64,000 bases of DNA from Candidatus Nitrosoglobus terrae (GTDB taxonomy: Bacteria > Pseudomonadota > Gammaproteobacteria > Nitrosococcales > Nitrosococcaceae): positions 806,001 to 870,000 of the forward strand of contig NZ_AP014836.1 in NCBI RefSeq assembly GCF_002356115.1. The letters run 5' to 3'. A program made the position numbers and the translations under genes. Shown in pieces: positions 1 through 64,000 of this stretch. The notes beneath the pieces were generated by a model, which searched no databases, was not told the origin of the DNA, and worked only from the letters and a program-made list of their open reading frames with translations. Position 1 is the stretch's first letter. The number at the start of each line of letters is the position of its first letter.

Positions 1-1
1 A

Positions 2-859
2 AGCCCAAGCTTAGCAGATAATAGCGGTACCAGTGACGTGCTTACCCCTACCGGGGAGATAGTGACTTCCACTTGGAGCAATAAGATTGATGCAGTCAGC
101 GCGGTGCTGATGAGTAAGTCCATAGTCAATGAATATAATACGGATGCTAGCTTAAATGCTGCAACTAATTGGGTAGTGACCTTCCCTACTAAGCATTTCT
201 ATGTGCAGTCAGGATCCCCTAATGCTAATGGGGTAGTCTCAACAACGCCCATACCGGCTACCGCACCCTTTACGAGTTTTTTTACTCAGGGCGGCGCTTG
301 TGAAGAGGTAAAGCTAGCTATTTCAACTTCCCCGAAAAATAAGAGTAGCCTGTGTTGGGAGACCAATGTAATTACATTTAATAATGCCGTTGTACTTGAA
401 TCATTACTATTACTTAACGTGGATGCCCCGACAGATCAGGAAAGTGGCATAGCCCATTTATTTTTCCCAAGCGTAAATGGCGATCATAGTATTACTGATA
501 GTAGTGGCGTTATTTACCAAGGATTGCCTGTAGTTGGGTTTTCTGCAGAGGAATTTGTGAACGGTACGTTAATTTATGGCATTACGCTTAACCATGGCTT
601 TGCTCGTAAGATTAAAGCACCTACGGATAATGATCCTACTCTTAGTTCTACAGGTCTCTTAACTAATCTGCTGAGTGGCAATCTACCTGTAGAGGGATCG
701 GGAGTAGGTGTTGTAGGTGCGGGTAGACTTGGGAATGTAGGCAATCCAATTACTGGAAACGGAAGATTAGGCAGCAAGCTAGGCGATGTAGGCGATCCAT
801 TAGGCGGCCTAGGAGGCGATGGGATTATTGGTGGAGGTGGGTTTGGATTTATATTCTAA
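2..859 (+). CDS. Partial surface/exported protein of unknown function, 5' end outside the window
   Basis: The reading frame is open from base 2 without a stop, so the gene starts upstream of the window; the GTG at 38 is only an internal codon that could serve as a start. The visible part has a beta-rich, Thr/Ser/Asn-rich body with the motif NWVVTFPTKHFYV and two cysteines bracketing CWETN. It ends in a glycine-rich tail from about base 690, with repeated G-x-x-G units such as GRLGNVG and GDVGDPLGG. I recall similar motifs in uncharacterised exported proteins of proteobacteria, but assign no function. The stop codon overlaps the stop of the convergent PhoH-family gene by three bases. Confidence 0.7.
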   Translation, partial: SPSLADNSGTSDVLTPTGEIVTSTWSNKIDAVSAVLMSKSIVNEYNTDASLNAATNWVVTFPTKHFYVQSGSPNANGVVSTTPIPATAPFTSFFTQGGACEEVKLAISTSPKNKSSLCWETNVITFNNAVVLESLLLLNVDAPTDQESGIAHLFFPSVNGDHSITDSSGVIYQGLPVVGFSAEEFVNGTLIYGITLNHGFARKIKAPTDNDPTLSSTGLLTNLLSGNLPVEGSGVGVVGAGRLGNVGNPITGNGRLGSKLGDVGDPLGGLGGDGIIGGGGFGFIF

Positions 860-2262
860 ATCCCTGAGGCAAAATCTGCGAGCCGAGATCGCTCTCCTCG
901 CAATAACGTAATATGGCCACTGTGATCCCAGGTTTTAAAGTGATCCACCACGTAGGTTAAACCTGAGGTAGTTTCCGTTAAGTAGGGGGTATCAATTTGG
1001 GCAATATTTCCAAGACAGACGATTTTAGTGCCTGGGCCGGCACGGGTAATGAGCGTTTTCATTTGCTTGGAGGTTAAATTTTGTGCCTCATCAATAATAA
1101 TGAAGCGGTTAAGAAAAGTACGCCCACGCATGAAGTTCAAGGATCGAATCTTAATACGGTGTTGAAGCAGATCGTTGGTTGCAGCCCGAGCCCATTCACC
1201 GCCGTTCTCAGGATTTGCCAATACTTCCAGATTATCCATAAGTGCGCCCATCCATGGGGTCATTTTTTCCTCTTCAGTACCCGGTAGAAAGCCAATATCC
1301 TCACCCACAGGAATAGTTACGCGGGTCATGATAATTTCTCGATAGAGCTTAGTCTCTAAAGTGAGAGTAAGACCCGCGGCAAGGGCAAGTAAAGTTTTCC
1401 CCGTACCCGCAGCCCCCAGCAAGGTGACAAAATCTACTTCTGGGTCTAAAAGAAGATTAAGGGCAAAGTTTTGCTCCCGATTACGGGCGGAGATTCCCCA
1501 GACAGTGTGGCTAGATGTGCGATAATTTTGGACTAACTCGATGATTGCTGTCTCATTTTCTCGGTTACGAACTATAGCCTCAAAATTATTTTCTCCTTCA
1601 ATATAAAGACATTGATTAGGGTACCAGTCCCTTACTAAAGCGCTGGTAATTCGATAAAAAGTACGCCCTGACTCACTCCAAGAATCCATGGTTTTTCCCT
1701 GAGTCACCCAGAAATCGCAGGGCAGCGCTGAATGACCGGTATAGAGTAGATCAACGTCATCTAAAACTTTATCGTTATAATAATCTTCAGCCAGAATCCC
1801 AAGTACAGTGGCCTTGATACGAAGATTAATATCTTTAGATACTAAGATAACCGTGCATTCTGGATGGATTTCCTGTAACGCAATGGTGGTTCTCAGAATA
1901 TTATTATCTGGCTTTTGACTTGGCAAGGTAGTTGGTAAAGCAGAATCGAGTTCATGAGTCTGGAAAAAAAGTCGTCCATAAGTATTCTCCATTTCTAAAT
2001 TTTTAGCAGATAAGCGGAGTCCTTGATTAATGTCCTCATGATGATTAATTTGTGTTAATAGATCATTTAAAAAACGGGTGGCTTGCCGAACATTACGGGC
2101 AACTTCCGATGAACCTTTTTTAGCCGCGTCCAGCTCTTCCAGCACAATCATAGGTAAATAAATATCATGTTCATGGAAGCGAAAAATAGCTGCTGGATCG
2201 TGCATCAATACATTAGTGTCGAGGACAAAAATACGTTTATCAGTAAGAGATTGATTACTCAT
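856..2262 (-). CDS. PIN domain-PhoH family ATPase (PhoH2/YlaK type)
   Basis: 468 residues. The N-terminal PIN nuclease domain carries acidic residues at D15 (VLDTN), E42/E43 and the region D119-D143. The C-terminal PhoH ATPase domain has Walker A GAAGTGKT at 283-290 and Walker B IIIDEAQ near 388-394. This two-domain layout defines the PhoH2 group, in which characterised members couple RNA unwinding to sequence-limited RNA cleavage; the exact target here is unknown. It should be cytoplasmic, as there is no signal peptide. No small antitoxin gene precedes it, unlike the mycobacterial phoAT pair, so it looks freestanding. Upstream lies 190 bp of AT-rich DNA before a divergent gene. Confidence 0.92.
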   Translation of the reverse strand: MSNQSLTDKRIFVLDTNVLMHDPAAIFRFHEHDIYLPMIVLEELDAAKKGSSEVARNVRQATRFLNDLLTQINHHEDINQGLRLSAKNLEMENTYGRLFFQTHELDSALPTTLPSQKPDNNILRTTIALQEIHPECTVILVSKDINLRIKATVLGILAEDYYNDKVLDDVDLLYTGHSALPCDFWVTQGKTMDSWSESGRTFYRITSALVRDWYPNQCLYIEGENNFEAIVRNRENETAIIELVQNYRTSSHTVWGISARNREQNFALNLLLDPEVDFVTLLGAAGTGKTLLALAAGLTLTLETKLYREIIMTRVTIPVGEDIGFLPGTEEEKMTPWMGALMDNLEVLANPENGGEWARAATNDLLQHRIKIRSLNFMRGRTFLNRFIIIDEAQNLTSKQMKTLITRAGPGTKIVCLGNIAQIDTPYLTETTSGLTYVVDHFKTWDHSGHITLLRGERSRLADFASGI

Positions 2263-2452
2263 AGATAGCTAAAGGTACAAATAAAGGTAAGATGGGAGCT
2301 GGTTTTTTGATTTAGCTGTAATTGTACAAATGAATCTAGTGAGTATTTTTAAGTTTTTTTATCTTTTAATCAATCTATTGTTATTACCCCTTAATAGCGT
2401 ACATCAGTTTAGCAATAACTAAATTGGATTTATTAATGTAATTAATACGAAA

Positions 2453-3319
2453 ATGAGATCTCTAATAATATTCACGTTAATGATTGGAAATATCTATGGG
2501 GCTGATATACCCTTGGTACCCCCCGGTATCCAGTATGGTATTGAGCCAGAAAATGGTTGGTGGTGGGACCCAAACCGTTCTGGGCAAGGAATGAGTATTG
2601 AGAATCAGAATGGGGTACTATTTTTTGCAATCTATACCTATGATCAGTCGGGTAATCCTATTTGGTATTCAGCGAGCGGCCAGCTGATAAAAAATACTGT
2701 TCGTATTAATTTAAGTAGCTATAGCGGGGGGGCATGTCCTGATTGTCCTTATCATCCTCCAGAATTCAATCCTGCGGCCTTAGGTTCTATTGAAATTACT
2801 TTTACCTCTCCTGAAAAGGCTGAAATTACGTGGGCGGATGGCAGTACAACGACGATAGTTCGATATCAATATAATCTGGGTTTTGGTCTTGATCCCCTAG
2901 TAGGAGAGTGGGCGCTGATCTCAAAACAGCCTATTAATAATAATTATCAAAGCACCCGAATTTCCCTTAATAAATATCAATGCACGAGCGTGCTTGCGAA
3001 TGATCCTCCGAATAATACGGTTGTGCTGGGAGGGACAGTTACCGCTATGCCTGCTGATGCGGTTAAAGTAAAGCAGCTTAAGCCTAATAATGATTTTATG
3101 TTCCTCATGAAAGTGAGTACCCCGGAGGGGCCTGATACCTTTTACGCTTTCAATATGAAAGGAGTCAATAAAATAGCAGGCTTAGCATTAGTCACCTCTG
3201 AGGAAAATTTTAGCTTGGAAAATCTGAGTACTGAAGGTAATCAATTTCAAGGCTATCGAGCGAAGTACTATAATTTCAGCCCCTTTGCTCCAGGGCCCGG
3301 TCGGCCAATATGTCCATAA
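2453..3319 (+). CDS. Secreted protein of unknown function with a WWDP-RSG-GxSIE type motif
   Basis: 288 residues beginning with a short signal peptide that ends near GNIYGA. Mature residues contain NGWWWDPNRSGQGMSIENQ followed by aromatic-rich beta strands (LFFAIYTYDQSGNPIWYSA). This tryptophan-rich unit recurs in secreted proteins of many gammaproteobacteria, but I know no assigned function. A CxxC-like pair (CPDC) lies near residue 100, with further cysteines later. It stands alone, divergent from the PhoH gene and 127 bp before icd. No strong ribosome binding site is visible upstream of the ATG. Probably periplasmic or surface-exposed. Confidence 0.75.
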   Translation: MRSLIIFTLMIGNIYGADIPLVPPGIQYGIEPENGWWWDPNRSGQGMSIENQNGVLFFAIYTYDQSGNPIWYSASGQLIKNTVRINLSSYSGGACPDCPYHPPEFNPAALGSIEITFTSPEKAEITWADGSTTTIVRYQYNLGFGLDPLVGEWALISKQPINNNYQSTRISLNKYQCTSVLANDPPNNTVVLGGTVTAMPADAVKVKQLKPNNDFMFLMKVSTPEGPDTFYAFNMKGVNKIAGLALVTSEENFSLENLSTEGNQFQGYRAKYYNFSPFAPGPGRPICP

Positions 3320-3446
3320 AGTAGATGCAGAAAGATAGCGGTGAGTGGGTATAGGTTAAGCGGCTACTCATTATTATCTAGTGGCTACTGAAAACTTTAT
3401 AAAATAAAATACAAAACAACTTATTTTCTAATTAAAAGGAATCTCT

Positions 3447-4703
3447 ATGGTCTATGACCGAATTTCTCCTCCTGCTAAGGGTGAACCCATAACAGTTAAT
3501 AAAGATTTAACCCTTGATATTCCTGCTCATCCAATTATTCCTTTCATAGAGGGCGATGGTATTGGCGTGGATATTACCCCAGTGATGCGTCAGGTGATTG
3601 ATAGTGCTGTGGAGAAAGCTTATGGAAAAACCCGCTCTATTGCTTGGATGGAGGTCTATGCAGGGGAAAAAGCGATTCAGGTGTATGGTGAAGATCAATG
3701 GCTTCCAGAGGAGACTTTAGCGGCTTTGCGTCAGTTTGTAGTCTCTATTAAAGGACCGTTAACGACCCCCGTAGGGAAGGGTATTCGTTCCCTGAATGTC
3801 TCTATCCGTCAGGTGTTGGATTTATATGCCTGTATTCGACCGGTACGTTATTTTTCGGGTACCCCCAGTCCTTTGGCAGACCCTTCTCGTACCAATATGG
3901 TGATCTTTCGGGAGAATACTGAAGATATCTATGCGGGAATAGAATGGCCAGCGAAATCGGTAGAAGCGCAAAAGATAATTCGTTTTTTGCAGCAGGAGAT
4001 GGGGGTAAAGAAAATTCGCTTCCCTGAAAGCTCGGGTATTGGCATTAAACCCATATCTCAAGAAGGATCTCAGCGTCTAATTCGCAAAGCTATTCAGTAC
4101 GCTATTGATAATCATCGGCGCTCTGTCACCTTAGTGCATAAAGGCAACATTATGAAATTTACTGAAGGGGCCTTTCGTGATTGGGGTTATGAATTAGCAC
4201 GGGAAGAATTTGGGGCTCAGCTGCTTGATGGAGGGCCGTGGTGTGAGTTAGTGAGTCCTAAAGATGGCAGTAAGATTATGATTAAAGATGCGATTGCAGA
4301 TAATTTCTTGCAGCAAATTTTATTGCGCCCTGAAGAGTATGAGGTCATCGCTACCCCTAATCTTAATGGTGACTATCTTTCTGATGCCTTAGCCGCCCAA
4401 GTCGGAGGGATTGGCATGGCACCAGGGGCGAATATTGGGGATGCCATAGCAGTATTTGAAGCCACTCACGGGACAGCACCTAAATATACAGGCCAAAATC
4501 GGGTTAACCCTAGTAGTCTGTTACTCTCAGGAGAAATGATGTTACGGTATTTAGTATGGCATGAGGCGGCGGATTTAGTCATAAAAGGGCTATCTAAGGC
4601 GATAGCTGCAAGAACAGTCACCTATGATTTAGCGCGGTTGGTAGCGGGAGCTACCCAAGTATCCTGCTCTGGTTTTGGGAAGGCCATTATTGAAGGGATG
4701 TAG
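3447..4703 (+). CDS. icd: NADP-dependent isocitrate dehydrogenase
   Basis: 418 residues, close to the 416 of the E. coli enzyme. It oxidatively decarboxylates isocitrate to 2-oxoglutarate in the TCA cycle, in the cytoplasm. Substrate-loop motif SLNVSIRQ at 115-122 contains the serine that IDH kinase/phosphatase modifies in enterics. [12 protein letters not shown] near 156-167, [10 protein letters not shown] near 305 and [10 protein letters not shown] complete the signature. The ATG is preceded by AAAAGGA at good spacing. Stands as a single gene; sbcB follows after about 50 bp. Confidence 0.97.
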
Positions 4704-4752
4704 CTTTCTTTAGGTTGAGTTGCTAGAGGCCGTCCTTGCAAGGGTATATCCG

Positions 4753-6168
4753 ATGAGTGTGACTACTTTCCTCTGGCATGATTATGAGACGTTTGGCTCT
4801 CAGACACGCCAAGATTGGCCCGCTCAGTTTGCTGGGATTAGGACTGATGCTGATTTAAATGAAATTGGCGATCCAATGGTGTGGTATTGTCAGCCACCCT
4901 TGGATCGACTCCCCAATCCCGAATCTTGCTTAATAACTGGGATTACACCCCAAAAAAGCTTGGATCAAGGATTACCTGAATACCGCTTTGCGGATGCCAT
5001 TAATACGGCTTTGAGTACACCTGGGACGATTGGTGTGGGGTATAACTCTATTCGTTTTGATGATGAGGTTACGCGCTTTTTGTTATGGCGTAATCTAATA
5101 GATCCCTATGCCCGAGAGTGGCAAAATAATTGCAGCCGCTGGGATCTTTTCAATGTAGTACTCTGTGCCTATGCATTGCGACCAAACGGTATTGAGTGGC
5201 CCCTAAATGATGATGGCCAGCCTAGTTTTAAACTGGAAAAGCTCAGCGCTGCTAATCATCTGATACATCTACAGGCTCATGACGCGCTTGCAGATACCCG
5301 GGCTAGCCTTGCGTTAGCACGGTTAATTCGCAATCAGCAGCCTAAGCTGTTTGATTTTTGTTTATCTCTACGTAATAAGGATAGGGTAGCTCAGGAGCTG
5401 GGATTGCCCATAACGCCTAATCTGCGTCCTTTTTTGCATATCAGCAGTAAATTTAGCGCTGCCCGGGGTTGTCTAGCCGTGATGGCTCCCTTGGCTATGC
5501 ACCCATACAATAAAAATGAGTTACTGGCTTGGGATTTAGCAGCTGATCCTTCAGAATTGATTGTATTAACAGCCGATGAGGTGCGGGAGCGTTTATTTAC
5601 CGCTACATCCGATCTGCCTAAAGATGTTGTACGATTGCCTATTAAGGGGGTTCATCTTAATAAATCCCCGATTGTTATCCGTAATTTAAAAACCTTAATT
5701 CCTGAACGTGCCGAACGCTGGGGTGTGGATTGGAACGTCGTGGAGCGTAATCTTAAGCGCTTGCGTCAGCTGCCAGATTTGGGTTCATTGTGGAGAGCTG
5801 TTTATTCTAGGCCCGAGAAAAGTAGTCTTACTGATGTGGATGAGGATTTATACAGTGGCTTTTTAAGCGCCTCAGATCGCCATCATTTGGATCGATTGCG
5901 TACCTTGCCTCCACAGGAATTGGTAGGACTATCCCCTAGTTTTGATGATAAGCGTCTACCCGAGCTGCTATTTCGGTACCGTGCCCGCAATTTTCCCGAG
6001 ACATTGAATGCTGTTGAATCTAAACGCTGGCACCAGTACTGCCAAGAACGATTACGCAATAGTCCAAATCGAATGGATACACTACAACCATTGGCGCAAG
6101 ATCAACATAGTCAGTTGGTACTGGAAGCATTATATCAATGGGAACAGCAGCTTATGCTAGATACTTAA
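4753..6168 (+). CDS. sbcB: Exodeoxyribonuclease I
   Basis: 471 residues from the ATG at 4753 (E. coli ExoI has 475). An in-frame TTG at 4720 would add 11 residues, but family alignment favours 4753, which has AGGG seven bases upstream. This 3'-5' single-strand DNA exonuclease acts in recombination and mismatch repair. DEDDh catalytic motifs are all present: HDYETFG (D10, E12), YNSIRFDDE and HDALADTRASLALARL. The C-terminal SH3-like and helical regions are full length. Downstream, a broken acetyltransferase gene begins 10 bp after the stop. Confidence 0.95.
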   Translation: MSVTTFLWHDYETFGSQTRQDWPAQFAGIRTDADLNEIGDPMVWYCQPPLDRLPNPESCLITGITPQKSLDQGLPEYRFADAINTALSTPGTIGVGYNSIRFDDEVTRFLLWRNLIDPYAREWQNNCSRWDLFNVVLCAYALRPNGIEWPLNDDGQPSFKLEKLSAANHLIHLQAHDALADTRASLALARLIRNQQPKLFDFCLSLRNKDRVAQELGLPITPNLRPFLHISSKFSAARGCLAVMAPLAMHPYNKNELLAWDLAADPSELIVLTADEVRERLFTATSDLPKDVVRLPIKGVHLNKSPIVIRNLKTLIPERAERWGVDWNVVERNLKRLRQLPDLGSLWRAVYSRPEKSSLTDVDEDLYSGFLSASDRHHLDRLRTLPPQELVGLSPSFDDKRLPELLFRYRARNFPETLNAVESKRWHQYCQERLRNSPNRMDTLQPLAQDQHSQLVLEALYQWEQQLMLDT

Positions 6169-6178
6169 AGGCGGCTGG

Positions 6179-6752
6179 GTGGCGGCCCCCTCTTTAAAAA
6201 CATCACGGCTGCTACTTCGACAATGGCATGATAAGGATTTACCTCTATTTGCTACCATGAATGCCGATCCGCAGGTGATGGAATTTTTTCCTGCGCCGCT
6301 GGATAAGCGAGCCAGTGATGAACTTGTTTTTACTATCCAAGCCAATCTTAAAACAAGCTTATTTGGTCTATGGGCAGTAGAAATTCTAGATGTAGCTCGC
6401 TTTGCAGGCTTTATCGGTTTGTCGGTGCCAAGATTAGAGGCTCCCTTTATGCCGGCGATTGAAATAGCTTGGCGACTTGCTCTGGAATACTGGGGCGAAG
6501 GTTATGCCACTGAAGGAGCGCAAGCGGTCTTAAAATATGGCTTTGAGGTATTGAAACTACCAGAAATTATAGCGTTCACCGCTGCAATAAATCTCCGCTC
6601 TATACGCGTCATGCAGCGAATCTAGTGCCAGCGATGATTTTAATCATCCAAGAATGCCTAGCGGCCATTTATTATCACCCCATGTGCTTTATCGAGCAAA
6701 ATTTTTCAGTTATAGATCTAGAAGTGCTGAGTATAGTCGTTCAAGGGTTTAA
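6179..6752 (+). pseudogene. GNAT-family N-acetyltransferase, C-terminus frameshifted
   Basis: From a GTG start the first 148 residues match the RimJ/RimL-like GNAT fold: TSRLLLRQWHDKDLP at the N-terminus, IEIAWRLALEYWGEGYATEG with the acetyl-CoA loop, and NLRSIRVMQRI near the end. The frame then hits TAG at 6623-6625. The usual family ending resumes in another frame from about 6630 (SDDFNHPRMPSGHLLS and HVLYRAK), stopping with TAA at 6750-6752. A one-base gain or two-base loss around 6621-6630 explains this. The core fold is nearly complete before the break, so a truncated but active protein cannot be excluded, and a sequencing error is possible. Confidence 0.75.
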
Positions 6753-6773
6753 GTAAGCCTAAAAGCAATGTAT

Positions 6774-8255
6774 CTACCTCTCAAGGATGGGTTTTTTTTC
6801 AGCTTCGAAGTTGATAATGAGGGTAGTACGTTTCTCAGGAGGTATTGCTAATTGCCAAACTGCAGCATTAGCAGTTTTTTGTTGGTGGGGGTAGTTTTCA
6901 GCGAGAACATGGCAGTTATCTGGAATCAACTCAGTGATTTTAACTACAACAGGAATCTTGGTAATGTTTTGGATCTTTATTTCGAAAGTAGATTCAAAGG
7001 TATTGTAGGATAATTTCTGGTACCTTGTTCGCTGTTTTATTGCAGTGACATCAAAAGCTTGCCCAATCTTAAATTCAGCATAATCATCTTTATGAATCAT
7101 GATATCTTCCCCCACAAATTGAAAATCATGAGCTAAATTTTGTTTATAAAAACGGACAATACCTGGGGGTAAGGGGAGTCCTAATTTATTTTCTTTACTG
7201 TTATCAAAGCGAAGAAAAATGGCTACCGGAAGGTTAAAAACAGTAGGGTAAGTGGGATTATCTTGGGTACAGGAAATATGGTCATGAATTTCATAGCTTT
7301 TCTGGATCGGGATATTACGCGCATTAAATAGCGTAATCTGTTTTGTCTGGTTATTATTAATCGTTGTTGCCTGCGCTAATGAGTAGAGATGATAATCCAG
7401 TAGCGCTTCTTCTTGGACAGTGGGGGCTTCGTTAGCAAGGGTGATAGCTTCTCGGGCTTGTGGTCTGGCATATTTAGCGAAGGGGGTAACTTGGTGGATA
7501 TTACCCGCCATAAATTGCAGATGAGCCCCTTTGTAAGCAATGCCGGATTGATTCGTGAGGGTAATCCAGCTATTGAGATCAAAGTGATTCTCAGCCTCAT
7601 TAAGCTGGGCGATATAATCCGCTTTCCAGCTAAGACCCCGGGTAAGATAGTTAAGTTCTAGTGTCTGCGGGCCAGTGAAGGTCGTATTAATCTGTGAGAC
7701 TAAAGCGGGGTTCGTTCGTAGATTTTGGGGGGTCTGTGGATAGGTAATCCGATTTAAGGGAATTCCAGCTTCAATATGATCTTTAAATTGCAGTATGATT
7801 TCTGGATTAGCAGCCAGCAAAATGGCTTCTTTAATGGTTTGTTCACCGGTGGTTGGATGGTGATAGCGCACGCCAACTTTCTGTCCTACATATTTTTCTA
7901 GCAAATTCTGAGCGGTCAGTAAATCAAATTCATAATTTTGCTCAATAACGAAGAAATTTTTGGGCCGAGATAAGTTACGCAGCAAAGCTGTTTCGGGCTG
8001 AATTTCAGTACTTACATCTGTAAAAGCTAACGTATTATTGCCTTTTTTTAAGACGATTCGGCGCTGATCCCTTACTAAGGCGAGATTATTGTTATAGATG
8101 GTAATTGACACTGCTTTCTGATCGGCTTGGGTGGTTTGTATTTCTTCATTGCCCCAGGCGATAGTACTTGACAACAGCATACTCAGAATGAGTGCTTTTA
8201 TAAGGAGAGTTTGCTGGCAGGTGGTGAGCAATATAGGGTTATAATACTGATCCAT
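6774..8255 (-). CDS. DUF4139 domain-containing exported protein
   Basis: 493 residues. The hydrophobic stretch IKALILSMLLSSTIAWG near residues 19-35 looks like a signal peptide. The true start may be an internal codon, as the region before it is long and polar; AGGAG does lie 11 bases before the chosen ATG. The mature part opens with VSITIYNNNLALVRDQR, the typical N-terminal strand of the DUF4139 family, and continues with immunoglobulin-like beta segments (LSWKADYIAQL, YNTFESTFEIKI). Function of the family is unknown; a periplasmic or envelope location is inferred. It is monocistronic, ending just after the decayed acetyltransferase. Confidence 0.85.
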   Translation of the reverse strand: MDQYYNPILLTTCQQTLLIKALILSMLLSSTIAWGNEEIQTTQADQKAVSITIYNNNLALVRDQRRIVLKKGNNTLAFTDVSTEIQPETALLRNLSRPKNFFVIEQNYEFDLLTAQNLLEKYVGQKVGVRYHHPTTGEQTIKEAILLAANPEIILQFKDHIEAGIPLNRITYPQTPQNLRTNPALVSQINTTFTGPQTLELNYLTRGLSWKADYIAQLNEAENHFDLNSWITLTNQSGIAYKGAHLQFMAGNIHQVTPFAKYARPQAREAITLANEAPTVQEEALLDYHLYSLAQATTINNNQTKQITLFNARNIPIQKSYEIHDHISCTQDNPTYPTVFNLPVAIFLRFDNSKENKLGLPLPPGIVRFYKQNLAHDFQFVGEDIMIHKDDYAEFKIGQAFDVTAIKQRTRYQKLSYNTFESTFEIKIQNITKIPVVVKITELIPDNCHVLAENYPHQQKTANAAVWQLAIPPEKRTTLIINFEAEKKPILER

Positions 8256-8416
8256 CTCTACTTTATCTCCTGTATTTTAGATTTCTTGTGAATATGAAGA
8301 ATGGAATATAGACAATTTTTATTAATCGGATAATCGAGGTCAATCGCCTTATGAGATGTTTATAATAGAATCAATTTAGGTATTTTTTATACATGATTTA
8401 TGAGATGAAATAAACG

Positions 8417-9067
8417 ATGAATATGATAGCGACTAGAAAAAGATTGGCGCTTCCTGAAGGGCATTGTAAAGTGTTACTTCACTCTTGCTGTGCGCCCTGT
8501 TCTGGCGAGGTGATGGAGTCAATGTTAGCCTCTGGGATTGAGTTTAGTATTTTTTTCTATAATCCTAATATTCATCCAGTTAAAGAATATGAGATTCGTA
8601 AAAATGAAAATATTCGTTTTGCCGAGCAACATAATATTACGTTTATAGATGCTGATTATGATGTGGATAATTGGTTTGCGCGGGTAAAAGGTATGGAATG
8701 GGCACCCGAAAGGGGTATCCGCTGTACGGCCTGTTTTGATATGCGCTTTGAGCGCACTGCATTATATGCCTATGAGCATGGGTTTGATACGATTACCAGC
8801 TCCCTTGGCCTCTCTCGTTGGAAAGATATGGATCAAATTAATAGTTGTGGCGAGCGAGCCGCCACCCGTTATTCAAATCTGATTTACTGGACCTATAACT
8901 GGCGAAAGGCAGGGGGTTCTAGTCGTATGATTGAAATTAGTAAGCGGGAGGGATTTTACCAGCAAGAGTATTGCGGCTGTGTATTTTCCTTGCGTGATAC
9001 TAATCGCCATCGCCTTGCTCAAGGTCGTGAACGGATAAAAATAGGGGTAAAGTTCTATGGTAAATAA
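8417..9067 (+). CDS. queH: Epoxyqueuosine reductase QueH
   Basis: 216 residues of the former DUF208 family. It performs the last step of queuosine synthesis, reducing epoxyqueuosine in tRNA anticodons, and is the non-homologous substitute for QueG. The paired cysteines of the metal sites are present: [11 protein letters not shown] near residues 21-31 and [13 protein letters not shown] near 100, plus CGCVF towards the C-terminus. The motif [15 protein letters not shown] is also diagnostic. It is a single gene between divergent and convergent neighbours. The ATG has only a weak ribosome binding site; the second methionine, two codons on, would work equally well. Confidence 0.93.
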
Positions 9068-9083
9068 ACGTTTATCTGTTAGG

Positions 9084-9110
9084 GGCAGCTTAGAGTAACC
9101 CTAAGCCGCC
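9084..9110 (+). terminator. Hairpin downstream of queH
   Basis: GGCAGCTTAG (9084-9093) can pair with CTAAGCCGCC (9101-9110) with one mismatch around a seven-base loop. It sits 17 bp after the queH stop and between convergent genes, so it may end transcription. No T-run follows, so it is not a textbook intrinsic terminator. Confidence 0.45.
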
Positions 9111-9145
9111 AGAGGGCTGAAATAAAGCAATTATTAGGCAATAAT

Positions 9146-10005
9146 TTATACTGCCGCTGGCGATGCGTAAGCAGCTGATGCTGCTGCGCTTCTTATTTTC
9201 GGTTGGCCTAGATAAAAGCCAAGGATCAATAAGCTAAATGCCATTAACAATAAGGAGTTAGGCTCGGGTATAGTTGTAGATGAGGTAGGGGGAGGGGGTA
9301 TATGAGGATCGTTAGGAAGCGGGGTCCCTGCTATTTGTAGACCACTGCCTAGCGCGAAAAACCCATCAGGGGCAATAAAATTACCTTGCAGATTGCTACC
9401 TGCGCCTGCGGTAATTCCCCCGCTACCTAAATTAAACAGCACATCATTAGCCGATATCCCATCAAGAATAATAGAAGCTCCGGAGCCGAATATTAAGCCC
9501 CAGCTGCCAATGTTGATGATAAATTGATCCCAGCCTCACCTGTAAGCGTTAGGCTACTGCCAGCGCCTAGACTTAAGCCTGAAATATCAAATACTGATAG
9601 AGTCCCTTGGCTCTCAAAGGTCTATGAAGTACCAATATAGCCCTTATCTATACCGGTATAACTATAGGCTTGATCGGAGATAGATCTTAAATCGCTATGG
9701 AGGTTATCCCAAAATGATGCTCCCTCCTGAGTTGAAGATCCATTAATTGAAGCATTGGCACCCAATGATAAATTACCGTAACTAGCATCCCCACTTACTG
9801 TTGCCGAAGCGCCTAGCTCAAGAGAGTTATGAGCCCCTACGTTACCTTCAATATTAGCCCCGCTCCCTAGATTTAAATCACCGTACCAGCCTCCTGATCC
9901 TGTAGCGAGTAGTGTGTAATTTCCAGCTGTGCCTAGATCAATGGATATAGCCAATGAAGTATTTGATATTACTAGTAAAGTAATTGCTGTAAGCAAGTAT
10001 TTCAT
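9146..10005 (-). pseudogene. PEP-CTERM surface protein with glycan-type repeats, inactivated
   Basis: The intact gene would encode about 285 residues: a signal peptide (MKYLLTAITLLVISNTSLA), a repetitive Gly/Ser/Ala body (LNLGSGANIEGNVG, LSLGANASING) and a C-terminal PEP-CTERM sorting signal (IPEPNSLLLMAF, hydrophobic stretch, then K/R). The body resembles choice-of-anchor or ice-binding-like proteins. Two lesions are visible: an in-frame TAG at 9622-9624, after which homologous sequence continues in the same frame (SQGTLSVFDISGLSLGAGS), and a frameshift near 9528-9534, after which the frame reads FIINIGSWGLIFGSGAS and on to the PEP motif. PEP-CTERM proteins are normally processed by exosortase and linked to exopolysaccharide export. 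Confidence 0.85.
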
Positions 10006-10458
10006 TAATCTTGTCCCTTATTATTGTTGAGCTAATAAACTATTTTACCTAAAATTAATTACGCAAAAAATGTACCATTTTATTTATATGATATAAATCA
10101 ATATATTATAATTAAATATATTTGTTAGCTGTTAAATTAACCGTCAAATATATGGCAATTGGATGATAGAAAATTACTATTATATTCATAGCTTTAGTGA
10201 TTACTAAGCGTACATATACATTTATATTCTGGTTGTAATGTTTTATGACACTGGATTTGAGAGAGTGTAGTTAGTAAACAAAATTACAAATGAGGATAGA
10301 TGAGCACTTAATGTAGCGGTGAGTGGTTGTTATTTTTTATCCTTTTACTATTTTTATGTCAGATAAAAATGGGAGACATAGAATAATTTTTCTGAGTTTT
10401 TAGCCTAGAGTTATAGCTGAAACCATTTTGTAAATAAAAAATAAAGAGATTAGCTAAT
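10006..10458. other. AT-rich gene-free interval
   Basis: About 450 bp between the divergent 5' ends of two pseudogenes. It is strongly AT-rich, with runs such as ATATGATATAAATCAATATATTA-type sequence around 10085-10120. I see no convincing ORF, RNA gene or repeat. Promoters for both broken genes would be expected here, but none can be assigned with confidence. Confidence 0.5.
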
Positions 10459-11940
10459 ATGAAAGAAAAAGCTAAATTAATAGTTGGAAAGGATGTTATC
10501 GCTGAAGAGCATGAGAAGTATGTTAAACCAAGGCGCGCATACGCAAAAATTGATGCGGGAGATCCTGAAAAAGATGCAGTGGGGTTAGGTCTATCAGGAG
10601 GCGGGATTCGCTCCGCCACCTTCAATCTAGGGATATTACAGGCCGTGGAGCTTTATGGCTTTTTAAAGCGAGTAGATTATCTTTCCACAGTCTCAGGAGG
10701 CGGGTACATTGGTAGTGCACTGACTTGGTTTATGTCTTTTCATCGTTCTGCTTTTCCTTTTCCAACAGAACGATGGTACGGGGAGCAATACAAAGCTGCG
10801 CAGAAGGCCGATACTATTGGTACCCTACATGAACATGCTTCTTACCTCACCCCTAGCCAAGGTTTGAACTTATGGTCATTGATTGCATTTATCCTAGGGG
10901 GCACGCTCATCAATCTGTTAGTGATTATTCCGCTTTTTTCGTAATTGTTGTCACCCTAAGCCTGCCTCATACTATAGATTTAACCAATAGTAAGCTCTTA
11001 TCTTCGGTTACAACTCAGGGGTGGGGAGAATTTCATTTTGACACCGCTCTATTGTGGCTATCGTGGTATTTCTAATGATGATTCAGGTTATGTACCAACG
11101 TGTAAATATTTGGGCGGAAGCATGGATTTAGCCACGGCCTTTAGTATTTCAGGGGCAGCAGTAGACCCTAATACCAATGAAACCCGTTCCAAAGCGCTTT
11201 CTTTTCTGATGAGTCTATTCAATCTACGCATTGGCTATTGGGCATGTAATCCAAAAAAATGGACTGATAAGGTAGCAAAACACTGGGCGCAACCTTACTG
11301 GCTTACGTATACGCTACGGCAAATGCTAGGTATGGGGCTCAATGAAGAGCATAACCATGTCTATTTAACTGATGGAGGGCACTTTGAAAATCTTGGGCTT
11401 TATGAATTGATTAGAAGAAAATGTCGCTACATCATTGTTGTTGATGCAGGCCAAGATGATGAACGAAAATTTGAAGATTTAGGTAATGCAATGGAGAAGG
11501 TACGAGCTGATTTTGGAGCGAGAATTACGATCGATACCCAGAATTTGATGCCCAATCCTGATTTAGATTGCCTTGGTTTAAAGGGGCTTTTGCGATTCTC
11601 TTGGGTGCTAGGAGATATTAGCTATCTTCACAATAACGAAAAAGGCAAGCTGCTTTACATTAAAGCTTTAGTTGTTCCTGATCTTTCAGAGGAACTCTAC
11701 ACTTATCTGCGCGCCCATCCTACATTTCCCCATCAAAGTACAGCGGATCAGTTTTTTAATGAACTCCAGTTTGAAGCCTACCGAGAATTGGGATATCAAG
11801 TAGGGAAGCAGATCTTTAATCATTTCCGAGATAAGACCCACAAACCATACAAGGATAGAACACTTGATGATTTTTTTGATAGTCTCCGTAAGCTGCAGCC
11901 GAAGGAAAAAGATAGGAATGTGGCAATCATTTCCGATTAG
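10459..11940 (+). pseudogene. Patatin-like phospholipase, two compensating frameshifts
   Basis: The 5' part encodes the patatin core: glycine-rich oxyanion loop LSGGGIRSATFNLG (46-59) and nucleophile elbow STVSGGGY with Ser79. The 3' part, back in the same frame, has TPLYCGY, FSISGAAVDPN and the catalytic-dyad region LTDGGHFENLGLYEL. Between them the frame breaks. The first ORF stops at 10944 right after a run of six T (10935-10940); with one more T it would read on as LFFVIVVTLSL. Near 11040 an extra G restores the first frame (EFHF then TPLYCGY). The central segment also looks much shorter than in full-length relatives. The catalytic residues survive, so decay may be recent; the T-run break could also be a sequencing error. 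Confidence 0.78.
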
Positions 11941-11972
11941 CAATATGTTGTAATTTTTAAACCCCATTATTA

Positions 11973-12007
11973 AATGAATATGAGGCTTTAAAAGCCTCAT
12001 ATTCATT
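11973..12007. terminator. Long perfect hairpin between convergent genes
   Basis: A 35-base near-perfect palindrome: AATGAATATGAGGCTTT pairs with AAAGCCTCATATTCATT around a single unpaired A, so in practice a stem of about 15 bp with a small loop. It lies between the patatin pseudogene (+) and hsp20 (-), the classic place for a bidirectional terminator. T-runs are weak on both sides. Confidence 0.7.
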
Positions 12008-12051
12008 ACAAACGTCTCTAGTACTTGGGGTACTACTTTATAGCTATACTT

Positions 12052-12492
12052 TTAGCCTTCGACCGTAATCTTACGGGTCTGGGATTGCTGGTTTTTAGGA
12101 ATGACCAATTCCAAAACCCCGCTTTGAGAGCGAGCACTTACCTTAGCGGCATCCACAGAGCTAGGTAAAGTGAAGCGTCGTAAAAAAGTACCACTGACTC
12201 GTTCTACGCGCTTATAGCCTTGCCGTTCTTCAGATTTGCTGGATTCTCGATGGCCTTTTAGAGTCAAGATACTATTATCTAGGGTAATCTCAATATCTTT
12301 ACCTTCAACCCCAGGTAAGTCAGCGTAGATAATAAAACGGTCAGTATCTTCTTTTATATCAACCGCGGGTACCCAGTCACTAGTCGCCAAATCAGCCTCA
12401 TCAGCATGTCGCACTGGACTGGTATCAAAAAGGCGATTAACTTCTCTTTGTAATTGGCCTAGAGTATGTAAAGGTTCGTAATATTTTGTCAT
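12052..12492 (-). CDS. Small heat shock protein, Hsp20/IbpA family
   Basis: 146 residues with a central alpha-crystallin domain. Visible elements are WVPAVDIKEDTDRFIIYADLPG, the strand ILTLKGHRE, RVERVSGTFLRRFTLP and the C-terminal domain end GVLELVIPK. The final residues SQTRKITVEG hold the tail, with the I-x-V anchor (ITV) that docks into neighbouring subunits. It acts as an ATP-independent holdase in the cytoplasm. It is transcribed alone from what looks like a heat-shock sigma-32 promoter about 65 bp upstream. AGGAAAG before the ATG serves as ribosome binding site. Confidence 0.95.
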   Translation of the reverse strand: MTKYYEPLHTLGQLQREVNRLFDTSPVRHADEADLATSDWVPAVDIKEDTDRFIIYADLPGVEGKDIEITLDNSILTLKGHRESSKSEERQGYKRVERVSGTFLRRFTLPSSVDAAKVSARSQSGVLELVIPKNQQSQTRKITVEG

Positions 12493-12554
12493 TTTTACTT
12501 TCCTCCATATAGATAAATTTGGGAGCGTAGCTTGTAATCCCGTTCTTACTCAGA

Positions 12555-12582
12555 ATATGGAGGTATTTTTGCATCTTTCAAG
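12555..12582 (-). promoter_or_regulatory. Sigma-32 (RpoH) promoter for hsp20
   Basis: On the minus strand CTTGAAA (12582-12576) is followed after 13 bases by CTCCATAT (12562-12555). This matches the RpoH consensus CTTGAAA-N11-16-CCCCATNT with one mismatch in the -10 element. It sits about 60-90 bp upstream of the hsp20 start codon, a normal distance. Confidence 0.8.
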
Positions 12583-12593
12583 GGCATAGAAAA

Positions 12594-14486
12594 TTAATCT
12601 CCTTGCGTAGCGACTTCAAGGGCTTCGCTGGCAATTAGCCAATGTTCTTCTGTTTCCCGGAGATTTTGCTCTAGGTGCGCCTGTTTCATCAGTAAGGTTT
12701 TAAGGTATTCTTTTTGCGTAGGATCTTGGTATAAATCGGGATTGATCAAGGTTTGATTAAGATTTAATTTCTCAGCTGCTAATTTTTCTAGCGTTGTTTC
12801 AATTTCTTTAAGTTTTTTTTGTAGAGGCTGTAGCGTTTGGCGCCGTTCTGCTTCTTGTCGTCGGCGATCTTTACGAGTGTTAGTAGAAACATTCTCACTA
12901 TAGCCTTCTTCAGTACTGCGGCGCTTACTGAGCCACTGCTGATAATCATCCAAATCACCATTAAAAAGTAAAGCAGTGCTTTCAGCAACGAGCCATAAAA
13001 TATCAACTGTACTGCGTAGGAGGTGGCGATCATGAGAAACCATTACCATAGCGCCTTCGAAGTCCTGAAGAGCCGTAGTGAGCGCATAGCGCATTTCTAA
13101 ATCAAGATGGTTAGTGGGTTCATCTAATAGTAGTAAATTAGGGCGCTGATATATCAATAGAGCTAGCGCTAAACGAGCCTTCTCTCCTCCAGAGAATAGC
13201 TCTGTTGGTGTTAGAGCTTGATCTCCTTGAAAGTTAAAGCCACCAAGAAAATTCCTAAGATCTTTTTCTGCAGCTTTGGGAGCAAGTCGCTGTAGATGTT
13301 GAAGCGGACTCTCATGGAAGTAAAGCTGTTCTATTTGATGTTGAGCAAAATAACCGATACGTAAATCCGGCGCTCGATCTAGCGTGCCTGATCGGGCTGA
13401 AAGCACTCCGGCAAGCAGCTTAACTAGCGTTGATTTCCCCGATCCATTAGGCCCAAGTAGGCCAATACGATCTCTAGGGGCTAAATTAAGATTAATCTGG
13501 GTTAATATATTTTGTTGCCCATAGCCAATAGCGACTTGATTCAGGCGTAGGAGGGAGATAGGCAGTTTATCCGGTTGGAGTAGGGAAAAACGAAAGGGAG
13601 AATCAATATGGATCGGCGCCACTCGTTCCATCTGCTCTAGTGCTTTTAGCCGACTCTGAGCTTGGCGTGCCTTGGTTGCCTTGGCGCGAAAACGATCTAT
13701 AAATCGTTGAATATGGGCAATTTCCAGTTGCTGCTTTTGGTAACTTGCCTGTTGTTGGGCGTGCTGCTCGCTTCGCTGTCTTTCAAAATCGGCATAATTC
13801 CCCCGGTAATACCCTATGTTTCCGTTTTCAATCTGGGCAATATAATGTACTGTTCGATCTAGTAACTCTCGATCATGGGAGATGAGCAATAAGGTACCTG
13901 GATAATGATTCAGCCAATCTTCTAACCATAGGACAGCCTCTAAATCTAGATGGTTAGTCGGTTCATCTAGCAGTAATAAATCAGAGCGGCACATGAGAGC
14001 TTGAGCAAGATTAAGACGCATTCGCCAGCCACCGGAGAAAGTATTTACCGGCTGTGTTTCTTGGGCAGTGGTGAAGCCTAAACCATGCATAAGCTTAGCA
14101 GCGCGAGTGGGGGCAGCGTAGCCGCCAATGGCTGCAATGCGCCCATGAAGATTACCTTGACGGGTGCCATCGTTCTGTTGTTCAGCGCTTAACAGCTCAG
14201 ACTGGAGGAAACGAAGTTCCGTATCTCCATCAAGCACATATTCAAGCGCTGGGATATCTACAGCGGGAGTTTCTTGAGAGACATGCGCCAGTACCCAGTG
14301 GGTAGGCCGCTTTATTTCTCCCTGATCCGATTGCAGTTGCCCAAGAATGAGTTTAAATAAGCTAGATTTGCCACAGCCATTGGCACCGATGAGGCCAACT
14401 CGTTGGCCTGGATGAATAGCAAGGCTAAAATGCTCAAATAATAATCGGCTACCTTGCCTTAGGGAGATGTTTTGGAAACTTAACAT
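12594..14486 (-). CDS. yheS: ABC-F family ATPase YheS (ribosome-associated)
   Basis: 630 residues, against 637 in E. coli YheS. ABC-F proteins have two ATPase cassettes and no membrane domain; they act on the ribosomal E site to help translation. The first cassette has Walker A GANGCGKSS near 34-42, signature TFSGGWRMRL and LLLDEPTNHLDLEAV. The second has GPNGSGKST near 345, LFSGGEKARLAL and again LLLDEPTNHLDLEM. The P-site tRNA-interaction linker lies between them (IQRFIDRFRAKATKARQAQS). The charged C-terminal extension (about 530-625) is coiled-coil-like. It is divergent from msrB, with 33 bp between the start codons. Confidence 0.95.
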   Translation of the reverse strand: MLSFQNISLRQGSRLLFEHFSLAIHPGQRVGLIGANGCGKSSLFKLILGQLQSDQGEIKRPTHWVLAHVSQETPAVDIPALEYVLDGDTELRFLQSELLSAEQQNDGTRQGNLHGRIAAIGGYAAPTRAAKLMHGLGFTTAQETQPVNTFSGGWRMRLNLAQALMCRSDLLLLDEPTNHLDLEAVLWLEDWLNHYPGTLLLISHDRELLDRTVHYIAQIENGNIGYYRGNYADFERQRSEQHAQQQASYQKQQLEIAHIQRFIDRFRAKATKARQAQSRLKALEQMERVAPIHIDSPFRFSLLQPDKLPISLLRLNQVAIGYGQQNILTQINLNLAPRDRIGLLGPNGSGKSTLVKLLAGVLSARSGTLDRAPDLRIGYFAQHQIEQLYFHESPLQHLQRLAPKAAEKDLRNFLGGFNFQGDQALTPTELFSGGEKARLALALLIYQRPNLLLLDEPTNHLDLEMRYALTTALQDFEGAMVMVSHDRHLLRSTVDILWLVAESTALLFNGDLDDYQQWLSKRRSTEEGYSENVSTNTRKDRRRQEAERRQTLQPLQKKLKEIETTLEKLAAEKLNLNQTLINPDLYQDPTQKEYLKTLLMKQAHLEQNLRETEEHWLIASEALEVATQGD

Positions 14487-14519
14487 AGAATCTTAATTTA
14501 GGAAGGAGAAATTGAGTTG

Positions 14520-14921
14520 ATGAAAAATAAGATTTATAAATCCAAAGAAGAATGGAAAGCTCAACTAACCTCAGCCCAATATCATGTTACCCGAGAGGGA
14601 GGGACTGAGCCTGCTTTTAGTGGTCAATATTACCATTATCAGGAAAAGGGAATATATCATTGTATTTGCTGTCATCAGCCGTTATTTAGTTCGGCGCAAA
14701 AATATGAATCTGGAACCGGTTGGCCAAGTTTTTGGAGTCCAATTAATGAACAAGCAGTGGACACGGGCCCAGATAATAGCCATGCTATGCATCGGATTGA
14801 GGTTTTATGCCCCCGCTGTGATGCTCATTTAGGTCATGTCTTTAATGATGGCCCTGAACCTACGGGGCAGCGTTATTGTATTAATACGTGCGCGTTAAGT
14901 TTTGAAAAAAGCTCCAAATAA
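14520..14921 (+). CDS. msrB: Peptide-methionine (R)-S-oxide reductase MsrB
   Basis: 133 residues from the ATG at 14520; a TTG directly before it is an alternative. AGGAAGGAG lies about 11 bases upstream. It repairs R-methionine sulfoxide in proteins in the cytoplasm. Zinc-site cysteine pairs are CICC and [14 protein letters not shown] and [10 protein letters not shown] are diagnostic, and [11 protein letters not shown] holds the catalytic cysteine (position of RYCIN). The gene overlaps the following apbE by 20 bp, so the two are probably cotranslated, pairing protein repair with flavin transfer. Confidence 0.96.
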
Positions 14922-15960
14922 ATTGAAGTTAATTTTAATTTTAAGCCTCTTATCTTCTTTAGGAGGATTAACCAGTTGCTCGGATCCTGCTGAAAATCGT
15001 TTAACATGGTTGACGGGAACGACGATGGGTACCGGTTATTCAATTAAGATCGTGGGTCTTCCCGCTGGAATCGATTCTAAAGCCCTAGAGCATAGTATTA
15101 TTAAATTGTTGGTAAATATTAACAGTGTGATGTCCACCTATCAGCAAGATTCTGAGCTTTCTCGTTTTAATCGTAATCATAGCACTCAATGGGTGGCTGT
15201 ATCATCCGCGCTGGCCACAGTGGTCACAGAAGCCCAAAAAATTAGCCAGCTTAGTCAGGGGGCTTTTGATGTCACCGTAGGATCTTTAGTCAATCTATGG
15301 GGTTTTGGGCCAGTTCACCTTACGAGTGAAATACCTTCATTGCATCAGATAGAGCAAGCAAAAGAGCAGGTTAACTTTAACCTGCTAAAGATACGAAGTT
15401 TGCCACCTGCTTTAAAAAAAGAACGAGGGGATCTTTATGTAGATCTCTCCGCTATTGCAAAGGGTTATGGGGTCGATCAGGTAGCAACGCTACTGGAATC
15501 CCAGGGGATTAATAATTATTTGGTGGATATTGGGGGAGAGGAGCGACTTAAAGGATATGGTCCTAAAGGAACTGCATGGAGAGTTGCTATTGAGCAACCG
15601 CTAGCGGGAGAGCGTAAGGTGGCCCATATCCTTGATCTGACAGTGGGCGCTGTGGCAACTTCAGGAGATTATCGTAATTATTTTGATCAGAATGGTAAAC
15701 GTTATTCCCATATTATTAATCCGAGTACAGGTTGGCCAATCACTCATAATCTTGCCTCAGTGACAGTATTCAGTGCTACGGCGATGGAGGCAGATGGTTT
15801 AGCCACTGCGATTTTGGTACTGGGTCCAGAACAGGGGTTTCAACTGGCTGAACGAGAGCAGATAGCGGCCTTATTGCTGATAAAAACGCCAGCAGGATTT
15901 AGGGAGGAAGTAACGACTCACTTTATGAGCAATTTTTTACTGGGAAAGTCTGCAGAATAG
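14902..15960 (+). CDS. apbE: FAD:protein FMN transferase, lipoprotein (ApbE)
   Basis: 352 residues. The N-terminal signal ends in lipobox LTSC with lipidated C26, so it is anchored on the periplasmic side. It transfers FMN from FAD onto Ser/Thr of exported flavoproteins such as the RnfG/NqrC type. [46 protein letters not shown] and the metal-site motif ADGLATAIL are all intact. The TTG start lies inside msrB in another frame; no separate ribosome binding site is clear, suggesting translational coupling. A second, divergent ApbE is encoded at 45390. Confidence 0.93.
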
Positions 15961-16279
15961 TAATTAACCAGAAGCTAGCCTGTTTTGATAGGCTTGAGAT
16001 CTATTGCCTCCCATAAAGCCTTATTATCATTTAAGGATGTTACTCTTTTCCTTTTAAAAACAGGTTATTTAATCAAGCCCCCGTGAGCTAGTTTCAACAA
16101 CGTTCGTTAATTATAAACGGCAAGCTAAATGTGTCGCTATTATCCGTGGTGACATGGCCAGTTATTATAAATAAATACTTATGTTTTTTCCTTTACAAAA
16201 AAAAAATAATAAATATATTTAATAATGAAGTACTTCATATGGCCATAAATGAGAATGAGTTTTTAATGAGGTAAAAAGT
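15961..16279. other. Gene-free interval with a 14-bp palindrome
   Basis: About 320 bp between apbE and an orphan gene. After the apbE stop a weak stem (AGCCT 15977-15981 with AGGCT 15990-15994) may act in termination. Further on the DNA becomes very AT-rich with a run of A around 16195-16206, followed by the perfect palindrome ATGAAGTACTTCAT at 16225-16238. The palindrome is about 45 bp before the next start codon and could be an operator. No coding potential was seen. Confidence 0.45.
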
Positions 16280-17176
16280 GTGAGCAAGCTACATTTTTAT
16301 AGAAAAATTAACAAACACATTACTTGGTTTGCAGATGGAGAGGGTACTATAAGTGAATCTAGTGAATTTACAGTGGTTATTACTGATGGGAGTGTCATAA
16401 AGGGCATTGTCTATCAAATCATCCAAGGTCAATCACATTCCGGAGACTTGTATCACTGCCTAGCGGGCGCGAATAGGGGCGAAACGGCGAGATTCAAAAA
16501 GGTAGCAGATCTTAGCAGCATATATACAAATGAAGAATATCTTGGTGCGGCGAGCGCCCTAAATGCGGCCTTAAAGGCAACAGAAAAGAGAGTTAACATC
16601 GAAATCGCCCCTGAGGATTTTAAGACTCTTAAAGCTGGTAATTATAAGTTATGTTTCGCCAAGAAAATTGGTAACTTTGAGTACAACGTGGTATGGCAAT
16701 CTTATGACAAATATTTCGAAATTAATGATTTTTCGTGGACCCCTCAGTTTCAAATCTTTGGGAGCAATATATTTCAGGAGGGTGTGAAAGTAAAAACTAG
16801 CACGAGATTAGTTAACATCGGCCTAGGGGAAACGATTACGCTCAGTAGTGCAGGTCAGTTTGGAGATCCAACAACAAAAGGTCGAGAGACTAGCATCACG
16901 ATGATCAACGATTATGGCCTCATACATCCAGGTTTGAGTCAATTGTCCACTGGAGTTGAGGGTGAAGAAATAAGTACAGCAATTTACGTTGCACCGTCAC
17001 AAGCTGTGCTTGGCATAACTGAACTAACGCCGGTTGAGAAGGTATTGGTCTGGTTTGAGCAAAACATCGAGACCAGTACAATGTTCAGTAACGCTAGATC
17101 GAGGGAAGTGGAGGTTGATCTCACATTCGTAGATTCTGTAACACGAATCTACAAAAATGGGCTTTGGCTTAAGTAA
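16280..17176 (+). CDS. Orphan protein of unknown function
   Basis: 298 residues that I do not recognise. There is no signal peptide, membrane span or lipobox, so a cytoplasmic location or a non-classical export route is likely. The sequence alternates short hydrophobic strands with Gly, Thr and Asn turns (FTVVITDGSVIKGIVYQI, GLGETITLSSAGQFGD, EVEVDLTFVDSVTRIY), suggesting a mostly beta fold. The GTG start is preceded by GAGGTAAA. The gene sits alone in gene-poor DNA, with a palindrome upstream and a strong hairpin 39 bp after the stop. Its codon choice looks less AT-biased than its neighbours. This isolation fits a horizontally acquired cargo gene, which is inference. Confidence 0.6.
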   Translation: MSKLHFYRKINKHITWFADGEGTISESSEFTVVITDGSVIKGIVYQIIQGQSHSGDLYHCLAGANRGETARFKKVADLSSIYTNEEYLGAASALNAALKATEKRVNIEIAPEDFKTLKAGNYKLCFAKKIGNFEYNVVWQSYDKYFEINDFSWTPQFQIFGSNIFQEGVKVKTSTRLVNIGLGETITLSSAGQFGDPTTKGRETSITMINDYGLIHPGLSQLSTGVEGEEISTAIYVAPSQAVLGITELTPVEKVLVWFEQNIETSTMFSNARSREVEVDLTFVDSVTRIYKNGLWLK

Positions 17177-17214
17177 GTCACTTACGTTAATCACCGTAGA
17201 TTAAGGGTATAAGC

Positions 17215-17245
17215 AATCGGTTCTGAAATTTTTTCAGAACCGATT
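17215..17245 (+). terminator. 14-bp perfect hairpin after the orphan gene
   Basis: AATCGGTTCTGAAA (17215-17228) pairs perfectly with TTTCAGAACCGATT (17232-17245) across a three-T loop. It begins 39 bp after the stop of the orphan gene. It is strong enough to end transcription or protect the 3' end, although no U-run follows. Confidence 0.65.
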
Positions 17246-17542
17246 TGCTCGAACGCTATCAATAAATAATAGATTATGTATTGGAAGCCCAACGCAAGGA
17301 GAACAAGAAGTTGCCGAAGAGTTACGCTGTACACTTGAACTAAGCTCAAGTACTCCTCGGAGGGCCAATAGGTATAGGGCGGAAACCCTTGGAGTTCAGT
17401 ACAAAACAGTGCAAAAGCCGAAATGGATAGGATAATAACCGTAAAGTAGGGCGATCCCTTAATCTAGTAAAAATAAAAGAGTAATATAAAATCCCTAATA
17501 CACATCCAGCACTATTATCTCTATCTCTCGTATTGGATCAGA
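17246..17542. other. Unexplained non-coding stretch
   Basis: Roughly 300 bp, less AT-rich than the surrounding spacers. One frame is open for about 55 codons (around 17268-17435, ending TGG ATA GGA TAA) but has no good start or ribosome binding site, and its product is not recognisable. Segments such as GGGCGGAAACCCTTGG (about 17378-17393) suggest structured RNA or a decayed mobile-element remnant. I cannot name it. Confidence 0.35.
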
Positions 17543-18031
17543 TTAATAATTTCGATACTCACTAAAAGTTTTAATGTTACCTTCCTTATCAAACTGAAGA
17601 ACGTGGAAAGGATCTTTTTTGCCACCCATCTCCATTCCCGGAGTTCCTTTTGGCATTGCTGGAACAGTTAAGCCTACTACCTTAGGCTGCTTAATGAGTA
17701 GTTGTTTGATATCATCTGCGGGAACATGGCCTTCAATAGCATAACCGTTGATAATGGCAGTGTGGCAAGAGGCCAGTTTAGGAGGAATCCCATACTGTTG
17801 TTTAATAGATTGGACATTATTTGTGGGGATATCTTCAATAGTAAAATGATGCTTCTCTAGATGCTTAATCCATTGCTTACAGCAACCACAGCTAGGGTCA
17901 TGATATACAGTGATGTTAGAAGGGCCAAAATAGGAGATTTGAACTTTATCCCATACACTTTCTCTGGCTTGGGAAGAAGCAGCAAATAAAGCCAGCAGAA
18001 AACCTAGGCTAAACTGAAGTATTAATCTCAT
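17543..18031 (-). CDS. DUF411 family exported metal-binding protein
   Basis: 162 residues. A signal peptide (MRLILQFSLGFLLALFAASS, cut near SQA) precedes the DUF411 domain. Diagnostic features are ITVYHDPSCGCCKQW with CGCC at 48-51, LASCHTAIINGYAIEGHVPA and the Met-rich MPKGTPGMEMGG. The family is usually found beside copper-resistance genes and is thought to bind metal, probably copper, in the periplasm; no mechanism is established. The sigma-54 activator gene lies next to it in the same orientation, 134 bp upstream, so it probably has its own promoter. Confidence 0.9.
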   Translation of the reverse strand: MRLILQFSLGFLLALFAASSQARESVWDKVQISYFGPSNITVYHDPSCGCCKQWIKHLEKHHFTIEDIPTNNVQSIKQQYGIPPKLASCHTAIINGYAIEGHVPADDIKQLLIKQPKVVGLTVPAMPKGTPGMEMGGKKDPFHVLQFDKEGNIKTFSEYRNY

Positions 18032-18164
18032 TATTTACTCCAAAAGATAAGCTGATAAAACCTAATTTTATCATTTTTAGTCTTTAAAGAAGACAAGATT
18101 ATAAGGATAGGTACCTTAACTTTAGTGGGTGAATAATAAAACATGGAATTTATACTTTGGCTAT

Positions 18165-19130
18165 TTATGCTTGGATGGCATATTTTTGTAGCCGATAACA
18201 TAAAGTATCTCGGCTAATACCTAGTAGCTTCGCGGCTCTAGAACGATTTCCCTTAGCTCTCGTAATAGCTTGGTGAATGAGTTCTATTTCTACCTGTTCT
18301 AATTCAAGGCCGGCTTCTGGCAAATGAATCAGCGGTTTTGCTTCTGTTGCTGTAGGTGAACCAAGCTCGCCACGAACATCAAATGGCAAGTTTTGAGACT
18401 CAATGGTTTTTCCAGGCAGTAGTACTACCATGCGCTCGCAAAAATTACGAATCTCCCGAACATTACCCAGCCAATGGTAGCTATTTAGGATTTGTAACGC
18501 AGTTCCGCTAAACTGCGGGGGGGTAAGCCCATGTTGCTGTGAAAAATAGGCGCAAAAATGTTTCAAAAATAAATTTATATCTTCTTTTCGCTCTCGTAAT
18601 GGCGGGATTTTTAAGGGTACTACATGAAGGCGATAATAAAGATCCTGTCGAAAACGATTTTCTTGTATACGCTGATTTAGATCGCAATTAGTAGCAGCAA
18701 TAATACGTACATCACAGCGATGAGTAGTGGTATCACCAACAGCTTGGCATTCTCCAGATTCTAAAAAACGAAGCAATTTAGCTTGAATAGCTGGAGAGAG
18801 CTCATTGATTTCATCTAGGAGTACAGTACCGCTCTCAGCGGCTCGAAATCGTCCTAAATGATCATGAGTGGCTCCAGAGAAAGCACCTCGTCGGTGGCCA
18901 AAAAGCTCTGATTCAGCTAAGCCTTCAGGGAGAGCAGCGCAATTAATAGCCATAAATGGCTTATTCACTCGGCGGCCTTCAGTATGAATAGCCTTGGCCA
19001 TTAACTCCTTGCCAGTACCTGTTTCCCCGATAATCAATGTGGTAACCTCTGTTGCTGCTACCATCCGGGCGCTACGTAGGAGGGACTCAAAACTTGGGGC
19101 TTTACCAATAAGGGCATCAAACCTATTCAT
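18165..19130 (-). CDS. Sigma-54-dependent transcriptional activator lacking a sensor domain (Fis-type HTH)
   Basis: 321 residues. The AAA+ domain starts almost at residue 1: Walker A GETGTGKE at 35-42, sigma-54 contact loop GAFSGA at 82-87 (the usual GAFTGA with a Thr to Ser change), Walker B TVLLDEI near 102-108 and the arginine-finger region YYRLHVVPLKIPPLRER. The C-terminal Fis-type helix-turn-helix is clear (AKGNRSRAAKLLGISRDTL). There is no receiver, GAF or PAS domain, as in PspF, so control must come from a partner protein or from its level. Sigma-54 promoters at 37765 and 38789 in this window are possible targets, but no direct link is visible. Confidence 0.93.
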   Translation of the reverse strand: MNRFDALIGKAPSFESLLRSARMVAATEVTTLIIGETGTGKELMAKAIHTEGRRVNKPFMAINCAALPEGLAESELFGHRRGAFSGATHDHLGRFRAAESGTVLLDEINELSPAIQAKLLRFLESGECQAVGDTTTHRCDVRIIAATNCDLNQRIQENRFRQDLYYRLHVVPLKIPPLRERKEDINLFLKHFCAYFSQQHGLTPPQFSGTALQILNSYHWLGNVREIRNFCERMVVLLPGKTIESQNLPFDVRGELGSPTATEAKPLIHLPEAGLELEQVEIELIHQAITRAKGNRSRAAKLLGISRDTLCYRLQKYAIQA

Positions 19131-19210
19131 CTTATCACCTGAATACCAGCTTAACTATTGGCTATCTTTAAAGTATATATTAACTTATTTTTATGGCTAT
19201 TATGAGTCTC

Positions 19211-19930
19211 TTAAGAGGAAAAAATAGCAAATAAGTTAATGAGCGCTATAGTTATGATTAATAAACCAGCGATATGGCGTAAGCCCTTTAATTTGGCTAA
19301 ATGAGTCATCCAAATAGTAAAAATGCCTGCGCTCATCACTGCGGGTAAGGTACCGATACCAAAGACAAGCATGGTTAAAGCACTTCGAGTTCCACTACCC
19401 GTGGTAGCTGCAACGGCAACGGCATTATAAACTAAGCCGCAGGGCAACCAACCCCAAATAGTACCAAATATAAATGCGTGCTTTAAGGTACGAACGGGTA
19501 TTAATTGTCGCCCTAGTGGCTCTAGCTTGCGCCACAAAGGTACACCTAACCGATCTACTCTGGCAAAGCGAGGAAACCAATTGGCAATATACAGTCCTGT
19601 TCCCAGCATAATAAAGGATGAAATAGCCTGTAATACGCTATGTCCTGAAATTCCAATTAACACTACTACAGGATGGCTAATGGTGCCTAGGAGTTTTACT
19701 AGCACTCCCATGATTAATCCCATAGTGATATAGCTTACAATGCGGCCAATGTTATAAGCAAAAATAAAAGGTACTAGCCGTTTTTTATGGTTTCGTACTT
19801 CCCGTGGCAGACTTAGGGTTAGTGTGCCGATGATGGCACCACACATAGCAACACAGTGTAAAGCGCTTAATAAACCGAGCAGAAATGCAAAGGTGAAAGA
19901 GGTCGTAAAAAGAGGATCAAAATGAGTCAC
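19211..19930 (-). CDS. TauE/SafE-type (UreH-like) integral membrane protein
   Basis: 239 residues with about six hydrophobic spans. The N-terminal motif LLGLLSALHCVAMCGAIIG (paired His-Cys and Met-Cys) is typical of the sulfite exporter TauE/SafE family branch (UreH_2/DsbD_2-like). Members of this branch often sit beside cbb3 oxidase or metal-handling genes and are suspected of moving copper or thiol compounds; the substrate is unproven. The second half carries the companion motif GWLPCGLVYNAVAVAATTGS. It lies 80 bp upstream of the sigma-54 activator in the same orientation and may be cotranscribed with it. Confidence 0.85.
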   Translation of the reverse strand: MTHFDPLFTTSFTFAFLLGLLSALHCVAMCGAIIGTLTLSLPREVRNHKKRLVPFIFAYNIGRIVSYITMGLIMGVLVKLLGTISHPVVVLIGISGHSVLQAISSFIMLGTGLYIANWFPRFARVDRLGVPLWRKLEPLGRQLIPVRTLKHAFIFGTIWGWLPCGLVYNAVAVAATTGSGTRSALTMLVFGIGTLPAVMSAGIFTIWMTHLAKLKGLRHIAGLLIITIALINLFAIFSS

Positions 19931-20245
19931 AGATAGAAGGATAAATGAAGAGGTTAGCTACTGATTAGTCAAGCACTAATTTTGATTGAATTGATACGTT
20001 ATCTATGATAAAAACCACTCATTTTTAAAACGCAGCAATCCATACCGAATAAAAGATCCTAGTATCTTTCGCACAATTTCTCCTTTATGGTGAGGCTGTA
20101 AGCTTTGTGAGATACCCTGCTGCTATAGAGTGAATGATCTAAGAGTTACAATATACCTTAAGGAGAGTGGTAATTAAATGTACAGAGTAGGGTACTGCCT
20201 TTTGGCAGAAGAAGTCACAGCTTCCTATCCTTATAATAATAAATA
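19931..20245. promoter_or_regulatory. Divergent regulatory region upstream of the urease operon
   Basis: 315 bp between the TauE/SafE-type gene and ureD. A possible sigma-70 promoter for the operon is TTGATT (19982-19987) and TATGAT (20004-20009) with a 16-base spacer; it is weak and only a suggestion. The final 70 bp hold a short leader ORF. No sigma-54 (GG-N10-GC) element was seen. Confidence 0.3.
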
Positions 20246-20246
20246 A
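20178..20246 (+). CDS. Possible 22-residue leader peptide coupled to ureD
   Basis: An ATG at 20178, preceded by AAGGAGAG about 12 bases upstream, opens a 22-codon frame that ends in TAA at 20244-20246. The last A of the stop is the first A of the ureD ATG (TAATG). ureD itself has no ribosome binding site, since the preceding 20 bases are AT-rich, so reinitiation from this leader is a reasonable way for ureD to be translated. A small hairpin, CTGCC-TTTT-GGCAG (20195-20208), lies inside the frame. The peptide has no recognisable function; it may be a coupling or attenuation device. Confidence 0.45.
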   Translation: MYRVGYCLLAEEVTASYPYNNK

Positions 20247-21070
20247 TGTCCATTGAGCATTCTTTTGCATGGAATGCTCACCTTGAGCTTGATTATCAAT
20301 GGATAAAAGGACGTACTGTACCGGTCTTGCGGCGCCATAAAGGTCCGTTGCGAGTACAAAAGCATCTCTACCCGGAAGGGGCAGAAATTTGCCAGCATAT
20401 TCTTTTGCATCCCCCTGGTGGGGTTGCAGGGGGTGATATGTTAAATATCAAGATAAACGCTGGACCCCATACCATGGTGCAGTTAGTTAATCCAGGGGCA
20501 GGAAAATGGTATCGTTCTGATTTACCATCCTATCAAAATATTAAGCTGCGCGTAGAGTCTGGCGCTACTTTAGAGTGGCTCCCTCAAGAATCTATTTTTT
20601 TTTCAGGCTGTCAGGCTAACTTAGATACCACTGTTGAATTAGCTGCTAATGCCAAGTTTATTACTTGGGATATTATTGCCCTTGGGCGGCCTGCCAGTAG
20701 TGAACTTTTTAATAGCGGGTCTGTGCGTCAACGATTTCGCTTATGGTGTAATGGCCGCCTCCTTTGGAGTGAGCGGATGCAATTGTTTGGAGGTGGACAG
20801 CTGCTTAAATCACCCATAGGTCTAGCTGGATATCCTGTAGCCGGTACGCTCATTGCGAGCGGAAAGATAAGTGATCATTTGTTAGCGGTTTGTCGTAATC
20901 TTCCTGTTGAAGGACGGGGCGGCATTACGCAGCTACCTGGGCTTATTATTGTTCGGTTTATCGGTTTAGAGGCAGAAGCTGCACGCCACTGGTTTACTGC
21001 CTTGTGGCGACAGTTACGCCCCGCTTTAGTAGGGCGTTCAGTTCATTTTCCCCGTATCTGGAGTACTTAA
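20246..21070 (+). CDS. ureD: Urease accessory protein UreD
   Basis: 274 residues. UreD/UreH forms the scaffold on apo-urease through which UreF and UreG deliver nickel. Diagnostic stretches are VLRRHKGPLRVQKHLYPEG, HPPGGVAGGDML and WLPQESIFFSGCQA. The start overlaps the stop of a short leader ORF (TAATG) and lacks its own ribosome binding site. It heads a same-strand operon ureD-A-B-C-E-F-G-hupE, with 17 bp to ureA. Confidence 0.95.
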   Translation: MSIEHSFAWNAHLELDYQWIKGRTVPVLRRHKGPLRVQKHLYPEGAEICQHILLHPPGGVAGGDMLNIKINAGPHTMVQLVNPGAGKWYRSDLPSYQNIKLRVESGATLEWLPQESIFFSGCQANLDTTVELAANAKFITWDIIALGRPASSELFNSGSVRQRFRLWCNGRLLWSERMQLFGGGQLLKSPIGLAGYPVAGTLIASGKISDHLLAVCRNLPVEGRGGITQLPGLIIVRFIGLEAEAARHWFTALWRQLRPALVGRSVHFPRIWST

Positions 21071-21087
21071 GAAATTAAGGAGAGTCT

Positions 21088-21390
21088 ATGGAGCTTACGC
21101 CTAGAGAGAAAGATAAGCTACTCATTTTTACTGCAGGCCTTGTTGCCGAGCGACGGCGCGCCCGAGGCTTGAAGCTCAATTACCCAGAAACAGTGGCTTA
21201 CATCTCTGCTGCTCTATTAGAAAAAGCCAGAGAGGGTGCCAGTGTTGCTGAGCTTATGCACTACGGTACAACCCTGCTAACGCGAGATGAGGTCATGGAA
21301 GGAGTACCAGAAATGATTCCTGATATTCAAGTAGAGGCGCTTTTTCCAGATGGCACTAAACTCATTACCGTTCATCAGCCTATTGTTTAG
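21088..21390 (+). CDS. ureA: Urease gamma subunit
   Basis: 100 residues, the standard length. [35 protein letters not shown] and the ending [12 protein letters not shown] are characteristic of UreA. It forms the (alpha-beta-gamma)3 enzyme with UreB and UreC in the cytoplasm, hydrolysing urea to ammonia and carbamate. AAGGAGAG precedes the ATG. Confidence 0.98.
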
Positions 21391-21425
21391 AGCGGTAACT
21401 GATAAATAACTAAGGAGCTATATAA

Positions 21426-21731
21426 ATGATACCTGGAGAAATGCAATTAAGAGATGAGGAAATTGAGCTTAATGCAGGCCGCAATACACTTACCATTAAA
21501 GTGGCGAATACGGGCGATCGACCTATTCAGGTAGGCTCTCATTACCACTTTTATGAAGCCAATAACCATTTAGCTTTTGATCGAGCGCAAGCTCGAGGGA
21601 TGCGCCTAAATATCCCAGCGGGAAATGCAGTGCGTTTTGAGCCTGGGCAGAGTCGTACTGTGGAACTAGTAGCACTCGCTGGCCGTCGCCATGTTTATGG
21701 TTTTAGCGGCCAAATTATGGGGGCACTATGA
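21426..21731 (+). CDS. ureB: Urease beta subunit
   Basis: 101 residues, the standard length. [37 protein letters not shown] and [17 protein letters not shown] are typical UreB sequences. AAGGAG lies well placed before the ATG. Its last four bases overlap the ureC start (ATGA), so alpha and beta subunits are translated in a coupled way. Confidence 0.98.
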
Positions 21732-23428
21732 AAATTTCCCGTCAAAATTATGTTGATCTCTATGGTCCAACGGTAGGGGATCGGGTGCGTTTAGCGGATA
21801 CTGACCTATGGATTGAAGTAGAACGTGATTTTACTACCTATGGAGAGGAAGTTAAATTTGGTGGAGGTAAGGTCATTCGCGATGGGATGGGTCAGAGTCA
21901 GCTGCTCGCTGCTGAAGTGATGGATACCGTAATCGTTAACGCCTTAATTCTTGATCACTGGGGAATTGTCAAGGCGGATGTAGGTATTAAGAATGGTAGA
22001 ATTGCGGCTATTGGCAAGTCGGGTAATCCTGACATTCAGCCCAATGTGGATATCTTTATTGGGGCAGCCACTGAAGTGATTGCTGGGGCGGGTATGATTC
22101 TCACCGCTGGAGGAATTGATACTCATGTTCATCTTATTTCCCCGCAGCAGATAAATGAAGCACTGAACTCGGGTATCACTACTATGATTGGCGGGGGTAC
22201 GGGTCCTGCTGCGGGTACCTGCGCGACTACCTGTACCCCTGGCCCTTGGCACCTCGGGCGTATGCTGCAGGCCGTGGATGTTTTTCCGATGAATTTCGGT
22301 TTAACGGGTAAAGGTAATGTGAGCTTACCTCTGCCCATTGAGGAGCAAATACGGGCTGGGGCATTGGGTCTTAAGCTTCATGAAGACTGGGGGGCAACAC
22401 CGGCGGCTATTGATAATTGTCTAAGCGTAGCCGAACGGTTTGATGTCCAAGTAGCTATTCATACAGATACCCTCAATGAGTCAGGATTTTTTGAGGATAC
22501 CCTAGCTGCTTTTAAGAATCGTACTATTCATACATATCACACGGAAGGTGCTGGAGGAGGGCATGCCCCAGATATCATTAAAGCCTGTAGCCAGCAAAAT
22601 GTACTTCCTAGCTCTACCAACCCCACTGTTCCTTTTACCGTAAATACTATTGATGAGCACCTCGACATGCTTATGGTGTGCCATCATCTAGATCCAGCTA
22701 TTGCTGAAGATGTGGCTTTTGCAGAAAGCCGGATTCGGCGTGAGACGATTGCCGCTGAAGGCATTCTCCATGATCTGGGGGCTTTGAGTATGTATTCCTC
22801 TGATTCCCAAGCCATGGGGCGAGTGGGAGAGGTGATTATCCGTACTTGGCAGAATGCGGCAGTCATGAAGCACGAGCGTGGCTATTTACCGGAAGATAGC
22901 CCAAGGAATGATAATTTTCGGGCTAAACGCTATATTGCTAAATATACCATTAACCCAGCCATTACCCATGGGATTGCCCATGAAGTGGGTTCAGTAGAGA
23001 AAGGAAAATGGGCCGATCTGGTATTGTGGAGGCGCGCTTTCTTTGGGGTTAAACCTAGTCTCATACTCAAAGGGGGCGTAGTTGTTTCTAGCCCTATGGG
23101 GGATCCTAATGCAGCTATTCCCACTCCGCAGCCAGTGCACTATCGTCCTATGTTTGGTAGTTTCGGAGGTAGCTGTGCTGCAAGTTGCTTGACTTTTGTT
23201 TCCAAAGCAGCACTGGATGAAGGTATTGGAGAGCAGCTAGGTTTAAAAAAACACTTGGTAGCGGTTGCTAATACCCGTAGCTTACGTAAACGCGATATGG
23301 TGCATAATGGCGCTACGCCGCATATTGAAGTAGATCCACAAAACTATCAGGTACGCGCTGATGGGGAATTGCTATGGTATGAGCCGGCAAAGATTTTGCC
23401 TATGACCCAGCGCTATTTCCTATTTTAG
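21728..23428 (+). CDS. ureC: Urease alpha (catalytic) subunit
   Basis: 566 residues, the usual length. All active-site elements are visible: nickel ligands in DTHVHLISP (H133, H135), the lysine that becomes carbamylated in LGLKLHEDW (K216), histidines in VAIHTDT and [13 protein letters not shown], and the flap cysteine and histidine in MVCHHLDP near 318. It hydrolyses urea in the cytoplasm. In an ammonia oxidiser this would supply both ammonia and inorganic carbon. The start overlaps ureB by four bases. Confidence 0.98.
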
Positions 23429-23438
23429 GAGGTAGAAC

Positions 23439-23942
23439 ATGTCTATATTACTGTTTGATCAACGTTTATCACCCAAGACTCCGGCAGCGCTGGAAATGGC
23501 GTTTACTTTTGAGCAGCGAGAGCGTAGCCGATTGCGATTTGTTTTGCTAGATGGGCGTGAGGCTGCTTTTCACATTGAGCGAGGTACCCCTTTAGTTGAA
23601 GGAGATCGTTTAGTTACAGCCGAGGGACTAGTGTTGGCTATACGGGCTAAGCCCGAATCATTAATGGAGGTACGTACTGAAGATCCACTTATTCTTGCCC
23701 AGGCCGCCTATCATTTAGGTAATCGCCATGTACGCTTGCAAATTGGGAAGCATTGGCTACGGTTGCCTCTCGATGAGGTCTTACGAGATATGCTAGTGCG
23801 CCTTGGGGTAGAAGTGTTTGATATTATGGCACCTTATCAGCCAGAGGCAGGCGCTTATGGAGGTGGACATCATCATAGCCATCGTGATGAGGGGGAATTT
23901 CATTATGAGTCGCGGCTGCATCATTTTAATCAGGATACATGA
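23439..23942 (+). CDS. ureE: Urease nickel metallochaperone UreE
   Basis: 167 residues. The N-terminal peptide-binding domain (FEQRERSRLRFVLLDGREA) and the C-terminal nickel domain are present, with GGGHHHSHRDEGEFHYES near the end. The His-rich tail is moderate, with about eight histidines in the last 30 residues, suggesting nickel binding and delivery to UreG. AGGAGG precedes the ATG. The end overlaps ureF by four bases. Confidence 0.96.
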   Translation: MSILLFDQRLSPKTPAALEMAFTFEQRERSRLRFVLLDGREAAFHIERGTPLVEGDRLVTAEGLVLAIRAKPESLMEVRTEDPLILAQAAYHLGNRHVRLQIGKHWLRLPLDEVLRDMLVRLGVEVFDIMAPYQPEAGAYGGGHHHSHRDEGEFHYESRLHHFNQDT

Positions 23943-24613
23943 ATAGAGTCTGGGCTTTGCTACGTCTGGCTAGCCCGCAATTACCTATTGGTACCTATAG
24001 CTATTCTCAAGGACTGGAAAGCGCCATTGATCGAGGAGATGTGTGCGATAGTGAGAGCGCTCGCGTTTGGTTAGCTGATCAACTTTCTTTAAATATTGCC
24101 TGCTTTGAAGCCCCCTTATTGGTGCGTATGTTAACAGCAGCTGCCCAAGGAGAATGGAAAAATCTGCTGTATTGGGAAGCGGAATATACGGCAGGCCGCG
24201 AAACTCGGGAATTTTATGCAGAAAGTCGGCAAATGGGGTTTTCTCTAGCCCAGCTTATCAGTAATTTGCCTGAGCTAGAGGAGTCCATGCGGGGGCAATT
24301 TTTAAGCATAGATACCCCTAGCCTATTTTTAGCTTGGGCTGTTGCTGCCCATACTTGGAAACTCAGTATGCCTGATGCTTTGGCGGCTTGGTTATGGGGT
24401 TGGTTAGAGAATCAATTATCTGTGCTAATGAAAGCATTGCCATTGGGTCAACAGGCGGCTCAATGTTTGCTTTCTCAACTATTACCTAATGTAGATAGAG
24501 CATTTGAGGCGGCTTTGGTTTGTCCCGATGAACATCTTGCCAATGGCACTTTAGGACTGTCCATTACTTCCATGATTCATGAAACCCAGTATAGTCGTTT
24601 ATTCCGATCTTAG
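23939..24613 (+). CDS. ureF: Urease accessory protein UreF
   Basis: 224 residues, all helical. LRLASPQLPIGTYSYSQGLE near the N-terminus is the family signature, followed by the conserved YTAGRETREFYAESRQMG segment. UreF binds UreD on apo-urease and gates the GTPase activity of UreG. It overlaps ureE by four bases and is followed by ureG after 13 bp with AGGAGG in between. Confidence 0.96.
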   Translation: MNRVWALLRLASPQLPIGTYSYSQGLESAIDRGDVCDSESARVWLADQLSLNIACFEAPLLVRMLTAAAQGEWKNLLYWEAEYTAGRETREFYAESRQMGFSLAQLISNLPELEESMRGQFLSIDTPSLFLAWAVAAHTWKLSMPDALAAWLWGWLENQLSVLMKALPLGQQAAQCLLSQLLPNVDRAFEAALVCPDEHLANGTLGLSITSMIHETQYSRLFRS

Positions 24614-24626
24614 GAGGTTCTTATAA

Positions 24627-25247
24627 ATGATGAAGCATCAATCACCGCTACGCGTGGGTATAGGAGGTCCGGTAGGCTCAGGTAAGACGGCGTTAACCCT
24701 TTCTCTGTGCCGTGCCCTGCGTAATCGCTATAATTTAGCGGTCATTACCAATGATATTTATACTAAGGAAGATGCTCAGTTTTTAGTGCACCATGAAGCG
24801 CTTACCCCAGATCGGATTATGGGGGTAGAAACGGGAGGGTGCCCTCACACAGCGATTCGTGAGGATGCTTCGGCTAATTTAGAAGCTGTTGCCCAGCTTA
24901 GTCAGCGTTTTCTAGATCTCGATCTGATTTTGGTGGAATCAGGCGGTGATAATCTCGCGGCTACCTTTAGCCCCGAGCTTTCTGATTTAACTCTCTATGT
25001 GATTGATGTGGCAGCAGGTGAGAAAATCCCGCGTAAGGGTGGCCCTGGGATTTGTAAATCTGATTTACTGGTCATCAATAAAATTGATCTAGCCCCGATG
25101 GTAGGGGCTTCCCTAGAGGTGATGGAGCGTGATGCCAGTAAAATGCGCGGCGATCGGCCTTTTGTATTTAGTAATCTAAAAACGGAGCAAGGACTTGGCC
25201 AAATTATTGATTTTATTGAAAACCAAGGCTTATTGAAAGCGAATTAA
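24627..25247 (+). CDS. ureG: Urease accessory GTPase UreG
   Basis: 206 residues. P-loop [11 protein letters not shown] near residues 14-24, the metal-binding [15 protein letters not shown] with the conserved Cys-Pro-His, [16 protein letters not shown] and the guanine specificity motif NKIDLAP are all intact. GTP hydrolysis drives nickel transfer into the urease active site. The first codon pair is ATG ATG; either may be used. hupE follows after eight bases. Confidence 0.98.
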
Positions 25248-25255
25248 GGAGGATT

Positions 25256-25843
25256 ATGATGGGTGCAAAAAAACTTCTATATATTACGGCATTACTACTG
25301 TTCTCTGGCGTAGCTTTAGCTCATCCAGGCCATTTTGGTCATGAGAGTTTTGGTTTTGTCAGTGGTCTATTACACCCACTCACTGGTTTTGATCACCTTA
25401 TTGCTATGTTTGCGGTGGGTTTATGGGCGGCTCAACAACAAGGAGCAGCACGTTTAATTGTACCGGCTACTTTTGTTATCGCTATGCTAATGGGCGGTCT
25501 ATTAAGTGCGTATTTGAATATTCCGCTGCTTTTTATAGAGAATGGGATTGCTGTTTCTGTGCTTGCACTGGGTTTATTAGTGGCGTTAGCGGTACATCTA
25601 CCATTGAGGATCTCAGTGCTTATGATAGCTTTATTTGCTATTAATCATGGCTATGCCCATGGGATAGAAATTCCCGATCTAGCTAATCCAGCTGGGTTTA
25701 TTGTTGGCTTTGTATTATCTACTATCGGGCTACATGGCACCGGTTTTGGGCTAGCAAATATTTTACCTGATCGCTTTTTTTCTCTTATCCGCGCCTTAGG
25801 GGTTTTCTTTGCTGGGGCTGGCTTATGGATGCTGACCGCTTAG
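25256..25843 (+). CDS. HupE/UreJ family nickel transporter
   Basis: 195 residues with a signal peptide ending ...GVALA and about six transmembrane spans. The His-rich family signature HPGHFGHESFGFVSGLLHPLTGFDHLIAM-type region covers residues 22-50, with conserved HP, GHE and DHLIAM. HupE/UreJ proteins are secondary transporters that bring nickel into the cell. GGAGGATT lies just before the ATG. The position directly after ureG shows it serves urease maturation. Confidence 0.93.
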   Translation: MMGAKKLLYITALLLFSGVALAHPGHFGHESFGFVSGLLHPLTGFDHLIAMFAVGLWAAQQQGAARLIVPATFVIAMLMGGLLSAYLNIPLLFIENGIAVSVLALGLLVALAVHLPLRISVLMIALFAINHGYAHGIEIPDLANPAGFIVGFVLSTIGLHGTGFGLANILPDRFFSLIRALGVFFAGAGLWMLTA

Positions 25844-25884
25844 TGTAATTCTCTAGTTATTTTTTATCTCGATGATTAACGAGC

Positions 25885-27102
25885 TTGAGTTACCAAAAGG
25901 AAAAAGGTTATCCATTAGGTATTACCTGCTTTCTTTTAAGTATTTTATGCTTTTCTAGTTTAGCTCAAGCGGCTTTTGAGTATAAGGGTTTACACCATAA
26001 ATTTGATGATACTCGCTGGATCAGCCTTGGAGGAGGGATACAATCAAGCTTTGAGGAAGTGGAGAACGGCAGTTTAAGAAAAAAAGGCGATCACTGGTCT
26101 ATCAACCCGAGTAAGGTTAATAATTTTCGTATTTATGTCAATGGCCAGCTGCACCGATATATTAAATTTGAATTTAACACTGAATGTGCTAACTGCGATC
26201 AGACAGGAGATACTGAGGTCTTAGATGGTATTCTTAAGTTTGAAGTTAAGGATTATTTTAATGTTTGGCTAGGACGTATGTTAACCCCAGCAGACCGGGG
26301 AGAACTCAGCGGTCCTTTTTTTCAGGATATTTTTACCTTTAACCGAACTCCTTTCTACCCCTCTGATTTTTCGGGTGAGAATCGTGAAGCGGGAAGATTT
26401 GGCCGTGATGAAGGTATGAACATTTGGGGTCACTTAGGTTCAGAAAAAAGATTTACCTATATAGCTGGTTTATTTCGCGGGCTTCGTGGTCGGGATAATT
26501 TAGGGATCAGCCCGCTTTTTGCAAGTCGGGTAAGTTATAATTTTTGGAATGTAGAGCAAAATCCAGGCTATTATTTAAGCAGCACCTATTATGGTACGGC
26601 AGGAGATATTTTAACGATGGGTGCTTCTGTTCAATACCAAGAAAATGGAGCAGGAACCACTGAAAATCCAGCCGATTTTTTAGGTATGGATACCGATCTG
26701 CTGCTGGAAAAACTCCTGCCTAATAAAGATGTACTAACTTTAAATGGCGAGTATAAATATTTTGCCCCCGGCTTAAATCAAGCGGCTTTGTCCAATTCAA
26801 GTTGCTTTTGTATCTTTGAAGGAAACGCCTATATGGCGGCGGCTCTCTATCTTTTTTCTCAAAAAATATTGATTGGTCAATTTCAGCCTTATGTACGTTG
26901 GACAGATGATAAGCCGGTGAATAGCTCAAACCGGGATGAGGTTGAAGTAGGCCTTAATTACATTATTCATGGGTACGATGCTAGGATTTCTCTGTTTTAT
27001 CAGTATGGAGATATTAATAGCAAGGGAAGGGTTTGGACTCCGGGTGTTACCGGAAATAAAGTGAGCGCAGTGGGGATTGGTGTTCAATTTCAGCTGCGTT
27101 AG
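25885..27102 (+). CDS. Outer-membrane porin, OprO/OprP-like
   Basis: 405 residues from a TTG start, with a signal peptide cut after SLAQA near residue 29. The barrel contains alternating strands and family-type segments: YVNGQLHRYIKFEFNTEC, FNVWLGRMLTPADRGELSGP and a closing VSAVGIGVQFQLR. Such porins are usually anion-selective. Its place 41 bp after hupE, on the urease operon strand, suggests it passes urea, nickel complexes or carbonate species across the outer membrane; the real substrate is not visible from sequence. Two cysteines (CANC) near residue 97 are unusual for a porin loop. Confidence 0.8.
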   Translation: MSYQKEKGYPLGITCFLLSILCFSSLAQAAFEYKGLHHKFDDTRWISLGGGIQSSFEEVENGSLRKKGDHWSINPSKVNNFRIYVNGQLHRYIKFEFNTECANCDQTGDTEVLDGILKFEVKDYFNVWLGRMLTPADRGELSGPFFQDIFTFNRTPFYPSDFSGENREAGRFGRDEGMNIWGHLGSEKRFTYIAGLFRGLRGRDNLGISPLFASRVSYNFWNVEQNPGYYLSSTYYGTAGDILTMGASVQYQENGAGTTENPADFLGMDTDLLLEKLLPNKDVLTLNGEYKYFAPGLNQAALSNSSCFCIFEGNAYMAAALYLFSQKILIGQFQPYVRWTDDKPVNSSNRDEVEVGLNYIIHGYDARISLFYQYGDINSKGRVWTPGVTGNKVSAVGIGVQFQLR

Positions 27103-27194
27103 CATGGCATGGTGATCGCATTTAAATTGATGGTATTTGCTCACTAGGGATAGGATATTGGCTGCTATTCAGTTAACGATTCTTATAATTTTTT

Positions 27195-28871
27195 ATGATT
27201 GCTCTATTTAAAGCGCATCGCGCAGGTTTGTTCCATCGGCGGCATTGGTTGCCTAATATCATCTCAGGTGTTGTTGTAGGTATCGTAGCTCTACCACTTG
27301 CCATGGCTTTCGCAATTGCTTCAGGTGTTAAACCTGAACAGGGTTTATATACAGCTATTATTGCGGGTTTTCTGGTCTCGGCTTTTGGGGGCAGTTCATT
27401 GCAGATCGCAGGCCCAACGGGTGCTTTTATCGTTATTCTCTCTGAGATCACGGCTAAATACGGCATTAGTGGCTTGCAAATTGCTACCCTTATGGCAGGC
27501 ATTATATTGTTACTATTGGGATTCGCTCGCTTAGGTGGGATTATTAAGTTTATTCCTGATCCAGTCATTGTCGGTTTTACTTCTGGAATTGGAGTCGTTA
27601 TTTGGGTGGGACAATGGCAGGATTTTTTTGGGTTGCCTCAGATGACAATGGGAAAGTATTTCCATCAAAAATTATGGCAATTGTTACAGAACCTACCCCA
27701 TTTGCACCTAACTACAACAGTACTTGCAGTATTATCGATATTGCTGGTTATTTTTACACCTAAGATCCCAGGTTTGCGGCGAGTACCCGGATTCCTACCC
27801 GCCTTAATAGTTGTAACTACGTTGCAAGCAATATTCAATTTTGAGGGAGTAGCCACAATTGGTAGCGTCTTTGGAGGTATCCCACAAGATCTACCCTCAT
27901 TTCATATACCTGAGATTACAGCAGCACGTCTCATTGAGCTGATCGGGCCGGCTTTCACGATAGCGATGCTAGGAGCTATCGAATCGCTACTTTCGGCCGT
28001 AGTTGCTGATGGTATGGCTGGAACGCGCCATGACTCTAATCAAGAACTTATTGGCCAAGGAATTGCTAATATTGCTGCTCCTTTGTTTGGTGGGTTTGCG
28101 GCAACAGGTGCAATTGCCCGCACCGCAACGAATATCCGTAACGGAGGGACTAGTCCGTTGGCTGGAATCGTGCACGCGCTAACTTTAATGTTAATTGTAC
28201 TGTTTCTTGCGCCGTTGGCGGTTCATATTCCGCTTGCAGTCTTAGCTGCCATTTTGTTTATTGTTGCTTGGAATATGAGTGAAGCTAAGCGTTTTATCAA
28301 AATAGTGAAGCGTGCCCCACCGGCAGATGTGGTCATCTTATTAATCACCTTTGGATTGACGGTATTTGCTGATTTAATTGTAGCTGTCAATGTTGGAGTC
28401 ATCCTAGCTACGCTTCATTTTCTACGCCGTATGGCGATGAGTGTTGATGTGCGGGAGGCGACAGAGCAGGAGTTACGTCGAGAATTTGCCCACAATGGTT
28501 TAGCAACCGTGTTACCTCTTGGGGTATTGGCCTATACAGTAGATGGCCCTTTTTTCTTTGGTGCGGTTGAGAACTTCGAGCGCGCCCTAGCAAATACGCA
28601 TACTGAGCCACAGGTGCTGATTATTCGCCTTCGTTGGGTGCCTTTTATCGATATTACTGGACTTCAAAGCTTGGAGGAGGTCGTTGGCGATTTACAAAAA
28701 CGTCAAGTGCGGGTCATGCTCACAGGTGCAAACAGCCGAGTGGAGGCTAAGCTTGAGAAGGCGGGAATTATTGAGCTTATAGGGCGGCATAATATCTTCA
28801 AAGAATTTAGTGAGGCAATTGCCGTATGCCAAAGTTTATCAAATCAAGAAAATAGCCAAAGTAATCCATAG
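27195..28871 (+). CDS. SulP family anion transporter with STAS domain
   Basis: 558 residues. The membrane part (about 12-430) carries SulP hallmarks: VVGIVALPLAMAFAIASGV, GLYTAIIAGFLVSAFGGSS, PTGAFIVILS and the ADGMAGTRHDSNQELIGQG segment. A C-terminal STAS domain (about 450-545) includes VDGPFFFGAVENFERAL and WVPFIDITGLQSLEEV. SulP proteins exchange or symport sulfate, bicarbonate or other anions. Being downstream of urease and the porin, bicarbonate or CO2-related transport is a fair guess, but sulfate uptake (feeding the sulfotransferases in this window) is an alternative. Confidence 0.9.
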   Translation: MIALFKAHRAGLFHRRHWLPNIISGVVVGIVALPLAMAFAIASGVKPEQGLYTAIIAGFLVSAFGGSSLQIAGPTGAFIVILSEITAKYGISGLQIATLMAGIILLLLGFARLGGIIKFIPDPVIVGFTSGIGVVIWVGQWQDFFGLPQMTMGKYFHQKLWQLLQNLPHLHLTTTVLAVLSILLVIFTPKIPGLRRVPGFLPALIVVTTLQAIFNFEGVATIGSVFGGIPQDLPSFHIPEITAARLIELIGPAFTIAMLGAIESLLSAVVADGMAGTRHDSNQELIGQGIANIAAPLFGGFAATGAIARTATNIRNGGTSPLAGIVHALTLMLIVLFLAPLAVHIPLAVLAAILFIVAWNMSEAKRFIKIVKRAPPADVVILLITFGLTVFADLIVAVNVGVILATLHFLRRMAMSVDVREATEQELRREFAHNGLATVLPLGVLAYTVDGPFFFGAVENFERALANTHTEPQVLIIRLRWVPFIDITGLQSLEEVVGDLQKRQVRVMLTGANSRVEAKLEKAGIIELIGRHNIFKEFSEAIAVCQSLSNQENSQSNP

Positions 28872-28990
28872 AATGGAGAGTTGGCACGAAATCCTCTTTT
28901 CTGCGTTGGCCAAAGCCTTATTTATGGAGATGGAGTCAAGAAATTATCGGGTGTAGTTTCCTCTTAGATTTTTAAATTTAAGGTAAGTGT

Positions 28991-31483
28991 TTAGATATAA
29001 GTATTGCGTAGGGTTTGAGAGGGTGAGATTTGCAGCACTGAACGTGTGCCTAAAACTCCAGCAATACTGACCCCAAGGCTACCCGCTAACAGGCCAAATA
29101 CTAATAGCCAACCATTAAAATGAAAGTCCATATGCAGTACGTGATGGGTCAGTAGATAGCCAATGGCCATTGCCCCTATTGCCGCTACTGCTCCAGCTAT
29201 TGCCCCCAAGGAAATAAACTCTGCTACCAAAGCGCGTAAAATAGTGCCTTTGTTGGCGCCCAAAGTGCGAAATACGGCGCTTTCATAGAGTCGCTCATCA
29301 TTCGTAGATTGAATAGCCGCTAACAGTACGGTTAATCCTGCTGCCACAGTAAAAATGAAGATAAATTCAACGGCTAAAGTGACTCGGTCAATGACGGTTC
29401 TGATCTGTTGCATCAACGCCGCAACGTCTAGGATAGTAATGCTGGGAAATGCTTGTACTAAAGTAGTGAGAAGAGGTTTTTTCTCCTCTGGTAAATAAAA
29501 GCTAGTCAAGTAAGTGCTAGGCTGATCACCCAGTAGCTGAGGAGATCCAATAACAAAAAAATTGGGATTAAATGAGCTCCATTCAACGGCACGTAGGCTC
29601 GTTACTTTTGCGATAATTCTTTTGCTAACCGTTTGAAAGGTAAGAAAATCACCAAGATGGATCCCTAATGTTTGTGCAAGGCCCAATTCTACTGAGAATT
29701 GCTCGGTACTTGTTTCTTGGGTAGACCACCAATGGCCGGCGATGATTCGGTTATCAGCTTGGAGATCATGAGACCAGGTTAGGTGAAATTCGTGTTTTAC
29801 TAAATTCTGTGCTCGGCGATCGCTATAGTGTATAGCCTCTATAGGGGTATGGTTAATGGCAATTAAGCGGCCATTAATATTAGGATAAAGCTGAGAGGTG
29901 ACTTGGTGATGCTGAGTGAAAAAAGCTTCAACAGCTTTGACTTGGCTAGGTTGAATGTTCACTGCAAAATGATTAGGAGCGTTTTGAGGTAGGCTAGCCT
30001 GCCAGCGGGCTAATAGATCGGATCGTACTGTAGTTAATAGCAGCATGACCATGATTCCAAGCCCTAAGGCAATGGTTTGTACGATACTGTTTCCTGCTCG
30101 GCGGGCCACACTGGCGAAACCGTAACGCCAAGCTATCCCGACTTGGGATCGTAGTAATTTTAATCCCTTGATAAGTAACCATGAACAGGTAGCCAAAATT
30201 AAAGCAGTAAAAACACTACCGCCAAGTACGTATAGGGTTAATGAAGTTTCCCCAGATTGCCAAGGCATCAGAGTAACCGCTGCAATAAGTGCACCTAAAT
30301 AGATAATATAGGTGCGCTGGTGAGAGATCTCTCTATCATGGCGTAGTACCCGAGCAGGCGGGACTTCTTTAAGCTGTATTAAGGGAGGTAAGGCAAAGCC
30401 AAGCAACGCAACCAAGCCCGTTAAGATACCTACGAAGAACGGCCATAGGGACGCAGGCGGGAGGTTTCCAAAAAATTGACTGCCCAGATAAGCAAGGAGG
30501 GATTGTGCGAGCCAAGCTACTAAACAGCCCATTAAGCTGGTTATTAATCCCAGCCAAAGCATGATTAACGTATAGGTTTGAAGGATAAATCTTTGGGTTG
30601 CGCCTAAACAGCGCATGATTGCACTGTTATCTTGATGTCGTGTGGCATATCTCCGCGCAGCAATGGCAATCGCAATACCGGCCAAAAAAACGCTTGTCAA
30701 CGCGGCTAAGGTAAGAAACTGGTTAGCCTGCCGGAGTGTCGCCTGTAATTCGGGTCGATTATCCCCCACACTTACCATCTGAGCATTTTCTGGAATATGG
30801 TCTTTGGCCCATTCCTTATAGCGTAAAAGTTCTTGATGAGTGCCGGCTAACAAAAGGCGATAATAAATTTGGCTGCCGGGTAGTAATAAACCGGTACGCT
30901 CTACATCTTCCAAATTCATCAGTAACCGGGGTGCAATAGTGAATAACTGGTTTCCTCGATCCGGCTCTTGTAGCAATATTTTGCCTACCATTAAGGATAA
31001 TTGTCCTAGCTCAATTTTACTGCCTACCGCTTGATTAAGGGTTTGGGCGAGCTGAGAATCGATCCACGCTGTTCCAGGTGCTGGAATTTCCCTCGTTGTG
31101 GCCGGAGGTACAAGCGGAGTTTCTCCTACCATTAAATCTCCCCGTAGGGGATAATGCCCTTCAACAGCTTTGACTTCTGCAAGTTGTAGTCTATCACCAG
31201 CCGGAATCATGCTGCGAAAAGACAGGGTTCGGGCTGTTTCTAGCCCTAGGGTTTGGGCTTTATGCTTAAGATTTTCTGGAATTGGGCTGCGGGATTCTAT
31301 AACTAAATCAGCCCCTAAGACTGTTCCAGCTTCTATCTCCATAGCTTGGTGTAACCGATTAACAAAAAAATTAACCGTGGTTACGGCGCTAACAGCAATT
31401 ATAAGAGCGGCTGCAATTAATCTAATTTCGCCAGAGCGCCAATCCCGCTTTAAAGCAGCAAGAGAAAATATGAGTGCCTTCAT
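28991..31483 (-). CDS. ybbP: ABC transporter permease, YbbP-type with two FtsX domains
   Basis: 830 residues. The N-terminal membrane anchor (RLIAAALIIAVSAVTTVNFFV), a large periplasmic region, an FtsX domain near 260-400, a second soluble region and a final FtsX domain (about 710-820) match YbbP. With YbbA it forms a type VII-like ABC system that may extract hydrophobic compounds or lipoproteins from the inner membrane; the physiological substrate is not settled. ybbA ends one base before this gene starts, so the two form an operon. tesA is divergent from them, as in E. coli. Confidence 0.92.
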   Translation of the reverse strand: MKALIFSLAALKRDWRSGEIRLIAAALIIAVSAVTTVNFFVNRLHQAMEIEAGTVLGADLVIESRSPIPENLKHKAQTLGLETARTLSFRSMIPAGDRLQLAEVKAVEGHYPLRGDLMVGETPLVPPATTREIPAPGTAWIDSQLAQTLNQAVGSKIELGQLSLMVGKILLQEPDRGNQLFTIAPRLLMNLEDVERTGLLLPGSQIYYRLLLAGTHQELLRYKEWAKDHIPENAQMVSVGDNRPELQATLRQANQFLTLAALTSVFLAGIAIAIAARRYATRHQDNSAIMRCLGATQRFILQTYTLIMLWLGLITSLMGCLVAWLAQSLLAYLGSQFFGNLPPASLWPFFVGILTGLVALLGFALPPLIQLKEVPPARVLRHDREISHQRTYIIYLGALIAAVTLMPWQSGETSLTLYVLGGSVFTALILATCSWLLIKGLKLLRSQVGIAWRYGFASVARRAGNSIVQTIALGLGIMVMLLLTTVRSDLLARWQASLPQNAPNHFAVNIQPSQVKAVEAFFTQHHQVTSQLYPNINGRLIAINHTPIEAIHYSDRRAQNLVKHEFHLTWSHDLQADNRIIAGHWWSTQETSTEQFSVELGLAQTLGIHLGDFLTFQTVSKRIIAKVTSLRAVEWSSFNPNFFVIGSPQLLGDQPSTYLTSFYLPEEKKPLLTTLVQAFPSITILDVAALMQQIRTVIDRVTLAVEFIFIFTVAAGLTVLLAAIQSTNDERLYESAVFRTLGANKGTILRALVAEFISLGAIAGAVAAIGAMAIGYLLTHHVLHMDFHFNGWLLVFGLLAGSLGVSIAGVLGTRSVLQISPSQTLRNTYI

Positions 31484-31484
31484 A

Positions 31485-32225
31485 CTAGTTTTCTCTAAGG
31501 GCGGGTAATTGACTGAATCTATTCCAAGATAAAAACCGTCGGCTAAAGGTTATTAAGCGGCCATTTTCTAGGGTTAAGGTGCGATCACAATATTGAGTTA
31601 GGGTTTTGTCATGGGTGACGAGTATTAAGGTAGTTTTATGTTCTCGTTTCATGGCAAAAAGTAAGTCTTTGATTTTAGCGCCCGTTTTACCATCTAAATT
31701 TCCGGTAGGTTCATCAGCAAAGAGGATTTGAGGGCGAGAAGCAAAAGCCCGAGCAATAGCCACCCGCTGCTGTTCCCCTCCTGAGAGTTGGTTGGGATAG
31801 TGATCTGATCGATGTTTAAGACCCACAGCTTTAATCTCAGCAAGGGCGGTTTTTCTGGGTTGGGAATAATTTCCTAATTCTAGGGGTAGCATAACGTTTT
31901 CTAAAGCGGTGAGGTTAGGCAAGAGGTGAAAATTTTGAAAGATGAAACTGACCCGATTACTGCGTAGCTTAGCCCGTTCATCTTCATTTAGGGTTTGAAG
32001 ATCGACACCGTCTAGGATAACCCGCCCAGTTGTTGGGATATCTAGACCTGCCAATAATCCAAGTAGCGTTGATTTGCCTGAGCCGGAAGTGCCGATAATG
32101 GCCAGCGCTTGAGCTGAGGCAAGAGAAAAACTAATATTATCTAATATAGTGAGTAAGCCACCTTCTGGGCTTGTTACGCATTTAGTGAGGTATTCCGCAC
32201 GAATGATGAAATCATTGTCTGCCAT
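31485..32225 (-). CDS. ybbA: ABC transporter ATP-binding protein YbbA
   Basis: 246 residues of the LolD/MacB type. Walker A GTSGSGKST, Q-loop FIFQNFHLLP, signature QLSGGEQQRVAIARAF, Walker B ILFADEPTGNLD and switch histidine ILVTHDK are all present. It powers the YbbP permease. The C-terminal 20 residues (RRFLSWNRFSQL) extend beyond the usual end. The start codon region overlaps the 5' end of divergent tesA by about 20 bp. Confidence 0.95.
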   Translation of the reverse strand: MADNDFIIRAEYLTKCVTSPEGGLLTILDNISFSLASAQALAIIGTSGSGKSTLLGLLAGLDIPTTGRVILDGVDLQTLNEDERAKLRSNRVSFIFQNFHLLPNLTALENVMLPLELGNYSQPRKTALAEIKAVGLKHRSDHYPNQLSGGEQQRVAIARAFASRPQILFADEPTGNLDGKTGAKIKDLLFAMKREHKTTLILVTHDKTLTQYCDRTLTLENGRLITFSRRFLSWNRFSQLPALREN

Positions 32226-32868
32226 ATTTAAATTAGGATTGTTTGTTGGTTTGTTGCTTCAAACTCCAGCCATTGGGGCCGCAATGGAGCCAGTTATTTT
32301 AATTCTGGGAGATAGCCTAAGCGCTGGTTATGGCCTTGAGCAGGTAGATCAAGGTTGGGTAGCTCAGCTCCAGAATCGCCTTATAGATAAAGGCTACGCT
32401 TATCACGTCATTAATGCCAGTATTAGTGGAGAAACTACCCGCGGTGCCCTGACTCGTCTTGATTCTCTTCTGGATAGGTATCAACCAAAGATTGTGGTCG
32501 TTGAATTGGGGGGGAATGACGGATTACGGGGAATTTCATTGACAGAGATGGCGCAGAATTTCTCTCAGATTATAGAACAATCTCAGGGAAATAATGCTAA
32601 GGTATTGTTAGTCCGTATGTATCTGCCTCCTAACTATGGGCCTAGGTATACTGAGCAGTTTCAGCAGTTATTTGTAGATCTCGCACATCAATATCAGATT
32701 ACAACGGCTGCTTTTATCTTGCGTGGAATTGCTACCCGACCTGAATTGATGCAGCCCGATGGTCTGCACCCTCGGGCTGAAGCGCAGTCTCTTATGCTGG
32801 ATAATATCTGGCCAGCACTGAAAGCGTGTATGGCTACGGAACAACCTTCTAGCCGGCCTGTAAAGTGA
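32203..32868 (+). CDS. tesA: Arylesterase / lysophospholipase TesA (SGNH hydrolase)
   Basis: 221 residues from the ATG at 32203; a second ATG follows directly. A longer frame from 32149 exists, but it would add 18 residues lying inside ybbA on the other strand and push the signal peptide inwards. The signal peptide ends near TPAIGAA, so the enzyme is periplasmic. SGNH blocks are clear: ILGDSLSAGYGL (nucleophile Ser), VELGGNDGLRG and DGLHPRAEAQ with the Asp-His pair. The family hydrolyses thioesters and lysophospholipids. The 3' end overlaps the end of the convergent phosphatase-sulfotransferase pseudogene by 20 bp. Confidence 0.92.
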   Translation: MMKSLSAIFKLGLFVGLLLQTPAIGAAMEPVILILGDSLSAGYGLEQVDQGWVAQLQNRLIDKGYAYHVINASISGETTRGALTRLDSLLDRYQPKIVVVELGGNDGLRGISLTEMAQNFSQIIEQSQGNNAKVLLVRMYLPPNYGPRYTEQFQQLFVDLAHQYQITTAAFILRGIATRPELMQPDGLHPRAEAQSLMLDNIWPALKACMATEQPSSRPVK

Positions 32869-35753
32869 GCGGTATCTTATCCGAAGTAAGTATCTCGCGC
32901 CGTTGCCGATACAACATCGGATCTACAGATGGGATCATAGCATCTAGTTTTAAATTTACGCCGACAAAAGCTTTGACTGCTGTTGCAGTGGCAGCGGGGT
33001 CTTGCAATACACCCCCATAGTCAATGAATAAGATCCGGATATTCAACTGCTCCACCAGCCATAGCTCAATCTGGCGAAGCTGCTGCTGAAATACTGCCCG
33101 TAACTGTTCAGGTGGTATGGAGGCAGCTTTGTGGCTGAGGTGCTCCAGCATAATCCTTTGCGAATCGAGTACCTCATCGAGATTGCGACGCATGAATATT
33201 ACCCGGTATTGATATTCTGAGGGTAAAAACGGCAGTAATTGCACGACAATCTTGATGCTGTGACCCATGGCGTCTTTAATCCAGCTATGCTCAGTGCGTA
33301 AAAGAGTCGTTGGCGCGTATTCATAATAACCCCGTGGATTATCCATATCTGCAGCTCGTTGACCATCAGTGAGCATCGGCAGCCCGCCCGCAGCGAGCAT
33401 CTGCATCATCATTGAGGTGCCCGTCCGCGGTAGCCCAGTCACTACAGTGATAAAGGGTTGATTATCCTCGCCCGCTGGGCGATGTATGGCCAGATGGGTG
33501 GTAGGCGGAGCAGAAGATATGACGGGTACTGCTGGTGTAACGGCATCTTGTGGAGTTGTGCGGCGACGGCGAGTGGCTTGGCGGATTGCCTGCATGAGGC
33601 GTTGGTGCTCAGCGGCCCTTTCTGGTTTATTCAGTCGCTGGGTATAGAGTCGCGCTAGGCGTAGGTGGGCCTGATGGAAGTTAGGGTTAATCGCAACGGC
33701 TACCTCCAATGCCTCAGCTGCCTTGTCATAGTGCTTGAGACGCACCAATGCGAGCCCGAGCACGTAGTGGGCTAGGGGAAAGTGATAAGTCAGGCTAATT
33801 GCCCGGATAGCTTCCTCAGCTGCCTGATTCGTTCGATTACGGCCAAGATAGCTACGCGCTAGGCCCAGATGCACGTGAGCGTTTTCTGAGTCAATGGCTG
33901 CCGCTTTCTTGAATGCACGCTCAGCGTCAGTATAGCGCCTGAGTCTGAGATAGGCCTCGCCAATCTGAAGGTGCAGGCCAGGATGGTGTGGCTCTGCTTT
34001 TTCTGCGGTACTCAGATGCACCAGTGCACTGCGGTAATCGCCCTCAGCCATCTTGACATAACCGCGCAAGTACTCAACATCATAGACTGAAATTAAGGCC
34101 TCGCCGCGTAGGCGCAGCCACTCATAGCGCTCGTTCTCCTCAAGCAGCTCTATTGCTGGCTTGTTGATGTTGCCTAACTCAGCTTTACGCTCAGCAAGCC
34201 TTGTATTCCATTCCTTAAGTTTTTCCTGCGCTGTGTGCGCTTGCTCGATACGCCGCTGGTACAGTTTTTCTACCAGCACGCCGAGGGAGCGGATTGAGTT
34301 CATTGCCCGATAACATAAAGCAAGATGCACGCCAAAGCGGTGATTATCCGGCGCACTGGTATAAAGTTCTTTTAAGATTACGGCTGCTTCGGCGTGACGA
34401 TCACCGTCCATATAAGCGCGGGCCAGATTATAGCGCAGCTCCTGTACTGTGCTAGCGATCGCCTGTTCATGGTTGTCATCAAGTTTATCGATATAGCCCA
34501 GCGCTATGAGCTGTTGTAGTGCTGCCTGTTCGGCCAGTGGATCGCTCTGGATCTCAGCTGGATGCATCGCCGCATCCCCTTCGACTGCGTCCCAGCTTGG
34601 GATTCTGTCAATTTCAGGCATAGTTATAAATGCCTGCACAAGCGGTTTGCCGTCCATATCTTCTCCAATCGGCAGCCCAAACAGGGTTAGCACCGTTGGT
34701 GCCACATCCAGCAGGCTCGCACCATGGATCAGCTCATCACGCTTAATGCTGGAGCCAGCCATAGCAAAAATGCCAAAATCTCGGTGCTCAATGGCCGGTC
34801 CAGCTGGCTCATTAGGAATCTCTGCTGGCCGGTTATGATCAGGGTGAAAACCGTGATCCGATACCAAGATAACGGTCGTATCTTCACCTGCCAGTTCTAG
34901 TAACCGCGCCAGCATCATATCGTGATAGCGGTAGCCGTTCTGGACTACGTCTTTGTAGATCTCGAAGTCATGCTCCGGGATGTAGGCTTGCCGTGGTGGA
35001 TGGTACTTCATGAAACCGTGGCAGAAGTGGTCAATAGCATCGTAATAGACGGCCATTAGATCCCATGGCTGGTTTTCCATTGCCCAAGTTGCTGCGGCGT
35101 GGACGCTTGACGCCTCGGCGAAGGTTTTCATGGCCATGCCAAGGCGCTTATCCTTGTCCTGATCGATCTCAGTGGCGCGAGGTATAAAGGGGAGAATTTC
35201 CTCCGCCGTCAGCTCTAGGTATAAAGGGGAGAATTTCCTCCGCCGTCAGCTCTAAGGGATGAAAACGCAGATCGGCAAAGGTCTCTGCCAGATGCGCTGG
35301 GTGTACCGTGCCGGGAGGGAGTGGCCACGGCTGATCAAGCGGGCCGATCGCTTGATGGTAATGGTTGGAGATCATGACCCCGTCAATGGGCTCGACGGGT
35401 GCGCTGGGCCACTAGGCAATCACGTGGGATTTAAGCCCATTTTGATGCAAAATATTCCACAGTGCCTTGGTTTTACGGGAAAGGTTGGAAACTGGGCGTA
35501 CCCTGGTTCCATCCGGAATTGGCTCGGAGAAGCCTAAAATCCCATGCTTGTAAGGTCGCTTACCAGTTGCAATGGAGGTCCACAGCATGGGGGAGAGTAC
35601 CGGGTGTAGGGTTGCAAGATTGCCCATTACCCCGCGTTCGATAACACTTTGTAATGCTGGCATTTTACCGGCATCCAGCAGCGGGTTAATCACCCGCCAG
35701 TCCGCCGCGTCCCAGCCGATGAGTAGCACTTTTTTTGCAAGCCGTTCGCCCAT
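32849..35753 (-). pseudogene. Alkaline phosphatase superfamily - TPR - sulfotransferase protein, inactivated
   Basis: The intact gene would encode about 955 residues in three parts: an N-terminal type I phosphodiesterase/phosphatase domain ([32 protein letters not shown]-like metal motif), a middle stretch of TPR repeats (YRSALVHLSTAEKAEPHHPG and HYDKAAEALEVAVAINPN) and a C-terminal PAPS-type sulfotransferase (GLPRTGTSMMMQML, VIFMRRNLDEVLDSQR). Two lesions separate it into three frames. A TAG at 35412-35414 falls where relatives would have a tryptophan codon, and homologous sequence continues in the same frame ([18 protein letters not shown]). A perfect 37-bp tandem duplication at 35181-35254 then shifts the frame. 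The 762-codon 3' part remains open and might still be translated from an internal start. Confidence 0.88.
35181..35254. repeat. Perfect 37-bp tandem duplication
   Basis: Bases 35181-35217 are repeated exactly at 35218-35254. The unit starts GGTATAAAGGGG and ends GTCAGCTCTA. Because 37 is not a multiple of three, it breaks the phosphatase-sulfotransferase frame. Removing one copy restores a continuous reading from [12 protein letters not shown] into [16 protein letters not shown]. Confidence 0.95.
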
Positions 35754-35790
35754 AGGTTCTCTCCCTTTGTATTTGCTTTTATCCTAAAAT

Positions 35791-36255
35791 TTATGACTGA
35801 ATTTGGCTTGAGTGGCTTTCCTGTGGTCGCCGCCGCCGCAGCGCTGCAATGCCGACTGCACCCAAGGCCATCAGGCTGAGGCTGGAAGGTTCAGGCATTG
35901 ATGATAGGGTGCCGGTATCGCCAGCGCGGATACTTTCCCCTGGGACTGACTGATAGGCCCAATCCACCAAGGTTAGGGAATTGATACTCCCTAATGAATC
36001 TCTTGGCGTAAGTTTGAACTGTAGCCAACCAAGATTATCATTTGCCGTGCGAAAACCCACAAAGCTATTTGTAATGCCTAGACCCCAGAGACCATAATGG
36101 CTATTGACTCTTTTAGTGCTGGTAGCTTTTTTAGTATTATAAATAAAAACATTTTGTGAAAACGGCAGCTGGCCTTTCACCCACGTAGCTGACCCGCCAT
36201 ACCTCGTTGCGTTGACGTTGTTGCTTATGATTGTTCCCTTACCAAAGTTAATGTC
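35791..36255 (-). pseudogene. PEP-CTERM protein remnant
   Basis: The C-terminus is a model PEP-CTERM signal: SMPEPSSLSLMALGAVGIAA followed by RRRR. Upstream, coherent protein sequence (TRYGGSATWVKGQLPF, GLWGLGITNSFVGFRT) runs back beyond any methionine start to about 36255, where an in-frame TAG at 36256-36258 stops it; further upstream another in-frame stop appears and no signal peptide is found. The gene has thus lost its 5' end. A GTG at 36180 opens a 129-codon frame, but the product would lack the export signal that PEP-CTERM proteins need. Confidence 0.75.
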
Positions 36256-36258
36256 CTA

Positions 36259-36746
36259 GCATGCCCTAGGTAGCTACTCTTTCAATAATGTTCTAAGGAG
36301 TGTTAAAGAATCTGACATCTCAAAGGGCAAAAAATCAGAATAACGCTGCTTGAGTCGCTGCCAGACACGTCCGGAGCTGGGTTTACATAGCGGATTTATT
36401 GTAAAAAATTATGACATCTAATTAAGGGATGGCGGACTAACCGTTTCCTATGGACGGTTTCTGGCTGAGCTGTAGCGCTGCACTCCACCGATGGGTGGGT
36501 TAATCTTTATCTCTGAATCTTTTATGTTAGCTTGTCCATTGCGCTAGGTGCAATCCCTGTGGAAGTACACCTCTACAGGGATAGACCGGCTTATTCGGCG
36601 TTAATTGCTTATGTGTCGTAATTATCGGCTTATTTGCATTCACCGATTTGGCCGCTAAAGTAAATACGCAATCTCGCTGGGGGGCGTTATACCTCCTGTA
36701 CTCCTTCTAGGGTAGCAAAGCCTACAGCCCTTTGTTGATTGGAACA
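36259..36746. other. Gene-free interval with small hairpins
   Basis: About 490 bp between the PEP-CTERM remnant and the FKBP gene, both on the minus strand. Two stems are visible: AACCGT/ACGGTT at 36439-36459 and ATCCCTGT/ACAGGGAT at 36553-36582, the latter with a 14-base loop. Base composition is more balanced than in other spacers here, which may mean that this is decayed coding sequence, perhaps the lost 5' part of the neighbour. No intact ORF, tRNA or riboswitch motif was recognised. Confidence 0.45.
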
Positions 36747-37424
36747 TTATTTAATGTTAAGCAACTCAATATTAAAAAGCAGGGTTTCATTGGGGCCGAT
36801 GACATGACCTGCACCCTGTTCGCCATAAGCGAGCTTAGGCGGGATAGCAAGCTCCCATTTAGAGCCTACCGGCATGAGTTTTAACGCTTCCTGCCAGCCA
36901 GGAATAACATTACTGACTTTGAAGGTAATAGGTTTGCCCCGTTTATATGAGCTATCAAACTCAGTGCCGTTAATGAGCGTACCTTGATAATTAACCTCAA
37001 CGGTATCATCAGCAGTAGGTATTTTACCGTTGCCCGGCTGAATAATTTTATATTGTAGCCCGCTAGGCAGTTCAACGACTCCTTCTTTTGCTTTATTTGC
37101 TTTAAGGTAGGATTCTCCAGCGACTTTATTATTGTCCGCTTGTTGAGTGTGTTGTTGCTGCTCTTTTTGTTGCATCGCCTGCATAACCTCTTTGGCTTGT
37201 TCTGGGGAGAGTCGGGCTAATTTTTTGTTTGATACATCATCGAGGGCAAGCATCAATGCTTTTTTATCTAGCTCTATGCCCTGCTGCTGCATAGTTTGGC
37301 CAAATTGATAGCCAATAATATAGCTCAGTTTCTGAGCATTTGTTTCAAGTTCATCGGCGGTAGCAAGATTTCCAGCGAGAAAAGGGATAAAAATGGCAGT
37401 TAGAAATGAAGCTCCTTTTGGCAT
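36747..37424 (-). CDS. FKBP-type peptidyl-prolyl isomerase, exported (FkpA/Mip-like)
   Basis: 225 residues. A signal peptide (MPKGASFLTAIFIPFLAGNL) precedes an N-terminal dimerisation helix region rich in Lys/Gln (VMQAMQQKEQQQHTQQ) and the C-terminal FKBP domain. The domain shows VEVNYQGTLINGTEFDSSY, VIPGWQEALKLMPVGSKWEL and LAYGEQGAGHVIGPNETLLF. It catalyses proline isomerisation and assists folding of exported proteins in the periplasm. It is a monocistronic gene with AAGGAA-type sequence before the ATG. Confidence 0.93.
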   Translation of the reverse strand: MPKGASFLTAIFIPFLAGNLATADELETNAQKLSYIIGYQFGQTMQQQGIELDKKALMLALDDVSNKKLARLSPEQAKEVMQAMQQKEQQQHTQQADNNKVAGESYLKANKAKEGVVELPSGLQYKIIQPGNGKIPTADDTVEVNYQGTLINGTEFDSSYKRGKPITFKVSNVIPGWQEALKLMPVGSKWELAIPPKLAYGEQGAGHVIGPNETLLFNIELLNIK

Positions 37425-37658
37425 ATTGATTCCTTAAACTAATAAGAATTAGAGGATCCTATCAACATATTGAAAGGATCAGTATATTTTTGCCGAAAAG
37501 CAAAAATTTTCTAAAAATAGCACTTTTTTAGGCTTCAACTCAAACTGAATCAGTTCATCCTGCAAAATAGGAAACTCAAAACCTCAGTGATGCTATTTTT
37601 CTGCTGTAGTATTTAGTGATATGTGTTGATGATAAGAAGAGTGATTTTTAAATAATAT

Positions 37659-37699
37659 GTCATTTAAAGCACTGTTAATCACAAATTACGTCAAATCAT
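37659..37699 (+). promoter_or_regulatory. Degenerate upstream dyad, probable activator site (copy 1)
   Basis: GTCATTTAAAGCA (37659-37671) and TACGTCAAATCAT (37687-37699) occupy the same places, with the same 15-base gap, as the perfect 13-bp inverted repeat upstream of the second paralogue. The outer half of each arm (GTCATTT / AAAT-AT) is best kept. Lying about 66 bp before the sigma-54 promoter, it fits an upstream activating sequence. Confidence 0.5.
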
Positions 37700-37764
37700 G
37701 TAAATATTTTATAATTTTTAATTAAATTATATCTAATTTATTGTTTTTATTATAAAAATAAAAA

Positions 37765-37780
37765 TGGAATGATTATTGCT
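37765..37780 (+). promoter_or_regulatory. Sigma-54 promoter (copy 1)
   Basis: TGGAATGATTATTGCT matches the sigma-54 consensus TGGCACG-N4-TTGCW: GG and GC are separated by exactly ten bases and the TTGCT -12 box is perfect. It lies 63 bp before the TTG start of the first paralogue. The identical 16-mer recurs before the second paralogue. Confidence 0.8.
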
Positions 37781-37843
37781 GGGTTATAAGCTGTAATTTA
37801 GTGAAATTTTACTCTTAATATATAAAGATAAGGAGAAGTTGTT

Positions 37844-38596
37844 TTGATAAAAAAAATAATTACGCTAGCGTTTATGCTCTCTGTTTTATATAGTGCAAGC
37901 CCGTTAGTGTTGGCCCATACCACGATTAAAGATCGGGCACAGGAAGGGGTGGATTTGTATACGGCTGATGTCATCGCCCATGGCTGTTCGGGGGGTACTA
38001 AAGAAATGCTTAATGTTATCGGCCAATCGGTAGTATTTCCTAACGGCCCTAATGACATTGTCACGCGCTCTGATACAGGGGGAACGCTTAGCTTAGGGAG
38101 TGTGATAGTTGGCGGTAAGTATTCACATGGTGTGATTAACCCTGTACCTATTCAAAACAAAAATGTTTTTGACACGATGGTACCGATAGCAGATCAAACT
38201 CAAGTAGTAAGGGCACTTCATTATACTGATGGCGATCTGCCAGAAACCCCAGTGCTGGTAAATGGAATTATCCCTTTCAAGTTTAGTGGGGTGACTTTTG
38301 TGCCAAGCTCTTGTGCCACTCAGCTTAATGTACAGATTGCAATAGCAGACTGGTGCACACAAGGGACAGGATCACGGCGAGCCAATGTGTGGATAGGGAA
38401 AGCAACCCCGATGTTTCCTGCAAGCGGTCCAGCAGGAGAAGCCATAGCCGCAAATTTTTGGCCGGTTTTGATTGTGAATCGGAATTTAACCACTAACCCT
38501 CTGCCCCCAAATTGTGGCAAGGGTTATCAAGTCACAGTAGAGCCTTCGGCTGATGCGATAGATGAATATCTGCCGCTTCCAGGCTTTAATCCTTAA
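37844..38596 (+). CDS. Exported protein with predicted N-terminal histidine, paralogue 1 (unknown family)
   Basis: 250 residues from a TTG start, with AAGGAG eight bases upstream. A signal peptide ends SPLVLA, so the mature protein should begin with His25 (HTTIKD). It then has YTADVIAHGC near residues 40-48 and further cysteines in SSCATQLN, DWCTQ and NCGKG, allowing disulfides or metal ligands. The opening (H...Y...V.HGC...FPNGP) loosely recalls YcnI/DUF1775 copper proteins, but I cannot assign the family. It is preceded by its own sigma-54 promoter and is a close paralogue of the next gene, nearly identical over its last 80 residues. Periplasmic metal, likely copper, binding is an inference. 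Confidence 0.75.
   Translation: MIKKIITLAFMLSVLYSASPLVLAHTTIKDRAQEGVDLYTADVIAHGCSGGTKEMLNVIGQSVVFPNGPNDIVTRSDTGGTLSLGSVIVGGKYSHGVINPVPIQNKNVFDTMVPIADQTQVVRALHYTDGDLPETPVLVNGIIPFKFSGVTFVPSSCATQLNVQIAIADWCTQGTGSRRANVWIGKATPMFPASGPAGEAIAANFWPVLIVNRNLTTNPLPPNCGKGYQVTVEPSADAIDEYLPLPGFNP
38368..38506 (+). repeat. 139-bp identical tract shared by two paralogues
   Basis: Bases 38368-38506 are identical to 39434-39572 (offset 1066), while the 5' halves of the two genes are only moderately similar and contain indels. Identity continues beyond a single C/T difference into the CAAATTGTGGCAAGGGTT segment. This points to gene conversion or selection for an unchanged C-terminal part. Confidence 0.9.
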
Positions 38597-38682
38597 TAGG
38601 TAATATGCTGCCTAAGGCTCATTTAATGAGCTTTGGGCTGTATCTAAATAAGGGATAGTAAAAGTAGTCTCTAATTTAATAC

Positions 38683-38723
38683 GTCATTTGGCGTATTTTT
38701 AATAATAAATTACGCCAAATGAC
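38683..38723 (+). promoter_or_regulatory. Perfect 13-bp inverted repeat, probable activator site (copy 2)
   Basis: GTCATTTGGCGTA (38683-38695) and its exact reverse complement TACGCCAAATGAC (38711-38723) are separated by 15 bases. They lie 65 bp upstream of a sigma-54 promoter, the usual place for an enhancer-binding protein site. Distance between arm centres is 28 bp, nearly three helical turns, so two dimers or one tetramer could bind one face. Confidence 0.7.
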
Positions 38724-38788
38724 ATAAATATTTTATGATTTTTAATCTAATTACATTTAATCTATTGTTTTTATTATTAAAATAAAGA

Positions 38789-38804
38789 TGGAATGATTAT
38801 TGCT
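38789..38804 (+). promoter_or_regulatory. Sigma-54 promoter (copy 2)
   Basis: TGGAATGATTATTGCT again, identical to the element at 37765-37780, with the ten-base GG-GC spacing. It lies 55 bp before the GTG start of the second paralogue. Conservation of exactly this 16-mer in otherwise drifting AT-rich spacer DNA supports function. Confidence 0.82.
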
Positions 38805-38858
38805 TAATAATCTTAGTAAGATTTTACTCTTATGGACAGCAGATAGGAGGGAAGAGCT

Positions 38859-39662
38859 GTGATGAAAATAATTACGCTAGCGTTTATGCTCACTGCTTTA
38901 TATAGTGCAAGCCCGTTAGTATTAGCCCATACCACGATTAAAGATCAGGCGCAGGAGGGGGTGGATTTGTATACGGCTGATGTGATTGCCCATGGCTGTG
39001 TGAGTGGGGTTAAACCTTTCCTTCCTGTGATTGCTGAGTCACTGGCTTTCCCTAATGGTCCTAATGATATCTATACCCGTGCTGATACGGGTGCGGCAAT
39101 TAGCTTAGGGGATGTGCTTGTGGGTGCTGACATTTCCCATGGCGTAATCGATCCAACAGCGCTTCAATATCGGGATGTTTTTGATAAAACTGCGCTAATG
39201 ACAGATAATTCAATGAGTAATGAATTAGCAGATGATGCGCCTATCAGTGGAGTGATTCGGGGGATTCATTACACTAACAGCGACAATGACCGTCAGGGCA
39301 CTAACGAGCAGCTACAGGTAGATCTACAGGGCGTGATACCCTTTAAGTTTCCTGGCGTGGAATTTGTGTCAAGCTCTTGTGCCACTCAGCTTAATGTACA
39401 GATTGCAATAGCGGATTGGTGTACACAAGAGGGAGGATCACGGCGAGCCAATGTGTGGATAGGGAAAGCAACCCCGATGTTTCCTGCAAGCGGTCCAGCA
39501 GGAGAAGCCATAGCCGCAAATTTTTGGCCGGTTTTGATTGTGAATCGGAATTTAACCACTAACCCTCTGCCCTCAAATTGTGGCAAGGGTTTTACAGCTA
39601 TAGCAGAACCTTCAGCTGATACGATTGATCAATTTTTGCCTATTCCAGGTTTTCAGCCTTAA
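38859..39662 (+). CDS. Exported protein with predicted N-terminal histidine, paralogue 2 (unknown family)
   Basis: 267 residues; GTG start with AGGAGG eight bases upstream, the ATG three bases later being an alternative. The signal peptide again ends SPLVLA and the mature protein starts HTTIKD. YTADVIAHGC, SSCATQLN, DWCTQ and NCGKG cysteines are shared with the preceding gene. A 17-residue insertion around residues 110-130 (LMTDNSMSNELADD) distinguishes it. It has its own sigma-54 promoter, so the two copies need not be cotranscribed. The family is unknown to me; N-terminal His with nearby His and Cys makes copper binding plausible. Confidence 0.75.
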   Translation: MMKIITLAFMLTALYSASPLVLAHTTIKDQAQEGVDLYTADVIAHGCVSGVKPFLPVIAESLAFPNGPNDIYTRADTGAAISLGDVLVGADISHGVIDPTALQYRDVFDKTALMTDNSMSNELADDAPISGVIRGIHYTNSDNDRQGTNEQLQVDLQGVIPFKFPGVEFVSSSCATQLNVQIAIADWCTQEGGSRRANVWIGKATPMFPASGPAGEAIAANFWPVLIVNRNLTTNPLPSNCGKGFTAIAEPSADTIDQFLPIPGFQP

Positions 39663-39750
39663 TGCGTTATTTTAAAAAATGAAGATTAGGCTAGGCTAGC
39701 AACGATAAGATTTGTAGGAACTTTGATTTTTCTAATCATTGGAGATTGAT

Positions 39751-40617
39751 ATGTCTTCAGGTCGATTTTCGTTACTGACTGGAATATTTTTGATCTATTC
39801 GATGGTCTGTTTTGGCGAGATTTCTAATAACTCGGAAAAACAAGGAAACGCAGCGCCCGCAAATAATGGTAATTTGCACCTAGAAGTCAAGGAAGCGCCG
39901 ATAGATCAGGTCTTTAAAATTATTGAAAGTCAAGCAGGAATCCAATTACATGTTTCATCGGTGCCGCAAAAGCTAGTCACCGCAACCTGCACCGGTACCG
40001 CCTTAGAGGTGCTTAAGTGTGCGTTGGGCAACGATGTTAATCTAATCTATCAGTATTCGGATAATGCCACGGATAACTCGCTGCCACAACTGGCAACCGT
40101 GTGGGTACTAGGTGCAAGCTCATCGAATCCACAGCAACTTTCGAAGGATAGCTCTCACGCTTCATCTGTTTGTAGTCCAATGGATCAGAATGAACAGCGA
40201 AAAACACCTCCACTGGGTAAATTAGCCCTATCGGCCAAGGAAATTGAAGGTCTTTTTAAGCTTTCCCAATCGGATAAGCCAGCAGATCGGAAAGAAGCTT
40301 TATCTCGCCTCGCCCTAGTAGATCAAGCGGATGATGGTGATATCAGAGAAATTATGAAAGGAGCTTTACAGGATCAAAGCGTCAGGGTAAGGGAGCAGGC
40401 AATTTCTGGGTTAGCACGGCGCAATAGTCCGGATATTGAATCTGTATTAAATACTGCTTTGCAGGATAGGGATTCGAATGTACGCTTGATGGCGGTGAGT
40501 AATGCCGGGGAAAATGTTTATGTGTTGCAATCAGCCCTTAACGATAGGAATTCAGATGTACGTGCTTTAGCAAGGATGAAGCTTAATCAAATTTCAGCAA
40601 TGAGTGCAGATCAGTGA
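39751..40617 (+). CDS. Exported STN-like and HEAT-repeat protein
   Basis: 288 residues from the ATG at 39751, which has GGAG six bases upstream; an upstream in-frame TTG is less likely. A signal peptide ends near MVCFGE. Residues about 40-115 look like a secretin/TonB short N-terminal (STN) domain: NLHLEVKEAPIDQVFKIIES, then ALEVLKCALGNDVNLIYQY. The C-terminal half (about 175-285) has HEAT repeats: DNREIMKGALQDQ-like units repeated as VRVREQAISGLARR, VRLMAVSNAGEN and VRALARMKLNQI. Both domains are protein-binding, so a periplasmic adaptor role is inferred. It lies between the two tandem pairs of His1 proteins. Confidence 0.75.
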   Translation: MSSGRFSLLTGIFLIYSMVCFGEISNNSEKQGNAAPANNGNLHLEVKEAPIDQVFKIIESQAGIQLHVSSVPQKLVTATCTGTALEVLKCALGNDVNLIYQYSDNATDNSLPQLATVWVLGASSSNPQQLSKDSSHASSVCSPMDQNEQRKTPPLGKLALSAKEIEGLFKLSQSDKPADRKEALSRLALVDQADDGDIREIMKGALQDQSVRVREQAISGLARRNSPDIESVLNTALQDRDSNVRLMAVSNAGENVYVLQSALNDRNSDVRALARMKLNQISAMSADQ

Positions 40618-40661
40618 CGGTATAAAATTTCTTAACAAAGCCTTCAAAAGAGGAGGTTATC

Positions 40662-41120
40662 ATGAATGAGATAGCACTAAAGGGTAAGCAAAGAGTTGTA
40701 TTAATAGTCATAGCATTGGGATGGAGCATTAACGTATTCGCCCATAATCAAATTGGTACTTTAGGTGATCCGGCCAGTGCCACTGACTTTTACATGGTCC
40801 AGTGTTCTACTGATTCAGGGGGTGTAACGGGTCGATTGTATACTCAGATACTGGATGGGACTACAACTGCAGGAGGCGGTAAGATAAGTGTGGTTTCGGA
40901 ATTCAATGGTGACAATATTATTGATGCCACGACCGCTTCTGCTCCGGTAAGAGATGGCCAAAATGGCCCCGCCTCTATCTTGCCCGGTGCAGATGGGATT
41001 TTTCTGATGTTTGTCCATAAGCTTAAGGAGGGGGTGAAAGATTATAATGTAACTTATCATTGCCAGTCCAGCGAGGGCGTCCATACGGGTACCTCAATAC
41101 AAACCATACAAGATCAATAG
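40662..41120 (+). CDS. Small exported protein with predicted N-terminal histidine, second family, paralogue 1
   Basis: 152 residues. The signal peptide ends NVFA, so the mature protein should begin with His28 (HNQIGTLG). Two cysteines (VQCSTD and TYHCQS) are conserved with the next gene and could form a disulfide. FVHKLKEG and THTGTS-like ends are shared. The glycine run TTAGGGKISVVS is conserved but is not a known flavinylation motif. AGGAGG lies close before the ATG. Family unknown to me; beta-sandwich structure is likely from strand-turn pattern. Metal binding by the amino-terminal histidine is a hypothesis. Confidence 0.75.
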   Translation: MNEIALKGKQRVVLIVIALGWSINVFAHNQIGTLGDPASATDFYMVQCSTDSGGVTGRLYTQILDGTTTAGGGKISVVSEFNGDNIIDATTASAPVRDGQNGPASILPGADGIFLMFVHKLKEGVKDYNVTYHCQSSEGVHTGTSIQTIQDQ

Positions 41121-41160
41121 CGATCACCTATTTTAAGTTAGCTAATTAATATTTTTTATA

Positions 41161-41607
41161 ATGAGAAATAAGCAAATAATTGTATTCATAATAGCGGCAC
41201 TGAAATTCAATGCTAATGCAGTAGCTCATGATCAAGTGGGATCTTTAGGCGAGGATGCTAGTGCAACTGATTATTATTTAGTCATGTGCTCTACCAGCCC
41301 TGGCGGGGAAACTGGCCTGCTGAGAACGCAGATACTCGATGCGACCACGACTGCGGGGGGCGGTAAAATAAGCGTAGTTTCCCAGTTCCAAAATGAAACT
41401 ATGATTAAGGCAGCTACCGCTTCTGATCCAAATAGATTAGATGATCAACCGGGGCCAGCAGCTATTTTGCCTGGCGCTAATGGGGCTTTTAACGTGTTTG
41501 TGCATAAGCTGAAAGAAGGGCCTAAAAACTATCAGCTTACCTATCATTGTATGACGAGCGAAGGCAGCCATACGGGCACCTCATTGACTACCATACAGGA
41601 TCAGTAA
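41161..41607 (+). CDS. Small exported protein with predicted N-terminal histidine, second family, paralogue 2
   Basis: 148 residues, clearly a tandem duplicate of the preceding gene. The signal peptide ends NAVA and the mature start is His23 (HDQVGSLG). The shared blocks are ASATDYYLVMCSTSPGG, TTTAGGGKISVVSQF, FVHKLKEGPKNY, TYHCM and SHTGTSLTTIQDQ. No ribosome binding site is obvious before the ATG, and the gap to the upstream gene is only 40 bp, so cotranscription is likely. Confidence 0.75.
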   Translation: MRNKQIIVFIIAALKFNANAVAHDQVGSLGEDASATDYYLVMCSTSPGGETGLLRTQILDATTTAGGGKISVVSQFQNETMIKAATASDPNRLDDQPGPAAILPGANGAFNVFVHKLKEGPKNYQLTYHCMTSEGSHTGTSLTTIQDQ

Positions 41608-41677
41608 GTATTCAGTATAGGGATGATAAAACTAAATTTTGGCGTAATCGTATCTCGTTATTATTTAGGGAAATATC

Positions 41678-42187
41678 ATGAATAAATTAAGATTAATTGT
41701 TATTAGCGGCTTGTTAATGATTTCGCAAGGAGTTTTTGCGGCTGGGGTTAATCAGGAAGATCTTGATTGTGTATTAACTAAATTTGATACCTCGGATCAG
41801 ATAATACTCAGCCAATTACGAGGGAAAGTAGTTTATGTAGATTTTTGGGCCTCTTGGTGTTCTCCTTGCGCTAAATCATTTCCGTTTTTAAATGAGCTAC
41901 AGCACGAATTTGGCGATCGTGGATTACAGATCGTTGGGGTTAATTTGGATGAAAAACGGGGAGATGCACAAGAATTTTTAGGTAAAATCCCGGCTCATTT
42001 TCAGATAGCAGCCGATCCGGGTCAGAAATGCGCTAAATCGTTTGGTCTTAAAGGCATGCCTTCTTGTTTTTTGGTGGATAAAAACGGGGCGATTCATCAT
42101 GCTCATTTAGGATTTAGATCTTCAGATGCTAAGGAGTTGCGAGCAAAAATAGAACAGATGTTAGAAGAGGAAGCTTCTGAGAGCTAG
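41678..42187 (+). CDS. TlpA-like exported thioredoxin
   Basis: 169 residues. The signal peptide ends SQGVFA. The thioredoxin fold has active site WASWCSPCAKSF with C61 and C64, and the cis-proline loop GMPSCFLVD. An extra cysteine pair (KCAKSF and PSCF) is notable. It should reduce or exchange disulfides in the periplasm, for example to prepare cysteines or metal sites of its neighbours. Its place between the His1 proteins and the DUF4266/DUF3570 genes suggests it serves that system. TlpA-type proteins are often found with DUF3570, DUF4266 and ApbE genes. Confidence 0.9.
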   Translation: MNKLRLIVISGLLMISQGVFAAGVNQEDLDCVLTKFDTSDQIILSQLRGKVVYVDFWASWCSPCAKSFPFLNELQHEFGDRGLQIVGVNLDEKRGDAQEFLGKIPAHFQIAADPGQKCAKSFGLKGMPSCFLVDKNGAIHHAHLGFRSSDAKELRAKIEQMLEEEASES

Positions 42188-42241
42188 GTTGATGGATTCT
42201 AATCTGTATAGATAGACATATTAATCAGTTCTGTATTAATA

Positions 42242-42300
42242 AAGTACAAGGATGTACTTCATTCGAAAAGCTGAGGGATTGAAAAACGCAGTAGTGCGTT
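42242..42300 (+). terminator. Two adjacent hairpins after the thioredoxin gene
   Basis: AAGTACA/TGTACTT (42242-42259) and AACGCA/TGCGTT (42285-42300, loop GTAG) lie in the 281-bp gap between the thioredoxin and DUF4266 genes. They may end the upstream transcript or form a processing site. The gap is otherwise AT-rich and without ORFs. Confidence 0.4.
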
Positions 42301-42468
42301 GAGCACCAGCAGCTAAATCTAGGATCGTTCCATAGAAAGATTTGCCTTTGCTGTAGGAGATTTGCTATTGCCCTAAATATTGATAGCAATCATTGCCCTA
42401 TAGCGCTCAATATAGTTGAAAATATTTTGTTATGTATAGCTAGCTCGGTATGAGCAGAAATTAAAGTT

Positions 42469-42717
42469 ATGGATATGGTAAAACACGGCCGAGTGATACA
42501 AATAGCACGAGTAAAAATAGCATTATTATTTGCTTTACTGGTATGGGTATCGGGTTGTACGGTGGCTCCATGGGAGCGAGGTAATCTTGCTAAGCCCGAA
42601 ATGGTATCAAATCCCTATCCCACCCAGAATGTTCTGCGCGGCCATGTAACTAGTGCCCGTGAGGCGGCTGGAGCGCCTAGCGCGAGTACTATGGGAGGAG
42701 CCTGTGGCTGTTATTAA
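42469..42717 (+). CDS. DUF4266 lipoprotein
   Basis: 82 residues. The signal peptide ends with lipobox VSGC (C30). The mature part holds the family signature PWERGNLAKPEM and the terminal GGACGCY, both highly conserved in DUF4266. The C-x-C tail could bind metal or form a disulfide. DUF4266 genes almost always precede DUF3570 genes. Here the conserved Gly codons near the 3' end also supply the ribosome binding site for the next gene, whose start lies 14 bp inside this one. Confidence 0.9.
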   Translation: MDMVKHGRVIQIARVKIALLFALLVWVSGCTVAPWERGNLAKPEMVSNPYPTQNVLRGHVTSAREAAGAPSASTMGGACGCY

Positions 42718-45352
42718 ACCGATTTCTGTAGTCAAACGGTTTAATCGCCAGGGGAGTTCCTCTTTATTAGCGTTAACCTCGGCGGCGCTGGCTTTACCTG
42801 GGTTAATCATACCCTCAGCGCAGGCTGAGCCTGATATTGATGAAGGACCATTTGATCTTGCTCAGGATAATAGTATCTTCTCCAGCGTTGAGGGGGGGCG
42901 ATTTGGCTTTCAATATGGCCGTTATCAGGAAGGCGGAGGTAATCTGAATGCGTTTAGACCGCAAGCAAATACTGTTCGAGCAGATACCTTGCACGCTTTT
43001 GGGGAAATCGACCTTACGGATCGGCTCACATTCCGCGGTAATTTTATCCAAGATACTTGGTCAGGAGCGACTTCCATTTCAACTGCACCCGCAGCGTTGA
43101 CCCGATTTAATCCAAATGCCGAAACGGGTGCCTCAGCTTTTACCAATCTTCGGGGCGGGGTGGTTAATTTTAATACAGAAACTGGCCAAGGCCTAGCACT
43201 TATTCCTGGCACTGATAAGACGATATTGACTAACCAAGTCGTACATATGATGGCGGTAGCTTCACCTGAAACCCGTAAACAGGGGGATTTTGGGCTTACC
43301 CATGAATGGGATGATTCTACTTTAGAGTTTGGAGGCGGTATTTCCCAAGAAAGAGACTTTGATTCCATGTATTTTCGCCTGCGTGGAACTGCGGATTTTA
43401 ATCAGAAGCTCACTACCCTAACTTGGGGGGTAAACTATGCGAACAATGCTATCACCGTGCAGCGCTATCCATTTAGGTTGAACTCAGCAGCAGTTGATTT
43501 AGTAACGTTATCTAATCCAGATTTTCCAGATTGGTCGCCCACAGTCAATACTACCCGAAATGATTATTCTATCAATCTTGGTGTTAATCAGGTTTTAGAT
43601 AAAGATTCGATATTCACGGCACAATTTATTTATACGAATAATTCTGGCTATCAGTCAGATCCTTATAAGGAAGCGGTATTTGTAGTTCCGTTGGATACGC
43701 CCGGGCAAGCATGGTCTTATGATCGTTATGATAAACGGCCTAATGAACGTAATCAGTTTACTTGGGCGTTGGGCTATTCTCGTTATTTTGACAAGGTCAA
43801 TGGTGCCTTAAAGCTTAACTATAATTTCTTTCATGATACTTGGGAGATTGATGCTCATACTTTTGGTGCTTCTTGGGCACAATCATTAGGCCATGGCTGG
43901 ACCTTAACCCCGAATATTAGGTATTACAGCCAAAGTGCTGCCAGTTTTTATAAACCCTTTTTTATTGGCAGCCAAACTCCTATCTCGCTAGCACAGGCGC
44001 TTAATAATCAAAGTACGCTACCAACGCCTCAGTTTTTTAGTAGCGATTATCGATTATCAGCTTTTGGTACTCTAAGCGGTGGATTAACCGTCAATAAGGA
44101 ATTTAGTAGAGGAATAGATATCGGCGCAAATTTTGAATATTTTGATCATGCCAATGCCTTAACTCTAGGCGGCGGGGGCAGTGGTAGCTTTGGCGACTTC
44201 CATTATTATGTCGCCAGTGCTTTTATGAATGTAAATTTATCATCAGCCTTTAATAGCATCAGCTCTGGCGGCAAACACGCTCATCAAGATCATAATAATC
44301 ATGGTGAGCATACACTGGCTCCGGCGGGTGTCCTATTTAGCCATATGATGGATACTCCAGGCCAGTTTATGGTAGGTCTACGGTATTTTTATAACCATCA
44401 AGGGGGCGATACCATACACGGTACTCAGCCGGTTGATAATACTGCTATTATTAATAATGCGTGTAATGGCAGCCAAGGATTTACCTGCCAGATGAAGGCG
44501 ACCTACATGAATATGGCTATGGAAATGCTTGATATCATGTATGCACCCACTTCTTGGTTAAATCTGATGGTGATGCCCATGTTCATGGATATGCATATGG
44601 ATATGCCAGATATGCCGGGCGCACCTCAAGCGGTTCAAGGGCAAACTATGATTATGTCAAATGGCCCAAAGAAAATGAGCACAGGAGGCGTAGCTGATAC
44701 CCGATTAGTGGCTTTAGTTAAATTATTTGACTCTCCGTTTGATATTACTTCTTCTGCCCCTAGACATCATTTCCATATCGGTTTAGGCGTGAGCGCTCCA
44801 ACAGGTGATTCTGGGCTGAGATCACCTACCCAAGAAACAGATCCTAATAGCCCATTTTTTGGTAAGCCCTTATTTAAAGAATATGATATGCAGTTGGGTA
44901 GCGGCACTTGGGATTTTATTCCAAGCCTGACTTATACTGGAGTATTAGATCGTTGGTCTTGGGGGGGGCAGCTTAATGGGACTGTACGGACGCAAAGAAA
45001 TTCATCAGGCTATGCCTTGGGTGACATATTTCAGGCGACAGCTTGGGGGGGATATAACGTGTTACATTGGCTCTCATTTACCCTGCGTGGGCTTTATACC
45101 ACTGAAGGAAAAATTAGAGGCCAATTTAAGCAAACCCTGCCAGCGATAGGCACGATGCCAAGTGATTGGCCTCAGAATTATGGTAGCCGTACTTGGGACG
45201 TGGGTTTTGGTGTTAATGCTGTTGTCCCAAGCGGTAAGCTTCAGGGTAATCGGTTTGGTGTTGAGTGGTTACAGCCTACGTATAATGATGTCAACGGTTA
45301 TCAGCTAGAGCAAAAAGGGGAGCTTATCGCGTGGTGGAATTATACGTTTTAA
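42704..45352 (+). CDS. Long DUF3570-type outer-membrane beta-barrel protein, probable fusion, Met/His-rich
   Basis: 882 residues from the GTG at 42704, which has GGAGG five bases upstream. The signal peptide ends PSAQA. The first half resembles DUF3570 (RADTLHAFGEIDLTDRLTF, NFIQDTWSGAT). DUF3570 proteins are usually about half this size. The second half (from about 530) looks like a separate barrel of the phenol/transporter type (LMVGLRYF-like start, FHIGLGVSAPTGDS, WGGQLNGTVRT), ending in a terminal Phe typical of outer-membrane proteins. Between them are a His cluster (HAHQDHNNHGEH, about 525-537) and a Met-rich run with 13 methionines around 600-640 (PMFMDMHMDMPDMPG). These suggest copper binding. 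Confidence 0.85.
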   Translation: MAVIKPISVVKRFNRQGSSSLLALTSAALALPGLIIPSAQAEPDIDEGPFDLAQDNSIFSSVEGGRFGFQYGRYQEGGGNLNAFRPQANTVRADTLHAFGEIDLTDRLTFRGNFIQDTWSGATSISTAPAALTRFNPNAETGASAFTNLRGGVVNFNTETGQGLALIPGTDKTILTNQVVHMMAVASPETRKQGDFGLTHEWDDSTLEFGGGISQERDFDSMYFRLRGTADFNQKLTTLTWGVNYANNAITVQRYPFRLNSAAVDLVTLSNPDFPDWSPTVNTTRNDYSINLGVNQVLDKDSIFTAQFIYTNNSGYQSDPYKEAVFVVPLDTPGQAWSYDRYDKRPNERNQFTWALGYSRYFDKVNGALKLNYNFFHDTWEIDAHTFGASWAQSLGHGWTLTPNIRYYSQSAASFYKPFFIGSQTPISLAQALNNQSTLPTPQFFSSDYRLSAFGTLSGGLTVNKEFSRGIDIGANFEYFDHANALTLGGGGSGSFGDFHYYVASAFMNVNLSSAFNSISSGGKHAHQDHNNHGEHTLAPAGVLFSHMMDTPGQFMVGLRYFYNHQGGDTIHGTQPVDNTAIINNACNGSQGFTCQMKATYMNMAMEMLDIMYAPTSWLNLMVMPMFMDMHMDMPDMPGAPQAVQGQTMIMSNGPKKMSTGGVADTRLVALVKLFDSPFDITSSAPRHHFHIGLGVSAPTGDSGLRSPTQETDPNSPFFGKPLFKEYDMQLGSGTWDFIPSLTYTGVLDRWSWGGQLNGTVRTQRNSSGYALGDIFQATAWGGYNVLHWLSFTLRGLYTTEGKIRGQFKQTLPAIGTMPSDWPQNYGSRTWDVGFGVNAVVPSGKLQGNRFGVEWLQPTYNDVNGYQLEQKGELIAWWNYTF

Positions 45353-45389
45353 ATTTAATCGGTATGGATTACTGATTTGTTGGCATACT

Positions 45390-46346
45390 ATGAAACTTTA
45401 CCATAGGGCTTTTAAAGCGATGGGTACTCCATGCGATATTCAGGTTTATGCTAAAACTCAAGATAAAGCTGAGCAAGTTATAGGGCTGATTATTGCCGAT
45501 CTGCAGCGTTTAGAAGCCCGTTATTCTCGCTACCGTTCTGATAGTTTTCTTTCTGCTATTAATCGGGTAGCAATGACAGGCGGTCATATAACAGTAGATA
45601 AGGAAACTACAGAATTATTAAATTATGCGGCCACCTGCTATGCCCAAAGCGATGGGCTGTTTGATATTACTTCGGGTATTTTGCGACAAGCATGGGATTT
45701 TAAGTCTGGTAAATTACCAAATGAGGAACAAGTTCAAGCGTTACTGGGAAAAATAGGCTGGGAAAAACTGCACTGGAAACCTCCAGTACTTGAGTTTCCT
45801 TTCCCAGGGATAGAAATTGATTTTGGCGGTATTGTGAAGGAATATGCGGCTGATAGAGCCGTTTCGCTGGGTTTACAGGCAGGAATCTGCCATGGTTTAG
45901 TCAATTTAGGCGGAGATATTAAGATTGTTGGTCCGCGCCCAGATGGAGATCTTTGGCGAATTGGTATTCGCCATCCTGATCATAAAGGGGTTGCGATAGA
46001 GATGCTGCAATTATATGAAGGAGCCATTGCCAGTAGCGGTGATTATGAACGCTGCATTGTGTTAGAAGATATACGCTATGGCCATGTACTTAATCCAAAA
46101 ACGGGTTGGCCAGTACGGCATCTAGCATCAGTAACGGTGGTGAGTGATTGGTGCGTGGTGGCTGGAAGCGCTTCTACCATTGCTATGCTTAAAGAGACAG
46201 AGGGTCAGGTTTGGTTACAGAATTTAGATTTACCTCATTTTTGGGTCGATATCCAAGGAAAAACAGGAGGTTCACTTGGAAGGCTATCTGTTGAGTCCTT
46301 ATCTACAACCGAAACTCAGTATTCAGTAGCTGCGGCCATACTGTAA
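45390..46346 (+). CDS. ApbE-like FAD:protein FMN transferase, divergent, no signal peptide
   Basis: 318 residues. The fold is that of ApbE: FKAMGTPCDIQVYA, YSRYRSDSFLSAINR, IDFGGIVKEYAADRA, LVNLGGDIKIVG and SSGDYERCI. The metal-site motif that reads A-D-x-L-A-T in classical ApbE is AGSASTIAML here, so the usual Asp is missing. No signal peptide or lipobox is visible, unlike the ApbE at 14902. ApbE relatives of this type accompany DUF4266/DUF3570 clusters. Either it flavinylates a partner before export or it has another role. It follows the barrel gene by 37 bp. Confidence 0.88.
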   Translation: MKLYHRAFKAMGTPCDIQVYAKTQDKAEQVIGLIIADLQRLEARYSRYRSDSFLSAINRVAMTGGHITVDKETTELLNYAATCYAQSDGLFDITSGILRQAWDFKSGKLPNEEQVQALLGKIGWEKLHWKPPVLEFPFPGIEIDFGGIVKEYAADRAVSLGLQAGICHGLVNLGGDIKIVGPRPDGDLWRIGIRHPDHKGVAIEMLQLYEGAIASSGDYERCIVLEDIRYGHVLNPKTGWPVRHLASVTVVSDWCVVAGSASTIAMLKETEGQVWLQNLDLPHFWVDIQGKTGGSLGRLSVESLSTTETQYSVAAAIL

Positions 46347-46418
46347 CAAACACCTCCCCATAGGATTAAGGAATATTATCTATCCCAGCCCAAATCAACT
46401 CTGTCAGGATAAGAAACG

Positions 46419-47981
46419 ATGCATCATCTTTCGGTAAATAGCTTAGAGCGGGCAGGATTATATTTTACTGTTTTTTTGACCGGGGCTGCAGTAATGATAG
46501 TGGAGCTTTTAGGAACCCGTATTATTGCCCCTTTTTATGGTGCCAGCCTTTACGTCTGGTCGTCTTTGATCTCAGTAACGATGATTGCTTTGGCCTTAGG
46601 CTATTTTATAGGCGGGTACTGGGCTGATCGAGTTAAGCAAACTAGGTTAGCATTTATTATTGCCAGTGCTGCTTTATGTATCCTGATAATCCCTTGGTTA
46701 ACCCGTTTTGTTTTGTTAGCTACCGATCCGCTGGGTTTGCGTGTAGGGGCTTTTATGAGTGCCTTGGTGCTATTTTCACCAAGCTTGACTCTGTTAGGGA
46801 TGGTGGGGCCATTTGCCATTAAATTATCAACCTTAACGCTAGAGGGGGTAGGTACTAGCGTGGGTTCGATCTACGCTGCCAGTACCCTTGGTGGCGTAGC
46901 TGGAACATTATTCTTGGGGTTCTATTTGTTTCCTAGGATAGGGTCTTATGAAATTCTTATGGATCTGAGTATGGCCTTATTACTATTAGCGATAGCAGTC
47001 GCTTTCTACGAAAGAAAACGCCTAAGATTCGCCCTTATTTTCTTGCCAATTATATTGGGGATTCTAGGGATAAATTTATCACTACAGACGATTAGATCGG
47101 ATAGACATGTGTCTGAAATTTACTCCGGCGGTGAGTTTTTCAAAATTTTATCTGAGCGTGAAAGCCTATATGGTTGGGTGCGCGTTATGGATCAACCCGC
47201 GCGGGATCTTCGTTTACTGACTGTGGATGCTTCAGTGATTGGGGCAGCTAGCATTAGTCATGGTGAAAATCGACTTGCTTACCAGGACATCGTGCAGCTA
47301 ATCCCAGCTTTAGTACCTCATATGAAGCGCGCCTTGCTACTGGGTCAAGGGGCCGGTCATATGGCAATCACTTTAAAAGATCGCTATCAGATAAATACCG
47401 ATACCTTAGAAATCAATCCAGCGGTGGCTGAAGTGGCCACTCGCTACTTTGGCTTTATGCCTACGGGGAAGCGTATTGTTGGCGATGCCCGCTATGAGAT
47501 TCGGCGTTTGAAAGGATCTTATGATCTGATTATCCATGATTGCTTTACGGGAGGTTCAGAACCCGCTTATTTATTGACCGTTGAGGCTCTAGAAGAACTA
47601 CGATCACTGCTCTCTGATCAAGGTATTCTACTATTGAACTTTGTGGCTTTCTCAGATGAGGGCAAGAATACCGCGTTGGCCTCTGTAGCTAAAACCATTG
47701 CACAGGTGTTTCCACAGCAGCTGGTTTTTATTTCTGAACCGGGTAAGGACTTTAATGATTTCGTTTTCCTTGCAGCGAATCATTCCATCAATCTTAATAC
47801 AAGCGCACTTAGACTTAAGCAAGTAGCTTGGTTGGAACGAAGACAGCTAGCCGTGGATAAAGGGCAAGGCATGCTTTTAACCGACGATTTTTACCCACTG
47901 GAGCAGCTACAGCTTCGTAAAGCTCAATACTATAGACACACGTTAATAAGCTGGTTAGGTGCCAATATTTTAGTGCGATAA
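46419..47981 (+). CDS. Membrane-anchored spermidine synthase-like protein
   Basis: 520 residues. The N-terminal 200 residues hold about six transmembrane spans with an MFS-like look (TVFLTGAAVMIVELLGTRII, GYFIGGYWADRVKQ). The C-terminal part (about 230-480) is a spermidine synthase/methyltransferase-like Rossmann domain: LLLGQGAGHMAITLK, TLEINPAVAEVA and YDLIIHDCFTGGSEP. Such fused proteins are widespread, but their substrate is generally unknown, and aminopropyl transfer should not be assumed. It stands between the putative metal system and the polysaccharide operon; which of the two it belongs to is unclear. Confidence 0.85.
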   Translation: MHHLSVNSLERAGLYFTVFLTGAAVMIVELLGTRIIAPFYGASLYVWSSLISVTMIALALGYFIGGYWADRVKQTRLAFIIASAALCILIIPWLTRFVLLATDPLGLRVGAFMSALVLFSPSLTLLGMVGPFAIKLSTLTLEGVGTSVGSIYAASTLGGVAGTLFLGFYLFPRIGSYEILMDLSMALLLLAIAVAFYERKRLRFALIFLPIILGILGINLSLQTIRSDRHVSEIYSGGEFFKILSERESLYGWVRVMDQPARDLRLLTVDASVIGAASISHGENRLAYQDIVQLIPALVPHMKRALLLGQGAGHMAITLKDRYQINTDTLEINPAVAEVATRYFGFMPTGKRIVGDARYEIRRLKGSYDLIIHDCFTGGSEPAYLLTVEALEELRSLLSDQGILLLNFVAFSDEGKNTALASVAKTIAQVFPQQLVFISEPGKDFNDFVFLAANHSINLNTSALRLKQVAWLERRQLAVDKGQGMLLTDDFYPLEQLQLRKAQYYRHTLISWLGANILVR

Positions 47982-48000
47982 GCCATTTATTATTTAAATT

Positions 48001-48819
48001 ATGCCTACATTTATTATTTCTCCTATGACAGCAGTTTGGCAATTGATCAAGAGTCGAGAGCTTATTATTCAGCTCATCTGGAGTGAAGTAGCCGGTCGTT
48101 ATCGTGGATCTTTTGCTGGATTGATGTGGTCTTTCCTTAATCCGTTGTTTTCCCTAGCCATGTATACTTTTGTATTTGGTGTCGTGCTTAAAGCCCGTTG
48201 GGGATTATCAGCAGAAAGTATTTTTGATTTTTCTTTGGTGTTATTTGCCGGTTTAATTATTCATGGATTGTTATCTGAGTGCATTACGCGGGCTCCTCAG
48301 CTCATTATTGGTAATCCTAGCTATGTCAAGCAGGTTATTTTTCCCCTTGAAATACTCCCGATTGTGACACTGGGATCGAGCTTATTTCATACCACTATCG
48401 GTTTTTTATTACTGATTATGATCTGGGGTATTACTCATGGAGGTGTGGCATTGGAGGTTATTTTTGTCCCCTTATTGATATTACCATTAAGTCTGATTGC
48501 GGTCGGGTTAGGGTGGCTTATTGCAGCAACAACCGTATACTTTAGGGATTTGAGCCAGTTGGTAGCCTTTACCAGTAGTGGTTTGCTCTTTTTTTCACCT
48601 ATTTTTTATCCGGCAAGCTCAGTGCCTGATCCCTTTCGGTATATTTTAAATGTTAATCCGCTTACTTATGTAATTGAGCAGGTACGAGCTACATTTGTCA
48701 GTGGAGAAATTCCAGAACTAAAGAGCTACCTAATCTATTTATTGATTTCTTTTTTCATAGCTTGGCTAGGTTATGTTTGGTTTCAGAAAACCCGAGCGGG
48801 CTTTGCTGATGTGATATGA
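48001..48819 (+). CDS. wzm: Polysaccharide ABC exporter, permease (Wzm-like)
   Basis: 272 residues with six membrane spans of the ABC-2 type. LIWSEVAGRYRGSFAGLMW, PLFSLAMYTFVFGVVLKARW, FFSPIFYPASSVP and NPLTYVIEQVRA are typical. With the downstream ATPase it moves a lipid-linked polysaccharide across the inner membrane. It is the first gene of a long coupled operon and overlaps wzt by four bases (ATGA). No strong ribosome binding site is visible before the ATG. Confidence 0.92.
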   Translation: MPTFIISPMTAVWQLIKSRELIIQLIWSEVAGRYRGSFAGLMWSFLNPLFSLAMYTFVFGVVLKARWGLSAESIFDFSLVLFAGLIIHGLLSECITRAPQLIIGNPSYVKQVIFPLEILPIVTLGSSLFHTTIGFLLLIMIWGITHGGVALEVIFVPLLILPLSLIAVGLGWLIAATTVYFRDLSQLVAFTSSGLLFFSPIFYPASSVPDPFRYILNVNPLTYVIEQVRATFVSGEIPELKSYLIYLLISFFIAWLGYVWFQKTRAGFADVI

Positions 48820-50066
48820 CCTTGCCTTTAATAGAGGCTGCATCAGAAGAAATTTTAATTGATGTGGCCAACGTCAGTAAGTGCTATCACTTATACCAGC
48901 GCCCTCAAGATCGCCTACTGCAATCTTTTCTTGGGCGAAAGAAAAAGTTACATCGTGAATTTTGGGCGCTATTACCTCTTTCCTTACAGGTTTACCGAGG
49001 TGAGTCAGTCGCTATTATTGGTCGTAATGGCGCTGGAAAAAGTACCTTATTACAGCTTATTGCGGGTACCTTAACGCCTACTGCTGGGGAAATTACAGTG
49101 CGAGGCAGGGTTGCTGCACTGCTTCAGTTAGGGAGTGGATTTAATCCTGAGTTTACTGGACGGGAAAATGTATTTCTAAATGGGGTTATTCTGGGGTTTA
49201 GCCGCGCTGAGATTGAGCGTCGCTTTGATGAGATTGCGGCCTTTGCTGAGATTGGTGATTTTATCGAGCAACCCGTCAAGACTTATTCTTCAGGAATGAC
49301 CATGCGGCTTGCATTTGCTGTTTCCACTTGCCTTGAACCTGAAGTGCTGATTATTGATGAGGCTTTAGCGGTAGGTGATGCGGTATTTCAGTTTAAATGC
49401 CGAAATCGATTACAGGAATTAATCACTCAAGGGACAACGCTGTTATTTGTCTCCCATGATATGAGTGCAGTGAAATCATTTTGTAAGCGCGCTATTTATC
49501 TAGAAAATGGGCAAAAAAAAGCAGAAGGGGAATCAGAGCATGTGGCTGAGCTTTATTTTATGGATGTGCGATCTGAGCAGAATCGCAATACGCTAGAAAA
49601 AAATAAAAATTTTAATACTGCGGTTGAAAAAAAAAATGATGGAGGTTATGGCACCAGCGAAGGGGAAATTTTATCTGCTAGATTTTTAACAACCCAGCAT
49701 CATTATGCCTTATTCAATTATGGCGATATCATTGAGCTAGAGATTATCTGTAAGTTTGCGCCTCATATAACACTTCCTTCCCTTTCCGCAGTGATTCAAG
49801 CCAGTAATTTGGTGGGCATTGGGGGGCAATGGTTTTCTATCTATCCGATATCTTCGGATAATAAAATTATCACGTTAAAAATTAAGTTTCCGGCAAAATT
49901 TAATGAAGGAAAATATTTCATTACACTGAGATTAGAAGATCGAGAAGATAAAAAACAGTTCTTTATTTTACATAAAATCCCAGGGGCATTAATGTTTGAT
50001 GTGCTGCCCCAGCCAAATAGCTGTTTATTAGGATTTTATGATGTGGATCTTAGCTGTGAGCAGTAA
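48816..50066 (+). CDS. wzt: Polysaccharide ABC exporter, ATP-binding protein (Wzt-like)
   Basis: 416 residues. The ATPase domain (about 10-245) has Walker A GRNGAGKST, family motif LLQLGSGFNPEFTGRENV, signature KTYSSGMTMRLAFA and Walker B VLIIDEALAVGD. The C-terminal domain (about 275-410) is a beta-sandwich of the Wzt C-terminal type, which in O-antigen systems recognises the capped end of the glycan. Its presence suggests chain-length-terminated export, in line with methyl or sulfate capping by downstream enzymes. Confidence 0.93.
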   Translation: MTLPLIEAASEEILIDVANVSKCYHLYQRPQDRLLQSFLGRKKKLHREFWALLPLSLQVYRGESVAIIGRNGAGKSTLLQLIAGTLTPTAGEITVRGRVAALLQLGSGFNPEFTGRENVFLNGVILGFSRAEIERRFDEIAAFAEIGDFIEQPVKTYSSGMTMRLAFAVSTCLEPEVLIIDEALAVGDAVFQFKCRNRLQELITQGTTLLFVSHDMSAVKSFCKRAIYLENGQKKAEGESEHVAELYFMDVRSEQNRNTLEKNKNFNTAVEKKNDGGYGTSEGEILSARFLTTQHHYALFNYGDIIELEIICKFAPHITLPSLSAVIQASNLVGIGGQWFSIYPISSDNKIITLKIKFPAKFNEGKYFITLRLEDREDKKQFFILHKIPGALMFDVLPQPNSCLLGFYDVDLSCEQ

Positions 50067-50069
50067 ATC

Positions 50070-50699
50070 ATGGTTATCTCACACCAGCATAAGTTTATAT
50101 TTATAAAAAATGGCAAAACAGCAGGAACCAGTATTGAGGTATTTTTATCCCAAATCTGTGCTGATACCGATATTGTGACTCCCATTTATCCGCCTATACC
50201 CTCCCATATTCCCCGTAACTATGAAGGCTTTTACAATCGTATGACCAGCGCGGAGATTCGTCATCAAATAGGGGAGAAAACTTGGCGGGATTATTTTAAG
50301 TTCTGCGTAGAGCGTAATCCTTGGGATAAGACATTGTCTTATTACCATATGGCTAACTTTAGGGCTGAAGGAAATCTTTCTTTAGATAAATTTTTATCTG
50401 GAGAGGAGTTCCCAGTGAATTTTTCTCGTTATACAGAGCCAGATGATAGCGCAAAAATTATTGTGGATCGGGTACTTTATTTTGAAAATCTTATAGGGGA
50501 TTTAGGTGAGGTATTTCAGCAATTAGGGGTATTTTTTAAGGGCTCTCTTGGGGTTTATGCTAAATCAGAATATCGAACCGATAGGCGTCCTTATCAAGAA
50601 GTGTTAACACCGTCTCAAGCAGATAAAATCCGTGATGTTTTTGCAGTTGAGATTGGCTTGCATGGTTACCGTTTTTATGGGGCAAGACAGGTAGTGTGA
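50070..50699 (+). CDS. Sulfotransferase family protein 1
   Basis: 209 residues. FIKNGKTAGTSIEVFL near the N-terminus is the 5'-phosphosulfate loop and CVERNPWDKTLSYYH is the 3'-phosphate motif, so PAPS-dependent sulfation of a glycan is predicted. It belongs to the short cytoplasmic sulfotransferases found in polysaccharide clusters. It starts three bases after wzt and overlaps the next sulfotransferase by four. Confidence 0.88.
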   Translation: MVISHQHKFIFIKNGKTAGTSIEVFLSQICADTDIVTPIYPPIPSHIPRNYEGFYNRMTSAEIRHQIGEKTWRDYFKFCVERNPWDKTLSYYHMANFRAEGNLSLDKFLSGEEFPVNFSRYTEPDDSAKIIVDRVLYFENLIGDLGEVFQQLGVFFKGSLGVYAKSEYRTDRRPYQEVLTPSQADKIRDVFAVEIGLHGYRFYGARQVV

Positions 50700-51298
50700 T
50701 TGGGATAAAACATCAATTTATCTTTGTCCATATCCCAAAAACAGCGGGGAATACGCTACAAAGTATTTTAAGTCCTTACTCCGAAGATAGTATCGTCGCT
50801 AGCTCTAACAAGGATGGTATTCATCGGTTTGGTTTATCAAGCGCGTATGGTACGACTAAGCATGCTACTTTATCTGAGTATTTTTCTGCTCTTGGCGCTC
50901 AACTATTTTGGTCGATGAAAAAATTTACCTGCATTCGTAATCCTTGGGAACGGGCTATTTCTTTTTATTTTTCTCCTCATCGAGGCCATCGTATTTGGGA
51001 TCGAAATACCTTCGTTCAGGAGCTGGATAAAATACAATCTATGGTTTCTTTCTTACAATTATCTAATGAAGGCAACCCAGATAAGAATCTTAATTTTATT
51101 ATTCGCTATGAACAGTTAAACCAAGATTTTTGTAGATTATGTAATGATCTTGGATTTGAAAAGAAAAATCTCCCTATCCTTAATAAAGGAAATCGACAAC
51201 CTTATGTGAGCTATTATGATTCAGGACTTATACAAATGGTGGCTGACCGCTTTGCAGCGGATATTAAACTATTTGGCTATGAGTTTAGTTCACAATGA
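50696..51298 (+). CDS. Sulfotransferase family protein 2
   Basis: 200 residues from a GTG overlapping the previous stop (GTGA). FVHIPKTAGNTLQSIL is the sulfate-donor loop and CIRNPWERAISFYFS the 3'-phosphate motif. It is similar in length and motifs to its neighbour but clearly different in the middle, suggesting distinct acceptor positions. It overlaps the third gene by four bases. Confidence 0.88.
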   Translation: MIGIKHQFIFVHIPKTAGNTLQSILSPYSEDSIVASSNKDGIHRFGLSSAYGTTKHATLSEYFSALGAQLFWSMKKFTCIRNPWERAISFYFSPHRGHRIWDRNTFVQELDKIQSMVSFLQLSNEGNPDKNLNFIIRYEQLNQDFCRLCNDLGFEKKNLPILNKGNRQPYVSYYDSGLIQMVADRFAADIKLFGYEFSSQ

Positions 51299-52005
51299 AA
51301 ATTGTGATGCTGCATATCCCTAAAGCGGCAGGTACCTCATTAAAAAAAGCGCTAATAGATAAAGTAGGCGTTGATAATATTTATTTTGACTACCATCGAC
51401 CTATGGCGAAAGGGGATTTGGTACGTAAGGTGGATTGCTTGGTATCGAGTATTATCTCTATGCCTAGATCAGAATCCCTCATATTTGGCCATTTTCTGGC
51501 GGGGAAATACGCTCAATTTAATGGAGTTTATTTTAGAAAACGGCAAAGAACTGCTTATATTACTTTCCTACGTCATCCGTTACAAAGAGCCTTATCTCAT
51601 TTTTTTTTCTGGAAGAGAACCGCAGTGACGGGGCATCGTATTTGGGAGAAATTTCACCGTGACAACTGGAGTTTAGAGCGGTTTTTGCTCTCTAAAGAAC
51701 ATACTAACCTACAGGCTAAATTTCTTTGGCGTTTTCCATTAACTCAATTTGATTTTATCGGTTTAACAGAATATTTCGACGACAGTGTAAAAATGCTAGG
51801 TCATCTTTTCCCGGTACTAAAAGACTTATCTATTGAAACTGAGAACAGTAACCCTGAAAACACTGTTGGATTAAATTATACGATTGATTCGGATTTAGAA
51901 TCTGAGTTCGTGCGCCGTAATCAATTGGATTATGTGTTATATCATCAGGCGATGGATATTTTCCTGACGAAAAAAATTCAGATTTTTGAAAATGGATTAT
52001 TCTAA
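51295..52005 (+). CDS. Sulfotransferase family protein 3
   Basis: 236 residues. MLHIPKAAGTSLKKAL and FLRHPLQRALSHFFF are the donor-binding motifs. A histidine in IFGHFLAGKYAQF and the spacing to the RHP motif fit the Sulfotransfer_2 group. The last base of its TAA is the first base of the next ATG (TAATG), so translation is coupled. Confidence 0.87.
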   Translation: MKIVMLHIPKAAGTSLKKALIDKVGVDNIYFDYHRPMAKGDLVRKVDCLVSSIISMPRSESLIFGHFLAGKYAQFNGVYFRKRQRTAYITFLRHPLQRALSHFFFWKRTAVTGHRIWEKFHRDNWSLERFLLSKEHTNLQAKFLWRFPLTQFDFIGLTEYFDDSVKMLGHLFPVLKDLSIETENSNPENTVGLNYTIDSDLESEFVRRNQLDYVLYHQAMDIFLTKKIQIFENGLF

Positions 52006-55000
52006 TGGCTAATGATCCATCGGTCGTATTTTTACTAGGAGTGCCTCGCTCAGGGACGACTTTATTATCTTGCCTGCTTAATCAGCATCATAGACTGTAC
52101 TGCCCACCTGAACCTTGGTTGTTATTGGGCTTAGATGCCCTTGGTCGAGTGCCCACTGAGCATATGGCCGATCCGCCGCTACTAGCCGCGGCCATTACAG
52201 AATTCTTAGAAAATAAGCGACTGCTCACCCTTAAACAGGCTGCTTTAGCTATCTATCAGCAGGCATTAAAAAAATCAGGAAAAACTATTTTTGTCGATAA
52301 AACCCCCCGCTACTATCAGGTGCTTAGCCTTATTCAGTCTTTTTTACCCGAAAATAAGGCCATTCTCCTAGTACGTAATCCGCTTGATGTGGCTGCTTCT
52401 TTTAAAACGGCTTGGTCAGTTAATCTTCCAGAAATTATTGCTAGCCGAGGCAATACGCCTTTTTTATTTGATTATGTTTTAGGCTTTAGATATTTATTAG
52501 CTTTTGCGGCGGATCATCAGGTAGTTAAGGTTCATTACGAAAATTTGGTCGCTAACCCAGCAATAGAAATGAACCGTATTTTTAATTATTTGACACTTTC
52601 ACCTCTGATATTAGATAAACAGCTAGATATTCAAAAGTCGTATACCAAAAGTTCTTTTGGCGATAAGAAGATTATGGCCACTCCTTACGTACATACCAAT
52701 GCAATTGATACTTATAAGAATGTTTTTAGCAGAAATGAAATTGCCATTCTTATTAATGCGTTAGGTAAGGAGGTGTTTTTTCGCTTAGGTTATGAGGATC
52801 AGTGTACTGAGATTTGTGAAAAATTAAACATTACGCCTTCAAATAAAGCTTCCTTGCAACTATTTAAAATAGCTGAGCGGTATGCTAAAAGGCGACGGCA
52901 ACGCTGTGCAATGCCTAAATCTAAAGGCGTGCTAGAGCAAAAGATTAAATATTTAAAACAACATACTGAGTATCTAAAGCAGCAATTTGAATCTATTCAA
53001 ATTCAAAATGAGGGTTTGAATAAAGAGAATATGGCACTTAGTGAGCAGTTACAGCAGCAGCTTGAAGCTACTCAAGCTCAAAACGATAGCTTGAGTAAGG
53101 AAAATATAGTGCTTAGTGAGCAATTGCAATCGGTTCAAAGAGAAAATGAAACCCTTCAGCAGCAGCTTTATTTACACCGAAATATGAGGCTTAAGGCGCG
53201 CCTACAGGAAAATTTGGAATATATTGACAAGCGTTTGCGGCACGTTATTCAAAAGGGACTGTGGCGTATCGCCCAAGGGCCACCTTTACCGCCCTTGCCG
53301 AAGATAACAATAGTGACTCCGGTACTTAACAGTGCTCAATTTATTGAGTCGACCCTAGGTTCGGTATTAACCCAACAGTATTCTGCCCTAGAATTTATTA
53401 TTGTGGATGGAGGATCAACAGATGATACCCTCGCTATTATTGAGCGGCTGCAAAAAGAATCTACCTTTTCTCATAGAATCAATCAGGTAATCTCAGAGCC
53501 TGATCAAGGTATGTATGATGCGATTGCTAAAGGTTTTTCTCGGGCAACAGGGGAAATATTGGCTTACCTAAATGCAGATGATTTACTTGAAGGTGGGGCT
53601 TTAATGGCCGTAGGTAGCTATTTTGCTCGCCATCCGAAAGTATCCGTTATCTATCATGAAGATACGGTTTTAGTAAATGGTTGGAAATACCCTAATATTC
53701 GGCAGCCTAAACATATTGGCACTGGAGATTTGCTTAATAAACATATTTTGTTTCAAGATGGGGTTTTTTTTAGACGTAATGCCTATCAAGCGATTGGTGG
53801 CTTGCGTCGAGAACTGAAACTAGCGGGGGATTATGCCCTATGGCTGCGATTATCAGCACGGTTTAAGTTTACCCGTAGACTCCATCATGTCAGTTGTTTT
53901 CGTATTCGTTCAGGGCAGCTTAGCGAAAATACCCCAGGCTACTATCAGGAGGTTGATCAAGTTCGCAGTGATTTCCTTATGAAAGCTTCAGGATGGCAAA
54001 AATTATCTTGGCAGCTGTGGATAAAGTACCGCTTCTTAAGTCGGAAACTCGCTGTATTTTTTACCCAAGATCGATTATTTTTCCCTATTGATTTTGGCAA
54101 TATGCCGCCACCGTCAGTAGTATGTACGGGCACGGAATACGGTCAAGCCGTGAGTCCTATCGATGACAAGCCAGCAGGGCGATTTTTATTTAGTACTCCA
54201 GATACTCGTTTTGGCGATCAGACCATTAATTATATTTATTTAGATACCCAGCATAAGATTGCGATTGCTTACCCGCCAGTTCCACGCTTTAAGTTAGATG
54301 AGTTATATCAGCAGTACTATTCAGCGCCCCCCTTAGTCGTTAAAAACCCGGAGGGCACTTCTCCCTATCGTTACTTTAATGGTAAACGGTGGTGGGAAAA
54401 AGCACTATTGCGATTACCAGTGGAAAAGCTCGCTCGTTTTTTACCCAATGGTTGGTTGAATAATACATTAACTGAACTGACGTTTATCCTCCAAGCGGCA
54501 AGCATAGATACTCATGCTGCACTGAAACTGCTTGATATCGGCTGTTTTGAAGGCCATTTATTGGATGAGATTGCTATCCAAAAACCTTGGCGAGCCTATG
54601 GATTGGAGCCGAATACTCAAGCAGTGGCCGTAGCCCAAGGAAAAGGCCATTGTGTTTGGCAAGGAGCTGCTGAAGATGCAGTAAAGATAGTGCCTCACGC
54701 TCTACAATTTAATGTGATTTTTATGGGGCAGAGCATTGAGCACGTGGACAATCCAGTACAAGTTTTACGTAAGCTTCGCTTATTGCTTGCCCCAGGTGGG
54801 GTGTTAGTTTTAAGTACACCTAACCTAGATTCTCGACAGATAGATTGGTTTGGTCCTACCTGGGCTCATTGGCATACGCCCTATCACCGCTATATTTTTT
54901 CTCGTAAAGGCTTATTTGCCCTCGCGAAGCAAGCAGGCTTACAGCTCCTCTACTTTAAAACATTTTCTCATTGCTACTGGACCGCCATGTCTATAGTGCA

Positions 55001-55163
55001 GAATGCACTTGGGCTAGGTGGTAGTGTTTCCCATGCGGTTAATTTTGATCCAATTGTATGTAAGCAGGCGCAAAGGATACATGTTTGGTGTCAGCTTTTC
55101 TGGAATCACTTTGATAAAGGCGATTATAGCTTTCTAGTGATGGGAGAAGGGACAGGTGAGTAA
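52005..55163 (+). CDS. Trifunctional fusion: sulfotransferase - coiled coil - GT2 glycosyltransferase - methyltransferase
   Basis: 1052 residues. Residues about 1-290 are a sulfotransferase (FLLGVPRSGTTLLSCLLNQ, ILLVRNPLDVAASF). About 310-400 is a Gln/Glu/Leu-rich coiled coil with two near-repeats (NKENMALSEQL, SKENIVLSEQL). About 430-680 is a GT2 glycosyltransferase (KITIVTPVLNSAQFIESTLG, IIVDGGSTDDT, YLNADDLLEGG). About 840-1000 is an SAM methyltransferase (LKLLDIGCFEGHLLDEI, FNVIFMGQSIEHVDNP, VLSTPNLDSR). One chain could therefore add a sugar, methylate and sulfate it. It is coupled to neighbours on both sides and should act in the cytoplasm before export. Confidence 0.92.
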   Translation: MANDPSVVFLLGVPRSGTTLLSCLLNQHHRLYCPPEPWLLLGLDALGRVPTEHMADPPLLAAAITEFLENKRLLTLKQAALAIYQQALKKSGKTIFVDKTPRYYQVLSLIQSFLPENKAILLVRNPLDVAASFKTAWSVNLPEIIASRGNTPFLFDYVLGFRYLLAFAADHQVVKVHYENLVANPAIEMNRIFNYLTLSPLILDKQLDIQKSYTKSSFGDKKIMATPYVHTNAIDTYKNVFSRNEIAILINALGKEVFFRLGYEDQCTEICEKLNITPSNKASLQLFKIAERYAKRRRQRCAMPKSKGVLEQKIKYLKQHTEYLKQQFESIQIQNEGLNKENMALSEQLQQQLEATQAQNDSLSKENIVLSEQLQSVQRENETLQQQLYLHRNMRLKARLQENLEYIDKRLRHVIQKGLWRIAQGPPLPPLPKITIVTPVLNSAQFIESTLGSVLTQQYSALEFIIVDGGSTDDTLAIIERLQKESTFSHRINQVISEPDQGMYDAIAKGFSRATGEILAYLNADDLLEGGALMAVGSYFARHPKVSVIYHEDTVLVNGWKYPNIRQPKHIGTGDLLNKHILFQDGVFFRRNAYQAIGGLRRELKLAGDYALWLRLSARFKFTRRLHHVSCFRIRSGQLSENTPGYYQEVDQVRSDFLMKASGWQKLSWQLWIKYRFLSRKLAVFFTQDRLFFPIDFGNMPPPSVVCTGTEYGQAVSPIDDKPAGRFLFSTPDTRFGDQTINYIYLDTQHKIAIAYPPVPRFKLDELYQQYYSAPPLVVKNPEGTSPYRYFNGKRWWEKALLRLPVEKLARFLPNGWLNNTLTELTFILQAASIDTHAALKLLDIGCFEGHLLDEIAIQKPWRAYGLEPNTQAVAVAQGKGHCVWQGAAEDAVKIVPHALQFNVIFMGQSIEHVDNPVQVLRKLRLLLAPGGVLVLSTPNLDSRQIDWFGPTWAHWHTPYHRYIFSRKGLFALAKQAGLQLLYFKTFSHCYWTAMSIVQNALGLGGSVSHAVNFDPIVCKQAQRIHVWCQLFWNHFDKGDYSFLVMGEGTGE

Positions 55164-56037
55164 TACTAAAAAGCTACCTACCATCAGTATGGTGACTCCC
55201 TCTTTTAATCAGGGTGATTTTGTAGAGTGGACAGTGCAATCGGTGCTGAGTCAACGCTATCCGAAATTAGAGTATATCTTTATGGATGGGGGGTCTACCG
55301 ATCAAACATTAACGCGGATTGCGCCTTATCGTCATCAGTTCTCCCACTTTGTATCAGCGACGGATGAGGGGCAAAGTGCGGCTATTGCTGAAGGATTTAA
55401 TTGCTCTACTGGTGAGATTATGGCTTATTTAAATAGTGATGATGTGCTCTTACCCGGGGCACTTAACTTTGTTGCCGATTATTTTCATCGCCATCCTGAT
55501 GTGGACTGTATTTATAGCCACCGCTGTATCATCAATGAGATCAACCAGATAGTAGGGCATTGGATTTTACCTCAGCATAGTGATTTTTTAATGCGACCCT
55601 GGGATCTCATCCCTCAAGAGACTTGTTTTTGGCGGCGGCGATTATTTACCGAAGCAGGTAACCTAGATTCTAGTTATCATTTTGCTATGGATTATGATTT
55701 GTTTGTTCGCTATATGGATATTGGAAAATTTAAGCGGGTAAACCGATTTCTTGCTGCCTTTCGGGTTCATCAGCGGGCTAAAACTGCAACCCAGCTAGCT
55801 ACTGTGGGGAAGCGGGAAATAGAACGGGTACGGCAAAATCATCATATTCAATTATTACCCTTGGTAGGTCAATTTTTTTCTCTGTGGGTACAATTGCGCT
55901 CCGCTTTTTTTATCCGTACCGGACAATCTTTGCCTGGCCTTCCTCCAGGATTAAGTTTTGATTTAAATACGCTTTGGGGAAATTTAGATCTACAAGAACG
56001 GTCTATGGGTAAAAAAAGCGTGGGCGACAATGGATAA
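55156..56037 (+). CDS. GT2 family glycosyltransferase
   Basis: 293 residues. TISMVTPSFNQGDFVEWTVQ, YIFMDGGSTDQTL and MAYLNSDDVLLPGAL (the DxD-like metal motif) identify a GT-A fold GT2 enzyme. ETCFWRRRLFTEAGNLD and MDYDLFVRYMD follow in the acceptor half. The GTG start overlaps the fusion gene by eight bases and the end overlaps the next gene by eight. Donor and acceptor sugars are unknown. Confidence 0.92.
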   Translation: MSNTKKLPTISMVTPSFNQGDFVEWTVQSVLSQRYPKLEYIFMDGGSTDQTLTRIAPYRHQFSHFVSATDEGQSAAIAEGFNCSTGEIMAYLNSDDVLLPGALNFVADYFHRHPDVDCIYSHRCIINEINQIVGHWILPQHSDFLMRPWDLIPQETCFWRRRLFTEAGNLDSSYHFAMDYDLFVRYMDIGKFKRVNRFLAAFRVHQRAKTATQLATVGKREIERVRQNHHIQLLPLVGQFFSLWVQLRSAFFIRTGQSLPGLPPGLSFDLNTLWGNLDLQERSMGKKSVGDNG

Positions 56038-56968
56038 AGCTAAAAAAATCTATGTAGCCGGGCATCAAGGAATGGTGGGATCTGCCATTGTTCGGAGCCT
56101 GCAAACAAAAGATTACCGCAAGATTATTACCCGTACTCGTCAAGAACTTAATTTATTGGATCAAAGCCAAGTATTTGCTTTTTTAAAGCAAGCGCAGCCC
56201 GATTATATATTTCTTGCAGCGGCTAAGGTAGGGGGCATTTATGCCAATAATACTTACCCAGCTGAGTTTATTTATGAGAATCTCATTATTCAGTCTAATT
56301 GTATTCATGGTGCCTATCTCGCTGGGGTGAAAGATTTATGCTTTTTAGGATCCAGTTGCATCTATCCTAGAGATTGTCCACAGCCCATTCGGGAGGATTA
56401 TCTGTTAACCGGATCTTTAGAGGCGACAAATGCGCCTTACGCGATAGCTAAAATTGCCGGTATAAAAATGTGTCAGAGCTATAATCAACAATATGGAACC
56501 CGCTATGTTTCAGTGATGCCCACTAATTTATATGGCCCTAATGATAACTATGATCTTAATCATAGCCATGTACTGCCAGCCTTAATTCGTAAAACCCATG
56601 AAGCAAAGTTAAGGGGAGATAAAGAACTGGTGGTATGGGGGAGCGGTGTGCCCATGCGAGAATTTCTCCATGTAGATGATATGGCAGCGGCTTGCATTTT
56701 TCTGATGGAGCAAGGTATTTCTGAGGGTTTGTTTAATGTAGGCACTGGGGTTGATATTAGGATCAAGGAACTTGCCGCCATAATTATGGAAGTGATTGAG
56801 TTTCAAGGGACCATTGTTTTTGACTCAGCTAAGCCTGATGGGACTCCGCGTAAATTATTAGATATCAGTCGCATGCAATCACTGGGATGGCAGGCACGAG
56901 TTGATTTAAAAGTCGGTATAAGCAGCGTTTATCAAGATTTTTTACACCGTTATTATAATAATCGCTAG
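56030..56968 (+). CDS. fcl: GDP-L-fucose synthase
   Basis: 312 residues of the extended short-chain dehydrogenase family, matching WcaG/Fcl. NADP-binding motif GHQGMVGSAIVRSL, catalytic SSCIYPRDCPQPI and APYAIAKIAG (Tyr-x3-Lys) are present, as is PTNLYGPNDNYD. It epimerises and reduces GDP-4-keto-6-deoxymannose to GDP-L-fucose. The preceding enzyme Gmd is not in the window. Its presence implies L-fucose, or a derivative, in the exported glycan. Confidence 0.95.
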   Translation: MDKAKKIYVAGHQGMVGSAIVRSLQTKDYRKIITRTRQELNLLDQSQVFAFLKQAQPDYIFLAAAKVGGIYANNTYPAEFIYENLIIQSNCIHGAYLAGVKDLCFLGSSCIYPRDCPQPIREDYLLTGSLEATNAPYAIAKIAGIKMCQSYNQQYGTRYVSVMPTNLYGPNDNYDLNHSHVLPALIRKTHEAKLRGDKELVVWGSGVPMREFLHVDDMAAACIFLMEQGISEGLFNVGTGVDIRIKELAAIIMEVIEFQGTIVFDSAKPDGTPRKLLDISRMQSLGWQARVDLKVGISSVYQDFLHRYYNNR

Positions 56969-56970
56969 CA

Positions 56971-57723
56971 ATGGCACCAAAGCCGTTAATTACCTTTGCG
57001 GTGCCTTCCTACAATCAAGGCTGCTATCTTGATCAAGCTTTAGCCTCTATTTTCAATCAGCAATTACCCGTTGAGGTATTTGTCATGGATGGGGGCTCCA
57101 ATGATAACTCGCTTACGGTAATCAACAAATGGGCGCATCGGCTAGCGGGTTGGCGCAGCTATCCTGACCAAGGCCAAGCCGCTGCTATTAATGAAGGCAT
57201 TGCCCAAGGAACAGCCCCTTTAGTAGGCTGGCTGAATAGTGATGATTGGTTACTGCCCCATGGCCTCACCTATTTATGGCAAACATTACAGCAATTTCCA
57301 AAAATCCCAGCAGTGTATGGCCGTTCATGGAATTATATTGAAAAGAGGCAAATTCTACGGGCTGCTTGGGTTGAGCCTTTTAATGAAAGCCGCCTAGCGC
57401 AACGCTGTATTATCTCTCAACCGGCAACCCTCATTCGTCGTTCAGCCTGGGAAGCCATCGGGGGGGTGAATAAAAATTTTCAGCTCGCCATGGATTATGA
57501 TCTATGGTGGCGGTTATTTAAAAACTTTGGTCCACTACATTTTGCCAATAGCTTTATTGCGGTAAATCGAGATCATATAGCCACTAAAACTAGGAATCAG
57601 CGCCGTCTACACTATCGGGAAGCTATTGATATTGTCCGCCAGCATTATGGGCGTGTTCCTTTGAAATGGTGGTTTTTTCAGCCCTATGCCGTCTGGTTTA
57701 AAGCACTTCGTCAATATTTTTAA
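56971..57723 (+). CDS. GT2 family glycosyltransferase
   Basis: 250 residues. LITFAVPSYNQGCYLDQAL, VFVMDGGSNDNSL and LVGWLNSDDWLLPHG form the nucleotide-sugar and metal site; QLAMDYDLWWRLF is the acceptor-side motif. It is the same subfamily as the gene at 55156 and the GT2 domain of the fusion protein, suggesting duplication within the cluster. It starts two bases after fcl. Confidence 0.92.
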   Translation: MAPKPLITFAVPSYNQGCYLDQALASIFNQQLPVEVFVMDGGSNDNSLTVINKWAHRLAGWRSYPDQGQAAAINEGIAQGTAPLVGWLNSDDWLLPHGLTYLWQTLQQFPKIPAVYGRSWNYIEKRQILRAAWVEPFNESRLAQRCIISQPATLIRRSAWEAIGGVNKNFQLAMDYDLWWRLFKNFGPLHFANSFIAVNRDHIATKTRNQRRLHYREAIDIVRQHYGRVPLKWWFFQPYAVWFKALRQYF

Positions 57724-57759
57724 TACGGATTTTCTCCAGAATATCAGCCTGATGCTCAT

Positions 57760-58884
57760 ATGCGGGTTTTGCATTTTTATAAAACCTATTTTCCAGAAAC
57801 TATGGGAGGTGTTGAGCAGGTTATTTACCAGATTGCGCGAAGTGTTGCGGTTTATGGTATTGAAACTGAGATACTTACTTTAACTCAAGCCCCTGAAAAA
57901 GAGGGCACCTTAGTCTTTGAAAATCATCTCGTTCATCGAGTATCGCTTGATTTTCAAATAGCCTCAACAGGCTTTTCCAAATCAGCCTTACTACGGTTTA
58001 TTGAATTAGCTAAGCAGGTGGATCTCATTCATTATCATTTTCCTTGGCCATTTATGGATGTGGTTCATTTTCTCTCACGGGTTAAGAAACCCACTGTGGT
58101 GACGTATCATTCGGATATTATTCGCCAGCAGTTTTTACTTAAATTTTATCGACCCCTAATGCACAGTTTTTTACGCCATGTAGATTGCATTGTGGCCACC
58201 TCTCCCAATTATTTTGCCACTAGCCAAATACTAAATTGCTATCGAAGTAAAACCCGAGTGATTCCTATTGGATTAGATAAAGCTTCTTATCCTGAAATAA
58301 ACTCATCATTACTGCAGTATTGGCAGGGGCGAGTAGGCCGTGGCTTTTTCTTATTTGTGGGTATGATTCGCTATTATAAAGGTTTACATATCCTACTAGA
58401 TGCTATTCAGGGTACCCGTTTTCCTGTAGTTATTTTAGGCTCTGGCCCGACAGAAAAAGAGTTAAAGAAACACGCTAATCGTTTAGGGCTAAATCATGTT
58501 TATTTTTTGGGGGCTTTAAGTAATGAGGATAAGGTCGCATTAATTAGCCTAAGCTTGGCTATGGTATTTCCTTCTCACCTTCGATCTGAGGCTTTTGGTA
58601 TTTCTTTACTCGAAGGGGCTATGCTCGGTAAGCCTATGATATCCAGCGAGATTGGTACGGGTACTAGCTATATTAATATCCACGGAAAGACGGGATTAGT
58701 TGTGCCTCCGAGCAATCCGTTAGCCTTTAAAGAGGCGATGATTTTTCTTTGGAATCATCCCGAGATTGCTGTAACTATGGGGAGCAATGCGCAAGCTCGT
58801 TATCAGCGCCTGTTTACTTCAGAGCGGATGGCCATAGCGTATGCTCATCTTTACCAAGAATTGCTCGCAGGAAAATCGGGCTAA
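57760..58884 (+). CDS. GT4 family glycosyltransferase
   Basis: 374 residues of the GT-B fold. RVLHFYKTYFPETMGGVEQ marks the N-terminal domain and FLFVGMIRYYKGLHILLDA and EAFGISLLEGAMLGKPMISS the donor-binding C-terminal domain with the E-x7-E motif. It is a retaining glycosyltransferase of unknown linkage and the last gene of the polysaccharide operon, 36 bp after its neighbour and convergent with sfsA. Confidence 0.92.
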   Translation: MRVLHFYKTYFPETMGGVEQVIYQIARSVAVYGIETEILTLTQAPEKEGTLVFENHLVHRVSLDFQIASTGFSKSALLRFIELAKQVDLIHYHFPWPFMDVVHFLSRVKKPTVVTYHSDIIRQQFLLKFYRPLMHSFLRHVDCIVATSPNYFATSQILNCYRSKTRVIPIGLDKASYPEINSSLLQYWQGRVGRGFFLFVGMIRYYKGLHILLDAIQGTRFPVVILGSGPTEKELKKHANRLGLNHVYFLGALSNEDKVALISLSLAMVFPSHLRSEAFGISLLEGAMLGKPMISSEIGTGTSYINIHGKTGLVVPPSNPLAFKEAMIFLWNHPEIAVTMGSNAQARYQRLFTSERMAIAYAHLYQELLAGKSG

Positions 58885-58908
58885 TAACTTATAACTTAAT
58901 ATAGATCG

Positions 58909-59613
58909 TTATAAGTGCACCGGTAGAGGGTGCTGAAGGTGAATTCCGGTAACAGAAAGCTGGCAGCTGTAGGCTATAGCTTCAAGTCCTTGTGTTGTCG
59001 CTAATCGGAGTTTCTTGCCATAGATCGGATCAATGTCATCGGCTGGAGAAAAATACTCACAATCCTCTCGCTGTACCAGATAAAGCATCATAGCGCGGCA
59101 GTGATGGCTGCGTATTGTATTGACTAGATCATCAAGATGTTTTGCCCCACGAATAGTCACTGCATCAGGGAATAGAGCCGCTTTAGATTCTTTGAGCGTA
59201 ACGCTTTTGATTTCTACATAGCAACGTTCCTGAGGGGGGTGATTTTCCAGCAGCAAATCGATGCGTGAGTTTTGACCATAGGGTACTTCCTGTCTTATTT
59301 TTTCATAGCCTAGGAGTTCAGTGATTTTTCCCTGAATAATAGATTCTTTGACTATTCCATTGGCTCGACCTGTATGGACACCTACTAAACTGGTGCCTAT
59401 ATCTACCAGTTCTAAAGTATAGGCCAGTTTACGCTGAGGATTGGCGGATCGGGAAACATAAACCTTAAGCCCCGATTCGACCAAACCTCGCATGGATCCA
59501 GTGTTGGGGCAATGGGCGGTAATGCGTTCACCTGTATCCAGATCAATGTCAGCTAAAAAACGCTGATAACGACGATATAATCTACCTGAGAGTAATTTTT
59601 GGTTAAAATTCAT
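58909..59613 (-). CDS. sfsA: SfsA family DNA-binding/nuclease-like protein
   Basis: 234 residues from the ATG at 59613, the same length as E. coli SfsA; an in-frame ATG at 59637 would add eight polar residues, and neither has a clear ribosome binding site. RYQRFLADIDLDTGERITAH, CPNTGSMRGL, LELVDIGTSLVGVHT and YVEIKSVTLKESKAALFPDAV-type segments identify it. E. coli SfsA was linked to maltose gene expression, but its fold is PD-(D/E)xK nuclease-like, with conserved E-x-K in VEIKSV. The biological role is unclear. Confidence 0.93.
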   Translation of the reverse strand: MNFNQKLLSGRLYRRYQRFLADIDLDTGERITAHCPNTGSMRGLVESGLKVYVSRSANPQRKLAYTLELVDIGTSLVGVHTGRANGIVKESIIQGKITELLGYEKIRQEVPYGQNSRIDLLLENHPPQERCYVEIKSVTLKESKAALFPDAVTIRGAKHLDDLVNTIRSHHCRAMMLYLVQREDCEYFSPADDIDPIYGKKLRLATTQGLEAIAYSCQLSVTGIHLQHPLPVHL

Positions 59614-59688
59614 AGTATTATTTTTCTTACTAGGCATGGATTTGAGGTTTTTATTGAAGGGCAGAAAGGGAGATAACTATCACTAGAT

Positions 59689-60228
59689 TTAATGATTAGA
59701 TTGAGCAGATTTGATAAATTGATTTACAGCTGCAGTGGTATAGTCGTAAAGATAAAATATATCAGAGGCTCTGAGGAACCCAGATTGTCCTGCAGACCAA
59801 GTGGCTACCGAAGTTAATTTATCTTGAGAATTCGCGAGTTTTAATTTTTTTATCAATTTTACTGAGATGGCATAAGAGACCCCGATATAGGCAGAGGTAA
59901 GATTAAGATCTATTTGCAATATAGCCGCAGTAGGAGTGGATTGTGCCCTCTCAGGAGGGATGACTTTAAATCCAGCTTGATTTAATTGTTGCATCACCTC
60001 TAGGGTGAGTTTTGTGGTATCTAAGCTATAGCTTGTTGGATAACCTTGTTGAGTTTTATTGATGGTTACCCCTAGGGTATGAATCCCACGAGGGATTGCG
60101 GGTAAGCTAGAAATTTCAGTACCGATACATCCAACAAGTGAGCTTAAGATCAGAGATAAAAATAACCATAATAGGCATTTAGATCCTACAAAAAGGGATT
60201 TTCTCTTTGTATTAGGTGAAACAGACAA
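59689..60228 (-). CDS. Small lipoprotein of unknown function
   Basis: 179 residues with a long N-terminal region and lipobox LVGC (C34). The mature part (IPRGIHTLGVTINKTQQGYP) resembles an outer-membrane-type lipoprotein with an alternating beta/alpha pattern. I do not recognise the family. It lies between sfsA, in the same orientation, and divergent ileS. Confidence 0.7.
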   Translation of the reverse strand: MSVSPNTKRKSLFVGSKCLLWLFLSLILSSLVGCIGTEISSLPAIPRGIHTLGVTINKTQQGYPTSYSLDTTKLTLEVMQQLNQAGFKVIPPERAQSTPTAAILQIDLNLTSAYIGVSYAISVKLIKKLKLANSQDKLTSVATWSAGQSGFLRASDIFYLYDYTTAAVNQFIKSAQSNH

Positions 60229-60308
60229 GATAAACTCTCATTTCATGGGTGATAATGGATAACACCAGTATAATCATCAAAGTGAGAATAACCAATTAGG
60301 GATTAACC

Positions 60309-63131
60309 GTGGCGAAATATAAAGAGACCTTGAATCTTCCTAAAACTGTCTTTCCTATGAAAGCCAACCTTTCCCAGCGTGAACCGGAGATTCTGAAGCG
60401 TTGGCAGGAAATGGATCTTTATGGAAAATTACGTGAGACAGCGTGTAATCGCCCTCGGTTTATCCTTCACGATGGTCCTCCCTATGCCAATGGCGCGATT
60501 CATATTGGTCATGCAGTCAATAAGATACTTAAAGATATGATTATTAAATCAAAATCTTTGAGTGGATTTGATACTCCTTATGTACCAGGCTGGGATTGCC
60601 ATGGTTTGCCTATTGAGCTGAATGTGGAGAAAAAAATAGGAAAGCCGGGGATGAAAATTGATGCCGCAGGTTTTCGTCAAGCGTGCCGAGATTATGCTCA
60701 GAATCAGGTGAAGATTCAGCGCCAAGACTTTCAGCGGCTAGGAATTTTAGGGGATTGGAATCATCCTTATCTCACCATGGCTTACCCGTTTGAAGCCAAC
60801 ATTATCCGTGCTTTAGGTAAGATTATTGACAATGGCCACCTCTATAAGGGCGTAAAACCTATTCACTGGTGCATTGATTGCGGTTCTGCGCTGGCTGAGG
60901 CGGAAGTGGAGTATCAAGAGAAAACCTCACCGGCAATTGATGTTCGCTTTCGAGTGATAGATGAACAAGCACTGATTTCTCGTTGCCAAGTAGAAAATCC
61001 TATTAGAGGCGCTATCAGTGTTGTTATTTGGACTACGACCCCTTGGACTCTTCCTGCTAATCAGGCGGTGGCTTTGCATCCAAAGCTAAAGTATCTACTG
61101 GTGGAGTGCAGTTTAAGGCAAGATCTTGAATATTTGCTACTGGCAGAAGGGTTATATCAGGAAGCCTTGGCGCGCTATGGGGTAGATAATTTCAGAATTA
61201 TTGCCACCTGTAGTGGTAAGGATCTAGAAGGGTTAAAATTGCATCATCCTTTCTATGAGCGGGTAGTGCCGATTATTCTTGGGGATCATGTGAATTTAGA
61301 AGCCGGTACCGGTGCGGTTCATATTGCCCCAGGTCATGGTCAGGATGATTATGTGGTGGGTAGTCGTTATCAACTACCTATCGATAATCCAGTAGGTAAT
61401 GATGGTCGCTTTTTACCAGAGACAGCCTTGTTTGCCGGTGAGCCTGTATTTAAAGCAAACGATCATATTATTCAAGTGCTCGAAGAAAGAGGAGTGCTTC
61501 TCTGCCATCAACGTCTCCGGCATAGTTACCCCCACTGTTGGCGGCATAAGACTCCTATCATTTTTCGCGCAACCCCTCAGTGGTTTATCAGCATGGATCG
61601 GCAAGGGTTGCGTAGCGCTGCTATGACAGAGATTAAAAAAACTCATTGGCTTCCTAGCTGGGGTCAGCAGCGGATTGAAGGTATGGTGGAAAATCGGCCA
61701 GACTGGTGTATTTCTCGCCAGCGTTCTTGGGGAACCCCTATCCCTTTATTTATTCATCGCCAAAGTGGTGAACTACACCCAGATACTACGCGCTTGATTG
61801 AAGAGGTTGCCCAGCGGGTAGAGGAGAGTGGCGTGGACGCTTGGTTTAATCTAGAAACCCGTGATTTACTGGGCGATGACGCTCAGGAGTATGAGAAAGT
61901 AAGTGATACCTTAGATGTTTGGTTTGATTCTGGGGTTACTCATGCCTGTGTACTGGCCTCAAGGACAGATCTTAATTTACCTGCGGATATTTATTTGGAA
62001 GGCTCTGATCAGCATCGAGGCTGGTTTCAATCCTCGTTATTGACAGCAGTGGCGATGCGGGGTACTGCGCCTTACCGAGCCGTACTTACTCACGGATTTA
62101 CCGTAGATGCTGAAGGTAAAAAGATGTCCAAATCTAAAGGCAATGTAGTCGCCCCACAGCAAGTTGTTGGCAGTTTAGGGGCGGATATACTTCGGCTATG
62201 GGTTGCGGCTACCGATTATCGGGCTGAGGTGAGTGTTTCTGATGAGATTTTGAGACGCATTGCGGATTCTTATCGGCGGATACGCAATACGGCCCGTTAT
62301 CTCTTAGCAAACTTAGATGGTTTTAATCCGGCCACTGATAAAGTACCCGCTGAAAAGATGCTTACTTTAGATTGCTGGGTCATGGATCGGGCTTTCCTAC
62401 TTCAGGAAGAGGTTCTTAAAGCCTATGAGGATTATAATTTCCATCTGATCTATCAGCGGATACATAATTTTTGTGCGGTAGATATGGGGGCGATTTATCT
62501 TGATATTATCAAAGATCGTCAATATACGGCTAAAACCGAAAGCCGTGCCCGACGATCAGCCCAAACAGCTATGTATCATATCGCTGAGGCACTGGTGCGC
62601 TGGCTTGCGCCAGTGTTAAGTTTTACCGCAGATGAGATTTGGCATTATCTTCCAGGAGATCGATGTGAATCGGTGTTTTTAACGACTTGGTATCAGGATC
62701 TCACCCCACTAGCCAATGAGGCTACTATGGGGCGAGTTTTTTGGAATACTGTTTTAGCAGCGCGAGAAGCTGTCATTAAGGAGCTGGAACAGATTCGAGT
62801 GGCCGGTAAAATTGGTTCCTCTCTGGATGCGGAAGTAGATCTTTATGCGGATGAGTCTTGGTATCACCCCTTAAAACAGCTGGATGATGAGCTTTGTTTT
62901 ATTTTAATGACCTCTTATGCGCGGTTGTATCCAGCATCACAGCGACCGGAACAGGCCTTGGAAACTGATCTATCTGGCCTGTGGGTAGCGGTGACCCCAT
63001 CGAGTTATTCTAAGTGCGTGCGTTGTTGGCATCATCGGCAGGAGGTAGGAGTTCACTTAGATCATCCTGAGTTGTGTAGCCGCTGTGTAGAAAATATTGA
63101 TGGTTCAGGAGAGCAGCGAAATTTTGCTTAA
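60309..63131 (+). CDS. ileS: Isoleucyl-tRNA synthetase
   Basis: 940 residues from a GTG start, the usual bacterial length. Class I motifs are HIGH in [13 protein letters not shown] and KMSKS in [11 protein letters not shown]. The editing domain motif [12 protein letters not shown] is intact. The C-terminal zinc ribbon has CVRCWHH and CSRCVENI. It charges tRNA-Ile in the cytoplasm. lspA follows after 143 bp, the standard gammaproteobacterial order; ribF, often upstream, is absent. Confidence 0.98.
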
Positions 63132-63138
63132 TGTTTTT

Positions 63139-63162
63139 ACCGAAAAGCAAAAACGGTTCGGT
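63139..63162 (+). terminator. Weak hairpin after ileS
   Basis: ACCGAA (63139-63144) can pair with TTCGGT (63157-63162) over a 12-base A-rich loop, eight bases after the ileS stop. A related sequence (CCGAAAAGCAAAAA) occurs at 37493-37506. A role in termination or in tuning lspA expression is possible but not strong. Confidence 0.35.
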
Positions 63163-63274
63163 GAGTAAGCAAAAATAGAGAAAGGAGATTTTCAGCTTTG
63201 GTGGTGCCCTTAAGTGTTCATTTTAGGCGCTTGGGTAAATTTATAATCTAATTTAAAGCTATTTATAGCTAATA

Positions 63275-63769
63275 GTGAGTGAGTTGATGTTGAGATGGTT
63301 ATGGCTCTCAGTATTCGTTGTTTTTCTTGATCAAGGGACTAAATACTTGGCGGAGAGTCAAGTACAGCTCTATCATCCAGTTCCGGTACTACCTTTTTTT
63401 AGTTTTACCTTAGCCCATAATACAGGGGCTGCTTTTAGCTTCCTTGCCGATGCTGGGGGATGGCAGCGATGGTTTTTTCTGAGCATTGCCTTAATCATAA
63501 GCTTTGGGTTGATACTTTGGCTACATCGACTACAGGCTGATGACTTTTGGGAGGCTTTTGCCCTAGCTTTAATTCTAGGCGGTGCTTTAGGAAATATGAT
63601 TGACCGGATTTTTTATGGTTATGTAATTGATTTTATTGATATATATTACCAAAGTTGGCACTGGCCTGCATTTAATATTGCTGATTCAGCCATCACGATA
63701 GGGGCAACGCTACTTATACTATTGAGTGTATTCGGTCAGCCCCCCATAAACAGCAAGACTAATACGTAA
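63275..63769 (+). CDS. lspA: Lipoprotein signal peptidase
   Basis: 164 residues from a GTG start with four transmembrane spans. FLDQGTKYLAE, LAHNTGAAFSFLADAGGWQR, GGALGNMIDRIFYGYVIDF and FNIADSAITIG are the conserved boxes; catalytic aspartates lie in NMIDRI and NIADS. It cleaves prolipoprotein signal peptides, including those of the lipoproteins in this window (14902, 42469, 59689). Confidence 0.97.
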   Translation: MSELMLRWLWLSVFVVFLDQGTKYLAESQVQLYHPVPVLPFFSFTLAHNTGAAFSFLADAGGWQRWFFLSIALIISFGLILWLHRLQADDFWEAFALALILGGALGNMIDRIFYGYVIDFIDIYYQSWHWPAFNIADSAITIGATLLILLSVFGQPPINSKTNT

Positions 63770-63783
63770 AAAATGACCCTTTA

Positions 63784-64000
63784 TTACCAGCAAGCAGTAG
63801 GCGTTTTGGCTCCATTTTGATCTAGATTCAGGGATGAACAGGTAATACTACCTGCTGTATCGTTAATCTGATCAGTGCCTGCTTTAGCAGTTGCCTGCAA
63901 TGTGTATGTGGTTGCGCTGATATTTACAGCAGAAAAATTGTAATAATCATTGGAGGTTGTCCCTCCTACAGCTTGCAGTGATCCATACTGTGGCTGATTA
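63784..64000 (-). CDS. pilE: Type IV pilin / minor pilin, C-terminal part only
   Basis: On the minus strand a frame open to the window edge ends with TAA at 63784-63786. The visible 71 residues end AKTPTACW and include NDYYNFSAVNISATTYTLQA and SITCSSLNLDQNG. The two cysteines near the end form the D-region disulfide typical of PilE/ComP-type minor pilins. A pilin gene close to ileS-lspA is also known from Pseudomonas. The N-terminal prepilin signal is outside the window, so the exact subtype is uncertain. It is convergent with lspA, with 14 bp between stops. Confidence 0.85.
   Translation of the reverse strand, partial: NQPQYGSLQAVGGTTSNDYYNFSAVNISATTYTLQATAKAGTDQINDTAGSITCSSLNLDQNGAKTPTACW

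Follow-up and report, generated by a model that had tools for sequence, protein, structure and literature searches.

Two tandem genes for secreted proteins (family 1) in the window, the whole 64,000-nucleotide stretch of DNA that was analysed, each lie behind the same sigma-54-type promoter sequence and a pair of palindromic sites at a fixed distance upstream of it. The promoter, the paired sites and their geometry are conserved in relatives, the pair occurs once per genome, and it recurs with sigma-54 promoters in another order. We propose, at a probability of about 0.68 on the sequence evidence, that these elements place an operon for the acquisition of a metal, probably copper, under sigma-54 and enhancer control; the sigma-54 and enhancer core, taken alone, is very likely right.

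In the mechanism that we propose, TGGAATGATTATTGCT would serve sigma-54 RNA polymerase as the promoter of each tandem gene, and there the enzyme would wait in a closed complex. Two dimers of a sigma-54 activator (bEBP) would occupy the two 16-bp near-palindromes, whose centres lie 31 bp apart, a distance of about three helical turns that puts them on one face of the DNA. The bound activator would contact the polymerase by looping an AT-rich stretch of ~62 bp. The output would be an operon-like array that begins with the genes for the secreted proteins. In their mature form these proteins start with His; they are probably metal-binding, most likely copper-binding, and would take up metal or hand it on in an organism dependent on a copper monooxygenase. 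Our leading candidate for the activator is the bEBP encoded at 18165-19130, and because this protein has no N-terminal sensor domain its activity is probably controlled in trans, the adjoining DsbD_2 membrane protein being one possible controller.

It is poorly understood how ammonia oxidizers and methane oxidizers sense copper and obtain it for their monooxygenases. The arrangement described here can be searched for in genomes as a cis-code, with two 16-bp sites spaced 31 bp and a sigma-54 box ~61, 72 or 83 bp away. This code points to candidate genes for uptake and to a single candidate regulator, and it opens the question to experiment in methanotrophs that can be cultured. Our literature search found no description of the paired site, the activator or the protein family. 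The proposed regulon is new; sigma-54 control of exported proteins, which the preliminary description had called unusual, is itself already known and has been published for single-gene operons encoding exported PEP-CTERM proteins (PMC1569441).

Promoters and paired sites in the window

The elements upstream of the two paralogues are as follows.

37656-37671, +: copy 1 distal activator site (predicted), TATGTCATTTAAAGCA, degraded; PWM score 12.9, in 31-bp register with the proximal site
37687-37702, +: copy 1 proximal activator site (predicted), TACGTCAAATCATGTA
37765-37780, +: copy 1 sigma-54 promoter (predicted), TGGAATGATTATTGCT, -24/-12, GC at 37778-37779; conserved in relatives
38680-38695, +: copy 2 distal activator site (predicted), TACGTCATTTGGCGTA
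38711-38726, +: copy 2 proximal activator site (predicted), TACGCCAAATGACATA
38789-38804, +: copy 2 sigma-54 promoter (predicted), TGGAATGATTATTGCT, GC at 38802-38803

We recognized sigma-54 promoters by a -24 GG and a -12 GC ten bases apart, with the consensus TGGCAC-N5-TTGCW. Both copies of the 16-mer are exactly where the preliminary description had placed them, with exact GG-N10-GC spacing and an exact TTGCT; they agree with 10 of the 12 informative positions of TGGCACG-N4-TTGCW, and their -24 box, GGAAT, departs from the consensus GGCAC. At up to two mismatches they are the sole matches in the window, where 0.16 would be expected by chance and two were reached in 1 of 100 shuffles. The genome (2.02 Mb, 99.98% complete) encodes one RpoN (5.8e-67) and six sigma-54 activators (2.3e-63 or better). 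We infer from sequence that transcription starts at these promoters. Sigma-70-like matches near them are weak and rarer than in shuffles (3 versus 5.8), and a search against Rfam returned no match.

The inverted repeat upstream of copy 2, GTCATTTGGCGTA / TACGCCAAATGAC, is perfect over 13 bp and has a gap of 15 bases, and copy 1 carries a degraded form that keeps the register, both as described before. The exact 13-mer is present in the genome only as this one pair. Of the earlier reading as a dyad, the constant 15-base gap stands and the single inverted repeat does not: the 13-mers are parts of two separate 16-bp near-palindromes, TACGNCA-NN-TGNCGTA, with centres 31 bp apart and the proximal site 70–71 bp from the -24 GG. 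Indeed, in one relative (G003) the two sites are direct repeats, and in the others they are inverted, always with 15 bases between them.

The preliminary description had also argued that the spacer had drifted between the two copies, so that the promoter and half-sites looked selected. This argument fails, since identity between the copies is highest in the spacer from site to promoter (54 of 62 positions, 87%) and lower in the sites (69% and 75%). The comparison of the paralogues thus gives no sign of selection, and the elements are repeated within the window simply because both copies inherited them. Scanning the looping spacer for IHF sites gave one-mismatch matches in the two window copies and none in the relatives, and therefore we make no claim for IHF. 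Single-site matches elsewhere in the genomes were set aside: their number was close to that in the control, and most of the ones inspected lay in coding regions.

Conservation in relatives and recurrence in a second order

We compared five relatives from the same family, four genomes of one sister genus (3.4–4.1 Mb) and one of 1.8 Mb (G002). Urease genes and gene content, among other features, suggest that the source is a gammaproteobacterial ammonia oxidizer of the Ca. Nitrosoglobus type and that the sister genus is Nitrosococcus. Each of the four sister-genus genomes has one orthologue in the same gene order behind the promoter TGGAATRGTTNTTGCN, which settles in its favour the conservation of the 16-mer, named at the outset as a point on which the promoter assignment could fall; the site centres are again 31 bp apart and the proximal centre is 70–71 bp from the GG. 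Across genera the spacer is only 53–63% identical while these distances stay fixed, which argues for selection on the sites and promoter. The genome scan for dyads proposed earlier found the paired pattern (at most three mismatches) exactly once in each of five genomes, the window's own included, always at the family-1 gene, with no match to a reversed-pattern control. G002 has no match at this threshold; it has a degraded pair one base off the expected place, which ranks first of 15,955 positions in 16 kb, and it also keeps the GG-N10-GC box. Two sister-genus genomes (G001 and G005) carry a second pair, 30 bp apart and 71 bp from a TAGCATAAATTTTGCT box with AG in place of GG, upstream of a TonB receptor gene.

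The pattern also recurs in a wider survey of 201 genomes in the order of G305, which we took as Methylococcales. Matches were found in 48 of these genomes, in clearly more places than the reversed control, and many pairs are near-perfect, such as one with TGTGTCATATGACACA twice. Among the strong pairs (23 distinct pairs at two mismatches or fewer), 11 have a sigma-54 box scoring at least 10 within 215 bp, compared with 3.05% of random positions (p ~2e-11), and 7 are without any sigma-54 site scoring at least 9. The offsets to the GG group around 61, 72 and 83, as helical phasing would give, a pattern that was noticed after the fact. Thus the assignment of sigma-54 promoters with upstream activator sites has held up, with rpoN and six activators in the genome, an architecture kept in relatives and its recurrence in another order.

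The secreted proteins, their array and the metal

The two paralogues stand at the head of a gene array on one strand (37844-47981), with mostly short gaps and with terminator-like matches that all fall inside genes.

37844-38596, +: paralogue 1, secreted, mature N-terminal His (VLA|HTTIKD), 250 aa
38859-39662, +: paralogue 2, secreted, mature N-terminal His, 267 aa, 71% identical to paralogue 1
39739-40617, +: HEAT-repeat protein (Pfam HEAT_2, 4.8e-14); synteny in relatives and at L175
40662-41120, +: second secreted family, mature N-terminal His (VFA|HNQIG); fused to family 1 in G305
41161-41607, +: second secreted family, paralogue (AVA|HDQVG)
41678-42187, +: TlpA/ResA-like thiol-disulfide oxidoreductase
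42469-42717, +: DUF4266 small lipoprotein-like protein (Pfam, 8e-15)
42653-45352, +: DUF3570 protein (Pfam, 3.7e-105); true start probably further downstream
45390-46346, +: ApbE-like protein by sequence resemblance, within the array in relatives too
46419-47981, +: spermidine-synthase-like membrane protein by sequence resemblance, last gene of the conserved array by synteny

Earlier taken for secreted single proteins, the two genes instead head an array of ~10 kb without a clear intergenic terminator. The ends of the signal peptides (A|H) in both secreted families were judged by eye. The window encodes two ApbE-like proteins, at 14902-15960 and 45390-46346, the second of them within the conserved DUF4266-DUF3570 array. 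In G305 (L106 / L136:5699-6802, -) a single 368-aa protein joins family 2 with family 1, and this fusion suggests that the two families act together. At L175, in the second order, a perfect pair and TGGCACGGTGTCTGCT lie upstream of a family-1 homologue followed by HEAT, family-2, DUF3570 and synthase-like genes, the order of the operon in the window; this independent case ties the site and the operon together.

Across 12 family-1 members the mature His1, His22 and Cys24 (HxC), three more Cys and a Trp (W200) are invariant. Neither window paralogue matched a Pfam or NCBIfam family, searches of PDB profiles gave nothing useful, a tblastn search of plasmids returned no match, and an AlphaFold model built from two sequences reached a pLDDT of 27.5, too low to be used. 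The copper-binding YcnI/DUF1775 proteins are likewise secreted, with a conserved mature N-terminal His and a conserved Trp, and are linked to copper genes (PMC8424229). Family 1 resembles them in its secretion, in an invariant mature His1 and Trp (W200), the latter only perhaps the counterpart of the YcnI Trp, and in its linkage to probable copper genes, whereas it has additional invariant His and Cys residues, no Pfam assignment and only marginal similarity: the window proteins do not match DUF1775/YcnI (PF07987), one of the 12 relatives reaches only E=0.02, and hhalign gave probabilities of 46% and 7%. We consider this likeness suggestive only.

A second comparison is with Methylococcus capsulatus, like the window's source a gammaproteobacterium with a copper monooxygenase. 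According to the parts of one report considered here, its copper-responding clusters have a putative sigma-54 promoter, ATGGTTCGCATTTTGCT, and surface or secreted proteins and a TonB system are raised under copper limitation (PMC4831470). The gene families differ from those in the window, and those parts of the report contain no description of a paired 16-bp site or of an activator.

Copper is probably the metal, in our reading of the sequences. It is possible, if rather doubtful, that the metal is another one (iron, lanthanide or nickel) or that the proteins have a structural role, such as in a surface layer or in association with exopolysaccharide. Genes behind the Methylococcales-like pairs encode mostly TonB receptors and secreted proteins, several of them His-first after the signal peptide, and three of the receptors, L188 (above the TIGR01783 cut-off), L185 and L186, score best as siderophore or heme receptors, which would fit a metal other than copper. 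So would the pairs that lie near ECF-sigma-like or AraC/PchR-like genes by sequence resemblance (L177, L179, L173, L158 and L163), where there is also a hint of a regulatory cascade. Against this, the G001/G005 receptor is best matched among NCBIfam models by TonB-copper (2.3e-54, below its cut-off), the candidate bEBP adjoins a DUF411/CopG-like gene, and one pair is followed by L193, whose product matches di-heme enzymes of the MbnH/MauG type. The N-terminal His and the invariant His, Cys and Trp residues of family 1 also speak for copper. For the proposed operon, expression that is switched on when the metal is scarce has about an even chance. More tentatively, one undescribed sigma-54 regulon, marked by the rigid pair of 16-bp sites, may be common to gammaproteobacterial ammonia oxidizers and methanotrophs. 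In it a sensor-less activator, with copper status set by a membrane protein, would control TonB receptors and a new family of secreted His-first proteins for copper, both of which would supply AMO/pMMO.

The candidate activator

The bEBP and its two neighbours are encoded as follows.

17543-18031, -: DUF411 (CopG-like, CGCC motif) protein after the bEBP, flanking it in the family (Pfam, 2.1e-25; for CopG, PMC7558416)
18165-19130, -: candidate cognate bEBP, with sigma-54 AAA+ domain (PF00158, 4.4e-65), Fis-type HTH (HTH_8, 3.6e-15), a GAFSGA loop and no N-terminal sensor domain; assigned by linkage
19211-19930, -: DsbD_2-type membrane protein adjoining the bEBP (Pfam, 3.6e-45), adjacency kept in relatives

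Orthologues of this bEBP, 75–80% identical, are present in all five relatives. In four genomes, including the window's own, it lies 18–22 kb from the target gene, and in G001 and G005 it is far from the target gene and ~3.5–4 kb from the second site pair. We prefer it as the activator because it is linked to site pairs in all six genomes, and this linkage makes the assignment reasonably probable. PspF is a sensor-less bEBP that consists of a sigma-54 AAA+ domain and a Fis-type HTH without an N-terminal sensor domain. The window protein resembles PspF-type bEBPs in this sensor-less architecture, but it has GAFSGA in place of GAFTGA, adjoins the DsbD_2 and DUF411 genes and scores below the PspF model cut-off, and no psp genes were seen beside it. 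The GAFSGA variant has been reported to be compatible with activation (PMC6615313).

Alternatively, the cis elements are as described, but PrsR or a FleQ-like bEBP is the activator and would respond to a signal that has nothing to do with metals; we judge this unlikely. The PrsR of this genome (L042) scores above the TIGR02915 cut-off, and a PEP-CTERM gene elsewhere in the genome (G000:C1:941143, L033:1501), whose product scores above the cut-off of the PEPxxWA model, lies behind TGGCATGATTATTGCT, one mismatch from the 16-mer and 46 bp upstream of the gene; it is probably a PrsR target. The published PEP-CTERM/PrsK/PrsR/sigma-54 system (Haft et al. 2006, PMC1569441) is further like the present one in its exported proteins, its large upstream regions and an activator motif before the -24/-12 box. 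PrsR orthologues occur in all four site-bearing sister-genus genomes and the FleQ-like bEBP (L041) was seen in three; no orthologue of either was found in G002, whose sites are degraded and which yet keeps the bEBP of 18165-19130, so that the phyletic pattern fails to single out the latter. FleQ/FlrA-type sites also hold GTCA...TGAC half-sites (PMC4641369). However, no site pair is linked to either PrsR or the FleQ-like bEBP, in contrast to the window bEBP with its linkage in all six genomes. Pfam and NCBIfam searches found no PEP-CTERM motif in either window protein, the paired 16-bp palindromes at 31 bp set the present promoters apart from the PrsR system, and the likely activator lacks a receiver domain; the TonB receptors and His-first secreted proteins that predominate behind the second-order pairs also argue against both candidates.

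A role for the repeated promoter and dyad as a mere by-product of tandem duplication, with transcription by sigma-70, is very improbable and largely refuted: the high spacer identity between the copies and the weak sigma-70-like matches would suit it, but single-copy orthologues in another genus keep the sites and exact spacings across a diverged spacer, sigma-70-like matches are fewer than in shuffles, and in a second order, too, the paired sites go together with sigma-54 promoters.

Several further observations bear on neighbouring genes and genomes. A PEP-CTERM protein (above the TIGR02595 and PF07589 cut-offs) is encoded at 35791-36180 (-), a few kb from the promoters. G193 has two orthologues of the candidate bEBP and no match to the paired pattern; its second copy (L127, G193:C1:2126672) is divergent from two tandem secreted-protein genes, with a TGGCACGCCTGATGCT box just upstream of the activator gene. 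A CorA/MopE identity for these secreted genes was dropped, as they had no PDB match. Finally, the paired site and clear sigma-54 boxes are absent upstream of the family-1 genes in G379 and G230 (L108, L113 and L107), where the upstream DNA carries another palindrome, TGCGACA-N3-TGTCGCA, and the family-1 operon of these genomes may have been rewired to another regulator.
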